Assembly: GCA_029747015.1 (NCBI GenBank)
Contig: JAKOGI010000002.1
Coordinates: 1,097,001 to 1,161,000 of the forward strand
Source: Carnegiea gigantea
Taxonomy: Eukaryota; Streptophyta; Magnoliopsida; Caryophyllales; Cactaceae
DNA length: 64,000 nt
Reading direction: 5' to 3'
Below are positions 1 through 64,000 of this stretch, in pieces. Each line of letters begins with the position of its first letter. The stretch's first letter is position 1. The notes beneath the pieces are model-generated. The model saw only the letters and a list, made by a program, of their open reading frames with translations, ran no database searches and was not told the origin of the DNA. The translations under genes and the position numbers were made by a program.

Positions 1-1314
1 ATTTCTTTGTTCACCATTAGTAATGGAAAAATAATACGGTTGGATTCTGTTTGATGAAAGATAAGCTACTAGCGTACGAAGCACCTGAATGACTTGAAGT
101 CGCCCAAATAATTTGTTGAATAAAATAAATAATGCTTTACTATGTGATAAACCTTGGGGGGGGGGGGGGGGGAAGAGAAGATACCATTCAAAAAAATAAA
201 AATTACCACCCAAAAAAAAATAAAAATAAAAATCAAAATCAACGCATCAGGTAGTAAAATCAACACTCCCAACACAAAAAACTTACGCCACAATGGAATA
301 GAGAATAGAGGACTATAGTCTATGGCACATTGCCAGCTCAATTGATGAAAGATGCCCAATTTTTTTTTTGTCCACGGCTAATATTATGCTTGATTTTCTC
401 ATTTAGTCGTTTTTCAAGAATCTGATGGTCGTTTTTTAGTAGTTTTTTTGTTGAATTTTGCCGGGTTTTCTTTCATATCATTTGATTTGTGGACATCAGT
501 TACCTTCTTATTGTACCGTCCTTCTTTTTCAGTAGCATATCTGGATGATGGCTCTATTTTCATTCAATGTTTTTGCCGTTAATCCCCTCTCCATTTGGCC
601 CTCTAGATTTGTTCTACCACTGTACATGAAATGACTTGATTTGTATTTTGCGTTTTGAGATGAGAATGAACCAAATTAGTAAACTCACAGACTAAGAGTT
701 ATTTCAAGTGTACAATCTAAGCAATCTCAGCAAGAACTACGACCAGGAAATTGGTGTTGTGCGGATTGTGTCACTTCACAGATGCCATATGTTAGGTGTC
801 GACTAGAAAAACAGAGTATGGACATCCAGCAGATAAGGAAATGAGGGGAACCAATTAACCGTAGGAAGATAGAGGGAATCCACTTTAGACAAATAGAACA
901 TTCCATGGCTTCCGCTATATTCATCTTGCTTTCAACTCTCTCTCTCTCTGAGTCTCTCTGACCGCGCCCTCTTGCTCTCCTCCTTTCTAGCTTAGAAATT
1001 AGAATATTCTCCAGCTTTTGCTCATTCCTCGCTGTGAGTACTTGGAAGTTCCCATATTCATATATCCATACGCCATTGACGTCATATACACTTACAAGGA
1101 CGTTTAATCAACTGGGGTAGTAAGGATTCAATCGAATTTCTGAAGAATCCAATAATTTTTCCCACTCCATTGGGGATTTCTAGTTTATCGTGTTTCGGAT
1201 TGCTTAATTGATTGAGCAATTTCCCAATCCCGGAGGTAAAAAAACCCTAATTTCTGCTTGAGTATTGGTGGTTTCCTTTTAGTTGATGCTTGGAGTTTCT
1301 TCGTGGTGCCTGGC
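1..1314. other. Upstream region and probable 5' leader of the ITPK gene
   Basis: No coding region is recognisable here. A 17-base G run lies at 156-172. A CT-rich tract around 936-960, of the pyrimidine-patch kind common near plant transcription starts, suggests that the ITPK transcript begins roughly between 930 and 1100. I found no convincing TATA box. The short open frames in this stretch have no family resemblance. Confidence 0.5.
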
Positions 1315-4300
1315 ATGAGGTTAGACGGAGAGATTACGGAAATTGATGATGTGAAGGAGGCAGAAATTGAGAAGGAAGTGAATTCAATTTCCAATTCAGA
1401 TTCTCTCTCCATCACTCTAGGGTTTGCTCAACAGGTTGTTGTTGGATACGCACTCACGGCGAAGAAAAAGGAGAGCTTTTTGCAACCCAAGTTCGAACTC
1501 ATTGCTCGGTATCATGTGCTTATTTTACATTCTTGCTCTTTTTGTTCATCCTTTTTTCCCCTCCTTAATTTTGTAATCTGTAAAGTTCTGAATCGTGATT
1601 TTGGAGCCCCATCTTGCTGATTAGGTTAGAATCTGGAATCTCAGTGTGGTGTTCTGGTAGCTGTAACAACATTCCGAAAATATGTATCCTGTCCCATTGA
1701 ATTCCCCGTGACTTTGTCGAAGTCAATGCTTTTGATGATTTTCGGTTCGTCATGTGAAGACTCTGGAGGACCTAAATTAACGAACCTTTTCCATAAATGG
1801 ACTGTAATTTCATCGAGAATAACAATTTTCCTGATTTGCCTCTCTACAGTAGTTTTGTTTTGGTGATAAATGTATAGTACATGATACCAAAATTTCCAAT
1901 TTATTGTTTTTGATCGCATTGCATTACACTGATACATATAATGAATTATTTGCATCTTAAATTGGTAGTTTTACAAAAGCGAGTCAGTGGAGAATACAAG
2001 GGGAAATACTGGATTGGAAACCATGTTCTTTGGCCTCTAGATTTGCATTTGATTTATGGATTTATTTTGCTCTTCTTAAATGAGTCAACATTTCAGTAGT
2101 AATAAAGAAACTGTCAAAAAGTAATGAGTCAGGATTTGTAGTGTTTGATTTTTCAATTATGTTTCTGAGCAAGTCGACTAATTGTGCAGAACGAAGGGAA
2201 TTGTATTCGTCCCCATTGATCATACTCGGCCATTATCAGACCAAGGTCCGTTTGATGTCATTTTGCACAAGGTTGGTCAGCCATTACCCTTTGCTATTCA
2301 ACTGCACATCCCTGCTCTTGGCTTTCTCCTCATTCTCCATCTTGAAGAAGGAATTGGTGGACACCTCACCTTCTTAGAAACCAGGCAGAGTGCATATGTT
2401 GATGACCTGAAGGAGGCAAAGGGGAAAATAGCAGCAGCAATGTTTATCTGTTGCCTTTTTTTGCTTCGTTTTTGGCTGTTATATCCTCAGTTCTTTCTCT
2501 GGTCCAGTGATAGCTGCACTAGGATGATGTTGTTGTGGCTGTATGTATATTTAGTTCTTTTTTTTTTTTTTTTTGGCATTAACCTATGCTCTTAACTAAG
2601 TATGCATGGTTCTCAAATGAGGAACAGATAAGGCATGCCTAAGTTTCTAGGATATTTTTTTGACCCTACTTTCTTTCGTTTCCAGGATGTTCGTTTTACC
2701 CTAGTTTCTTTTGTTTCCTCTTCTCACCCAGGCTTACTCTGAACATTACATTTTTCTGTAACATTTAGCCTTGCTCTGTCATGGTTCAACCGTATTCATT
2801 CTCTTATTAATCTTGTGTTCCTTCCAGCTGATGGGCAATGAGTGGAGCCGGCTTCTTGAGGTGAGTAGTCCCGGTTTTCCGATACTTAGAAAATTGTACC
2901 TGTAGCTTTATGGAATTCTCAATTCTGCAGCATCTTGATCAGTCTGAATGCTCTTGTGGCGTGTTCTCTTAAATTTAATATTGGTAGTCATGCCTAGGAT
3001 TTAAGTTCACCAAGCTGAATATGCTTGTAAAAACGTGTTGTTGCCTGATATAGTTTTTAGATTTAATGCTCCATTACTAAGAGTTAGAACAAGTGAGGAT
3101 TTATTCATATCCATGCCCCTATGCCCCACCTAAATAGCCTTTTGCTTTTTTGGATTTGTGTGTTTTTGCCCTCTTCTTGTGAAAAGAAGAAGAGAGGGGG
3201 GGGGGTTACAACCTTAACATTGAATTGTGTAGAGGCTGTTTTTGCTGGATCTCTCTAATTTGTTCTGTTGTTATTCAACGTGGCTCTAAAATATCACTAA
3301 CTTTTCTGACTTCATTGTTGGGACTGCTTTCTGGAACTGTATAAGGCATATGCTGATATGATATGAGTTCTTTGGATCTTGGTTTCCTTGTTGATTTCGA
3401 GTAAGGTGCTTTCTTTGTAACCTTGCCTTTTAACAAAGTCTAGCTTCCAACTCCTCCTTATTCAATTTGGGGACATGCTTGTTTTATTATCACCATAACT
3501 CCTGGAAGGTCCTATTTTATAAATGGATGCTTTGCGAATATCAGGATCGGGAGGATTCTATGCGTGCATGTGTGTTGATCTATTCCGAATTTCCTTTTAT
3601 TTTTGATAAGAATCTGTTGCAGATATTAAAATTTCGTTTCATTCTGTTAAAATAGATCCTCAAATACTAGTTGAAAATTATATGCAACTTGAGTAGTTAC
3701 GGTCACATTGAAGGAAAAAGTGAATACGCATGTTGGAACTTGTCACATGGGACTGTAGATCATGTCACGCTGACATTGGTACTCTTGTTTTAGAGGTTGA
3801 GGAGGAGTTACTCAGAAACTCAGACTTGATGATACACGTTCTTTGTGTTGAATGTTTGACATGGGCCCAGATGTTGAGATGATCGGCTGATCATGTTGGG
3901 CTCTTCATACCCCAAAAATTGTGTTGTTAGTCTTAGATCAAGATGAAGGATGCAGTACACACCACCTCGTGATCCCCTTCTCCAAAAAAAAGTGTACTCA
4001 TTTTGGAACATTGAGTGTTTACAACCCTATTTGAAGTGAATAAAGAATTGTTGTAAATAACCATAACTTGATGCCCTTGTCCCTTAACTCCTTCAGAATT
4101 TGTAAAACTCTGCTGCCTCTGAGTCTCTTGAGCTTCATTTTTGATGTAAAGAGGGTTAATGCCTATTTACTAGGATTCCATTGGTTGGCACAAAGCACTG
4201 CTTCCCACTTGATCCCGTGAAAGCGCATAAATGAAAAGGCTCTTATGATTTTCTCCAATTGATGAGCAATTGGAATGACGCCATTGATCCTTATTATGTA

Positions 4301-7300
4301 ACAAACCATTATCCTGTACCTCAATCCACGATATGGGATTTATCTGTGCTGTTGAACCTTTTGAGCCCTAGCAATGCTGTAAGTAGTTCTAATGGGACAA
4401 TGATGATGATTGCTTGATGGATCTCAATAGAGCAGCTGGTTATAATGTGATATAGGTGGATGAATAAAATCAACATCAGGTAGTGCCTCTCAAATTTAAG
4501 GGAAAGGTGCTACAAAGGATATTTAACGGAAGTTGGTCATCAAAGGAATGTACTGTGTGTCCCCTTGCCCTCACTGGCAAGGTTTAAGCTTAATCCTTCT
4601 TCATGTCTCTAGCTGCCAACACTCTTAATCACCAGCCTGTAATATAGAATGTTGCTTATGGTTCGGTTCATGCTAAGTAGTTTTCCCATTTTGTTCCACC
4701 GTTATTTCTCTTAGGATGGGTCACTTACCCACTGCCTATTTCCTTGTTGCAGAGTACTCTATTGCGAGAGAGTACTCTCGAAGGCGTTTTATTTGAGCTG
4801 ATAATAATATTGTCATGTTGAAGTCACCAGGTTTCATTTCCTTTTCACTTGTTTAACGGGATAATTGATGCTTGCTGCTTCTCTTTTCATCTTCCCCCAG
4901 TTTATGGTTCATATATGTCATGCATCCCTTCTGCTCCAGTGCATACTGATTGCCCCCCCCCCCCGGGTGTGTGGACGCGTTTTTTTGGTGTTGGTCTATA
5001 CCAGCGCATCTCCGATATACTGTCGCGCACAGTCATGCAAATATAATTCATACATGATTATTTAGAGTTCTTTTTTTAGTCATTATAGTCGGATTTCTAG
5101 CAAAATAATGGCATAATGTATTTTATGTGAATTATAGATGGCTTAATTCTCAAGAGAGATCTTCCATTTGATCAATTCAAGAAATCTATGATAAAGGATT
5201 ATGTACACAGCAAATAGGAATTCGAACAGCTAATTTTGATGTTGTATAGGGAGTGGAATTGTTATTGTGGATGGAGCTAGTATTTAGCTTGTGTGCCACA
5301 GTCATACCCTATAGACATAGCAATGCTTAAGCAGGAGTGTTTTTTTTTTTTTTTTTTTTTTGGGTTTTTTTTTTTTTTTTTGGGGTGGGTGGGGTTAAGT
5401 GTAGCGACTTTCTCCCTGAATTCCAGGGAGGCGCTCTCTGTTGGTTTCCAGATTAAAAATTGTTGACTTCCACTGTCCCGAGGAAAAATTGTGGAGGGAA
5501 TTTAGAGGACCATTTTGCTTAAGTCTATTATAACCAAAGTTGAAAAATCCCAAAATATATCACGTTTGGAAATGAAATCTTTTGAGGGAATCTCATATAT
5601 TGCTCTATGCTTTTGATTCATCTTTGTAATAAGAAATTTCTAGTTACTTTATAATAAGAAATTTCTAGTATTAATAATACCCCAAAAAAAAACAAAAGGA
5701 GGGCATGAGGGTGTCCATCTAGTCTGGTTAGCTGTAAAAAGGGTGCTCAAATGGGCAGATTGGAGAATGGATTATTGTTTTCCAAGTTATGTTCCTTTCC
5801 AGTTTGAATTCTTCCAAAAGATTCAGAAACCATTCTCACTGTGTTTTTCTGTTTCAATTTCCTTTTAAAGGATTACAGACTGAAGCATCCTGATGTGACG
5901 GTGCTTGATCCTCCCTATGCAATAAAATGTGTGCACAACCGTCAGTCCATGCTTGAAGATGTTGCTGCATTGAATTTGGCCAATTGTCATGGTAAAGCCC
6001 AGTACTTAGTAGTGGATATGTTGTCTGCGGTGGCCCTATGCCTTCTTATGCTAGTAAGGACATTCATTCGAAATCTACTTGTTTTGTGCTTCAATAAAAA
6101 TTGTTTGGGGCTTTGTGCTGGCCCTTTGTGTTATTTCCTCGTTGATTGTGGCAATATAGTTTTGGCTCGGGAGCTTCCACACTGGTTTCAACATCTTTTA
6201 ACATTACCCTTTGTCTATCAAAAGTTTAAGCTTAGAGTTTTCTAAAATTTTCTTAAATGTAGGTCTTTTGGAATTGGCCTCTGTGTGGGCAGAGATGTCT
6301 GTAGAGGTAAGGCTGCATACATTTGGATCTCATAGACCCCGCAAAAGTGGGACCCACATAGGAGGGAGGAGGAGGAGGAGTAGTTGTTGTTGAGCTTCCG
6401 CATTGGATTGATGATTTATTTGAAGATTTTGTTCGTCTGTTATTTCTTTGCTGGTTGATGCTATCATCTGCTGTTTGATAAGCTGCTTCTGTCGTTCTTA
6501 TGACCAAAATAACACTGCCCATATTATGCGCTGTAGGCAGAGTTTGTGTGCCAACGCAGTTGGTTGTAAAAAACGATGCATCTTCAATTTCCAGTGAGGT
6601 TGCAAAAGCTGGATTGAAGCTACCTTTAGGTATGCTATCTGTGATTGTGTCTGCTTTTATGACTGCCCAAAAGAATTCTTGTTATCTGGACTAAAGTAAG
6701 GTTGTCAGTGGTTCTGCATTGTATCTCTAATAGGTTCTATGGTGCCTGTATGATGTGTAGGTGATTAGATTTCGTCATATCTTCATGGATGCATGTTTCT
6801 GTTTGTGCATGTTGTACATTTGTTATTAATTTGTATTTTTGAAAATGTACTAAACTCTTCAAGTTTGGCCATTGTTTCTTCCATGTATGTTCGAGTATCC
6901 TGCATCGTCTGATCCCTTTCTGCTTGTGTATGTGGGAGTGTGGCACATATGAAATGACTTGTATTACCTAGGTGTAGTATCCCCTCATTGAGATTCTTAT
7001 GGCATATGTACTTTGTTGCTGCTGAGGTTATTACTGTAGATAATTTAAATCCTTTAGTCTTTAGTGATAACTTACTTTTCCACTGAGCCACTAGCTTTCT
7101 TTCATTTTCTTAGGTTTTCTTCATCGGAACTTTCCCCCCCCCCCCCCCCTTTCTATTTGGGAAGCAGGGGTTTGTTTTGGAGGTGGAGCGGGGGTTGTCC
7201 ATTTTGTGGAACCAAAAATCTGTGGATGCTTGCTGGTCATTACGGAAGGGCATAAGTGGCTGTACAGGCAGACTGAGGAAATATCTTGATTTTTGTTCCT

Positions 7301-8898
7301 GTCAATATTGACACTTTATTCTTGTCATGTGGATACCCTATAGGGAATTTAAGCTTGGCTTTTCGTTTGTATTTTCAGTGGCAAAACCGTTGTTCGTGGA
7401 TGGAAGTGCAAAGTCGCATCAGCTCTTCCTTGCTTATGATAAGGTCTCTCTGTCAAAGCTTGAGCCTCCATTAGTTCTTCAGGAGTTTGTTAACCATGGT
7501 GAGTTAGATTACATATATGATCTCCATTTTGTGTCCTCGTTCTGGAACCTACTAGACAGCTAGAGCAAGCTGTTTCGAAAAGATTTATTCCCTATTTTGT
7601 TGGGAGTTCCACTTCTAGCTTGAAAACAATCTCATGCATCATTTGCAGGTGGTGTCATGTTTAAAGTCTATGTTGTTGGCGATGCAATAAAAGTTGTAAG
7701 ACGGTTCTCTCTGCCTGATGTCTGCAAGCGAGAGCTATCCAAGCATGCTGGGGTTTTTCAGTTTCCTAGAGTTTCTGGTGCTGCAGCAAGCGCTGATGAG
7801 GCAGACTTGGATCCTGGTGTGGCAGGTAAGCCCTCTAACACTTGCTTGTTTTGCTTTTATTGTCTCTGCAATACTGCTATATAACATGGAGACTGAATCC
7901 AAAAGGGAAAATATGAGCTGAACTAAACTGGAAATATAAGCAACGGAGTGCATAAACATGCTGAGTATGACTCATTTAAGTTTGACTTTGAAATATTAAA
8001 TTTTCGGTGACTGTCTGATTTCACCTTTTTGTTGTTGCAGAGCTCCCTCCTAGACCACTACTTGAGAGACTTGTTGGGGAGCTTCGGAACCGAATGGTGA
8101 GTTTTTGCTGTTTATCACCTTTGTTTATGAAGTCATGCGACCTTCTGACCTGTGCTGCATTATCCAGGGCCTCCGGCTGTTCAATATTGATATGATCCGC
8201 GAGCATGGTACAAGAGACCTTTTCTATGTGATCGATATCAATTACTTTCCTGGTAAACACCTGCTTAAGATCAATTTTAATGCCTTCTGAAAATGGTGTG
8301 TTTTCTGTTCTATATATCTGTGTGAAACCATACCAAACCATTAACCGAAAGCCTTTCATAGGGTGGGTATGTTCTGTTTCTTTTTTCCCTCGCTTATTTT
8401 TGGTTGGTGGTTGGGGTTTTTTTTTTTTGGGTTGGGTTTTTTTTTTTTTTTTTGGGGGGGGGGGGGGGTTCTATGTACATGGGCATCCTATTTGAATATT
8501 TGTTATGTAGATGTTTTCATTGGATACTAGATTTAGGAGTTGACTGCCTACAACCTGACAACAAAAGGAAAGGACAACTTTCTCGACATATTTTGCTTAT
8601 TGGACTATTGTCCAAAGTTAAAAGTTGGTTCATAGATAGTTTGCCTTTGTCTATGCTTTTTCAGTGTTGAAAAATTGACGATGATGACCCTTTCAGCTGT
8701 GTCGAAACTCGACATTATTCTTTTAGTCCATAAAGCTGAATAGTCTTCCGAATTACGTACTTGCTGAAGACTGGACTAACTCTGAATTGGCATTTCCACA
8801 TATCAGGATATGGCAAAATGCCGGAGTATGAGCATATATTTACTGATTTCCTGCTAGGGCTTGTGGACAAGAAGTACAGTAAGCAACTATGTACGTAA
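1315..8898 (+). CDS. ITPK2: Inositol-tetrakisphosphate 1-kinase (ITPK2/3 subgroup), 10 exons
   Basis: ATP-grasp kinase that phosphorylates inositol tris/tetrakisphosphates in the cytosolic or nuclear route to phytic acid and inositol pyrophosphates. Exons: 1315-1508, 2190-2271, 2828-2860, 5871-5991, 6537-6629, 7379-7498, 7649-7825, 8041-8096, 8168-8252, 8807-8898. All nine introns are GT-AG with matching phases, giving 1,053 coding bases and 350 residues, normal for the family. Visible family blocks are the N-terminal [17 protein letters not shown], then [51 protein letters not shown] (nucleotide binding), RRFSLPDV, and the C-terminal metal-binding block [14 protein letters not shown]. The start is the first ATG of exon 1; an earlier in-frame open stretch has no ATG. 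The gene looks intact. It resembles Arabidopsis ITPK2 slightly more than ITPK3, so the subgroup number is tentative. Intron 3 is about 3.0 kb. Confidence 0.95.
6261..6392 (+). mobile_element. SINE copy 1, in ITPK intron 4
   Basis: The 3' body of a plant SINE: a GGTAAGGCTGC-TACAT block at about 6305, then GACCCCGC-AAAAG-GGGACCCACA, then a purine-rich stretch and a TTG-repeat tail. The same blocks recur at 28024, 46665 and 49895. The core and the TTG tail recall the TS/Au type of tRNA-derived SINE of flowering plants. No clear A and B boxes are left, so the head is degenerate or missing. Confidence 0.65.
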
Positions 8899-10917
8899 AT
8901 GTTGACAGGTTCTTCAGCCATGAGGATAGTATCTTGCGGACTCTGATCAATGATATAGCCAGTGGAGAATTTGAATACATGTCAGAATCTGGTTGCATTT
9001 GTAATTGCTAACTGGTATGAACCACCTTAAAGCCCCTCTGTGCTTAGCTTTCTTTCAGTCACGGTGTTAAGATTCGTGTGGTGGTTGGTTTCTGATCAAA
9101 TGCATGAAGCCAACTTTTTTAATGTACATATTTTAACCAGGAATCTTCATTGAATCATGAATGGCCCCATCCTGGCTATGGGGCTTCTTTCATCAGTACT
9201 CCGGACTTGGGAGGAGCTAATTTGCAATTTTTAGAAGGAACTCTCGTTATCGAATTCAAGTACCCATGAAGCTGTATGGTTGCGTCATCATATCTATTTG
9301 TTTTGGATGCATGTTCCTAATCACTTCATCGGAACTGCTAGCCCTAGTCTTTCCTCGTACCCAATGCTTACGTAATTTTGTGCTTGGAGTTGGGACGCCA
9401 CCAATAATAACATGACTGCTTTGAGGAGCTGTCCCATGCACAATCCGGACCCTGTAGCCCTTTGGCGGAGCTTAGCCTCCGTTCCTTTCTCTTCTCATTT
9501 CTTCTTTCTTTGTTTTTCCCCCTTTGTTTTTGTCTGCTGTGATAAGCCATTGGTCTTATGATTGTATTTCTTGGAAGAAAAAATCAAACTCTAGTCTAAT
9601 TGTCGCTTGATCAGGCACTAATCAGAAATGGGGAATTTTCAGGTTACAGACAGAATTTTTGTTAGATATTGTGTACTGTTTCTTCCTTCTCCCAATCCCC
9701 TCTCTCTTAAATTTTCCTCTAAATGATTAGTCAGTTAGTAGAGGAACTTGAATGTAACGACTAAAACTAGGGCGATGCTTTGTGAGTTGGATGCTCTACC
9801 TTATGGTGATCTCAACCACTCCCCCCCCCCCCCCCCCCCCAAAAAAAACGGCCCAAAAAAGGTCAGCTGTATCAGAACATGCAGCAAATGGTTTAAAATG
9901 TAGATTGTTGACATCGCACTTGAAAGATAATAGTGTGGCCAATCAACTGGCCAGGCATGGTCTATCTGTACATTCTATAGTGGTATGAAATGAGGTCTCT
10001 CATAAGGATCTACTCTATTCTTTAAGAGGATGGATAGAATTTTTGAGAGAAGAGCTGTTTAGATTGTATTCCTTCTTTTTTTTAATTAAAAAAATGTTGA
10101 GGCATCAAGAAATATCAAAAGCAGACAAGGCAACATTTTCAACTCTTCAAATGGCTTTGCAATCTCTGTATCCCAGGTATCCTTGCGAATTTTATTCCCT
10201 GAAAGTTGGACATGGTCAATTTCCATATCTCAGGCAACTTTTTGGCAAATCAGATATAATAGCGGGCAAAAACTGTCTTTCTCGAGATTTCCAACCCCCC
10301 CCCCCCCCAAAAAAAACAAAAAGAAGACAGCCAGAGCCCGGCAATCTTGTATGGCTAAATTAGCTATGAATCAAAGCTTTGACACTGAAAAGATTCATAG
10401 ATTTATGATCTTAGACAGTCGCCTTCCAACACTAATTATACATACAGTGCACAAAAGATAAGAATATACAGGTAAAGCCTTTGGCCTCCCTAACTCTTTG
10501 CTTCTCACATTATGCCAATGGCAAAGGGAGTAGCCAAAATGTAAACTGCCATACCATCAGCAACCATAAAGCAGGGAAAGCATCGACGGATGGTGTGACT
10601 AATCCATAAGCCTAATACCAGCTGCACGATCCAATACTAAAATTTTCCCCACTGTCACTAAGGGGGTATTTACAAGGTTTCACATACTCATAAAACGAAA
10701 GAGATCCCTCACAAAACATAAGCAAAATGCTTCCCAAATACATGAGTTGTGTATCAGGAGAAGCATGTAAAACCACATGCAATTGTCAAGATCTGGCAAT
10801 CCACATTACCAAATCCTTTCTCGTGGTAGGACAACCAGGTGGCTCCCACATGATAGAGGGCACTCAAAACTATCCAGAAAGAGCCAACTTGCAGAGCCAG
10901 GCAAAAGGTGTTCAGAA
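8899..10917. other. Convergent intergenic region (3' ends of the ITPK and F-box genes)
   Basis: The 3' untranslated regions of two convergent genes lie here, followed by about 1.3 kb without recognisable coding. Two C-run/A-run junctions are present (9821-9848 and 10294-10316). No RNA gene or mobile element was recognised. Transcript ends could not be placed with confidence. Confidence 0.5.
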
Positions 10918-12342
10918 TTAGATGCTAAGAATTTGACAACTAACCAATTCAGCAGACACCGCTCTCCTCGATGCAATAACTTTCCATCCACCAGTCGATG
11001 AGGAAGATGCAACAGAACTTCCGCTAGAACAGCTTCCATTTGACAGTTGATCAGATTCCCAAGGTTGCATAGATGCTTCTGGGGTCACTTGCAAAACTGC
11101 AATATCAGAATTGGTGTTTCTAATGATAACATGAAGCTTCCCAAGGAACGCGGCAAGCAGGTATGGAGATTCAGCATCAGTCTGATCATAAGTCATGGGA
11201 ACTTCTCCCGAAGCAACCTTCCACGAATCATCTTTGGGATCATATTTCTTAATTCTAGCACTATCCAATGAACCTGACAGATCCAGCGCATATAACTCAT
11301 CATCAACAACAGCACTCAATTTAGTCCCCGCCTGCTTCGCAGGCCAACCCTCACCCATACCAACCGGCATCTCAATCCATGAGTTTGTTTCTGGGTCATA
11401 TATCTCTCCACCAGCATCCACAAAGAAAGGCCAACAATACAAGCTCTGAGGTACATACAATTTATCTCTGTACGTTGTTAATCCTGTTGCAATGGGCTTG
11501 AGTAGGTCAGCTAGAAAACCAGTAGGCATGACTTGAGCCTTTGAGAATGGCATGCTAGGAACCTCAGACCATAGACCAGTCTCAGGATCAAACACTTCAG
11601 CAGACTGCAAGGGAGTTAACCCACCTCGATACCTACAAACCCCTCCAACAACATAGAGTTTGTTATTTATAACTCCTGTTTTACTAAATGCTCTACCGGT
11701 TAACATGGGACTCATTTCACTCCAAGTATTTGATATAGGATCATAACGCCAGACACAACTCAAAGCTGACGCTCTTGAGAGTCCTCCGAGCACATAAAGG
11801 CAGCCATTCACAGCCCCAATAGAACAGCCACAAAATGGCAATCTATCCAGTGCATCCCCTCTACCAAGCCACCCTTTTATGGCATCCGATATTTTCAGCC
11901 CTGCCCCCAGGAGATTCCACATTTGCAGAATTGCTAAGCCTTTTCGAGATGCATCATGGACAGAGTCATGAGGCATTGGTGGAAGCTTTTGCCATTTCCG
12001 AGAAACAGGATCCAGTGCATACCATAATAAGCTTTCTTCAACACAAGCTAATATGAAAACCCATTCTTCAGTAGTCTTGATTTCTCTCCGCAAACTATAG
12101 ATTTCAGGTGCAGATATGGCCTCTTTCCAACTCTGTGAAACTAATTTCAGCTTTAAATAGTGTATTCTGGGTACCCTGGCAAGAATCTGCAGAGATATCT
12201 CATCAGGAAGGCATGAAATTAATCGTGTGCTTTGCTCAAAGCAGCGTGTTATCTTTCGCTGCTTGCAGGTCTCACTCAGGGACCTCACAGAACGCTTATT
12301 GCTACAGTCACTAGAACCATTTGAGCTAAAGACAGCACCCAT
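10918..12342 (-). CDS. F-box/kelch-repeat protein (At1g22040 type)
   Basis: Single-exon coding region of 474 residues, close to the roughly 475 of Arabidopsis At1g22040. F-box proteins of this kind are the substrate-recognition part of SCF (SKP1-CUL1-F-box) ubiquitin ligases; the substrate is not known. The F-box is at residues about 42-78 (LISCLPDEISLQILARVP, then the LVSQSWK block). A kelch beta-propeller follows at about 100-400, with repeated YVLGGLSR, YVVGGV, EVFDPETGLW, EIYDPETNSW and KYDPKDDSW blades. The tail is serine-rich (about 420-445) and ends in a conserved VSCQI motif. I chose the ATG at 12342 because the reading frame upstream has no ATG and the family begins MGSV/MGAV. Its leader is probably split by a 2.1-kb intron. 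It is transcribed toward the ITPK gene. No breaks were seen. Confidence 0.95.
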   Translation of the reverse strand: MGAVFSSNGSSDCSNKRSVRSLSETCKQRKITRCFEQSTRLISCLPDEISLQILARVPRIHYLKLKLVSQSWKEAISAPEIYSLRREIKTTEEWVFILACVEESLLWYALDPVSRKWQKLPPMPHDSVHDASRKGLAILQMWNLLGAGLKISDAIKGWLGRGDALDRLPFCGCSIGAVNGCLYVLGGLSRASALSCVWRYDPISNTWSEMSPMLTGRAFSKTGVINNKLYVVGGVCRYRGGLTPLQSAEVFDPETGLWSEVPSMPFSKAQVMPTGFLADLLKPIATGLTTYRDKLYVPQSLYCWPFFVDAGGEIYDPETNSWIEMPVGMGEGWPAKQAGTKLSAVVDDELYALDLSGSLDSARIKKYDPKDDSWKVASGEVPMTYDQTDAESPYLLAAFLGKLHVIIRNTNSDIAVLQVTPEASMQPWESDQLSNGSCSSGSSVASSSSTGGWKVIASRRAVSAELVSCQILSI

Positions 12343-14690
12343 GAAGTCTACCACGTCACCTCATAGCCATAAAACGGAAAATAGAAGGCCTTTACCCTGA
12401 AAAAGATATCTTTCCATCTCATAAATTAATATAATTATGAATATATCTGGGGGAGGCATACAATTTGCAGCATATCATGTCCCATAAACTCAAGGATATT
12501 CAATTGAATGATCCAAGCTTGATAATATCCACCACCCCCCTCCTCAACAAGCCTGCTTCAGTTTAAGGAAATAAAAGCACTGCTTTAGGGCAAGACATAT
12601 GAGACTCATGTTGGTAAAAGTGATAGAGCCTCCACTACATACTCCGGCATAAAACCAAGTTGTATATGGGAGGAAAAATCGTCCTGTACAGCTCCATATT
12701 CTTTCACTGGAATGCTCAATGAACTAGACAAATGGTTCTCTTATTTGCTAACTCGGATGTCTTAGGTTTGGATTTCAGCTAGATCTTTTAGTTTGCCAAG
12801 AACACTTCAAGGGCAATATAAAGAGATGACATAGCACATCATCAAAATGTTTCTTGTATGACAGAATGTAAAGTGGTCCTATTTTTGGTAAAATACAGAT
12901 GGCCCAACAACAGACGATGGATAACAGAAGTGATGCACGCACTTCTGGAAAATAATCTAATGGCATAAAGGAAACAAAATGCCAGCTAGTAAGCCACAGA
13001 TTTGGGGACCAACAGTTCTGCTAATCCTGAGGCTGGAAGCTGTGCAACAATGGAGAAATAAGACATCTCTAACAAAATTAGAATAAGGAAAACTGCACAC
13101 AGTTACAGTAGGTGCTCACTCATTCACACTACAGGCATCAACATTGGCCTTGAGTCTTGACTTTTGCATATTAACTAATCTACTCTCACAACAATTCTAC
13201 TACAAGAGTATATGATGATTTTTCATTTATCAAAGCCTGGGTGTGGATGGCCTCTTAAACAAACTACACTAAAGGGGAAAACCAGAACACAGTAACCAAC
13301 ATTAGAAGACATCAGGTGCAACAAAGTCAAACTTTCCAAATTTTGTTTGCAATTTCACGAGAAAGCAAAATTGAAGAGGGGAAAAAAGAAAAGGAAAAAA
13401 ATAGGTTCAAGAATATTACCATATACTGAGCTATTTCCCCTTTTTTGGGGGGGGGGGGGGGCACTGGGCACAATAACAAGGCCTCCACCAACTCATACAA
13501 AAATAACTTTTTGGCCAACCAGAGCAAAAACATTGGGATAAAATGTAATTTGACCAAGATTAAACAAGGGGTTGCCCTGAGCCATTGTGTAATTGTGACA
13601 GGTTACCTTTTTCCAATTCTACTCACAATTTACAAACCCAAATATTCTACTTTTCTTTTATAAAGTTAGGCTTTTAGGGCAGACATCAGTTTGCAACATT
13701 TAATAATCAGAGCCTTAAGATAGATAGAGGGCACAGAATAATGAGGTAAAATACTCAGTAGTCAATGCCGCAAAATGTTTAAGAAAGACAACACAAGCAC
13801 ACAACTATGACCCTACAACTAAGTCGTATACTACCAGGCACAGAGTTAACCAGTTACTCCGAACTTTGCATAATTTTCAGACAAGAAAACTTGAGGAAAG
13901 GATCAAAAGGAATAGCACTAAGGAGGTTTATCATCAATTTGATACTACTCTGAATCAATGTCTAGATTTGGGAGTGACATTGAGGTTCATCTGAAATAAT
14001 AACTTGGTCACAGAAAGGAAGTTTGTTGCGCAAAAAATAGTTTTCTTGTGTTTACATTGGGTTTATCCAATGAGTGCTCTAGGGTCTATTTGACAACTTC
14101 AAACAATTATTCCAGCTAAGGAACTTCATAGGACAAAAAACTTATTTCCACACAAGATCAACATTGCTCCAAATCCAATAATTAAGTCTCCGAAATTTTA
14201 TCTTCCTTAACCCACTTTAGCGAAGCACTTCCCTAATTGACAGAGAATTTCCACCATAATAACCTCAGGAAATGGATAAATTTGTCGAGTAAGCACACAC
14301 AAAAAGGACCAATTTTTATAAAAAGGTTGGCGTTGAAAATTACTTGACAATCGACAGTTCATGAAAGAAGAAAACGAAAAGAAAAGATATCCGTATTCTC
14401 AGGGACAAAGAAAACAACAAAAAGCTCTAAGAATCAAATTATAGAAGACAACACTGATACACTACCAATCGATAAATTGAAAACGCAAAATTGAGAAAGA
14501 AATCAGTCGCAAACACAACACAACACACCTCGTTTAGCCTACTGCAGTTTCCGGCGAAGAAGAATTACATGCCCATTGATCTCATGGAGATTGAGAATGC
14601 AAATTCGATTGTGAACACTTGCGTTTAGAGAGAGAGAGAGAGAGAGAGAGGAAAGCTTAGGTAGGCAACGACGTATATGGCTGACCACCG
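12343..14690 (-). other. Probable 5' untranslated exons and leader intron of the F-box gene
   Basis: On the minus strand a GAG|GTGTGT donor at 14528 and a pyrimidine-rich TTTTTCAG|G acceptor at 12397 could remove a 2,132-base intron. That would join a first noncoding exon (about 14690-14529) to the coding exon, which begins at 12396 with 54 leader bases. The first exon carries an AG/CT microsatellite at 14627-14651. Nothing coding was recognised inside the intron; it holds a T/G homopolymer junction at 13441-13461. The splice sites are read by eye and the intron is an inference. Confidence 0.55.
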
Positions 14691-14762
14691 CAGCTTAGGT
14701 GTTGCTAACGATCTGTATGAGAGAGAGAGCGTGGGAATGCGCGATAGTTTCATTTACCTTAG

Positions 14763-14771
14763 AAATAAATA
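14763..14771 (-). promoter_or_regulatory. Possible TATA-like element of the F-box gene
   Basis: The minus strand reads TATTTATTT here, about 75-110 bases upstream of the inferred first exon's microsatellite. This is a plausible but weak core promoter element. Position and AT context are the only support. Confidence 0.25.
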
Positions 14772-16380
14772 GGGGATGTCAACGACAGAGGAGGAGTATC
14801 TGAGATGGTGTTGTTTTTTTTTTTTTTTTTTTTTTGGGGTTTTTTTTGGGGGGGGGGTAAATAGAAAATTATGTCTTTTTATTGTGTTATCAAATTTGGA
14901 CTATGATTATGAATTTAGAAAATCAGTATTCATGAATCATATGCATTAACAAATATATTTTACATTTGTATCAATTTTGGCCAGTTTTAACTTTTAATAA
15001 TGCAAATGAGATATGAGAAGTTAACAAAATTAAAATGTGTGGTATAAAGTTTGAATATCATCACTCATACGACAAAGTGATAAAAAAATTGGTTGGCTTC
15101 GCCCGCCTCTTCTACCTTAGATCGTAAGCAAAATGTTATAATTAAATTAAACTACATAATTGACTAAGATAATCCATTAGATCTGTCAATCCTTAGGAAA
15201 TTAAGATTATAAAATTTTCAAGTTTAAAGTTGCATAGGAAATTTTAAACAACTAATAGAAAAGACAATGTTGCAAGGCGACAAAATATAATACCTAATCA
15301 CACACTATTTATGCACTGACATGAGTAAAAACCTAGTGAATAAATATTATATAAATCTATGATATGTTAATATTTACATCCGATGAACTTTCTATTGCTG
15401 GTCACGAAGAAGCCGTATTTTAGGAAAATAGACCTAAGTGTCCGGATTTATTCAAGTTAGAGACGTTTCTTTGTTACCTTGTCAACCAGATGGAAACCAA
15501 AATGAAGTCTCCAACTGAACCAAATGGGAAGGAAAAACAACACCAAATGGTAGAGTTTAGGAAGCGGTGGAGTCGTCACTCAAGGAGAGGGGGTTTGAGG
15601 TTTGGTGAAAATGTGGGGGCTGTGAGAGTGACGGCAGGATTGATGAGAATTGACGGCACGTCCCCCACTTTAGCCTCTGAATTTCAATCAATGATAATGG
15701 GGGCCTTAGATATTTTTTATGAACAAAGAATAATTATTGTATCATAGTTTCCTTGAATCGCATATTTTCAAGCCCCATCCTCCTTAATTTCATAGATTAC
15801 TGGTTAATTTCGCAGATTTTTTTGGTCATGTAAGCAATTTGCAAGTTTGCCATTTTAGTGAATTTTTAAATGATTAAAACAATGAAAGAAAAGCATATTT
15901 GAAACAGTAGCAATTTTTGTCTTCTACTTCGTTTTCTTTTAATAAATATTTCACTTTTAAGGCAAGAGGATATAATTTTTATTAGCCCATTGGAGGTGAG
16001 GGCATTCTTTGGATGACTAAATTTAAAGCTGTGTATTCTCATGAATCATGACTCACAAAATCATTAATGTCTTGAATTAAAAAAAAAAAAACATTAAGCC
16101 CACATCATAGATTCTTCACACGTGACAAAAGATGTCCATACTCACGACAATGATCGTTTTGACGAAGACTTCGAACAAGAATTTGCAAGCATATTTCCAT
16201 CGTATAATTAACTGTACGAGAGATTTGTAATTAAAAAGTTACATTACAATTTTCACAAATTATATAATCATAACTGCAAAATAAAATTGATTGAAGTACA
16301 TTCAACCAAACGCTGCACAAATATTAATCTTGTGGGAACGGAAGAGGGATTCCCAGTTACACTCGCACAATGATAAATAA
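14772..16380. other. Intergenic region between the F-box promoter and the TOR 3' end
   Basis: AT-rich sequence without a recognisable gene. A T/G homopolymer junction lies at 14812-14857. An 85-codon plus-strand open frame at 15490-15747 shows no family resemblance and is not called. No terminal repeats or tRNA-like features were found. Confidence 0.5.
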
Positions 16381-16384
16381 AACT

Positions 16385-16390
16385 TTTATT
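16385..16390 (-). terminator. Probable TOR polyadenylation signal
   Basis: The minus strand reads AATAAA about 190 bases downstream of the TOR stop codon at 16581. It is the first canonical signal I see after the last coding exon. The cleavage site would then be near 16360. Inferred from position only. Confidence 0.45.
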
Positions 16391-16580
16391 GCTGTAAGAC
16401 AGACTTTTTCTGTACAAATAACACAATCACATATGCACATGGAAACATCATCTACACACTACTGTTTCCCTGTTGTCACGATGCTTAAAGGGGGAGGAAG
16501 GGTATGAATAAAAATATGTACAACAAGAATATAAGGCAGCCAAAACAAAAACATAAATATCATACAAATATGGCCACTGT

Positions 16581-19500
16581 TCACCAAAATGGGCACCACC
16601 TGAAAAGGCAGAAAACATGTATTACAGCAAACAATAGAACGACAACATGCTTTAGTGGGAAGTCTGGGATTACAACAACCAGGTTGATTCTGGATACAGA
16701 ATTATAGTGTATCTTTAGATAAAAATAGAGAGCTCAGGCAAACTGGGAACAGTAATGCAACATGGGGATACTTTTCTGGGTGGACATCAGTTGCTTGCAC
16801 AATGCACAGCCGACATCTACGATCACAGATCTTTCCATGAGTGGCGATGGGCATTACTTATAACAAGTCCAGATATCGCAACACAAATTTTTAAGAGTTG
16901 TGTGCGCCTGTACTTCAGCACCATTTTACTCGCAAATTCTTAATCTTGATGATGATTGTTACACATCTTAAATGTATATTCTACAATCCACTCATAAAGG
17001 ACTTCGCAGTGGGCGTAACTAGCAGTCAAATGAATTTTAATCTAGGGTTATATAAAAAGAACCTTTCTGCATTCAAGCTCTAGGCATCTACATCCAACCG
17101 AGCACATCCCGGAATATCCAACAGAGTGCAACCATAAAAGCAGAGGAAAGAAACCCTAAATTTCCAAGCACATATTTTACGTTTGGTAATTCAACGCAAA
17201 CTTGTATATATAGATCATTAGGTCACTGTAAGTTGTGAAGTAGATTTTATGAACTCGAAGTCTCATTACGCAGTTCTTTTGGAAATGAACTGTACTAGAT
17301 CAAGGAAATCATACCCGACATAGTTTTGGCACAAGTTTTCATATGAAGTAGCTTGAGCTATCAACTTCTGAACCTGCACTTTGACGGACAAGCCATGCTC
17401 AACTTCACGAGCATCCCCTGATATTAAGTGACCACTATCTGCTGTATACTGGACTGCACCAGTAGTGGCAGAGGCAGTAGAGAAGTCACGTCCAGTGAGC
17501 TTGTTGCTCATTCTAGCCATAACCATTACAGCACGTTCATTCAGAACCTCATTAGCATCACCAAGCTGGTTAACAGCCTAAACCAGCAAACAAAGAACAT
17601 GAGATTGACGTAAACAGGTCCGGCTAATGCAAGTATTGCAGTTGAAGTCAAGAACCTGTAGTAGTTCTCTCTCCCTTGCTCCACGCTGAGGCTGTTGAAG
17701 ATTATTACTCGTAGAAGCTTCATCGGTATTAACAACAGGCGGGGCATGAGTGCTTGCAAGAGTAGACATTTGTGGGACTTCATTGAAGTTGAAGAGACGC
17801 CAGTTAATAAGAGGATCATGGACAAAGGCCTTCACCAAAATGGACCATTGGTTAATCGAAATGCAACAAACACCCAGGGAAGATGGAGTAGTTGCGAACT
17901 CTAAAACATGCTAACAGGAAGTGAACCTCAAACCCAAATTTCTAAGGGACCTTTAAGAGGTAGTTCACATTAGGATTTATAAATCACAAGAGCACAGCCC
18001 TTGAAAGAGTTGTCGGTCTTCACAATCAGAATCAGCGAAACTTTTACAACTATCAAACAGGAGCCATAATAGAAATAAGAAAAGAACTTTGTGACCTCTA
18101 CCTCCATCATAGCCATGACACTGTCCTTGTTAGTTCGAAGAACTTGCATCACATTTTCGCATGTTGTGCGGAAGGTACCCTCTATTCCACTGACCTCCAT
18201 AGCTTTCACAAGCATTCTAGTCAAGCGAAAAGGTACCTGCGATCGATAATAAACAGAAGTCTATGATCTCACATTCACCAATAGTTGCATCAGAATACTG
18301 CCAAAAGTAATAAAAATAATCTGGCAGATGATCAGAGGAGAAAAATATAGGAATTCTTGCCTTTTCGGGAAATTTCTCCCTATTCATGGATGCTTCAAAG
18401 CAGTCTCCAAAATCAATGTGCAGTATTTTTCCACTATGAAACAGAACAACTAATTAAAATAAGTTGCATTAGACAGTAGAGCAAAAGAAAAGAATATGAA
18501 TCAAAATACCTGTAGCGATGCAGCATGAGGTTACTTGGGTGTCGATCACCCAAGCCAAGAAGGTAACCAACCTGACAAAAACAAAACCGAAAATATGAAT
18601 TCCCCCCATACAGGAGGCTGGTCAAGGAATGTGGAACAGAACGCATTGCATACCATGCTCATCACTGCTAAACTTCTTGTATAGTTTGTTCGTCTGTATA
18701 GCCATACTTCTGATGTGCGGCTTTTCAACCAAAGGACCTGTGTTTAATAGGAAGCACAATACAAATCAGGAGACAAGAAGCAGAGAGAAGTGAAGCGCAT
18801 GTAGATCATAGGAACTTACCCGAGCCAAGTCATTTCCTTCAGTATTTTGCAGTGCATACTCAAATACTTCAACTTTGGCTATAAGTGGCAGATGGTCATA
18901 ATCTGGGGCAAAACTAAGCATCAACCTGTGTTCCTGATTTAAGGTGATCTGAAAACCATCCCGATGTCAGAGGAAGAGTTTGATATTTCACGCATAACAG
19001 AAGCTTCCGCTAACATTCCACTAACCTTTCTGGCATCCCTATACTCTCTTATAAGGTGATGCAATGTATCACAATTAGGCACCCATCCAATCAGTCCACT
19101 ATTTGGAGACAAAGGAATGACAGAATATCTTTGTATGGAGAGATCCTTTTCAGAAGTTTTTCGAGAGTTCTCTAGAAGAGTATTCACCAGACCAAAAAGC
19201 TGCAAATATCAGATGATGTCATCAGCCACAAGCAACAAATGATAAACACAAAACAATGCATAGTACACAATACTTTCATAAGTTTACAAATGCAGAAGAA
19301 CCTGCATCACACGTTCATCTTGGCGCAAGTCTTCATGTCCCTTAAGCAAGAAGGCATAATCCTCTCCATCACTACCATGAATGGTCAACTTTCGGGGTCG
19401 CTGTTTAGATGTCATAACTGTAAGTTGATGTGCAAATGATTTGATTGTCACCACCGGTGCATCTAGAAAGCCACATAATGCAACCAACAAGTTAAAGACT

Positions 19501-22500
19501 ACTTCATCATCCTTTCTTTTTCCAAAAGCTGCAGTGAAACCAATATGAATACCCTAAGGCTCTGTTCTATTTCGCATTTTTTAGAATTTAGCTAAGAGCT
19601 TACATCTCCTTACAACTTCTTACATTTCCTTACAGCTCCTTACATCTTCTTGCATCTTCTTACATCTCCTTACATCTTCTTACATCTCCTTACATCTTCA
19701 TACATCTTTTTACATCTCATAGATTTTCTATAACATTAATTTATTTTAGTTACAGAAATATGTATAGTTTTTTAATGATACTACCAATATACAAAATTTA
19801 TAAATATCTTATGAACACAACATTTACATAAACATAAAAACATAATATAACGACGTAAATTATATTTGAGTTTCGACATGAAATATATATTATTATAGAT
19901 GACTATACATTTATTTATATTTAAAATTATTTACTTAAAATAGAAATTTATTTGAAGAGTTGTATTCAATTTTGTTAAAAAAGTTTTTTTTTGGGGGGTT
20001 ATACTTTGCTTATTCGATCAAACTTAATTAATTGTTCATTTTTAATAAGTATATTATTTTAGTATTATTATTTGTCATCCAAAACGTTCATTATAAAATA
20101 AATTATATTATACAACTCTTCAACAATTCAACAACTTCTTACATCCATCCTTACATCTCCTTACAGCTCTTTACATCTCCTTACATCCCCTTACAGCTCT
20201 TGACAGTTTCTTATAGCTCATTACATCTCCTTACATCTATCTATCTATCTAAAACGCGAAATAGACCAAGCCCTAAATGGATTCCGTGATGTCTTCAATT
20301 ATAGCAAATTACATCATCTTACCTGCACGATATGTTCCAGGAACCGCAAGCTCCAAATCACGGCAGCTAAGTAGCTCAGGAGAGACAGACTGGTCGTCAA
20401 AATAAGGGACCAACAAAAAGAAAAAAACAAAGACTTAGTGATCATTATACTACATGATGAAGCCAAAATTTACAAGGTCAGATTAAAAGGAAACTGTTTT
20501 CTGCCTGGAGGTCCAGGGTAGTAAGGGACTGGAGCTGCCTATCAATCCGTCTGAACACATGATAATAGAGATCCCAAGCCTAGAAAAAATAAATAAATAA
20601 AATCTTGCATTATCAACTTGTACAAATAGAAAGTTACAGGAATGAAAGTAGTCTCGAAAAAGATGGCAATAATAAGTCAAAAGGTATAACAGAAATAGAG
20701 TACAGATAAATCATACATGCATCAGACGCCAAAAATGTATATCGGGTGACCAGATGAGGCATGTGCTACACACAAGTGACTCCTAATTTACAGCACCAGC
20801 TGGTTTCTAAATATGCTTCTAAACTTGGGGGCAGGGGATAAATCTGTTAGCGATTTGTCTTTCATAAGGTTGGCAAACAATTTCAGAAGCAGTAGGAAAT
20901 ACAAGTAGTTTGTCGGTCTCATCCAAAAAATTAAAATGAGTTTGTCGAATTCATTTTCCTTGTCGAACCTTTTACTTGTCTCATTCATTTATTCACATTT
21001 TCATGAAGGTTAATTGTTGAAGAGACAGGGTTACTGTAAGTATAAAATAGTCACAATGTGCAGCTAGATAATATAAAGAAACCATTTGAAGAAGGCACCT
21101 AAAATATACAGGGCATACTATGCAAACAAGTTCTCACCTACAAGCAAATAAAATAAAAAAGCACAAACAAAATATGTTTAGTGACCATAGTCTAGGCCCA
21201 TGACTTCGGCTTATTCCACATCCAAAAACTGTCTGACACTACAAAGGACCACCCAAACATGCCACAATAACTTAGCCCAATCACAATAACAAGATAAGGA
21301 GGAGCAAAGTGGTTCATTGAGAACGGGAAAGATATCAGTAACTAGCAGAAATAAATTCGAGCAAAGTACTCACAATAAAAGCAATTTCAAAGGATTTTTT
21401 AAGTAACCACTCATAATAAAGGTAAATATATCATCATCGATCATGCTCACAATTTTCTGGGATTTTTTTCTCTAATTTTTTTTTTTTGGGGGGGGTTTCT
21501 GACAAGGAATACAATTTTCTGAAGTTAACGAGGATCCTTGGAGATTGAAACATGTCTGTACTTGACACCATAAGTTGAATCAACTACTACAACACATGCT
21601 GAGTATCATCATGCAGAGCAGAGAAGAACCAGGTATACCTGAGTAAGCTCAGCATCTTTCCCAGTTCTCCTGTATCTCATGCAGCACTCGTATGCTTGAA
21701 GTAAGTCCTGGCGGTATGCCTGGGATTTATAGAAAAGATAGAATTAGCTACATTTACAGACTGATGTCCATGTGACCTCCCTTTACTAAACACCATTCCT
21801 TATTTCCCTTTATCCATATATACAATTAAAATTTGCACCTTGTATTGTCAGTTTAAAGGATTATGTTTGATATGAATTGACTAGCACAACCAGCCACTTA
21901 ATTGAATCATGCAGTATTTGTTACTGGTGGAAGAAAGAGTACCTGAATGAAAGTCTTCTCATTTATGGTGGTGCTGTTCCTCATGGCTCCTTCCTCAAGC
22001 ATCTCATGTAATGGCTCAAGGACCTTCAGCATCCCCTCGATATTCTGTTCTCCAAAATAAAGACGACTTGCTTCTTCCAGTGCTTCATGCCACATTTCAT
22101 GCCATAATATTGCCACCCTAATAAGCTCCTTGGAAACAAGTTGAGCCTGCACATGGGATAAAATGAGACTCAGTCAAATTGTAGAAATAGTAGCTCTTTT
22201 TTTGCGGGGGGGGGGGGGGGTTGGGAGGAGGAGGGTATACCAACCTCATCCACAAGTGCACTACTGTGCTGCCGTACTCTATCAACTACTCTTTGAGCTG
22301 CAGCTCTGCGCAGATCACTTATTGATTTGCATGCCACAAGAAGAGGATACATAAGAGCCTGCGCACATACGAACATGATGTGAATATAAGATGAAGGATG
22401 TAAACAAGCCTGTCTAGCTGACCTAGCCCAGATACCACAAGGAAGTTTCTCAGAGACCATTTGTAACTCAAGTCCCACCACATAGCAACAGAAAACATTT

Positions 22501-25500
22501 AGAGTTCTGACAAATACTGCTAGGACCCAAGTCTAGCTAGAATCCTGCCAAGAGATCTCATATTTCCCATAAATCTAATGCACAAAATTACTATGAGATA
22601 AGCTTCAGTGGCAAGCAATCCTGGATATTACTAAGAAACGATAGGCCCAAATTACTTGACCAGTCACTAATGACTGTGACAGACACCTGCCAAAAAATCG
22701 TGACAGAATATATTCACCAAACAATGCATCACTATCAATATCAGTATCAAAAAGACTCATGTTGAATCTCTTAACTGATGTCCACACACAATGGTCAACA
22801 AGTTTCTCTATCATGGAAAAAAAGTCACCATCAACAACCTGGCTGCAAAACCACTCTGTTTCAATATTAAGCTCCTCTACATAATATGGTGCTGTATCCA
22901 GAAACTATGCTAGTGTCCAAAATGATGGTAGTACTACAATTGTGTCTATACCCAAAAGAACCTATGATTAACATTCGAGTTCAGCAATCCAACTTTCTTT
23001 CTTTTTTTTTTTTTAATTTTTTTTTAAGGGACAATGCCTTGCCTCTCTGGAGATGTACAGGAGAGATAGGTGAGTCTCAACAGGCAGAGAAAGGACAAGC
23101 AATTCCATGAAGCAATGAGGAAATAATATTTCAAACTAATAGATGACCACAAGAGGAAAAGAAAAGCAAACAGAATAAGAAACAGAAATAGTGCTTTCTC
23201 CGGTGGCGGCAGTGGGGGGCCTTAAGATTGAGGCACAGACTCAGAGTAATCAGACTAAATTCTTTAAAATGGGGGCAAACTGCCCCTTCGACCACCTCTG
23301 ATAATCAGGTCAGAGGATGGCGTTAACGATCATTGCTTATAAACCCATTCCCAACTATTTTTGATCGAGTTTGTCAGATGTAACACCAGGATAATGTTTC
23401 TCAAATGTCTGATATGGTTACTTAGCAGCACATACTAGTTAAAGAACAGAATGTGTAAAGAAATAAATCATAAATCTCAAAAGAAAGGAAATCATCTAAG
23501 GCAAACCTGAGGATGGCTTTGTCCAATCCGCACCAAAAGGGACTGTATAAGTTCTCTAACTGCCTGATTATTAGAGTGTATTCGGGCAATTATTTGAGGT
23601 AAAACAACTAGCCATGTGTCTATGCTGACAAGATCAAATCCTTTTCGAAGAGCCATTTGAACTTCTGCAGTTGCTCCATGATTGAACCATAGAGTGAGAA
23701 GACGCAGTATGTCCTGAGCAGATGGAAACACTGGTCATGTTCGAATGTAAATTAGTTCAATTCCTGACTCCTAGGAATGGTCAAGTTGGAACCATGCAAA
23801 CTAGCTAGTAATATAAAGCGAACAAGAAACAACACAATATCTAGTAATGTAAAGTAATGAATAGCTAACAATAGACCTGACAATTTGGGCAGGCGGGTAA
23901 AACACGGGTCGGTTATACTCCAGGTTCGGGTTTCAAAGTGCCAAACCCTAACCCTAAAGTTTCGGGTTCAGGTCAACCCAATGGGTTAGAAGCATATTTT
24001 AATTTTCTTTTTCTTCTACAAACATTATAAACGTAAAAATAATTTATTAAATAAATAAGAAAGGTTAGTTTAGCTTTCATAGTTTCAATCTTTTGATATT
24101 CAAGCCTATTTCAAGGGCCAACGTACAAAATTTAGGATTCATTGAATCACTTGGAGTATGTTTTCTCAACAATAAAATAAAATAAAATTTTGAAAAAATA
24201 AATTTTGCTACAGATGCCAAAATTCTGATAAAAATTAGATGCCTGATGATGTGTATATGTCTTAATTGCCAAGAGATGTTCAACCACATATCGTTCCTAT
24301 TTTTCATAACATGTACTACTTTACGCGATTGCATGATTTGTCTGATTATGATGAGATGGTTGATTGTTCTTTGAGAAAAAGTTAGACGAGATTAATAGCA
24401 GTGTTTCATGAACGGGGTATTCCAGCAATACTGATAGAATATAGTGCCGACTTTTTTTCTTTTTGATCGAAAAAGTGAGAGCTTGAAAGCCATAAAAGTA
24501 GAAACGATTCGAAAAAAGTTGGAAATGTATGAGTTTTGTTTTTTCAAAGTGAATTTTTGATTTATCAAGTGTTCATTAAAAGACAAAAAACCAACTCAAA
24601 TACATGGATAAATAGAACTTTTGCTTGAGAAAATCTTTCTATAAAAAATCAATCAAACCCAAACGGATCAACCCTAGCCCAAACGGGTCTGGGTTCCAAA
24701 ATCTTGTCCAAGACCTAAATTTCTTGGGCGGGTACGGGTCGGGTTATCGGGTAGGGTAAATTTTGCCCGGTCTAGTTAACAACAATAACCAGACATAAAG
24801 AACATTACGAAACTGTGCATGCACGGGTACTACAAGAAGTCTGTGCTAGAAGCTTTACATGAGCAAACACCAGGAACTAAAGAAGAATTAAGGGGCCTTA
24901 TCTCAGAACCTACAAATCTCATCCTAGCCAGCCAGAAATTCCAATCAAAAGATCACTATGCTTATAGCTTTTATTTCACATGACACAAGTATGTGGAGTT
25001 ACAAGCTTTGATTTCTCAGAACTCAAGCATGCACATATCCTGTTCAAGTAAGGCTGTGATTTATATTAATTCTTCAGACGAAGGTACTGTTGATAACCAT
25101 TGGAGAATTTCAGAAGACTAAGAAGAACATCTAAGGATGACTCAAATGAAGAACAAAGCAACCAAATTGTATGGCAACAAGCTTCAACTTCTAGAAGTAA
25201 AATTTACCTGCAAACTGTCATCAACTCCTTTAGAATTTGCTGCACAAGCTATAGAATGAAAGTATCCCGTGACAGCTGCCACAACAAACTGTCCTGCGGT
25301 ACTTCCGTAACCCCTCAGAGTATAATGTGACATCACAGCTGTGTTAAACAAAGCCCATGAATGCCAAGCTTTTGCCCACTTAGGCCCACATTGAGTGGCA
25401 CTCCTAAGAGCAACTAGAATATCTGCAAAAACAGATAGATAAGCATGTATGATAGCACAGGTACATTAAGTATTCTGTAATCCATGCAAAAATCAAACAC

Positions 25501-28500
25501 CTTGTATGGAATTATCATCTAGTATTGGCGTGAGCTCCCGTTGCCAAGTGCCAAGTTTGAGATATACACGAGCAAGAAGAGAATTAGCAGGAGTTGAAGT
25601 ATTTAGCTCTACCGTCTGAGACGCAGATTGTGCACTGGAAAGCTCAATGGCCAAATCCTAAGTACAATCAGGAGAACTATGGTCAGTTTTCTGAAGCAAC
25701 TGCAAGGAAGTTATGGTCCTTTTTTGTCATAATAATCAGACTGAATGATACCTGTAGCCTAGCAAATGCATCCCTCCGCCTGTGATCCTCTCCAAGTGAC
25801 CACAAATATTTCAAATATGCAAACATCACCTGAGGGGGACCATGGTAATGTACGTTTCTGGGTGATGTTTCAGGGTCATACTGAAAAATAAGAGCAAAAT
25901 CAACACCCCAAAAATGCATAGGTAATCTCATGGTTATAAAATTAACTTCAAAAAATAAAGGTTTATAAGTTATTAACTTCAAAATATTCATGTATGCTTT
26001 CCCCCACATAGAAAATGACAAGCAGTTCCACCTGCAGAAGTTTAATCAACGTTGATTTGGCTTGACTGATCCTTCCATTTTTGCGACAAAGAGAAGAAAA
26101 CTTCAACCATGTTTCAATGTCTTCTGTCGGAGGTAAGACAAGTGCCCTCACTGCCAATAATGCTTGCCAAACCTGCATGACCAAGCAAATCAATGCCATA
26201 TTACTAAATTCCATAGACATAGACACATATTGGTCTTACAATCAGTACGTGCATTTTAGAGTCAGGCGAACCCTACAGATAAAAGCATGGGATTGTGAAA
26301 ACCAAGACCTGGTTTGAGGATCATTTGAGGGGAATAAAAACAGCACATCAGCAACACTGGTATACATCATTGACCAGCTACTCAATAAAACATCCTTATT
26401 ACAGTCCTTACAGAACAATCAAAATACATGTTTTCTACAACGATATCATTGAAAAAATTATCCAAGTTTCTCTCAAACCGTTGGCTGGCTCATAAACCCA
26501 TGCAGCACTCCTCTATCTGGAGCTATATCCAGCATCCCCCAAAAGATGCAAAGAAGAAGAAGAAGAAGAAGAAGAAGAAGAATAGTTTACAAAGTCTGCA
26601 TTCTGCCAATGCCCAAAACATGTCACAAATTCCATCAATACTTGCGATTGATCTAACATGATTAATTCAAGAAAGAGAACAGGCGCACACCTCAACATTC
26701 CGCTTCACTCCATGTATGCGTTGAGTCCACATGTTCCGGATGAGAGCACGGCGCCCTTCAGTAACAGGATTTCCCACGGGCAGCGTACAGTAATCAATTA
26801 CCTGACCAATAGACGCTCTTACACAGTGATGATTAAATACAAAATGCTCACACCACACTGGGAAGAGGATTTCCAGTCTTACCTCTTCAAGTTCTGACAA
26901 CTGTTGAACACGAACCATATTACTGTAGGCACGTTCGTAACTTTCAAGTACCTAGGTACGATAATGCAGATTATACAGAGTATAGATGAAATAAAAGATG
27001 GCATTCAACTGTTCAGTAGCTGATATTTCTCAAATGCACACTAATGATACAACTATTATAGGGCATGAACTAAAAACAACAAATGAACCAAAGCAGTGAC
27101 TTCTCAATATCATCAATTGCGTGATATTTGCCAAAGAATGTACTGACTACTGACATTAATTATTTTAAAAAATAGAGGATCAAATAGGCATATCGTCCTG
27201 CGCAAAAGGAAAAGATTTTGTGTACTGGCTAAATTAAAAATCAATTTTGTGCTTACTATATATCATATAATATGTCGACATTATCAATTATAGATATATT
27301 TCTCAAGGTTAATACAAGCATGTTAGCAATTCAGAGTGCTGGCCCATTAAAAAGACCCAAGTTAAACAATTGTCGGTTGCAGAAATGAAGATGATCAGGT
27401 GGATATGTCGTCATATAATATTGGATAAGATTAAAAATGAATTACCAGAGAGAGTCTGGGCGGCTCCCATAGAGGATAAAATCAGAGAAACGAAACACAA
27501 ATGGTTTGCTCATATCAAGAGGAGGGATATAAATGCATCTTTGCGGAGATGTGAGAAGATCGATATTCCGGATTGTAAGAGGGGTAGAGGAAGACCAAAG
27601 AAGAATTGGAATGAGGTGAGTAGAGAAGATAAGCGCATTTGTGCTTACGGAAGACATAGCTTAGAATAGGAAATTTGAGAAGATAAGTGCATTTCTGCTT
27701 ATGGAAGACATAGCTTAGGAATTTTGGAGGTCTAGAACTAGACTGGTAGATTTCAAATAGTTTTACATCTTTACTCATGCTTTCTAGCCTCTTAACGTAA
27801 ATTGAAGTTGTTTGACTTGTATATTTGTAATAGTGTAGTTCTAGCAGCTAAATAATTTTTCTGGTAACACTTTCCAACACCAAGTTTCTATTTAGTTTAT
27901 TGATTTTAACTTAATTTGATGTCCCTACTTCCCTTTTTTATTTTTTTCATAGAACCTCCTTTTTCCACTTGGCACAAAGGATTCCTAGTCATGAAAAATG
28001 TTTTCTTAAAAAAATAAATAAATTTGTGGGTCTCTTGGAATCGGCCTGCAAGGGTAAGGTTCCTCATATCTAGATCCCCCCGAGCCCGTAAAGGCAGGAT
28101 CCATACAGTGGGAATTGTTGTAATCTATCTGTAAAGTATGACATTTGTTTTATTAGAACAATGTAAAAAGCACGCATTGCAATGGGTAAATACTAGATAA
28201 ACTAATAGCCTTGATTAGGAGGGGACGAATTTAATTTGTTCTGGAAACTTAATAGATTTGGAAATGTTGATTCTAAGCAACATGTCAAAGAGTTTGTAAT
28301 CTTCGGCTAGATTTACATCCGTTATTGGAAAAATAATTTCCATAAATATGCATAATTACCAAAGAGTCGGTAAATACAACATACCAAAGCTGCCAGCTCT
28401 GTGGCCAGACATTTTCTCGCCCTCTCAACATATTCCCGTGCTTCATCATACTAAAAAAGAATCCAACTTTGTAAGTATATAATTTTTTCTTTAAAAAAAA

Positions 28501-31500
28501 AAAAAACTTGAGCCTTACACAGGATAAGAAAGAGAGATAGTAACCACACCTTTCCCCGACGAACTAACAGAACAGCCCGAAAGAATGTACCATTACTACT
28601 TCCGTCTCCAGTCGCAGATGTATTCCCCAAAACACGGAACTTACTTTCATCACCATCATCAAGGCGGTTGACATATTCTGCCATTAGATCCCACTCTCCC
28701 ATATTCCATGCAGAGCTAGCAGCCTAGAAAGAATCAATAAGTCACATATAATTAACCATAGAAAGAACATATATGCACATGACAAGATAGCGTCATTCTG
28801 GGGACAGGAAGAGAACAAGACAGCACAAACCATAGGTGCCATTTCCAATCTAGATGCTGGCTCAGCTGGTGTCCAGAATTCTTTGCATAGGTTGTTGAGC
28901 TCTTCCCAACGGGCTAGTGCAGCTAAGCATCTCATCCGCCCTATAAAATATAGGAAAAATGAGTCTTCATTTCTACTGTACAAATAAATGAAAAGAACAT
29001 GGGGGAGGATTCCCTTGGGAAATTGGCGAGTTATTTTCCAAATACTTTAATAGTTTGTAGAATTCCTTTTCCAAAGGATTTTTCGTCAGTGTCATGCAAA
29101 AAGCATCTCTGCTGAGGCTGCCTCGATCCAGATTACCTCAGAACCTACTTCACCACGATCCACAGCAGGTGTTCGTCGTCATCATTGCATTTCTTTGGGG
29201 ATTGGAAAGCGACCAGTCAATATATTAGCCTAAGTACATAACTATATAAGACAGACAAATCCTGTCTCAAATCAATATACTGAATGCAGTATATTCCGCA
29301 GATAGAAATAGACATGCTAGAAAGCACCCAACCTGACCACAATAAGGTGCGCATCCCAGTTTAATGGTGTGAGTAATCTATTCAATCATTGCAGAAGTTC
29401 TTGAGACACTTCTACAGCTGATATGAGAGGAAACATGATGTGCATAGTTCCATTGTACTATTGTTACACGAATGATTATCTGCCTTGAGCAACATTCCCA
29501 CAAGCCACAGGAGCCTCGTGCTATACTGCTATTGTTGTTACTGCGCCATGAATAGGCATCTTCTTTTCCCCTCGCAAACTAAATAAGCATCGTATACATA
29601 AGCTTTGTGTTTGCAGTATGCCTGAGCAACGTAAGATCCCTCCAGCTTCACCAAACAGAGGGTATAGATCTTTTAATAAGAAAAAAACGGAGAAATAATC
29701 ATAACCCTGAACAAATGACCTATTTGAAAGGACCGTGGATCCATGGGAAAGTTTGGAATGAAGCTTTTGTATTTCAGGCAGGACTTATACCCAGTACTTT
29801 CTGGGTATGTTCAACATTAAAGCACTCTGCTGGTTACTGGGGATAAAGCTCTTGGGTTATAGGCATATTTTAGTTCTTTTATGCAGTGACCTCTCACCCA
29901 TGCACTCTTTCTTCATTCGTGAAATTATGTTTTTGCAGAGAAAGTAACACCTCCACTGCTCCATAGCACCACAACCTATCATGAATCCTGCCTAAGCGAA
30001 TTCTTGACGGATATAGATGTTGGCAGCCTTACCCCTTCAAGCAAAATGTATGTTTCCATGATAACCACAAAAAGGTTTTCCACTGAAGATTTGCAGTGAT
30101 TAGATTTCTGTTTTTTTAAATAAGACGACCCAGGGGATGGACAGAAAGGGAATGACAAGAAAAGCTAATATGCAAACATATTTATTTATTGCCTATAATT
30201 CACACATCTTGATCTTTAAGAGCAAGTGAGCCTTAATGTTTCTCTGTAACAAGTAACAACACATGGAGACAGACTGGAAACAGATTGGCAACTCGAACTA
30301 CGATGAATAATAATTGGAATTAGTAAGATGCACACCAAGTGTAGCTTCCAGTAAAGCATGGGGAGTTGTTGCTTGCGCTGCTTTAGCAGTGTATGCTTTC
30401 AAGGCATCGTCCCATCGCTGCAACTTTTCATACCTGTAAAAGCAATGTGCAATGTTTATTTAAAAAAAATAAAACAAAAAAATCGAAACAGTACTGAAAT
30501 AGGCACCAAGGTATGAAAAAGAAAAAGGAAACAGCACTAAAATAAGGCCAAAATCTTGAGGGGGAAAAAAAAAGCACAGCCTAGCAGTGATTTGCAAGAA
30601 CCAATCGAGAATTCCATAAACCATCATAGGGATAATGGTCAGCTGGATGACACTACTGCTCCCCATGGGAACTGGGTTTGAATCCTAGCAGAGGTGGGGG
30701 GAGTTTCCCCCTTGCCTTACCTCAGCCGCCTCCACTAAGATGGCATTGTGCACAAATGAAGGTTACCTACCTACCACATAGGGAGGCAAAAGAAAAAGGA
30801 CCTACCAAGACTCCTTTAATTGAACATCTAAATGTTGTTGTGCGTATGTCAAAATTCCCACAGCTGCCTGCAGAACCCGTCAATAAATAAGAACTTAATG
30901 TAATACAAAAATGACCGGCAAAAGTGAAACAACTGGATTAAAAAACTGTAAACAAACCTCATGCTGGTGCAGCTGATTATTGATATGTATCAATGCTTCA
31001 ACAACAGCAACAGGATTTGCATCCATGTTCCTAGAGCGTGCACCTTCAAACTCCATTTCTTTGTAGTGTAAAGCCTTTGCAAATGCTCTACACTGAAATG
31101 CAAATCATTGACAGAAGTCATTTGATAGTCGGTCAATTAATAATGTCTCCTAAGTTTCCTGAAGAAATGTATTTGCACACATCGTTGCATCCTGAAGAAA
31201 TGTATTTGCACACATCGTTGCATCTACGATGAAATCATACCTTCTCTGCGAGAGCACCAAGAAGACGGATATCAATAGGGAGAGGTTTCTCGTCATGTTC
31301 CATGAACTCTGCCTGCAACAAACAGGTGGTAATAATCAGTGATCGATTTTAAGGAATGCAATCCATGAAGTCACAAGAAAGGAGACAAATGATAGACAGG
31401 CTATCAGGCAGTAACCTCTGCGGGTAAACTATCATATTGGATACATGGTGGAAATTAGGTTTTGCACCACTCCCTTCCCCCACCAAAAAAAAAAAAAAAA

Positions 31501-34500
31501 AAAGAAACTTAGAAGCAAGAAAGAACCTGGAAGTTACACACAAAATGCAGCTAATCACCAACTATCTCACTACAGTTGATCCCATTCTTACAGCAGTCAA
31601 CAAAAAATGGTCATAAAAATAAGAGGCCAAAAAGAAGAAATACTAAATTCAAAGTTCGAAGGGCCTTAATCAACTTGCTGAAGTGACAGCAACCACTGCA
31701 CAACCTACTAGAAGTTTATACAAGTTATCCTATAAAAGTTTGATTTTATTATGTCCATTCAATGCATGATAATGTTGTCAAGAGGTCCACTCTTTCAGAA
31801 TGGAATAATTATCAATCAAAAAACGCATAATGGCAACAGACATGCTACTATTCACGAGAATATCAAAATTGTCAGCAAAACTGCATGCAGGAGGGGAAAA
31901 AAACAAATAGAATGCCTGGAACCAAAACTCATCACTGAAATGGAAGATATACCAGATTGAGAAGAGTTGCAAGAATTTCAGGAGGTATATTTGGTGAAGA
32001 AAATGCCGTCTCCAGACTCCTCACCAACTGCCTTTGACTTGTCTCATTTAGTTGAGCCCAGCAACTGACAAAACCAGCAGCAAATAACTCCCTGCCCACA
32101 AAAGGCTGCAGATCCCAAAGATTAGAGAAATTAGATTGGGCGAATCTCTCGACAAGAATTAGTAATAGTACCTGCAACTGAGCGAGCCTAGCACAGGTTC
32201 GTAACGCTGGAGAAGGAGATTCTCTGAGCAGCTCAATACTAAAATGCCTCATCCATTCTGCCCAATCTTCTTTGGTGCTACGTTGAGAGGCCTCTCCAGC
32301 AGTGCGTAAGCGTCCATCATTTACCTACAATGACATCAACAACTTTAACGCTTTTAGTTGTAGAGCACTGGCTTATTGTAATTGTCTGCTCCAGCCTCAA
32401 AACCCTCTGCCCACAGTCTCATGAAAAGAGTCAACCAAGCTGGCATGCAGGACTGTAAAAGAGCCAAGCCTCAATGATGTAGGACGCTCTAAGAGCAATT
32501 CCTACACCGAGAAAATTCACACAAGAATTCTCAAATACTCAATATTTCAATTCATTCAAGTCCGACTCCCTAATGCATAATAGGCGGTTTAAATACTCAA
32601 TATTTCTCTATCCTTACCCTCCATGCACTCAGCCAAAGCTCCAGAGATGTTCCATGAGATAAGTGTTTGGCACAGAATGGGCTCAAGCCTATTGAGGTTA
32701 GGCTCCCCTTGGCTTGGCTGAGCTCGTTTACTTATTCTAGACCAAGTAGCCCTTACTCCACGGTTGTGGTAGACTTTGTTAACTTTGAGAACCATAAATT
32801 AATCCAAAAGCATATATTCGATCATCATTTCTGTTTCAAGTTCAGAATCATATTCTTTCAAGACCAAGGAATTCAATAGATTTCAAACCTAGTGGCGTAA
32901 AAGTTTGAACCCTAATGTATTAGATTTCAAGGTCTCTTTAACTAAATAAAATAAGATAAATAAAGAAGAAACCATGAATTTAACAGGTGAAAGATACTTG
33001 GATCATATTGGACTAAAACAAGATGTTCTACGAAAGTGTCCTGCATCTTTTGCACGATAGCAAACACTCAATGTATTTTATAATCTGCAATCGAATTGAA
33101 ACAGCCTCTGTGCACTTCTATTGTACATGTAAGACCCATGAGTCAGAGTTCGGACCAGCGCAGGCCCCATATGTCGTGGACCACCCCCCCCCCCAAAAAA
33201 AAAAACCCAAAAAAAGAAGAAGAAAAAAGGGAACAGACACCCGACACATAGCCACCCCTGCATTTGAGGCGATTAGAGCTATTGGTTTGGTCCGGTCTGT
33301 TTAAACAAACGAGAGAATACGGTTTCTTAAAGCATTTAGGCAATTGCGATGCTTAAAGTACCTGATGACTTCTAATGTCTCGGTGCAGATCAGATCCTTC
33401 ACTATAAGGGTCATATTCAACATCATTCAGAGGATCACTAATAACTTCCACAGGAAGACGTCTGCTTAACCGCTGAGCAGCTGTACTCCCAGAAATTAAA
33501 GGTTGACGCCGCCGGAAACGTCCTTCTATTTCTTCAAACTCCTTGTGCTGAAAATGTTGTGATTTTTGCAGATGGATCGTCATGAAACAACAATAATAAC
33601 AATATTAATCACAAAAATACAAATCTTATACACCAAAACAGTAAAGTACCCGCAGCCGATGCTTCAACAAAAGCTTATGAATGGAGGGGATGAAGATAGC
33701 AAAGTCCTCTCCAAGGGCATGAGCCAGACAACAAAGTGCATCAACAGCATCCTTCCGCAGTTCATCATTTTTCCTGTATGTAGACACCTAGTCAGTTAAA
33801 TCACTTACAACAAGACACACTGAGTCGCCTGAATTATGAACCACAAAGGGATGGGATTTTTGCATCTTTAATCTTTGGTGTGGTGGAAGCATGCTGAATG
33901 GTTTAGGATCATTCCACAAGATATTGGAACATCAGTCAATCTCATCAATGCTTATAATTCCTAAGAGGTTGGAATGTCAGCCAATGTGCAGCACACCAAG
34001 TTCATAACGAAAGCTTGCCCCGAGAAGCCAAGACCACTCACAACATGCAATGATTTCATCAAGGCCTTTATATTCAATAAGAAGTTAGAGAGCCATTGGC
34101 ACTTCGAACTGCAACTCTGATGGCTACACAACTTAATCAGTTAGAATACTTAATCTGCTAAGGTTAGGATCCCTAAATATTGCTCTCCAAAATGGGCATT
34201 TGGATCCTAATTACCGCCATGCCGCGGACTCCAACAAAAACAAAATGGTAACAACAAATATTACAACCTGCACTCCAGCCATTTCAAAGAATATCTCTTA
34301 CTTAATAAGACACATATATTACGATGTAAGATTGAAGTAAATGTGGTTATCTTACCCTAAATTTCACAAGATCTTTACTATTCAAGGAAAAATTGGTAGA
34401 AGAGTAGTACTGGAAGCAATGCAAATGCATTAGGTAAAATTGAAACACATGAACACAGAAAGTGGTCATTTTCTTGGAACATAAGTAATGATAATTGATA

Positions 34501-37500
34501 TCCCAAGATCCTCATAATCTCAAATGCCTGGGATAAACTTATCAGATTATATACAAACAGACAAAACGTAGGTCATGCTTGAGAATCATTTACAAGACGA
34601 GCAGCAAACACGACCCATATCAATCATGAGATGGGCATCCAGGACAATCATTTTGACAAATAACTCAGTAGTTCTTTCTATTATTCTCATACATCCATCT
34701 TTTTTTTTAATCGGTATTAAAAGGACACCAAGGGATGTCACCCATGTACACAAGGGGCAATGACAGAACACTTTACCCCCTCAGGTTTTCATGTATAATA
34801 TTATCCCAGAAATTATAACTTATAATAGACAAATTTCTTTATCATACATGGAGTCAAAACTTAATTGTGGTAAAAGTTGCAATTTTGGGGGTTTCTATCT
34901 ATTGTTTTCGTTACCAAAAATAATAGAAGAAAATCCCCAAAAGTCACATATTTACCGCAGTTAAGCACTTTACTCCATATATGATAAAGAAATTTTCATG
35001 CATTCATTTTTAAGTTTTAAGTATGCAAAGAGGAAATTTCATTATAAAACGAATAACAGATAAAAGAACTAACTAACCCATCCAAGACAAGCTTCAAGTG
35101 GTGGACAAGAGATGATATATGACCAGTGACCTGAGGTTGACAAAAGCGTACAGGTTACACACTGATAGCAATAAGATATGAAAGAAGATGCCATTTATAA
35201 TTAATAGGTAATATGATGCCGCATCAAATAGGGCTGTCTTGGCAACCCACCTGCACCCGGGGGATCAGTCTTGTAAGAGTCTTAATAGCCGCACGTCGTA
35301 TCTCCACAGAGGCATCTACTTTGAAAAGACGAATCAATGCAGGAAGAAGCAGGTGCATATGTTCATCTAATGTCCCTGTATTGAGAACCATACCAGAATA
35401 TCAGTGGACTTTTCCCAGCAGACAAAAGAACAAAATGAGAACAATTGAAGAGTGTGGAACCTCCGAATACTTCAAGAGTGTGGAGAATATCAGGAACATA
35501 TGTGTAATCATTGCATCTTTCTGCATCAGTGAGAACTTGTATACAGCAAGGAAGAATGGCTGGAAGATGTGTCCTAAATTCATCATTTAGAGCCACACAT
35601 AGTTGTTCCACTAAGTGTAAAACCTGAGAATGAATAATGCACAAATCCCAAAACATAGATGTCACGAGAGTGAATATTAGACAAATCAAGAGCAAAGTTG
35701 ACACATGAACAACTAAAATAAAAAGATTCCAGACTTACAGGCAAACCACGCACCAAACGGTTGCCAGCCGGCAAACTGAAGGAAGCCCACAGCTCAGAAA
35801 TAAGTGTAAGCAAGTCCAGAAGATATTTGCGTATATGCTGCACAAAGAAGCATATCCCATTAACATAATTACACAATTATCATAAAACCACAACCAAAGT
35901 CCCCCAAAAAAAGGTGAAAGAATAGGAAATAAGCAATTCAAATTTTCTTTACCTGGCGCACAATGGACACAAGAGTCCCAAGTTTCCATGTAATAAACTC
36001 CTTCAAGTTATCATCACATGAGCGAACAATTTGGAAGAGGTCAGGCAAAACCTACATTGTAATCCATATGAGATATTTGCGTAAAAGTAGCATCTGTATA
36101 ATCATAAGTCATAACATGGACAAGAAGCCAAAAGTAAGCTTGAATTAACCACTATTAACAAATCATTGCATTGCTTATTGAAGATAATCCCTTTATGTTA
36201 GCCCATTGCTCTGAACCTCTCACATCAATCCTAATACTGAAAACTAAACTGAAACAAATGCAAAGCTAGCAAGAGGAACTACATTTTGGGTGTCAAAAAT
36301 ACTTTCTACTTCTTCCATGTTCTTATTGTAGCATGAAACCCATTAGCAAAAGGAGGGCAAAGAACAAAAGCAATCATACCTCTGAACTACAGTCTAAGCG
36401 TTCTATTCAAAAAATAAGAAAAACGTGTGCGACATAAAAATTTAGGTCTAACCATACAAAATCTCAAAGAACAAATATCTTCCTTTCAAATCACAAAGGT
36501 TTTCCAATTTTCCCTCTAACAGACGTTCCTTTCCTGTTAAATATATCACCCAATTAGAATAATAATCACAATGAGCTCCAATCATAGGAATGGCATTTCT
36601 GTCCCGCCACAGCCCTTTGACACAATGTGTATAGCCACGTTTTGGCACTTTCCTGCCATTTTTTGGCACCTCTCCCCACTAGCCTATACAAGCACTATAA
36701 CTTACAATAGACAACTCAACCCACTATCAAGATAAATTTGAAGATGCAAAATAGCAGTAAGCAACAAAAACAGAATTATATGAACACTATCTCTTGAAAC
36801 AATCAGTTGCAGCAAAGAATTCAATTGAAGGAGTATAACATATTGGGGAGGGGGGGTGACTAACCTTTTGCAAATAAGGTACACATCCGAGTCCCATAGA
36901 CTAACATCACCAAACAACAGAGCTCAATTAGGTATGGTATTTAGTTTAGAAACTTCAAATGTATGGGCAAAGGAAAAATTAAAGACAATCTGTGTGGTTA
37001 GAGAGATGAAGCTCACTAAACTAAATACAATACTACCTTGAATATGAACAAGAGAGATCCAACAACTTTTTGATGGTAGCTAGAAAGTGAAGGATCCCTA
37101 AGAACACGCATAAGCGAATTTATTGCAACCTGAAACCATTATTATAGGCACATTCAGTGTTATTATTCACAGAGAGGACAACAAACTTGGAAGCTGTATA
37201 AACAATGCAATATAGATTGGCTAACTAACGTACCGTAGAGTAATAATCCTCCGATGATGTTGTAAATGATGGCCAAAGGTCCATAGGAAGATCATCCAAG
37301 GATCGAATATGTTGACCTGTTTCACTTGTTGCATGGGTAACTTCACCATGGAACCCAGGCAAGCTTGGCTGATTGCGTTTATGAACATAGGGATCCAGTG
37401 CACCCATAATGCCCAGAACCTGCAACGATGTGTAACTCAGCAGCCAGTAAGCAAGAACAGAGGCGCGACACTGTAGACCGAAAACGGTGAAAAGGACATA

Positions 37501-40500
37501 CCTTCAGCACTTCCCGTCTTGTGGACCATGCCAAGTCACCATTTAGCAATTTCAGCAGTAAGCCCAGTAGCTGTGGGTAATCATTGTATGGAGTTATGAC
37601 ATATCTGCCAATGATACGTATGCAATCAGCAAGTCTATCATAAGCTATCATATACGGCTCTTATGACAAGTATAGCATGGTCACCTGACTTATGTCTAAG
37701 TAACAAAGAAAATCGGAACAGCACTGCAATCGCTAACACACAACCACTCAAAATTTACAATACCCTTTTTCTTGAGGGACGGAGATGCTGAGTACCAGGC
37801 ACTACCAGCACAGACAACTGTTCTAGGAAGATGGTATTCAAACACTAGAAACTTGTTACTGTAGTGTACCCTGGCTTCGTTTGTATCAGTCTTTCAGACC
37901 TTCCCACCCCATCCGAATTTTTATTTTATGATCATTGTAATCAAGAGAGCCATTTCCTGAAAATATGAAAAATATTAATGCAATGCTAAGCAAGTTACTA
38001 ACCCAGTGCTCTGTACCACTTGCCCAAGAGTTGTAACAGCAACTTCTCGTTTTGTGACAGCTGCACCATCCAATAGAGCATCTACGATCAATGGCATGAG
38101 TTCGGGGATGTACTGTCTCATTGCAAAGCCACCCTAGAGCAGCAACAGCTATATTAGAATACGAGTAAATTGTTGAAGAATTCTTGAAGTGGACGTTGAT
38201 TATCAGTTATGCATTTGTTGATGGCCATAATGTGGGCACAGAATGACTACACAAAAATATTATTAAAACTGATCATCTAAAAATTCAGGAACATGACCCT
38301 TGCCAAGGTGAAGCAAGTTTGACACAAGCAGGGAATCCAGATTCTGGTATACAAGCATTAAAATACGAAATTCTTCTCGCCACATAAATCAAAAGGCAAA
38401 TGGGAGCTGTCTGACAGAGAGCTCACCACTCTAGCTAGATCCCCAACAGTCACTAGAACCCCAGCAACAATGCCACTGTTAGCACTCAATGCTGATCCCT
38501 CACGAAGCTTCGCTACTAAGGCCTGCAGGACAAATATGAAATTTTCATAACCAACGCAACACCCAACCATGGATAACATGCATGTGGCATGTGTCTGGAA
38601 CTAACCTTATGAATGGGGGCAATATATGGAAGTATTAAGCGTTCACAACTGCGGATTAAACAACCCAATGATTTTGCACTCTCTTCTCTGCATTTACTGT
38701 CCACACTGCCAAGAAAACATATCACAAACATGTTACTCAAGAAAAACCATAGTCTTTTGCCCACAACCGCAAAAGTACAAAATATCAGATTCAAATACCA
38801 TAATATCAGATTCAAATACCATACCTTTGCTCTAAATATGTCAATAATTGTATCAGATAACGGCGAAGAGCTGGAAGAACATATGCAGGATTCTTTTCAG
38901 ATAATCTCCCGGCAACAGAGATTGAGTATTCACGTACTTCAAAATCCTAAAAGAAAAACAAGAAGAATGCATTCATGAAGAATCAAAGAGGAACCCATGT
39001 GCCATTGCGTCACACCAAGCATATCATGATTGAGACCTCAGGCCTCTCATAAAACCCCCAGCAATGGCACATTAGGAGGAATATAAATGCATGCAGTTTT
39101 GCCCTAGAATTTGAGAGGGGTTGTTTTATCTTAGGCCCATGCTTGAAAGATACCTACTAACCTGATACTTCACATCAAACAAGAAGCAAAAGACAGGCCT
39201 GTGGCTATTTTTGTTAATCCACTACAATCCAAAGACAAAGAACTGTGCAGTAGCATGTGCAAACATGAGATAGATGCACATTACATTCAGAAAATGAAGA
39301 ATACAATATCTTTTTTGTTTGTTTGGTAAGCAATAGTTTTGATAGGAAACCAGAAGAAATGGATTGAAGGCCAGCATTCTATAATCAACTAATTACAATA
39401 TAAAAAAGATAGTCAACACCATAACCACTAACAAAGGCAGTTCCTTTAACCACAAAACATAAAATTGTTGACCCAATTATATGATGAGCTCAATGCGTTT
39501 CCTATGCAATTCAAGGCTCTTTTTTTTTTTTTACTGCTGAATAATCCACAACAGAGCTTGAGGTATCACCCTAATAGCCTTCCGTTCCAGTTTCTGCCAG
39601 AAAAGCCCTTCCCAAGTTAAAATTTTAGGATTTGACAACAAATTTCCTTTTGACAAGAGATTCCATCTACCAACTCAAGAGAAGGGACACCTAAGAAAAC
39701 CCACTAAGCTTTGTTTGGGAGGGATGTTCAGGGAATCATTATCCAAGAGGCAAGATGGACAAGAACAGAAGAGCAAAAATAATGCCGTTCACGAGCATAG
39801 GCAATGGAAGAATCTCCACCGACCGTATGAGTATCAAGGTTAAACTAATCTTTATCCTCTCTATGAACTCCGAGGAAAGAAAAAAGATCATTCATGAAGT
39901 AAGATCACACTGTCATACAAGAAACACATGAGAACAATAAGTAACATAGATACACAGCCAGAAGGAACAAGCACCCAAACAGACACAAACCTATGAAAAC
40001 TGCACTCCTTGCCCAACTCTGCCCAGCCCCCACCCAAACACACAGAATCAAACACAAAAAATTAAATCATAAAATTTTTGTCATATTACATGTACAAGAA
40101 CAATCGGAAGGAAAATGAATGGAGAAGTACATCATATTCTTATCTCTGAAGGCCGGAAGAATATAAACAGAAGTTATCCGTTGCTTTACGTAATGAAATT
40201 AGCATAAGAACTCTCAGGGTCTCAGCAGGCAATCAAAGATCACAAACAAACAAACAAACAAACAAACCAAAAAAAAAAAAAAGAAAAAACAAGAGTTGGA
40301 AAGTACCTCATCATTGAGGGCAGCAAAGATAGCACTTAGGCTATCAGCTTGGGCTAAAAAATCATCAAAGCCTCCATTTCCATGCAAGCACTGAAATATT
40401 GAAAGCCTAACACCAACATCAGCATCTGCAACAGCAACAATCAGCAGCTTTTCCACAATCTGCAGACCAGCAACTGTCAGCAACATCATATAATGTCACA

Positions 40501-43500
40501 TCTTTATCAGACTGTTTTGAAAAAGATTATGAAAGCCTTAAAGAAAAGCTAGGTGAGGAAAAAGTTTCAACAATGTTGACATCGCACATAAAAGACTTAC
40601 AAAAGCCAAGGTATAGAAAACTGCCCATAGAAAGCAAAAGGCAAGTCAGATACAAGACCAGAGAAAGCATCTTAGTGAGACACATGATCCACAAGATCAG
40701 AAGACCTTTCTGTCATGAACTTCATATGCATCCCAAATAGTACTTTAGGGGTGGACAAAAGGTTGCTTCAGCCATAATTAAATGGTGTGAATTGCCTAAT
40801 TCAGATTTTGTGAGTCCCCCATTCCCCTTTATCATGAAAGGGGCATACTATCACCTGCATGTCACGTTCACAATGGTGAAATGAAGTATTAGGGTTTCAC
40901 CAGGCTCGGTACTGGTACTAAATTGTTAGGCATTGATATACAAATTAAATTGCATTAGCTGTGTCCCTCATAATATGCAAGTTGTATTATATCTTGGAAT
41001 TGGAGATGCATCCACCATTTACTTCATCAATGGCTCAACAAGGATTTTCAGGTTGCAAGGAGTAGCTAGGGACAACACCTTTTTCTGGACCTTCTAGTTT
41101 CCAAAGAAGCTTAGCTTTGTCTCTCTATCTGCTATAAATGGCCACAGGCCCACAGCCATGGTATATTATTGTGAAAATAATCAAAGAGAACAAGGAGCAA
41201 AGGACGACAGCGATCATGTCTTTCTTCTCTGTACAACATACGACATTAGGTTTTCAACCAACTATTTGTTACAGCATGCAAACCTGAAAATTATAAGCAA
41301 CAGGCAACACAACTAGCAGATAACAAGAACATGAAAACCATCAGGAAACATGAACGAGAGTTTACATCACCACAAAACACAAGGGAAAAAATATTTACTG
41401 TATGTAGCCAAAAGTAAGTGGGAGGTGAATACCTCCTCAATGAGACGACGTTTTCTTCCCCCAGTTCGGTTAGATCTAGCAGAAGAGAATTGGGTGGATG
41501 TGCCATTAAAGGAATTTGCCACTAATCTACAACAGCATAGCGCAGCATCTTTCCGTGTGACTGCATCCTCATCTTCCAAGTAAGAAATAACTGATTCTCT
41601 AGCAAACTCGAGTAGATCATGGCCCTAAAACAGGCATAAGGAGTAAAAACCACACTGAACCCTCAGGGAGAGGAAAAAGAAATCTCTCACCACAGGCTGG
41701 GTAAAAACCTGGAAGTTAAAACGCGCAAGAGTCTGCAAAGCAAGTTGGACAAGAGCAGGGCCAGCAGCATCTGAAACCGGCAAGGGTGCATTGACCACAT
41801 TTGCTCGAACTGTTGTAGCTGGCCGAGCCTGAAGATGATGAGATCTCGAAAGAACCGTGGAAATGGACTCACGCAACCGCTCTTGAATAGGAGGTAGCAG
41901 AGATGGAATGCTGGTACAATAGAAAAGCACAAGAATATGAGTCTAGATGAAGCTTTAACGCTGACAAGGCAACCAAATCTGCCTCCAATCACGCTCTCCC
42001 AAACTTTAAGCAATACCTGATGGAAATCTGCTCAAGTGCTTCTACTAACTGAAATGAAAGGCCAGCAGAGAACATTGCATCTAAAAGGCCGCGAACATGC
42101 TGCTCCATAGCCGGGCCCATTGCTTTTACAATGCTTCCAACACATGCCAAAGCCTCCACAGAAGGTCTTCCTCTCCGAGGAGCAATCTAGAGAAGACCAA
42201 GTATAAACCAATGTCAGCGTGGCAACCAAGCACAAGCACGTAAAAGGGAAATTGTAAGAGCAAATCCGTAAAACAGCATTGATCACGCACAGCATCACGC
42301 AAATGAGACATTATTGTCGGCAAATAGTTGTTAAGTTCCCCATCTAAGGCACCAGCCATCTCCCCTAGAGCAATGAAACCACTAGCTCGCTCAGCTGGTA
42401 TCTTCAAAACAGCAAGGATATGATCCATGCAAATCTGCGGAAAAACATAACAACATAAAAACTTAAGCAAGCATAAGTAGACAACAAATAGTTCCATTGA
42501 AATCCTACTTCAAACAAACTATACATGTCATAATAGTTCTGTGTGACCAACCTTCAAATAGTTGGTCACAAAACGATCACGCAGGAAATGAGCAATGCGA
42601 GGCAGCAATGATGTTATGCTAAGGCGAACGAGCCTATCGCGATGATCCAAATATCTGAAAACAATTTCTGCAACTTCCCTGTACCTAGACATCATAAACT
42701 CACCGGTGTTCCTGCAGGATTGGGAAAAAAGGGAACAGTAAATATTAGTCGCAACCCATTTCATGTGTTTCAAACTGCAATACTAGCCTCCTTCCCTTAA
42801 AGTAGAGTAACTATAAAGCAATTGTTCTTTCGTTTTTCATAAGGAACTTTTATATCACCGCTTCAATGCAAAGGAATGATCTAGATATAAGCATCCCACT
42901 AAGAAGCTATTACAATTTACAACACATCAAAAGGCTATCAACAGACTACTTCTAACACAAATGACAAAGTCCCCCCCCCCCCCCCAAAAAAAAACCACAT
43001 ATTCTAGAGCTAACTATTCTCAATGAGTCAAGAGACTTCCCCATGAAGCAGCTGGTTTTCAGAAAACAATATCCTTTGCAATGAATTGCATGCCCGAATC
43101 CGTATTCAAACCTTTCTTCAAGGTACGGAGAGATGGAGTAGTTAAGGACGACTTCCATTTCTTAGAATATGTGATGTAGGATGCTCTAAGAGCAATTCCT
43201 ACACCGAGAAACTCTCACACAAATTAGAGGACACTCACACATTTTTCTCAAAATTCAACTCAATTTCATTCAAGTCTGTCCCACGAATGCATAACAAAGA
43301 AGCTTAAATAGAGAAAAGACCTAAACCATTAAGGAAACAAATAAATAAGCTAATCAAGGAGATACTATCCACTAGCTAAAAAAGATTTTTTAAAAAAAAG
43401 ATAATATTCCTAAAAGATAAGCTACAAAGATAATAAAATATCAAAACTTCTCACATGCCAATATTAAGATATACTCATATCTTCTTATTTCTCCTTTATC

Positions 43501-46500
43501 CTTATCCTACATCATTCTCACCTGGTTGGAAAAAAACTCATCCTTGAGTTTTATATAGGGGCAGAACAAAGAAACCAAGCAAGAAACCAACTTCACTTCG
43601 TCTCACATATGAGAAAATCGAAATTTGTGCAGCTTCTCCCAAAAAAGTAGCAATTCAATTAGCGGACGTAGCTACTTGCCAAGTAGAAGTTCCTTAGGGA
43701 TAAATAAATCAACGTGCCCACTTGCCAGCCTCGACAGCTCCACATGCTTAAATTTTGGATACCAAGACCAAAATCTCTAGAATTAGGCACTGTCTTGCAC
43801 TCATATGCAGCCTTACGATACTCCTCATTCGCATTTTTGAATCCAGCACTGCCTTCCTCATTCAGACCCTCTTTAACTTCATTCTCCTTGATTTGTATAA
43901 TTTCATCTATAGCTGAAATAATTTGTTGAAGTGAAATATGAGATGCACATGTGTCCAATACCCTTGTACTCATAATTTGAGTGGTAGAGGAAATGTTACT
44001 ACTCATAGATTGACTCTGAGAGATGGAGTCAAGAAGTTCCAACAAGAGGTCATCCGTTTCAATAAGAGTACCAACAAGGATGGACTCTATATGTGCAAGC
44101 ATCATAGAAGAATGATAATCTTTAGTGGATGCTAAAAGATGATGGAAAATGTCCAAGACAAGAGCATCACATTCAAGATCTAACATAACATAAGATTTTA
44201 CTCGAACCATACACTCAAGTATGTGAAGCCTCTTATAGGAATGACTTGTCAGTAGTATCAGATTGGGCCAGAAAAGATGATACAATGAGTTGGAAAGCTC
44301 TCTTCATGAACTCATCTTTGAAAGGGGGATTCAGTGCTGTAATTCAAATGAGTTCAGAAAGACAAGAAGCGAGAAATATCTGAATATCAATGTTTGCATG
44401 ATTGAAAAACACTTCTGAGGTCAAAACTCCTTTTATGGGCACTAGGGCATCTTATATGGATGTCGGGGGGTTTTGGTGTACTTGAGCCAAAAGGCTTTCA
44501 AGTCTTCCAACAATTCAAGGAGATTATTTGAAGACAGAGAGGAAGTAAGCAATTCAGTCCCAACTTTGAATAGTTGAGTTGGAACATGTTGTTTCAATAA
44601 CCATGCTGGTCTTGGTAACACCATGACAATGTCATACATCAGCAAGCAACAATCTGAAGCACAAACAGCAACAATAACTGCAGCCCAAGAACAAGAATGG
44701 CACGGAGAGCAGCAATGAGAAGGGCAGAGTGACAAGTGACTACGGCAAACCACTTCTGGGAGATTTTCGGCCCCTCTGGTGATAACCCGAAGCAGCAATC
44801 CCCACAGTTCGCAGCACAAGTGGGATCACACATTCGGATTTCGCGAAATTGGAGCAACCAATTGAAGGTTGAATCAAAGCATTTTCTTTCAATTGGGATG
44901 GGGCTTTTGGTCGAAATTAAGTGAGCACCGGGCAGCCAGGACCGAAACCAATTTTGGATGATTTTAAGGAACCGACGATGAATTTTGGAGTCTAGGGTTT
45001 CGGGAATTCGGGAAATTCGCAAACTAGGGCATTCGAACTTGCGAATTTAGGGTTCTAGTGATCGGCTTGGTGGCGGCGGTGCCATGGCGAGGGCCGGCTG
45101 GAGGTTGGTGACCGAGGGGTGGTGATTGGTGGAGGCGGGTGCGCCTTTCGGTGCTAGTTCAAAGGACTTGGTTGCTGTCGTTAGGATTCCGCAATTTTTT
45201 GCGTGTGTTTGTGTTCTTTTTTTTTGTTGGCGGATTTAAGAAACAAAGGCAAGAATCAAAAAGAAAATTGGCAGTGATCGAAGAAGCTTTGATACCAATT
45301 TGATGTAGGACACTCTAAGAGCAATCCCTACACCAAGAAACTCACACACAAATTAGAGGACACTCACAAATATTTCTCAAAATTCAATTCAATTTCATTC
45401 AAGTCTGACTCGTTAGTGTATAACAAAGGAGCTTAAACAGAGAAAAGACCTAAAACTTTAAGGAAACAAATAGATAACCTAATCAAGGAGATATTATTCA
45501 CTAGCTACAAAAGATAAATGAAAAGATAATATTCCTAAAAGATAAACTACGAAGATAATAAAATATCAAAATACTTCACATATGACAATATTATAATATA
45601 CATATATCTTCTTATTTCTCCTTTATCCTTATCCTGCATCAATATGGCAGGCGCTACCTAAAAAACAGACTTAAGGTAATAGTTTGAAACTTTGAATCAT
45701 AGATCTCATAACCCAACAATGTCAAAAGCCAATGCAGTTGTTAAATTCATAGCAGAAAATTTGACAGACAAAAATACAGATTTGGCAATCTGACCAACCT
45801 TAGAAGCTCCCCAACAGCAAGTAAAGAACCATGTATACTGTGGACAGGAGCATTCCTACCCAGTCCTTCCTGTGTAGCCTCAAACATGCGGTAGTACCTG
45901 GAAAATGCAACAGCATTTTTTTACATCAACTTGACATAAATAGGTAAAAGTAATGCAAAAGATTATGGAAATAGAACCATTTTCACTAGGATTTGGAATA
46001 TCACAAGAACTTAGTTGATAAGCCTCAAATTCACAAACCTCCACTAAGAAAAAGATTATCCTTTTCTACAGAAATAAAATTCAGATTCCTTGTAACAACT
46101 CAGTTCTTTTTACACAACACAGATCTGTTTCCTCTAGAAAAAGGATCAAGTAGCTCTCATAATACAAGACCGCCTCCACTCACTCTGCTATGACAGTCAA
46201 ACATAAAGACAGCATGATATGAATTCCTGCAGTAAACAGCAAATAGGAACGAGTCTCATAATAACGTGGTCCTTTTTCACATTTCATCAGTTGATAAAAG
46301 CCCAAATCGCCATTGCTATTCAAAAAGAAGTACAGCAAAATCATTATATTTCAAAAGGCCAGCTCTACTTTGAAACAATATGATGAGCCTCATTTCCAAA
46401 GAAAAAAGGTAAAACCAAATTTTTAAGACATGGTGGACTCCCAATACTTCATTTCTCAACCGTTACAGAATCTCTCCCTTAGATCAGTATATAACACTGT

Positions 46501-49500
46501 ACTAATGTTTACATAGTTATTGCTCCTGATTTAGCACTGCTTAGTTCAATTCCGTGATGCTTATCCTTAGTTTTGCTCCATAAAATGTATTCACAAAATT
46601 GTTCTTTTATAAAATGTTTCTACAAAATCCTTCTCCTATAAAGTGTTTTCACAAAATCTTGTCTTGTGGGTCTCTTGGAATTAGCCTCTCAACGTTCAGT
46701 TATACCGGTTGCGGTAAGATTGCCTACATCTGGATATCCCCAAACCCCGCGAAAGCGGGACCCACACTGGGAGGTGGTGTTGTTGGTGTTGTTGATAAGT
46801 AATCAAAAGATGCATTAAGAAGACACCAAGGGGATGACACCCATGTACAAAAGGACGCCATTACAAAATAACATCAATACACCATGCCCTCAAGCTCTCT
46901 ACAATAATCATATCGACAAAATCCAAAAATGTTAACTTTGCACCATTAATGAGAACTTCACTCCAAGTATACAAAGTTCTCAAGAAATAAAGTTTGAAAT
47001 CATCAACAGTCCTAGCCTTGCCCTAACACTGGTGCAATATTGTCCAAACCGAATGTCCAAATCTCTGACCCAACCAAAAAAACAGAAAAAAAGTCCGGTA
47101 AAGATGTTTTAATCAAATTTAAAATTATGCTTTTGTCTTAATTAAATTCAGAACTAGGTCCAGGTTTGACAATCAAGACATTTTTGGTCCAAATTATCCA
47201 ATTTTTCACCTGCAGACTAAGCATTCTGGGCTTTTGACGTTAGGAACGCCCCTATTTTCTGTAAGATGCACACTACCTAGCCCTATTAGCTTTATCTGCC
47301 GCCCGTCATCCTCCGTATAGTTCTCCCTCAACCTTTCCCTCTCTCTTTACTGCGGCTGCTCCCTCTCCTCTTTCCTCAACCTTTCTATCTCTTACCCTTC
47401 ATTGCTGCTTCTTTCAACCAATCATGTCAAAAAGAAATTATACAGAAGTCAAGCCCTAGTTCAGAACATGTTGTAATTAAAGAAATCATACACCCGCTGC
47501 AACACACAAGAAAAAATCATCAAAACCCACTCCAAAAATGTCCAAAATTTCCAACAAGAAATCCATCCAGAGTGCCTTCCTGGTCCTCTCTTATTCAGAA
47601 AAGGTCCTCTCAATGCTCCAATGCCCAAAAGCACAAAAGACGCTGGAACATGCAAAAACAAATCCAACAAAGCACTACCACATGACCCACATAAGATATT
47701 TTGGGGGCAACAATAACCTTCAAAATGCTCAAATGAGATATTATGTATAGTTATAATAAGTTCATCACATGCCGATCGCTCATTCGCCACATTCTATAGC
47801 TGTATTTTAGATATATCCAAAAGAGCGTATCCCTTCAGCAGACGTGCAATCTTACATAACCATGCAAATATTCATCAGAGGAATGTATAAACTAACCATT
47901 GGACCCGCCACCGTGTCTCACGTTTCTCAATGACACGAAGACAAGCACGTAATGCTTCCACTGCACGCTCGCGGACATCTAATGAAGGATCTCTTAGGGC
48001 AACCCAAATAGCATCCACAAATTCAGGCACGTGTACATTGAAAACAGTCGACGCATTCTCTGCCATTTCCTGGACAAGTGGTGAAAAAGATTTACCAGAT
48101 ATAGAGGGAACTGGGAAGACAGAATTTAGAAATAATACTATGCCAATGGAAAACTTAATAAAATTTTAAAGCAGAAGAGGTTCAGAATTTCCTGCTCTCA
48201 GAGATTTCTACTGCTTGTTTCTTCTACATAAGGTTCCTATTCTAAATCATTCACACAAAATGATGATGAAAAGGTGAGGAAACGTAAGCCAAAAGCAGTC
48301 TGTAACAAAAGATATCAGCAAAAATGCAGGCATGCTCCTGATTTAAGTTCAAAGAACAAGCGAGAAAATAGTTTAGGAGAACAGAATCAACTTACCTTTA
48401 AAATTAACACAGCTGCAAGCCGACGATACTCAACTCTTTCTCCACGTAGCCAATCCAAAGCATTTCTTATCTATTCAGATAGAATTAATTAAATGCCAGC
48501 TGTTCCCACATATCCAAAAAATTTCAAAAAATAAAAAATGAACATGATCCCTACCTGATGTTCCACTTCATCAGCAGTCATGGCTCCTCCAGACCGGGCC
48601 AAGTGACCTAGCACTCTACTGGCCAGGACTAGAATTTCGCGTTCGCGCTTGAACTCGAACACTGTACGGATATAATTAGAGAATTTTGAAACTCTCGATG
48701 CACTCTCTCCAAGTGGCACATCTATAAGCTCATTGATAGCTCGTAAAGCTCCCAAATTTTCAGCAACATCACTGCTTTCGAGAAGACTAGATATACGATC
48801 ATAAAGCTGATCCATGAAGCGTGAAAAGGCTTCTCCATTGAGATCATGGGCTGCTTCTTCGATTTGCCTCCTCAACGCAGAAGTAGCACCCTCCTTCATA
48901 GTAAACATAATGATGTTTAGAGGGCAACAAATTTTAATAACCTTAAAGGGAAACTGTGAAGGATTGGAAATATTAAACAAGAATATTGGACAATAGAATG
49001 AATTTTAAAAAGCACAAAAACCAAGAAAAAATCCATTCATTAGTCCAATGACATATCTAACAGATAATGTCTAGTCAACCAAAAATTAAAAAATCAGGGT
49101 AGGACCATATGAAGCATTCACCTGTGACATATAAAAATACAAGACCATTAAATCACTAAGCCACAGTATGTTTGACTTGGTGATCGTAACGTGTGATACA
49201 TAAAATACAAGGCCATTACGTCACTAAGCCAAAGGATGTTTGACTTAGTGATCGTGCAAAATAGGTACCCTTGTAGAACAGCATGTTGGACTCTATTTCT
49301 TAAGTATGAATTGTTGGTGTCCAATACCCCCCAAAGTATGGATTATAGGAATCCAAAAACCCTATTGAAAAAAATGTAAGTTGCACGTGGGCAAAATCTA
49401 GTTCACTGACTTCTTCCCCATTATTATTGCTTAATCCTTTCCTTCTATTAGGATCTCCCTCTTACAACTGACACAGGACATAGCGCTTGATAGGCGTTTG

Positions 49501-51640
49501 TGGCGGCCTAAGATTGGTGTTGTTAATCTCATATAAGCACCACCTCCCCATGCTTTGACATTTAGGTACTTAGCCATATGTTCCTAGCACCTATTAAGCA
49601 ATTATTAGTGGTTTCAAGTTGGCTTACCTGTATCCTATTATCTATTCTCATATTTTTATTAGCATGTCGTTAATTACTATTATATTGTATTGCTTCCTTT
49701 CACGTTTTGCATGTCTAGTACTTCACCACCTTGGTCTATGTGATGTACACTTTTATCGCACTATGCGTTCAATCTATAACGTTTGGTAATATTCAATAGT
49801 GTTTATATACAACTATCTCTTTTCGCTCCAACCTCCGTGAGCTTTTTATGAGCATGTCTTAACCACTCAACTATTTTCTCTGAAAATTTTGTTTGTCCAC
49901 AAGGAAGAATCTCTGTAGGGTGAGGTTGCCCATACCTCCGCAAGCAGGATGAACATTGGCATACTTCTTCTTATTGTTGTACAGCTATTCCTTTAATAAG
50001 AAATAGATGATAATGTAAGGCAATCATGTGTGCCACCCGCACAAAAAGGAGGGCAATGAACACAACATCCCTTAATCTAGAAAACCATGCATGATTTTTG
50101 GAACATCAAGAAAGTACTGTGCAACTACTTATCAAGAACCTGTCCAACTACGGTAACGTGTCAGACAGAAATAGAAATAGAAATGAAAACCTCCATACAC
50201 CAACGTTCGCCACTCAAAACCTACTGCCTTGTTTCCTTCCACATGCAATACGGTATGGCATCATATTCCACACTTCAGCAACTCAAAATTTCTTCTCCAC
50301 TTTTTCTTTGCAAGTAACACATGTTGGACACATCTACATTGAAACCAACACGCTAGAAGCAGAGGCAAATGCAAATGCCAGGAATAACAGCACACAGAGA
50401 ATCCGAGATGGTCCATTCCTCATTATCTTCGCAAAAACTAGCTAGAAAGAATTTCATCCCTTCAAACACATCCTCTAAGAGATCATTCCTTGGAAGCTTA
50501 ACAATGAGCTCCCTCAACCCCCCCCCCAAAAAAAAGAAAAGAAAAAAGAGGAAAAAGGAAACCTTTGGGCACGAAACCAAATTCGGTCAAGGGGGGAAAG
50601 CAAGCCATAATCCTTACTATTAAAGAAGTATTAATGCATGCAGCATAGAATCAAACAGAGCAACTTCTTACCAACTCTAAAAGAGACTAATTTATGTTTT
50701 GTAGATAGCTTTATACAAAATGTTTAGGCCACGAAACTTTATTTCATCTAATGTTTGCTTATTATGGAAAACCTTGACCAATAGATTTATATTGCTATTG
50801 AAAACCAAATTCTTCTTCATTTGCTTCAATATGCAAAAAATAATTGACACGTAACATGTATCCTCTCCATAATTGATTTTCAGGCTTCACTCTTGCTGAC
50901 GCTTGACAGCTAACCTCAACTAAAAATTCAGCAACATAAACGTGATACTTTCTTTTTAAAGAAACGGGAAAAGTACTTGCTGAGACAATAAATTTGCTTC
51001 TAGCAAGATAGAGGCAAAGCCGAGGCCGGATACATACATGAAATGAAAAATGGAAAATACAAAAGCAAAAGAATGAAAGAAAAAGGTGCAATAACGTTAA
51101 TTTAACGGATTCAGGATCATAAATCCTGCTGATTTATGAAATTCACCCCAACCAAAATCTCAATAAGCTAGAAAAAGCAGTCAATTCGATTCCCAAACCA
51201 TCAGAACAATTATCCCTCCCCCATAATGGCATTGTTCTAAGTTGTCACTCCAACTACAACACAATTTCATTCAAGTCTTAATTTGCACTGCACCACGCCA
51301 ATCTAACAGCTATTCAATTCCTACCACGAAATGATAAACCCTACGCACACTAATTTCAATGTCCGCACAATTTTGCTACATTACCATTCACAGAACAGCC
51401 ACAAACCTCAATTCCATCACGCCAACAGAACACATTTCCACTTAACATCCCCCCCCCCCAAAAAAAAAAAAAACATCTCAACCCAAGACGTTCGGATAGA
51501 TATAGGGTTTAAGTCAAAGATAAACAAACCTTAGGATTTCCTTTGGTGCAAAGATCAAGAAGGACACGATTGAGAGCATCGAGGTTTCCAAACCCACCGC
51601 CGGGGGGGGCGAATCGCAGGGCCGGAGGATTCGCCGCCAT
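16581..51640 (-). CDS. TOR: Serine/threonine-protein kinase TOR (target of rapamycin), 57 exons
   Basis: Catalytic subunit of TOR complex 1 (with RAPTOR and LST8), a PI3K-related protein kinase that couples nutrients, auxin and energy to growth, ribosome production and autophagy. The assembled frame has 7,401 bases and 2,466 residues (Arabidopsis TOR about 2,481), with consistent splice phases throughout. Domains in order: HEAT-repeat solenoid (about residues 1-1270), FAT domain (about 1290-1890), FRB (about 1895-2020, with the [23 protein letters not shown] core), kinase domain (about 2025-2315) and FATC (about 2435-2466). The catalytic loop GLGDRHPSN (Asp near 2234, Asn near 2239) and the metal-binding DFG (Asp near 2253) are intact, and the protein ends in a WCPFW motif. 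The start is the ATG at 51640, which opens a Pro/Gly-rich leader. The gene covers 35 kb because its introns carry many mobile elements. No stop or frameshift was found in any exon. Confidence 0.97.
18237..18360 (-). other. TOR: TOR intron 53, GC-AG type
   Basis: The donor reads AAAG|GCAAGA on the minus strand, a strong match to the GC-donor consensus, and the acceptor reads CGCAG|GT. The intron lies between the exon carrying the DFG motif and the next kinase-domain exon. The flanking codons join as PEK|VPFR, as in other plant TORs, so no GT site fits. Confidence 0.85.
19558..20272. mobile_element. MITE-like element with 18-bp imperfect inverted ends, in TOR intron 47
   Basis: The left end reads GGCTCTGTTCTATTTCGC and the right end is its imperfect inverse, GCGAAATAGACCAAGCC. 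Both flanks carry CCTAA or CTAA, a possible target duplication. Just inside each end lie many direct copies of a 10-11-base unit of the form TTACATCTCC/TTACAGCTCC, in the same orientation on both sides. The middle is very AT-rich and noncoding. It is about 715 bp long and has no transposase. The ends resemble those of the element at 54743, which suggests one superfamily, perhaps hAT-like. Confidence 0.75.
20390..20504 (-). other. TOR: TOR intron 46, GC-AG type
   Basis: The donor reads CCAG|GCAGAA on the minus strand and the acceptor reads ACCAG|TC. The flanking codons join the end of the FRB region (TTLDLQ) to SVSPELL at the start of the kinase lobe, exactly where the plant protein continues. 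No GT donor is available at this position. Confidence 0.75.
23872..24776. mobile_element. hAT-like nonautonomous element, in TOR intron 41
   Basis: About 0.9 kb bounded by near-inverse ends: a left AGACCTGACAATTTGGGC and a right GCCCGGTCT region. Both flanks carry a TAACAA-like motif, which could be a decayed target duplication. Both ends are packed with short CGGGT/GGGTT and ACCC motifs, the pattern of plant hAT MITEs. The interior is AT-rich, with no transposase recognised. A shorter relative lies at about 60150-60440. Confidence 0.55.
26550..26582 (+). repeat. (AAG)n microsatellite in TOR intron 37
   Basis: About 11 uninterrupted AAG units. On the TOR-sense strand this is a CTT repeat, far from the splice sites at 26173 and 26690. 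Confidence 0.9.
27370..27760 (+). mobile_element. 3' fragment of a LINE (C-terminal end of reverse-transcriptase ORF2)
   Basis: The reading frame starts with [10 protein letters not shown] and runs through [21 protein letters not shown] and [12 protein letters not shown]. This is the familiar C-terminal block of plant LINE-type reverse transcriptases and retrogene-like ORFs. The polymerase core and 5' end are missing. After the RGRPKKNW block a 54-base segment is duplicated in tandem (27623-27726), which breaks the frame. The normal C-terminus ([13 protein letters not shown], stop at 27760) continues after it in another frame. The fragment is antisense to TOR in intron 35 and is clearly a pseudogene. 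Confidence 0.85.
28024..28121 (+). mobile_element. SINE copy 2, in TOR intron 35
   Basis: Shares the TGTGGGTCTCTTGGAAT head with copy 3 at 46665, then the GGTAAGGTT block, a decayed CCCGTAAAGGCAGGATCCA block and a short TTGTTG end. Same family and orientation as the other copies, antisense to TOR, and the most diverged in its central hairpin block. Confidence 0.65.
31157..31223 (+). repeat. 33-bp tandem duplication in TOR intron 29
   Basis: Two identical or nearly identical 33-base units, beginning at about 31158 and 31191, lie just upstream of exon 29 (31241-31312) on the plus-strand scale. They sit near the exon 29 donor side, within 20 bases of the exon edge. Confidence 0.85.
32475..32600 (-). 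mobile_element. Truncated solo LTR, same family as the element at 43172
   Basis: Begins with TGATGTAGGACGCTCTAAG and matches the two LTRs at 43172 and 45301 through the ACACCGAGAAA and TTCATTCAAGTCCGACTC blocks, up to CTAATGCATAA. After that the similarity fades. No second LTR or internal region is near. Lies in TOR intron 26. Confidence 0.75.
38780..38824 (+). repeat. 22-23-bp tandem duplication next to the TOR exon 12 donor
   Basis: The motif AATATCAGATTCAAATACCAT occurs twice in a row, and the second copy runs into the GT donor of exon 12 at 38824. The donor itself is not duplicated. Confidence 0.85.
43172..43514 (-). repeat. LTR, downstream copy (3' LTR)
   Basis: Starts TGATGTAGGATGCTC and ends CCTACATCA, so its ends are short perfect inverted repeats. 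Aligned with the other LTR it shows scattered substitutions and small indels in the A-rich middle. The flank ATATG precedes it. Confidence 0.9.
43790..44600 (-). pseudogene. Captured fragment of a PDS5-type sister-chromatid cohesion gene
   Basis: On the minus strand, in order: a [20 protein letters not shown] block (about 44590-44500), [21 protein letters not shown] and [20 protein letters not shown] (about 44420-44290), then a long open frame with [64 protein letters not shown] and [19 protein letters not shown] (about 44230-43900). This order matches the N-terminal HEAT region of plant PDS5 proteins, which regulate cohesin. An in-frame TGA replaces the Arg codon of ELIRITAP, and there are at least two frameshifts, so it cannot make the protein. 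No intron-sized interruption is visible between the blocks, which suggests capture from an mRNA. It fills most of the interior of the LTR retrotransposon. Family identification is from memory of the conserved strings. Confidence 0.8.
45286..45297 (-). other. Primer-binding site of the LTR element
   Basis: The minus strand reads TGGTATCAAAGC three bases after the 5' LTR, one mismatch from the TGGTATCAGAGC site complementary to plant initiator-methionine tRNA. It fixes the orientation of the element. Confidence 0.85.
45301..45641 (-). repeat. LTR, upstream copy (5' LTR)
   Basis: Starts TGATGTAGGACACTC and ends CCTGCATCA. It is followed by the ATATG target duplication. The terminal C-to-T/G-to-A type differences from the other LTR (CCTGCATCA against CCTACATCA) are typical of decay. 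Confidence 0.9.
46665..46794 (+). mobile_element. SINE copy 3, in TOR intron 4
   Basis: The best preserved copy: a TGTGGGTCTCTTGGAAT head, a GGTAAGATTGCCTACAT block, CCCCAAACCCCGCGAAAGCGGGACCCACACTGGGAG with a perfect small hairpin, and a TTG-rich tail. Antisense to TOR. No target duplication could be fixed. Confidence 0.7.
49130..49256 (+). repeat. 68-bp imperfect tandem duplication in TOR intron 1
   Basis: Two units of about 68 bases share TCACTAAGCCA--G-ATGTTTGACTT-GTGATCGT, beginning at about 49131 and 49199, with several substitutions. Noncoding. Confidence 0.8.
49895..49981 (+). mobile_element. SINE copy 4, truncated, in TOR intron 1
   Basis: Only the 3' part is left: TAGGGTGAGGTTGCCCATACCTCCGC and a CAAGCAGGAT block, then CTTCTTATTGTTGT. 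Same orientation as the other three. Assignment is less sure because the central GACCCCGC block is largely missing. Confidence 0.45.
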
Positions 51641-51993
51641 TGAAAAGGGGATTCCGAAGCCCTAGCCAGACCTCGCAGTCACATAGATAGAGCAAGAGAG
51701 AGGGGGGGAATTAAGAGTGAATTTCAATGGCTAAATCTCTGGGTTTTCTCTTTGGTTGAAAGTGTTCAAGTTCAAGTCATCGAGCAGCAAGGAGCACCAC
51801 CTTCGCCGTCTGTCCGGAAGTGTCGACTCGACGGTGATGGTGAATGATGATGCGTTCGGTGCCCTGGAAGTACGTGCTAGGGATTCATTGGCTTGATTTT
51901 GTGTTTAACCACGTCATAAGGGCGTGTTCTTAGTTTGCAATTTTTTGTTCTCACCCCCATTTATTTATTTCACCTCGTTTTCTTCTTTTTTTA

Positions 51994-51996
<3 letters not shown>
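51641..51996 (-). promoter_or_regulatory. TOR: TOR 5' leader and proximal promoter region
   Basis: On the minus strand a CTCTCTCTTGCTC pyrimidine-rich tract lies about 45-70 bases before the ATG at 51640, the kind of tract found in plant leaders with growth-regulated translation. No TATA box was recognised. The transcription start cannot be set from sequence alone. Confidence 0.4.
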
Positions 51997-52033
<37 letters not shown>

Positions 52034-52043
52034 CGCGCGCGCG
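51997..52043. repeat. (AT)17 microsatellite followed by alternating GC
   Basis: A run of about 34 bases of AT is followed at once by GTGCGCGCGCGCG. Alternating purine-pyrimidine DNA of this sort can form cruciform or Z-DNA. It sits about 360 bases upstream of the TOR start codon. Confidence 0.9.
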
Positions 52044-53316
52044 TACGCATAGGGAAGGTTCAAGTAAGCACCTCCCATTAGGTAGGCACCATTTATTATG
52101 TGGACAAGGGATATAGGTCATTGGATTTTGATCGAAGTGCTTAGATTGGCATGCGCATTTTTGAGCAATTTAGAAAAAAGAAAACTAAAATTGTCTTTCA
52201 GGAGGGTAGGAATTCAAACTCATGCGTCATTTGGAAGTCTTCCCCCATCTCTCCCCCCCTTGTGGCTCCAACTCAGCCATCACCTCAGTCCGACGACTTC
52301 CTGGTGAATCAAAGGGCGATTAGCCACGTTCCTCGTCTGCCAACCTCCTGGTCCTCCCCTGTCCAGATTCCCCCCCCCCCCCAAAAACCAAATCTCATTT
52401 AAGGTTTTCGGCTATGGATACAATTAAGGAGATTATCAAAATAAAGCTGTTCTAGTTAAGTTTTTTTTTTCCGATTTGAATTTGATTCAAAGTGTGATTA
52501 ATTTTAATGTCAAAGTGTGTTATTTAGTGTGAATTCATTGTTGAACTCCCCACAATTTGCTTGCAATGTCTTGTCTAGTTTGATTCTGAGGTACTCAACC
52601 ATTTTCTGATACTTTAAATTCCTCCACTATTAATTTTCAAATTGGAGATGTTTCGATTTGAATTTTTCTTCCTTTTTTTTTTTTTTTGCGTGATGGGGTT
52701 GGAGTTTTTACATCTTGATGTATTTTTGTGGATTTTTGGGCATGATGGCAGGAAAATTATCTGCGTTGCTAGAGAGGGGTGCCGGAAGACACCCACGACT
52801 GAGCTTACTCTGTCCTGAACAGCCCCAAGCATTGATATTATTAAAGAAAAGTATACGTGTTTTGCTTGTGGATATGTAGCGGTAATTGAATTACAAAATG
52901 TTGGGGCTGTTGGTTTGTTTTTTTACATCTGATTGTGTAGGTATATAGAATGTCAATGGTTCAACTCACTGACTTGGCAGTTAACACACGTGGAATGTCA
53001 GTGTTGTGTACTAGGAACGTGTTAGAATTCTTTGAGCTGCTATCCTGGGAATTTTGGCTTTCAATATAGATATTTGGGCTTCACTGCTTGAAGGCTTTTC
53101 AATGCCAAGCTCTAGAAAAATATATTACTTGTGCTTGTTTTGGGACATTTGATACAAGCCTTCTTGAACTAACAGTTTTAAGAAACTGATATGCAGGTTT
53201 TGAAATTCTCTTTTCCTGAATCATGTGTATTATGTGTGCATTTTCCCCTGAAATCTCCTAGCAGTAGGTGATATTTAGGAAGGCCTAATATAGTCTTTCT
53301 TGCTACAAATTTCACT
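52044..53316. other. Intergenic, no gene recognised
   Basis: Contains a GGGAAGGTTCAAGTAAGCA motif at about 52049, directly after the microsatellite, which recurs in inverted orientation at 55836-55856. Also a C/A homopolymer junction at 52369-52387. Short open frames here have no family resemblance. Confidence 0.45.
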
Positions 53317-53390
53317 AGCCTAGTAGCTCGAATGGTAGAGCATTTGTGCAAGAAAGCACAGAGAGTGCGGGTTCGACTCCTACATAGGCA
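53317..53390 (+). other. tRNA-like module 1 (degenerate)
   Basis: AGCCTAG with a partly complementary 3' end ATAGGCA (5 of 7 pairs), D-arm GCTC/GAGC with a GAATGGTA loop, and a T arm with GGGTTCGACTCC, close to a pol III B box. The anticodon arm is irregular and two acceptor pairs fail, so it is not a working tRNA gene. Closely related to the inverted module at 54127. Confidence 0.55.
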
Positions 53391-53520
53391 ACTTTCCTTG
53401 ATTAGCACTAGTCCTCAATCTGTCACTGTAGTCTAGTGACAGTCCATACTCCTAGGAAGAGCTTTGTATTTGATTTTATTTACATCTACATTTGGGTACA
53501 TGGTCAACTTCATATTACCA

Positions 53521-53592
53521 GTCTATTCACTCAAAGGTAGAGCAGTGTGAGATAATACACGTGAATGTGGGTTCAAATCCCGCACATGTCAT
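53521..53592 (+). other. tRNA-like module 2 (highly degenerate)
   Basis: A box-like ACTCAAAGGTAGAGCAG and a well-kept T arm (GTGGG-TTCAAAT-CCCGC) 35-40 bases later. The acceptor and anticodon stems do not pair well. Probably a decayed member of the same tRNA-derived family. Confidence 0.4.
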
Positions 53593-54126
53593 TTCTTATT
53601 GGCCATAATCTGATGTAATTGGTGTTTTGGAGTTACCTGACAGTTGTCACATAGAATAGACGGTGAATAACCGCAAGGATCATCTGCTTCTCTTTTCCAA
53701 ATTTTCAGTTGACATATAGGTTTAGAGCAAAGATCTAAACGGATCACTAGCTAAACCAAAAGTATTTAGGGGATTAAAAAGTGTTGGCATCTCTACAAAG
53801 CCTTCTTGAAATGTCACCACCTGAATAGAACATAGACTTTGTTAATGATGCTTCCTGCTGCCACAAAGCTAGTGCTATAAAAGCAAAGAAGACCATTTTC
53901 ATACGCCTATAGAAAGAAGTTTCGGATAGTGTTTTTTTTTTGGGGGGGGGGGGGGTACAATAGCCTTCATTCACATTGCGAGCTAGCTCTTATCAAGTAT
54001 CGAAAAGTTTTTGGGTTGTGCTCAGATTGAACCATGTTGAAGTGAAAACTTGAACAGCCTATGCAGGACATTTTTTGTGCAAGAGCCTTATACTGTGCAA
54101 TTGAGTTTGGGACATCTTTTACGCAA

Positions 54127-54199
54127 TAGCCTATGTGGGATTCGAACCCACATCCCTTGTGTAACTACACAAATGCTCTTCCACTTGAGCTAATAGGCT
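54127..54199 (-). other. tRNA-like module 3, well folded except for the anticodon loop
   Basis: The minus strand gives a 73-base cloverleaf: acceptor AGCCTAT/ATAGGCT pairs 7 of 7, D stem GCTC/GAGC 4 of 4 with a GTGG loop, and T stem GTGGG/CCCAC 5 of 5 with the loop TTCGAAT, then a discriminator A. The anticodon stem TTGTG/CACAA pairs 5 of 5, but the loop TAGTTA has only 6 bases and there is an extra base before the stem. A and B boxes for RNA polymerase III are present. Best read as a tRNA-derived repeat or pseudogene, with a real unusual tRNA as the less likely reading. Confidence 0.6.
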
Positions 54200-54742
54200 T
54201 TGGGAAGAATAATAGTCAAGACAACTCAACTGAAAACAAGCTTGTACTCCAACCCGTTACCAAAGTGGATCTAGTGCTCTGTTTGGCTCAACCTCCCTTC
54301 CAATCATTAGCGAGCATTGATACCAAATCATGATACAATCACAACAAAAAGAAGCAAAAACCACTAGAAAAGGAATAGGATACAAATAGATGGATAACCG
54401 TCATTGCAAAAAAATGTGTATAATGGTCTCTAGCAAAACCTCCGTAAATATAGCCCTCCTATGAACATTAGTGCCATTTGGAATGTTAAAAGTCACACTA
54501 CCAAGTTCTCATTATGATCTCTTGGCTTCTACCCATTATAGGTATTCAGAATCAGAGCTAAGGATCTCTTATAATAGCCTCAAACACATTGGTGGGATCC
54601 TTATAACTTGCAATCAATCAAGAGTATAAAAGAATTGCCTTTTGGAAACCTCCAGCATGCCCCCTTATGTAAGAAAGTCCTGAACTTTGTGCACTGAAGG
54701 TATGAAAAAGACAACATACATCTTACATGATTCACACACTTA

Positions 54743-54959
54743 GGGCCTGTTCTTTTCGTTGGTAAATTAAGATGGGTAAAAGGGTGAAGTGGGTTGAAGT
54801 ACGTTGAGGTAGGTTGAAGTGGATTGAATTTTTTTATGTGATAAATTGAACTTGGTTAAAATAGCAAAAGTGGGTTGAAGTGGGTTGAAATAAGTTGAAG
54901 TAGGTTGAAGTGAATTGAAGTTGGTATTTTAAAATTGACCCACGAAAAGAACATGTCCC
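54743..54959. mobile_element. Short MITE (217 bp) with inverted ends and internal GTGGGTTGAAG repeats
   Basis: The ends GGGCCTGTTCTTTTCGT and ACGAAAAGAACATGTCCC are inverse with one or two mismatches. The interior holds about ten direct copies of a 10-11-base unit (GTGGGTTGAA, GTAGGTTGAA). No coding capacity. The design, with inverted ends containing CTGTTCT-TTTCG and inner direct decamers, mirrors the element at 19558. The target duplication is unclear (TTA on one side, TAA on the other). Confidence 0.75.
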
Positions 54960-55857
54960 TAATGCCCCAAATAATCGAGGGCACAATTAATCTGGGACTT
55001 GCTAAACGTAGGCGTAGGGGAAGCTTCAGGACTCTTGACCCTTTTGATATTATCCTGAATTTCAATTTCAAATGAAATCCAATAATCAAGCACTTAAGTT
55101 TTATTATCCAATTTCAGTTTCAAAAAAAGCCAAAAAATTATTTCAAAGTCAACGGGATAGCAGCAGAATCACAATGTCACCTTGCGGTAATCTCTTCCCG
55201 CCGAAAAATGCAGTAATCTATTTAAGTAAATCAGCACATAAACAATAAGGGCAAATTAAGGCAAATTAATGTCACCCTAAGCAAATTGAATGCAAGGATC
55301 TGAAATTTAATCCAAATGTTACCCTTAAGCAAATTGAATGCAATGTAGAGATTATGGCGAAATAGTCATTTAACCCATAAGAAAATTAAGTTAAGAAGTT
55401 GGAAATTTAACCCAAACATTAGAATTCACAGTAAAAAAACCTAGATTTAAATTAATCGAAACCCTTACTTGCAGTCTTCAACGGGGGGCATATCCGGCGG
55501 GAGCTGCGACAACGACATTGGATTTCTGGTATCTATTTCCGGTCATACCCAAAACAAGGAGAGTAGAGATCAATGGTGAAGGATGAGAGAAAGGACAATA
55601 CCAGTGGTGTGTTTCAATGATGGAGAGCTACCGATTTGGCTGGAAAGAGACACTCCGCAGCCATTGTTCCTGAGGGGGGGGGGGAGAGCGAGATGGATGG
55701 GAGAGCCAGGGAAACATAGTACGACACTTGGCAGCACATGAAATCCTCTTATCAATCACGGCCGTCCAAACTACATTTAATGGCTCAGATTTAGAGTGCT
55801 TATCTAACAAGTAGTGCTTACTTAACAGAATATATACTTACTTGAACCCTCCCGGTA
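54960..55857. other. Intergenic, no gene recognised
   Basis: Mostly unique-looking sequence, with a G run at 55673-55684. A motif reading GGGAGGGTTCAAGTAAG on the minus strand at about 55836-55853 is the inverted partner of the motif at 52049. No open frame shows family resemblance. Confidence 0.4.
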
Positions 55858-55889
55858 ATAAATAAATAAATAAATAATATATATAAATA

Positions 55890-55932
<43 letters not shown>

Positions 55933-56041
55933 AAACAAGATATTCTAAGCATAACATATGACACGTAACAAGCTCTCACTGTTTCAGCGTTAATTCCCAA
56001 TCGAAATCCAACCCTATTAAAAATAATAAAATATTTCTAAC

Positions 56042-56078
<37 letters not shown>

Positions 56079-56454
56079 TGTTTAAAATATATATATATAA
56101 AGATTCTAATTCAAATATTATTATTGTTTTGCCTTTCTATTTTTAAAATATATTTAACAAATATTGTGATAAAATATTTACCTATTCATCTCATATTATT
56201 ATTATGTTCACATTGTTAATGCCAAATGTCAACAAAGAATTTCATTATTATTCTTTTCCTTTATAATTCTCTTAAAAAACATACGTAATGAAGGATTATA
56301 GTAAAATATTTATCTGTTTATGTTCAGGCTACATACATACATATATACACACGTGCAACGCACACACATACATGCGCGTGCGCACACACACAGACATACA
56401 TATATGTATGTACATATGTGTGTGTGCACACACTCACACTCACCCCTCCCCCCA

Positions 56455-56488
<34 letters not shown>

Positions 56489-56981
56489 GTATTCCAAATC
56501 AAATTCAAAACTATTAAAAAATAATAAAATATTTATAATTATAATAAAAATTATTATTATTATTTCATTTTGAATTTTTTTAAAATAATATATGTAAAGA
56601 TTCAGATTTAAATATTATTAATATCTTGCCTTTCTTTTTCTTAATGTATAATAAAATATTGTGATAAAATATTTACCTATTTATCTCATATTATTATTAT
56701 GTTCACATTGTTATTGCCAAATGCTAACAAAAAATTTCATTATTATTTTTTTCCTTTACAATTCTTTTAAATAGCATATGTAATAAAGGATTGTGGTGAA
56801 ATATTTATCTATTTATATTCATATTATTACAGTTTCGACATTAATTTCTAACTAAAATCCAAACCTTAAAAAAAAAGATTTTTAATTTTTATTATTATTG
56901 TTATTTTTTCCTTTTCAATTTTTAAAAAAATGCATATTAAAGTTTCTCCAATATTATTATTGTTGTATTTCTATTTTTAAA

Positions 56982-57029
<48 letters not shown>

Positions 57030-57200
57030 GTGATTAAATATTCACTTTTCATTCATGTCGCATTATTATTTTCATATATTGATAATACCAAATATTAAGA
57101 AATAATATTTTATTATTATTTTTGCATTCTAATTTCTTTAAAAGATAAACAAAATAAAAAGATTGTGAGAAAATATTTATTTTTTTATATTCAATATTAA
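55858..57200. repeat. AT-rich tract: three diverged copies of a roughly 370-bp unit plus microsatellites
   Basis: A landmark, GTGAT-AAATATT-AC-TTTTCAT followed by C-TATTATTATT-TTCA, recurs at about 56166, 56661 and 57030. The first interval (495 bases) is longer because a CA/TG-rich microsatellite cluster (about 56333-56485) lies between copies 1 and 2; the second is 369 bases. Other simple repeats: TA-rich at 55870-55930, TTA at 56041-56080 and TA at 56982-57024. No coding. Confidence 0.75.
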
Positions 57201-58559
57201 TACGCCATTACCAATGACAATGAATAGGCTATTGATATGGGTATAATTTGCCCCCACTATAATATGGTTTTGCCTAAGAAAATAAACAACAAAATTTGTC
57301 TAAAATTTGACAAATTAAATTTGTCTAGAACATTGGTAAATCACTAGTACTTACCATATGGTAACTGAGTACTTCTAGCATGTGTATTTGGTCAATGATT
57401 CGTTTTCTAATTTTTCATAAATAGCAACAAAAATGTTAACTTAGTTTCATCCAAGGAATACTGTTCTTATGAGTTCGAGGCTGAATTTGGGTTCTTTTGA
57501 CCAGAACTTGTCAATGTCTGTTGGGACTCTGGAGTGAGAATCACAAGTCATATTAAAGATTGCATCTGGCGACTTGAATTTGTTATTTGGATGTTAAAAT
57601 AGGAAATAGCATGCTACTCCTACAGATGTACTCCTAAATGAACAAATAATTTTGTGCTGTAATTTAGACTTGGTGATTGAGTGATTCCTCCCTTTCCACC
57701 CCCAAATCCATAGTCCTTTCCATGGCTAAGTAAGTACACATGAATTAGTTACGCCGATAGGTTGACTAAATCAGGTTGTAGTGAAGTTTGGACTTGGAGC
57801 CTTGAATTCAATCTGGATTTTGCATCTGCAACTATTGTTTATAGTTTTATTTTTCTTTTACTGCAATTACTTACCCTGTATCGGTAAGGGTCTACTTTTC
57901 TCTGGTTGTGTGTGGGGGAGAGGTCATGAAAAAGTTTTCTACACATGTGATCAAAGTGTGTTATGATTTTATGTAGTTACATATATTCTTTAACTTTAAA
58001 TATATTAAAAGTTTGCTGAGCTGATGAACAAGAAGTTGGGAGGTGACAATTGATTTTTTTTGTGATGGCCTAATAAACATATATGTCACTAATAGACTAT
58101 AATATATATTTTTATCTTGCATTGATTATGTTGGATTTTTTTTTTTTTTATGCAATATATTAGCTGTATTGAACTATGTGATGGTCTTCTTCAAATACGT
58201 TTTAATATTAGCATAAAAGGTCATACATAGTACCTAAATTAATTAAACTCTTCAATACTCAGTAATAATACGCTATCAAAGTAACATTCTTATAAAAAAA
58301 CAACTATTAAAGTAACATATACATATGCACAAATGGACATCATTTACAATAATTAAATGAAAAAATGTATAATTATAAAGTGTATGACATGATTGAGATA
58401 TTTCACAACAACTTGGATAAACTTGGATTAATAGCGTACCACATACCAAAACAAACAAGATTTATTTCTAAAATACCATCATACATCATACAGTCAAGAT
58501 ACCAGCTACCCCGCCCCCCCCCCCCCCCCCAAAAAAAATAAAGATTAATGAAATCCAAA
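57201..58559. other. Intergenic, no gene recognised
   Basis: AT-rich single-copy-looking sequence with a C/A homopolymer junction at 58508-58538. Nothing supports a gene, RNA or complete mobile element. Confidence 0.4.
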
Positions 58560-60125
58560 ATGAAAAACAAACTATCAAGATAGTAGTTGTGCTGATCTAC
58601 GTTCTATCAGAATACAACCAAGAAGCTCCCACTCATTATCAACATGGATGATGCAAGGTACTACTAAAGCAGTATGCTGCTGCTAGCATCGGGTTGATAA
58701 TCATACCTCGGAATTAGTCCCAAGATGAAGCCCAACAACAGACAAAGAGAGCCCAAGGAAAAGGAAAGCACAGCTAAGGTGTGTCTGCTGTTAGCTTTTT
58801 TGAAGCTCACAATATATTTGTTAATATTTGATAAAAAAACAATAACATATAAATACAATTTTAAATGACACACTATGAAAAGCTTTCATAATACTTCTTC
58901 CCCTTTTTGTATTTCATCAAAAAGGTAGCATGAGAAGGAGAAAAAAAAAAATCAAAGCATATAAAAAATTATGGCAAGCACATATAACTTCCCCTTAATA
59001 AATCAATGATATATAAAAATGCTCTGATACCAATTGATGGCCATATTTAATTCATTAAATCACACTAGAGAGGGGTGAATAGGATAATGATCAAAGTCTC
59101 AAAATAATTAAATGCGAAAAAGTAAATGTGGACAAGACACACGTATTTTTTAACGAGGTTAGCCTCAACCAAGTTTCATCCCTGCCTAGAGTTTTCTAAC
59201 TCTAAGATTAGCCTAATTTTAGTGGGAGGGATTACACAACTCTATAGTACACCTACTATAAGTTCCAACCCACAAATTGACCCTTCAATAAGTCCTTGGT
59301 AGAGTTGATCATTCAACTCTATAATCCCACCCAATTACAACTAAAGCAATACAACTCAATAAATTTAGTGAACAAGTTAATGATATTTACAAGTGTGACT
59401 CTTAATTCTTGTTCTTTGCTTGTGCCATCTCTCATGTGTTTTCCAGCTATCAATTTGTCTCATGTTTATAGCCAAGAGGTGTTGGAAAGGTTGGAGTAAA
59501 AGTTGGTAAGCGACCGTTGCACCAAACAAGGAAAGTTAATCTTCCATCTCGTTTCAAGACCTTGAACCCAGTCTGTTCAAGCCCTTGAATTTCGCAGTTC
59601 TACTCAACGTTCTTTTTTTTATCTTCAATGGCTAATTTTCTTATTTTTTGCATAAGATCTTGGCCGAAGGAATCATCTAGAGGCTGATTTTTAGCAGCAT
59701 AATCTTTCATAATATAATATCAAATGATAATATCGTATTTTAAGCAAATCTTGACATTTGATAAATATAGCATCATAATCCCATAATCAAATTTGAATCG
59801 CTAAATATAATATCATAAAGATCACATATTCAAATTTGAATTCTAAATCATCTCAAGATATTGTGGCAACTTATATTAAATCAATTAAGTAATATGTGCT
59901 AGCATGCCAATATTCACTTAAAATCATAACATGTTTAAACAGTATAAATATTAAGATGATTCAAATATACATGATGAATATAGCAATTGATTAATCTCTT
60001 TTTGTCTTTCATAAAAATATATTAATAAACATATAGTGAGTTTCAAAAAAACTAACATTCTTCCCCTTTTCGATATATTGTGAGCTTCAAAATATATTAA
60101 TAAATATCGTTTAAATATGTTATGA
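58560..60125 (-). mobile_element. LTR retrotransposon remnant (primer-binding site plus LTR)
   Basis: On the minus strand an LTR-like region ends ...GGCCATCA just before TTGGTATCAGAGC at 59033-59021, a perfect primer-binding site for initiator-Met tRNA. The LTR side lies at higher coordinates, from 59035 on, with a CACTAGAGAGGGGTGAATAG stretch common in plant LTR elements. The internal leader is at lower coordinates. The outer border is uncertain. No polyprotein frame is present, so this is a partial element. A TATTGTGAGCTTCAAAA string occurs both at about 58800 (minus) and 60068 (plus). Confidence 0.6.
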
Positions 60126-60149
60126 TTTTAAGTAAATACATGCTAGGGA

Positions 60150-60440
60150 TGACAATGGGTTCTGGGCCATCATCTGCGAAATTGGTTGTATTGGTTAGCA
60201 ACAGACCCAGTGCAGATCAGAAGATCGACTGTAGCCCTCCAGTTAGGGATGACAGTAGATCCTATGCCCGATCCAGACCCATCAGACCCAACCTAAATTA
60301 GAGGATCTAGGTCCAATCAAATGAGATCCAATGGGTCTTAAGCAGGTCTGGGCCCAAGGGATGTGGGTCGGATTGGGTATGGGTCTGGGTCTGAAAAATT
60401 CAAACTCAGACTTGACTCGAGGCCCATTTGAGACCCATTA
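60150..60440. mobile_element. hAT-like short element remnant
   Basis: Rich in GGGTCTGGG, GACCCA and TGGGTCGGATTGGGT motifs. GGGATGACA occurs twice, at about 60148 and 60247. The style matches the longer element at 23872. Ends and target duplication are not clear. Confidence 0.4.
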
Positions 60441-60624
60441 ATTTAAAAAAATATGGCAAATGTAATTAGCTAAAGCAACTCTAAATTAGTAAACCCCAAA
60501 GTTACTTTACTTAGTGCTGATTGTAGAAGAAAAATGATTATGTTATGTTTGTAGACTTCGCCTTCGTGGTTTGTACGAAAATATTATTTTTGGTGTGTAA
60601 TACATAAGTAGGAACAATCCTACA

Positions 60625-62550
60625 TTTGAAATGAGAAAATTTTAGTGTGATTAATATGCATGATCGTCATACTACGGTTGAAAGGCTGGTTGCACTTGAA
60701 TAATCCTATTAGAAAGCAGCCTAATACAAGTTCAGTTAATGGAGGAAGAAACTTGTGTGTTCTATACAGCTTCTTGGAAATGGGACCATTTGATTCATGA
60801 GTGACTTGCATGATTTTTTCTGATGGCGTGAAGCACAATCTAGTGTTCATATTTCTGACTGTTTTGATGCTGGTCTGTCTCATATAGAAACTATAGTAAA
60901 TGCCTAAATGGGTCATCTTAGTACATGAGTTTTAAACGAGTCTAAGTTCATTCTTACGGCACTGTGTCCGTCTATTTGATCCTTCCATTCTCAAAACAAG
61001 TTCTACATTTGAAATGTCAGTTACGAATTGTGATTCTTACAGAAATCGCGAAGGATTCAAAGATTTTACTACTCGAGAATAATGATATGTATGAGAAGTA
61101 TATGGAAAATTTCAGTGCAATTGATACGCATTGTCATCATACTATGATTGAAAGGTTGGTTGCACTTGAACAATCCTATTAGACAGCAGCCTGATACAGG
61201 TTCAGTTGATCGAGGAAGAAACTTGTGTGTTCTATGCAGCTTCTTGGAAATGGGACCATTTGATTCATGAGTGACTTGCATGATTTTTTCTGATTGAGTG
61301 AAGCACAATCTACTGTTCATATTTCTGGCTGTTTTGATGTTGGTCTGTCTCATATAGAAACTATAGTAAATGCCTAAATGGGTCATCTTAGTACATAAGT
61401 TTTAAATGAGTCCAAGTTCATTCTTGCAGCATTATGTCCATCTATTTGATCCTTCCATTCTCAAAACAAGTTCTACATTTGAAATGTTGGTTATGAATTG
61501 TGATTCTTAGAGAAATCGCAAAGGATTCAAAGATTTTACTGCTCGAGAATAATGATATGTATGAGAAGTATATGGAAAATTTCAGTGCGATTGATACGCA
61601 TGATCATCATACTACGATTGAAAGGTTGGTTGCACTTGAACAATCCTATAAGAAACCAGCCCGATACAAGTTGAGTTGATCGAGGAAGAAACTTGTGTGT
61701 TCTATGCAGCTTCTTGGAAATGGGACCATTCGATTCATGAATGACTTGCATGATTTTTTCTGATTGCGTGAAGCACAATCTAGTGTTCATATTTCTAGCT
61801 GTTTTGATGCTGGTCTGTCTCATATAGAAACTTTAGTAAATGCCTAAATGGGTCATCTTAGTACATGAGTTTTAAACGAGTCCAAGTTCATTCTTATGGC
61901 ATTGTGTCCATCTATTTGATCCTTCCATTCTCAAAACAAGTTCTACATTTGCAATGTCGATTATGAATTGTGATTCTTAGAGAAATTGCGAAGGATTCAA
62001 AGATTTTACTGCTCGAGAATAATGATATGTATGAGAAGTATATGAAAAATTTCAGTGCGATTGATATGCATGATCATCATACTACGATTGAAAGGTTGGT
62101 TGCACTTGAACAATCCTATAAGAAAGCAGCCTGATGCAAGTTCAGTTGATCGAGGAAGAAACTTGTGTGGTCTATGCAGCTTCTTGGAAATGGGACCCAT
62201 TGATTCATGAGTGACTTGCATGATTTTTCTTATTGTGTGAACCACAATCTAATGTTCATATTTCTGGCTGTTTGATGCTAGTCTATTTCATATAGAAACT
62301 ATAATAAATGCCTAAATGGGTCATCTTAGTACATGAGTTGTAAAATAAGTCCAAGTTCATTCTTGAGGCATTGTGTCCATCTATTTGATCCTTCCATTCT
62401 CAAAACAAGTTCTACATTTGAAATGTCGGTTATTCTTAGAGAAATCACGAAGGATTCAAAGATTTTACTGCTCGAGAATAATGATATGTATAAGAAGTAC
62501 ATGGAAAATTTTAGTGCGATTGATATGCATGATCATATTCATTCATAGTA
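60625..62550. repeat. Tandem array of a roughly 470-bp unit, about 4.1 copies
   Basis: The landmark TCTATTTGATCCTTCCATTC occurs at 60971, 61441, 61911 and 62380, spacings of 470, 470 and 469 bases. Units are about nine-tenths identical by eye and begin and end within the unit. Each carries the same short frames on both strands (for example KILLLENNDMYEKYMENFS on plus), but these hold no known domain and are broken in some copies. No LTR, inverted ends or known satellite was recognised. Confidence 0.9.
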
Positions 62551-64000
62551 GTTGTAATATGTTTCTAAACAATTAAATTTGTGCCCACCAAGAGTTGATA
62601 AACAATTAAAATCTAGTCATTCAAGAGTTTGTAACTCAATTGAAATCAAATGTCCTTTCTACATGGGAGGCACAAGATCGAATTCTGTCATCAACACTTT
62701 TCCTAGTTATCGGAGATGTGCGGAGGTAGAACTAGGCCTCTAAACATTAGTCTTATGGGCTTAGCCCATCCTCTCATCAATACCCATTAGACCGTCCTAC
62801 ATAGAGATCCAATGATATAGACAATTTACTCTTCATTAAAATAAACAAAAAAATTTGAGCCTTACCCAAATTATTTTCCGACCAATCGAAAACGGTTGAT
62901 CACCTAAAACCTGTTCTTTCTCTTCTAGTACACGAACAGTCCCAACTTTCCAAGAAATCCCTCTTTCTTGTTCTTTTTCAACACTCCCATTTTCCCTCTT
63001 CTTCAAGTATACTCTCAGTACACATTCATAACGCACTTGTCAAATCCTGGTTATAATTTATGCTGTGATGGAGCCGCACCCACAGCCAACACCGCAGATA
63101 CAGCACAATAAAATCACTGCGCAAAAGGGAAAGGCCAAAGCATAATGATAGAGAAATCATTTAAAACATGGCAGTTTGCCTGGTCTGCCCTTGTGTATGT
63201 CTCCCTCACAAAGCCCAATGTATCGTTCAATACTAGTACTTCAGTTCTGGGCAAATAGGCATAGCCAATAACTTCATGGATGGTGCAGAAAAAGACAATA
63301 CATTTGAAAGTCCAAAACTCCAACCAAATTGTTTTGTGTTCCCCATAGGCCATACGCCCTTATCTACCCTCCTTTATTGACAAATTTTGGGACATCTTGC
63401 TTGTAATCTTTCAGGAGGAAGGTATTGTGAAGGATAGTGGAAAGAAATAGGCATTCTTCTATATTCTTTGACGATTTTCTCAATTATTTCATGTGAAGTC
63501 ATCTTAAATAGTATTTTAATTATCAAATCGATTATAGCAGCCTAAAAGAAATGTTGTGACAGTACAAAAGTAATACATACAATATTTACACGAGAATCTT
63601 ACAATTATATTTGGAGAAATACTTGCACCAAATACGCATTGTTGATTACCTTATTCTAGCACAAGGTTGCTTGATATCTCCATTCCCAGACTACGGGTCT
63701 TATGGGCACAAATTTTCCGATTCTTGAAAGTTTCAATGTAGCCTAAGAAGCCTTAAGTGGTGTGCAGCTAAAAGATCCTCGTGTCTGTCCTGGTAGAGGT
63801 CATTTCAACCTTGCACAAGATCAGTCAAAGTTAGGGGGTGAAGGGAGGGCACCTACCCATCAGTTGACCCGAGTTATCCCTTGGATGTTGAACAAGTTTG
63901 CGTAGGTTAATATCCCCTTAGTATTTCTCGTACATATGTATAGAATGTGGACTGATTATCAAATTACACCATCTTACAAATAAAAAAAAGTGAAAAACCT
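62551..64000. other. Intergenic, no gene recognised
   Basis: Several short open frames, the longest about 79 codons at 63114-63353 on the minus strand, without any family resemblance. No RNA gene, repeat or promoter could be supported. A gene continuing beyond the window edge cannot be excluded. Confidence 0.4.

What the first reader, a model, noticed from the sequence alone, without database searches (positions are those of the whole stretch)
43172..45641. A small LTR retrotransposon carrying a PDS5-like gene fragment, inside a TOR intron
The element has matched LTRs, a primer-binding site and a 5-bp target duplication. Its interior lacks retroviral-type genes and instead reads as a broken but ordered piece of a PDS5 cohesin-regulator gene. 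Host gene capture by plant LTR elements is known, but a cohesin gene piece in a nonautonomous element lodged in TOR would be a specific case worth describing. If the family has many copies, it could produce antisense or small RNAs against the parent PDS5 gene. The last point is inference.
Basis: partly seen in the sequence, partly recalled or inferred. Interest (0 to 1): 0.8.

Follow-up and report, generated by a model that had tools for sequence, protein, structure and literature searches.

The report
Jumping element carrying a cohesin-gene piece
In the saguaro cactus genome a family of small copy-and-paste DNA elements carries an intron-free piece of the chromosome-cohesion gene PDS5, and although this copy inside the TOR gene is broken, the family as a whole shows signs that the piece was kept working as a protein while it spread.

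Summary
Window 43172-45641 is a complete 2470-bp LTR element (minus strand): LTRs 45301-45641 and 43172-43514, 5-bp duplication ATATG, initiator-Met-type primer site, inside a 3087-bp GT-AG intron of TOR. Its interior matches the N-terminal part of PDS5 (Pfam PF20168, 1.2e-23 when read through). The genome is Carnegiea gigantea (saguaro).

Going further: 38 copies of the PDS5-like ORF were read in the genome, this one included; 32 have LTRs on both sides. The ORF lacks all four introns of a host PDS5 gene, so it came from spliced RNA. Changes private to one copy fall evenly on codon positions (copies decay neutrally). Changes shared by copies favour third positions in the PDS5 part (p 2e-6) but not in the tail, so the source elements were probably under purifying selection as a protein. 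Of ten relatives with the same LTR-primer junction, three carry retrotransposon gag (probable helpers) and three an RRM gene. Four unnamed PDS5 proteins of Fagaceae type share the element's 3' tail.

Suppression of host PDS5 by small RNAs is weakly supported: longest exact match 16 nt. The mechanism (a cohesin-docking accessory protein) is inference. New variant of a known kind.

The parts
43167..43171 (.). target-site duplication ATATG, left
43172..43514 (-). LTR (3' LTR in element orientation), 343 bp
43515..43525 (-). purine-rich stretch before the 3' LTR, polypurine-tract-like (degenerate)
   Evidence: read; function inferred
43515..43869 (-). 3' tail of the interior, shared with other copies and in part with the RRM-carrying relatives; similar peptide tail in some Fagaceae-type PDS5 proteins
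43870..44624 (-). remnant of the PDS5-derived ORF (start codon at 44624 downwards), broken; N-terminal HEAT region of PDS5
44625..45285 (-). leader region between primer site and ORF, detected in many but not all copies at about 58-78% identity
45286..45297 (-). primer-binding site TGGTATCAAAGC (initiator-Met tRNA type)
45301..45641 (-). LTR (5' LTR in element orientation), 341 bp
45642..45646 (.). target-site duplication ATATG, right
42712..45798 (-). TOR intron (GT-AG, 3087 bp) that holds the element
32475..32627 (+). shortened LTR-like remnant of the same LTR lineage elsewhere in the TOR region, flanked by CTCAA/CTCAG

Best explanation
The element is a dead member of a non-autonomous LTR retrotransposon family of Carnegiea gigantea that took up a spliced copy of the 5' part of a PDS5 gene (about residues 1 to 240) between its leader and its 3' tail. 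Shown: the anatomy; the missing introns; the family with LTRs around the ORF; relatives with the same LTR-primer junction, some with a gag domain; and an excess of third-position changes among those shared by copies, against even private changes. Inferred: that it spread by reverse transcription with enzymes supplied by such gag/pol relatives (Ty3 type by their gag); that the shared-change skew means purifying selection in the source elements; and that the 250-290-residue HEAT protein was translated and helped its own element, most likely by docking on host cohesin or chromatin (as bait for, or competitor of, WAPL/SCC1 contacts) at integration or in silencing. The copy in TOR itself is broken and most likely only lengthens the intron.
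For: LTRs, TSD, PBS; PF20168; 32 of 38 ORF copies flanked by LTR matches on both sides in the same orientation; LTR-primer junction pattern 209 times in the genome (up to 2 mismatches) against 0 for the reversed control; host PDS5 with 4 GT-AG introns (3541, 132, 761, 95 bp) inside the matching stretch, none in the element; in 34 copies, shared changes by codon position 204/143/244 (p 2e-6) in codons 1-243, but 53/44/47 (p 0.65) in the tail extension of the frame and 68/54/76 (p 0.16) in the noncoding tail, and singletons in codons 1-243 of 166/175/153 (p 0.48); in a set of 31 copies the position effect was not reached in 5000 shuffles within base and context classes; distances p1 0.223, p2 0.169, p3 0.271, noncoding tail 0.243; Retrotrans_gag over Pfam's cut-off in 3 of the 10 junction relatives (peptides of 9 of the 10 were scanned); the four Foldseek PDB matches at E below 1e-3 for a modelled relative's ORF are all Pds5 chains (two entries).
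Against: No transcript, protein or small-RNA data. 33 of 34 aligned copies have a stop or frame-shifting indel against the reference, which is itself the one open copy. Among 16 protein rows, divergence from the family majority hardly follows PDS5 conservation (rho 0.12, p 0.09; 87 of 2000 permutations as high). The shared-change signal could also arise if subfamilies drew on a selected host gene more than once; ORF and tail distances agree only modestly (rho 0.36). NG86 omega (median 0.47) is not clean, since a frame shifted by one gives 0.60. Of 20 copies where both ends were set, 15 show no matching 5-bp duplication. The helper was not followed to a full pol, and 0 of 10 sampled junction relatives carry the PDS5 ORF within about 2.1 kb, so PDS5 carriers are only a part of the LTR lineage.
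Confidence: 0.78

Rival explanations
1. Passive hitch-hiker: a PDS5 cDNA piece was captured once, never did anything for the element, and only looks constrained because the source sequence was a host gene.
For: Nearly all copies are broken (33 of 34); singletons are even over codon positions; the abstract of PMC3726574 says that in rice a higher percentage of LTR-captured genes became pseudogenes under neutral selection (in sorghum more were under purifying selection).
Against: The third-position excess is in changes that separate copies which in most cases have LTRs on both sides and the shared tail, so it arose after capture; it is absent from the tail extension and the noncoding tail.
Confidence: 0.2
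2. Repeated capture: several subfamilies took their PDS5 part separately from one fast-evolving host paralogue, so the selection seen is that of the host gene.
For: The family stem is long (0.87 and 0.85 changes per site), no close parent was found among the three host PDS5 loci read (C52, C291, C1682), and ORF and tail distances agree only modestly (rho 0.36).
Against: All 16 usable family proteins and the window are one clade, 100/100; long copies begin at the same start codon (P0005, P0008, P0012 at 44624).
Confidence: 0.12
3. Small-RNA reservoir: the family makes small RNAs that damp the host PDS5 genes.
For: Copies share exact runs of 21 nt or more with each other in 78% of 465 pairs, and one 21-mer differs from host PDS5 C291 by one base, in the window copy too. 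A precedent in maize is described in PMC13317346 (section 11 read).
Against: Longest exact runs to host PDS5 are 13 and 16 nt; a relative's ORF is only about 32-37% identical in protein to host C52 and C291.
Confidence: 0.05
4. The PDS5-like frames are host genes that LTR elements happened to flank.
For: Several are annotated as Carnegiea proteins (11 models over).
Against: 6 of the 11 models carry unrelated domains, as expected of element pieces drawn into neighbouring gene models; LTRs at both ends in 32 of 38 copies, with exact 5-bp duplications in 5 of the 20 copies where both ends were set.
Confidence: 0.03

Closest known systems
Bs1 of maize (LTR element with pieces of H+-ATPase and two other genes)
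   Same: LTR element with exon-only pieces of host genes and an expressed hybrid frame (passages of PMC13317346; PMC4717578).
   Different: Here one gene, PDS5; many copies over a genome; codon-level signs of selection across the family; a sister family in the same lineage with another host gene.
Gene-carrying TRIM elements (e.g. GmaRetroS15 of soybean)
   Same: Short non-autonomous LTR elements, exon-only cargo, insertion or maintenance in introns (passages of PMC4717578).
   Different: Those are 1172-1449 bp by that paper; this is 2470 bp with 341-343-bp LTRs and, in an open relative, a 288-codon frame.
KIU-carrying VANDAL elements (captured Ulp1 domain kept for long in a transposon)
   Same: A host domain conserved inside a transposon (section 11 of PMC13317346).
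   Different: DNA transposon, different domain, different mobility.
Yeast Ty1 and cohesin/separase
   Same: Cohesin machinery can bear on LTR-element integration: Ty1 insertion rises in cohesin mutants and separase binds Ty1 integrase (abstract of PMC4378997).
   Different: There host proteins act in trans; here the element itself carries a cohesin-regulator piece. The link is an analogy.

Membership tests
Non-autonomous LTR retrotransposon | two LTRs, target-site duplication, primer site | tested here: met
   family
Non-autonomous LTR retrotransposon | no gag/pol inside | tested here: met
   Pfam scans of the three interior frames of 120 codons or more and of shorter PDS5 and tail pieces gave PDS5 and one insignificant hit
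Ty3/gypsy superfamily | shared LTR/leader with elements that encode gag and pol in Ty3 order | tested here: inconclusive
   Retrotrans_gag over the cut-off in 3 of 10 junction relatives, Ty3_capsid over its cut-off in 1 of them; pol order not read
TRIM | very small size (limit recalled as about 1.5 kb) and short LTRs | tested here: not met
   2470 bp; gene-carrying TRIMs in PMC4717578 are 1172-1449 bp
PDS5 protein family (PF20168) | profile match over the curated cut-off | tested here: met
   30.7 and 42.3 bits for two pieces, cut-off 27
PDS5 protein family (PF20168) | full length with the later part of the profile | tested here: not met
   only profile positions 22-200 of 1053
Retro-captured (processed) gene piece | introns of the parent missing | tested here: met
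   4 introns of host PDS5 C52 absent; C52 is a relative of the parent, not shown to be the parent
Functional element-encoded accessory protein | expression and effect on transposition | not testable with these tools
   no RNA or protein data

The most novel reading that the evidence does not exclude
An LTR retrotransposon lineage of eudicots uses a PDS5-derived N-terminal HEAT protein as a working accessory gene, kept by selection in source elements of cacti and present also in Fagaceae, where PDS5 proteins of Fagaceae type end in the same 3' tail. Either it is one very old capture or the same lineage took PDS5 twice, which would point to an advantage of handling host cohesin.
Probability: 0.37. 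Interest if true: 0.9.

Novelty: new variant of a known kind. Interest (0 to 1): 0.72.

Why it matters
Gene pieces inside plant LTR elements are often treated as accidents. Here one can separate, within one genome, the time when the captured piece was probably under selection (shared changes) from the time after each copy landed (private changes), and the two differ. A cohesin-regulator domain as element cargo makes a testable link between chromosome cohesion and retrotransposition in plants. It also warns annotators: in saguaro the piece has been pulled into at least six gene models with unrelated domains.

Tried and rejected
LTR-primer junction in viral contigs: none. Relatives of the ORF in viral contigs and genome contigs: pattern hits but no relative. 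C37 1203011-1212456, LTR pairs 8.1 kb apart, suspected as the autonomous partner: the longest frame in the stretch was 180 codons and none looked like gag or pol by eye; not scanned against Pfam; dropped. The long 'open_frame_aa' numbers (up to 1093) were not borne out by stop-to-stop reading of the eight loci concerned, within the 3.4-3.5 kb held, and are not used. Cactus and Fagaceae-type PDS5 parts as one clade: lower likelihood by 16.6 and 16.5, p-AU 0.040 and 0.032, so one capture is weakly disfavoured, with long branches. Small RNA idea. Leader sharing was tested on 6 upstream protein flanks: 2 of 6 (P0118, P0129) beat all 300 shuffles; tail sharing on 6 downstream flanks: 3 of 6 (P0014, P0077, P0113); one control flank did not. 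Fagaceae-type tails against the window tail: 1 of 7 beat all 500 shuffles; against the tails of L057 and L061, 4 of 7 beat all 1000 shuffles with both, the other 3 with neither. A paper search for a PDS5 sequence motif gave nothing.

Rows dropped: duplicates L004, L009, L016, L017 and L022; L031, L035, L036 for short coverage; copies under 950 bp coverage. In one search, 34 of 50 family proteins and 47 of 94 others were left out as too short; for, 11 named rows were dropped as near-duplicates and two host rows added. Not in print: listings (only the best 3-20 papers of each were listed, two listings empty) showed no paper on PDS5 as LTR cargo; this covers only the open-licence library.
Full report
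What is there. The element lies on the minus strand at 43172-45641, with ATATG on either side. The LTRs are 343 and 341 bp and differ at about 11% of sites (K2P 0.119), which means roughly 5 to 24 million years since insertion, depending on the rate assumed (three rates, recalled). The primer site differs at one base from the initiator-Met type; 74 of the 100 junction places listed in the genome have the exact 12 bases (my count). It sits in a GT-AG intron of TOR, in the same direction as the gene.

PDS5. The interior gave no gag or pol domain in the frames scanned. The stretch 44624-43870 matches the PDS5 profile at positions 22-200 of 1053 when read through, and Pds5 structures 5frp and 5hdt by sequence. 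An AlphaFold model of an open relative (P0004, mean pLDDT 82.6) has four PDB matches below 1e-3, all chains of these two Pds5 entries.

The genome. The genome search answered: 1.135 Gb in 5575 contigs. Of nine named Carnegiea gigantea proteins compared with the loci I held (a small part of the genome), four match at 99% or more, for instance P0119 over 203 residues at L019 and P0011 over 159 at L037, both 100%; five have no such match in those loci. That is the basis for naming the species.

The family. Searches with the ORF found 9 proteins, 116 with a profile and 27 with a longer query. Sixteen usable family proteins and the window form one clade, 100/100, apart from 47 other PDS5 rows. Eleven Carnegiea gene models hold the piece; six of them also carry unrelated domains, such as peptidyl-tRNA hydrolase, Rab-GAP or DNA methylase. 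In the genome 38 ORF copies were read, the window's included: 32 have LTR matches on both sides in the same direction, 2 on the left only, 1 on the right only, 3 on neither. Spans are about 1.9-2.8 kb; 24 LTR pairs give K2P 0.044-0.427, a few of the highest perhaps mismatched pairs; exact 5-bp duplications show in 5 of the 20 copies where both ends were set, and 15 do not match, some perhaps through ill-set ends. Of six loci chosen for two LTR hits 2-3 kb apart, 4 hold the ORF. These are not random samples.

Missing introns. A host PDS5 gene on C52 (with matches to the later part of PDS5 proteins further on) has five exons over the matching stretch, introns 3541, 132, 761 and 95 bp with GT-AG ends set by eye, after residues 33, 101, 161.7 and 204; the joined frame is open for 268 codons. 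A second PDS5 on C291 has introns at two of these positions. An open relative of the element's ORF runs through all four without a gap of intron size. So the source was spliced RNA. No host PDS5 is a close parent (P0004 against C52 32%, C291 33-37%, C1682 27%; tree).

Selection. In 34 aligned copies, changes seen in one copy only are 166/175/153 over codon positions 1/2/3 (p 0.48), as expected of dead copies. Changes shared by two or more copies are 204/143/244 (p 2e-6). The extension of the frame into the tail (shared 53/44/47, p 0.65) and the noncoding tail (68/54/76, p 0.16) show no such skew; within the frame it is clear in codons 41-200 (p 3e-5) and not significant alone in codons 1-40 (p 0.06) and 201-243 (p 0.37). 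An earlier set of 31 copies gave the same (149/160/139 against 176/124/212, heterogeneity p 1.4e-4), and shuffling codon-position labels within base and context classes did not reach the observed excess in 5000 tries. Third-position distance (0.271) is like noncoding tail (0.243) while second position is 0.169. Pairwise NG86 omega has median 0.47; the twelve closest pairs lie between 0.52 and 1.21, the closest fifth has median 0.56 and the farthest fifth 0.40, but wrong frames give 0.60 and 1.11, so omega alone would not convince. In the protein rows the family stem keeps PDS5's conserved sites best (identity 0.58, 0.33, 0.27 by thirds), while divergence within the family hardly follows them (rho 0.12). 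I read this as protein-level selection in the lineage of source elements and neutral decay after landing.

Relatives. The junction pattern occurs 209 times, with 0 for the reversed control. Ten junctions were read inward for about 2.1 kb, picked by me from the list: 0 of 10 hold the PDS5 ORF. Pfam was run on ten peptides from nine of them: three loci (L052, L058, L059) have a gag domain, three (L055, L057, L061) an RRM domain, three (L053, L054, L056) gave no hit (L057 matches PTB and hnRNP L in the PDB). By eye L060 resembles L057, L053 resembles L058 and L054 reads like reverse transcriptase. So the lineage has probable helpers and at least one sister family with another host gene.

Fagaceae. 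Truncated PDS5 proteins named from Quercus, Castanea, Lithocarpus and Fagus, with unnamed environmental ones, came up. Seven tails were compared with the tails of two RRM-carrying saguaro elements (L057, L061), which run on to the LTR start: four (P0039, P0053, P0062, P0092) beat all 1000 shuffles with both, three (P0041, P0054, P0066; these end before the last motif) did not. The four are unnamed environmental proteins; P0039, P0053 and P0062 group with named Fagaceae rows in the trees, P0092 was not in them. Against the window's own broken tail only P0039 beat all shuffles. I infer that the same LTR lineage carries PDS5 there too; no DNA was seen.

How it may work. Shown: LTR anatomy, loss of introns, codon-position skew. 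Inferred: copying with borrowed enzymes, selection, and binding of host cohesin partners; that this part of PDS5 touches WAPL or SCC1 is recalled and suggested only by the titles of 5frp and 5hdt. Analogy: Ty1 insertion rises in cohesin mutants (abstract of PMC4378997). The review PMC13317346 (passages and section 11) names Bs1, TRIM and Rider as LTR captures and has 0 occurrences of PDS5.

Noticed in passing
32475-32627: A shortened LTR of the same lineage in another part of the TOR region, with near-matching flanks CTCAA/CTCAG, so this region was hit at least twice.
   Followed up: partly
L055, L057, L061 (and, by eye, L060): Sister elements with related leader and tail carry an RRM piece like polypyrimidine-tract-binding protein in place of PDS5; open frames up to 414 codons.
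   Followed up: partly
proteins P0039, P0053, P0062, P0092 (unnamed, Fagaceae type): Truncated PDS5 N-terminal proteins with a tail that reads into an LTR start.
   Followed up: partly
L039, L040, L041: Saguaro has PDS5-like exons at three further loci, two of PDS5 C/D type and one more divergent (C1682).
   Followed up: partly
G000:C1496:114822-116512: Three LTR-primer junctions spaced 834 and 832 bp apart, perhaps a tandem array of very short elements.
   Followed up: no
43870-44624 against 44625-45300: CpG is strongly depleted in the PDS5 part (observed/expected 0.16) but not in the leader (0.87).
   Followed up: no
10918-12360: A 480-codon open frame with F-box and Kelch domains.
   Followed up: no
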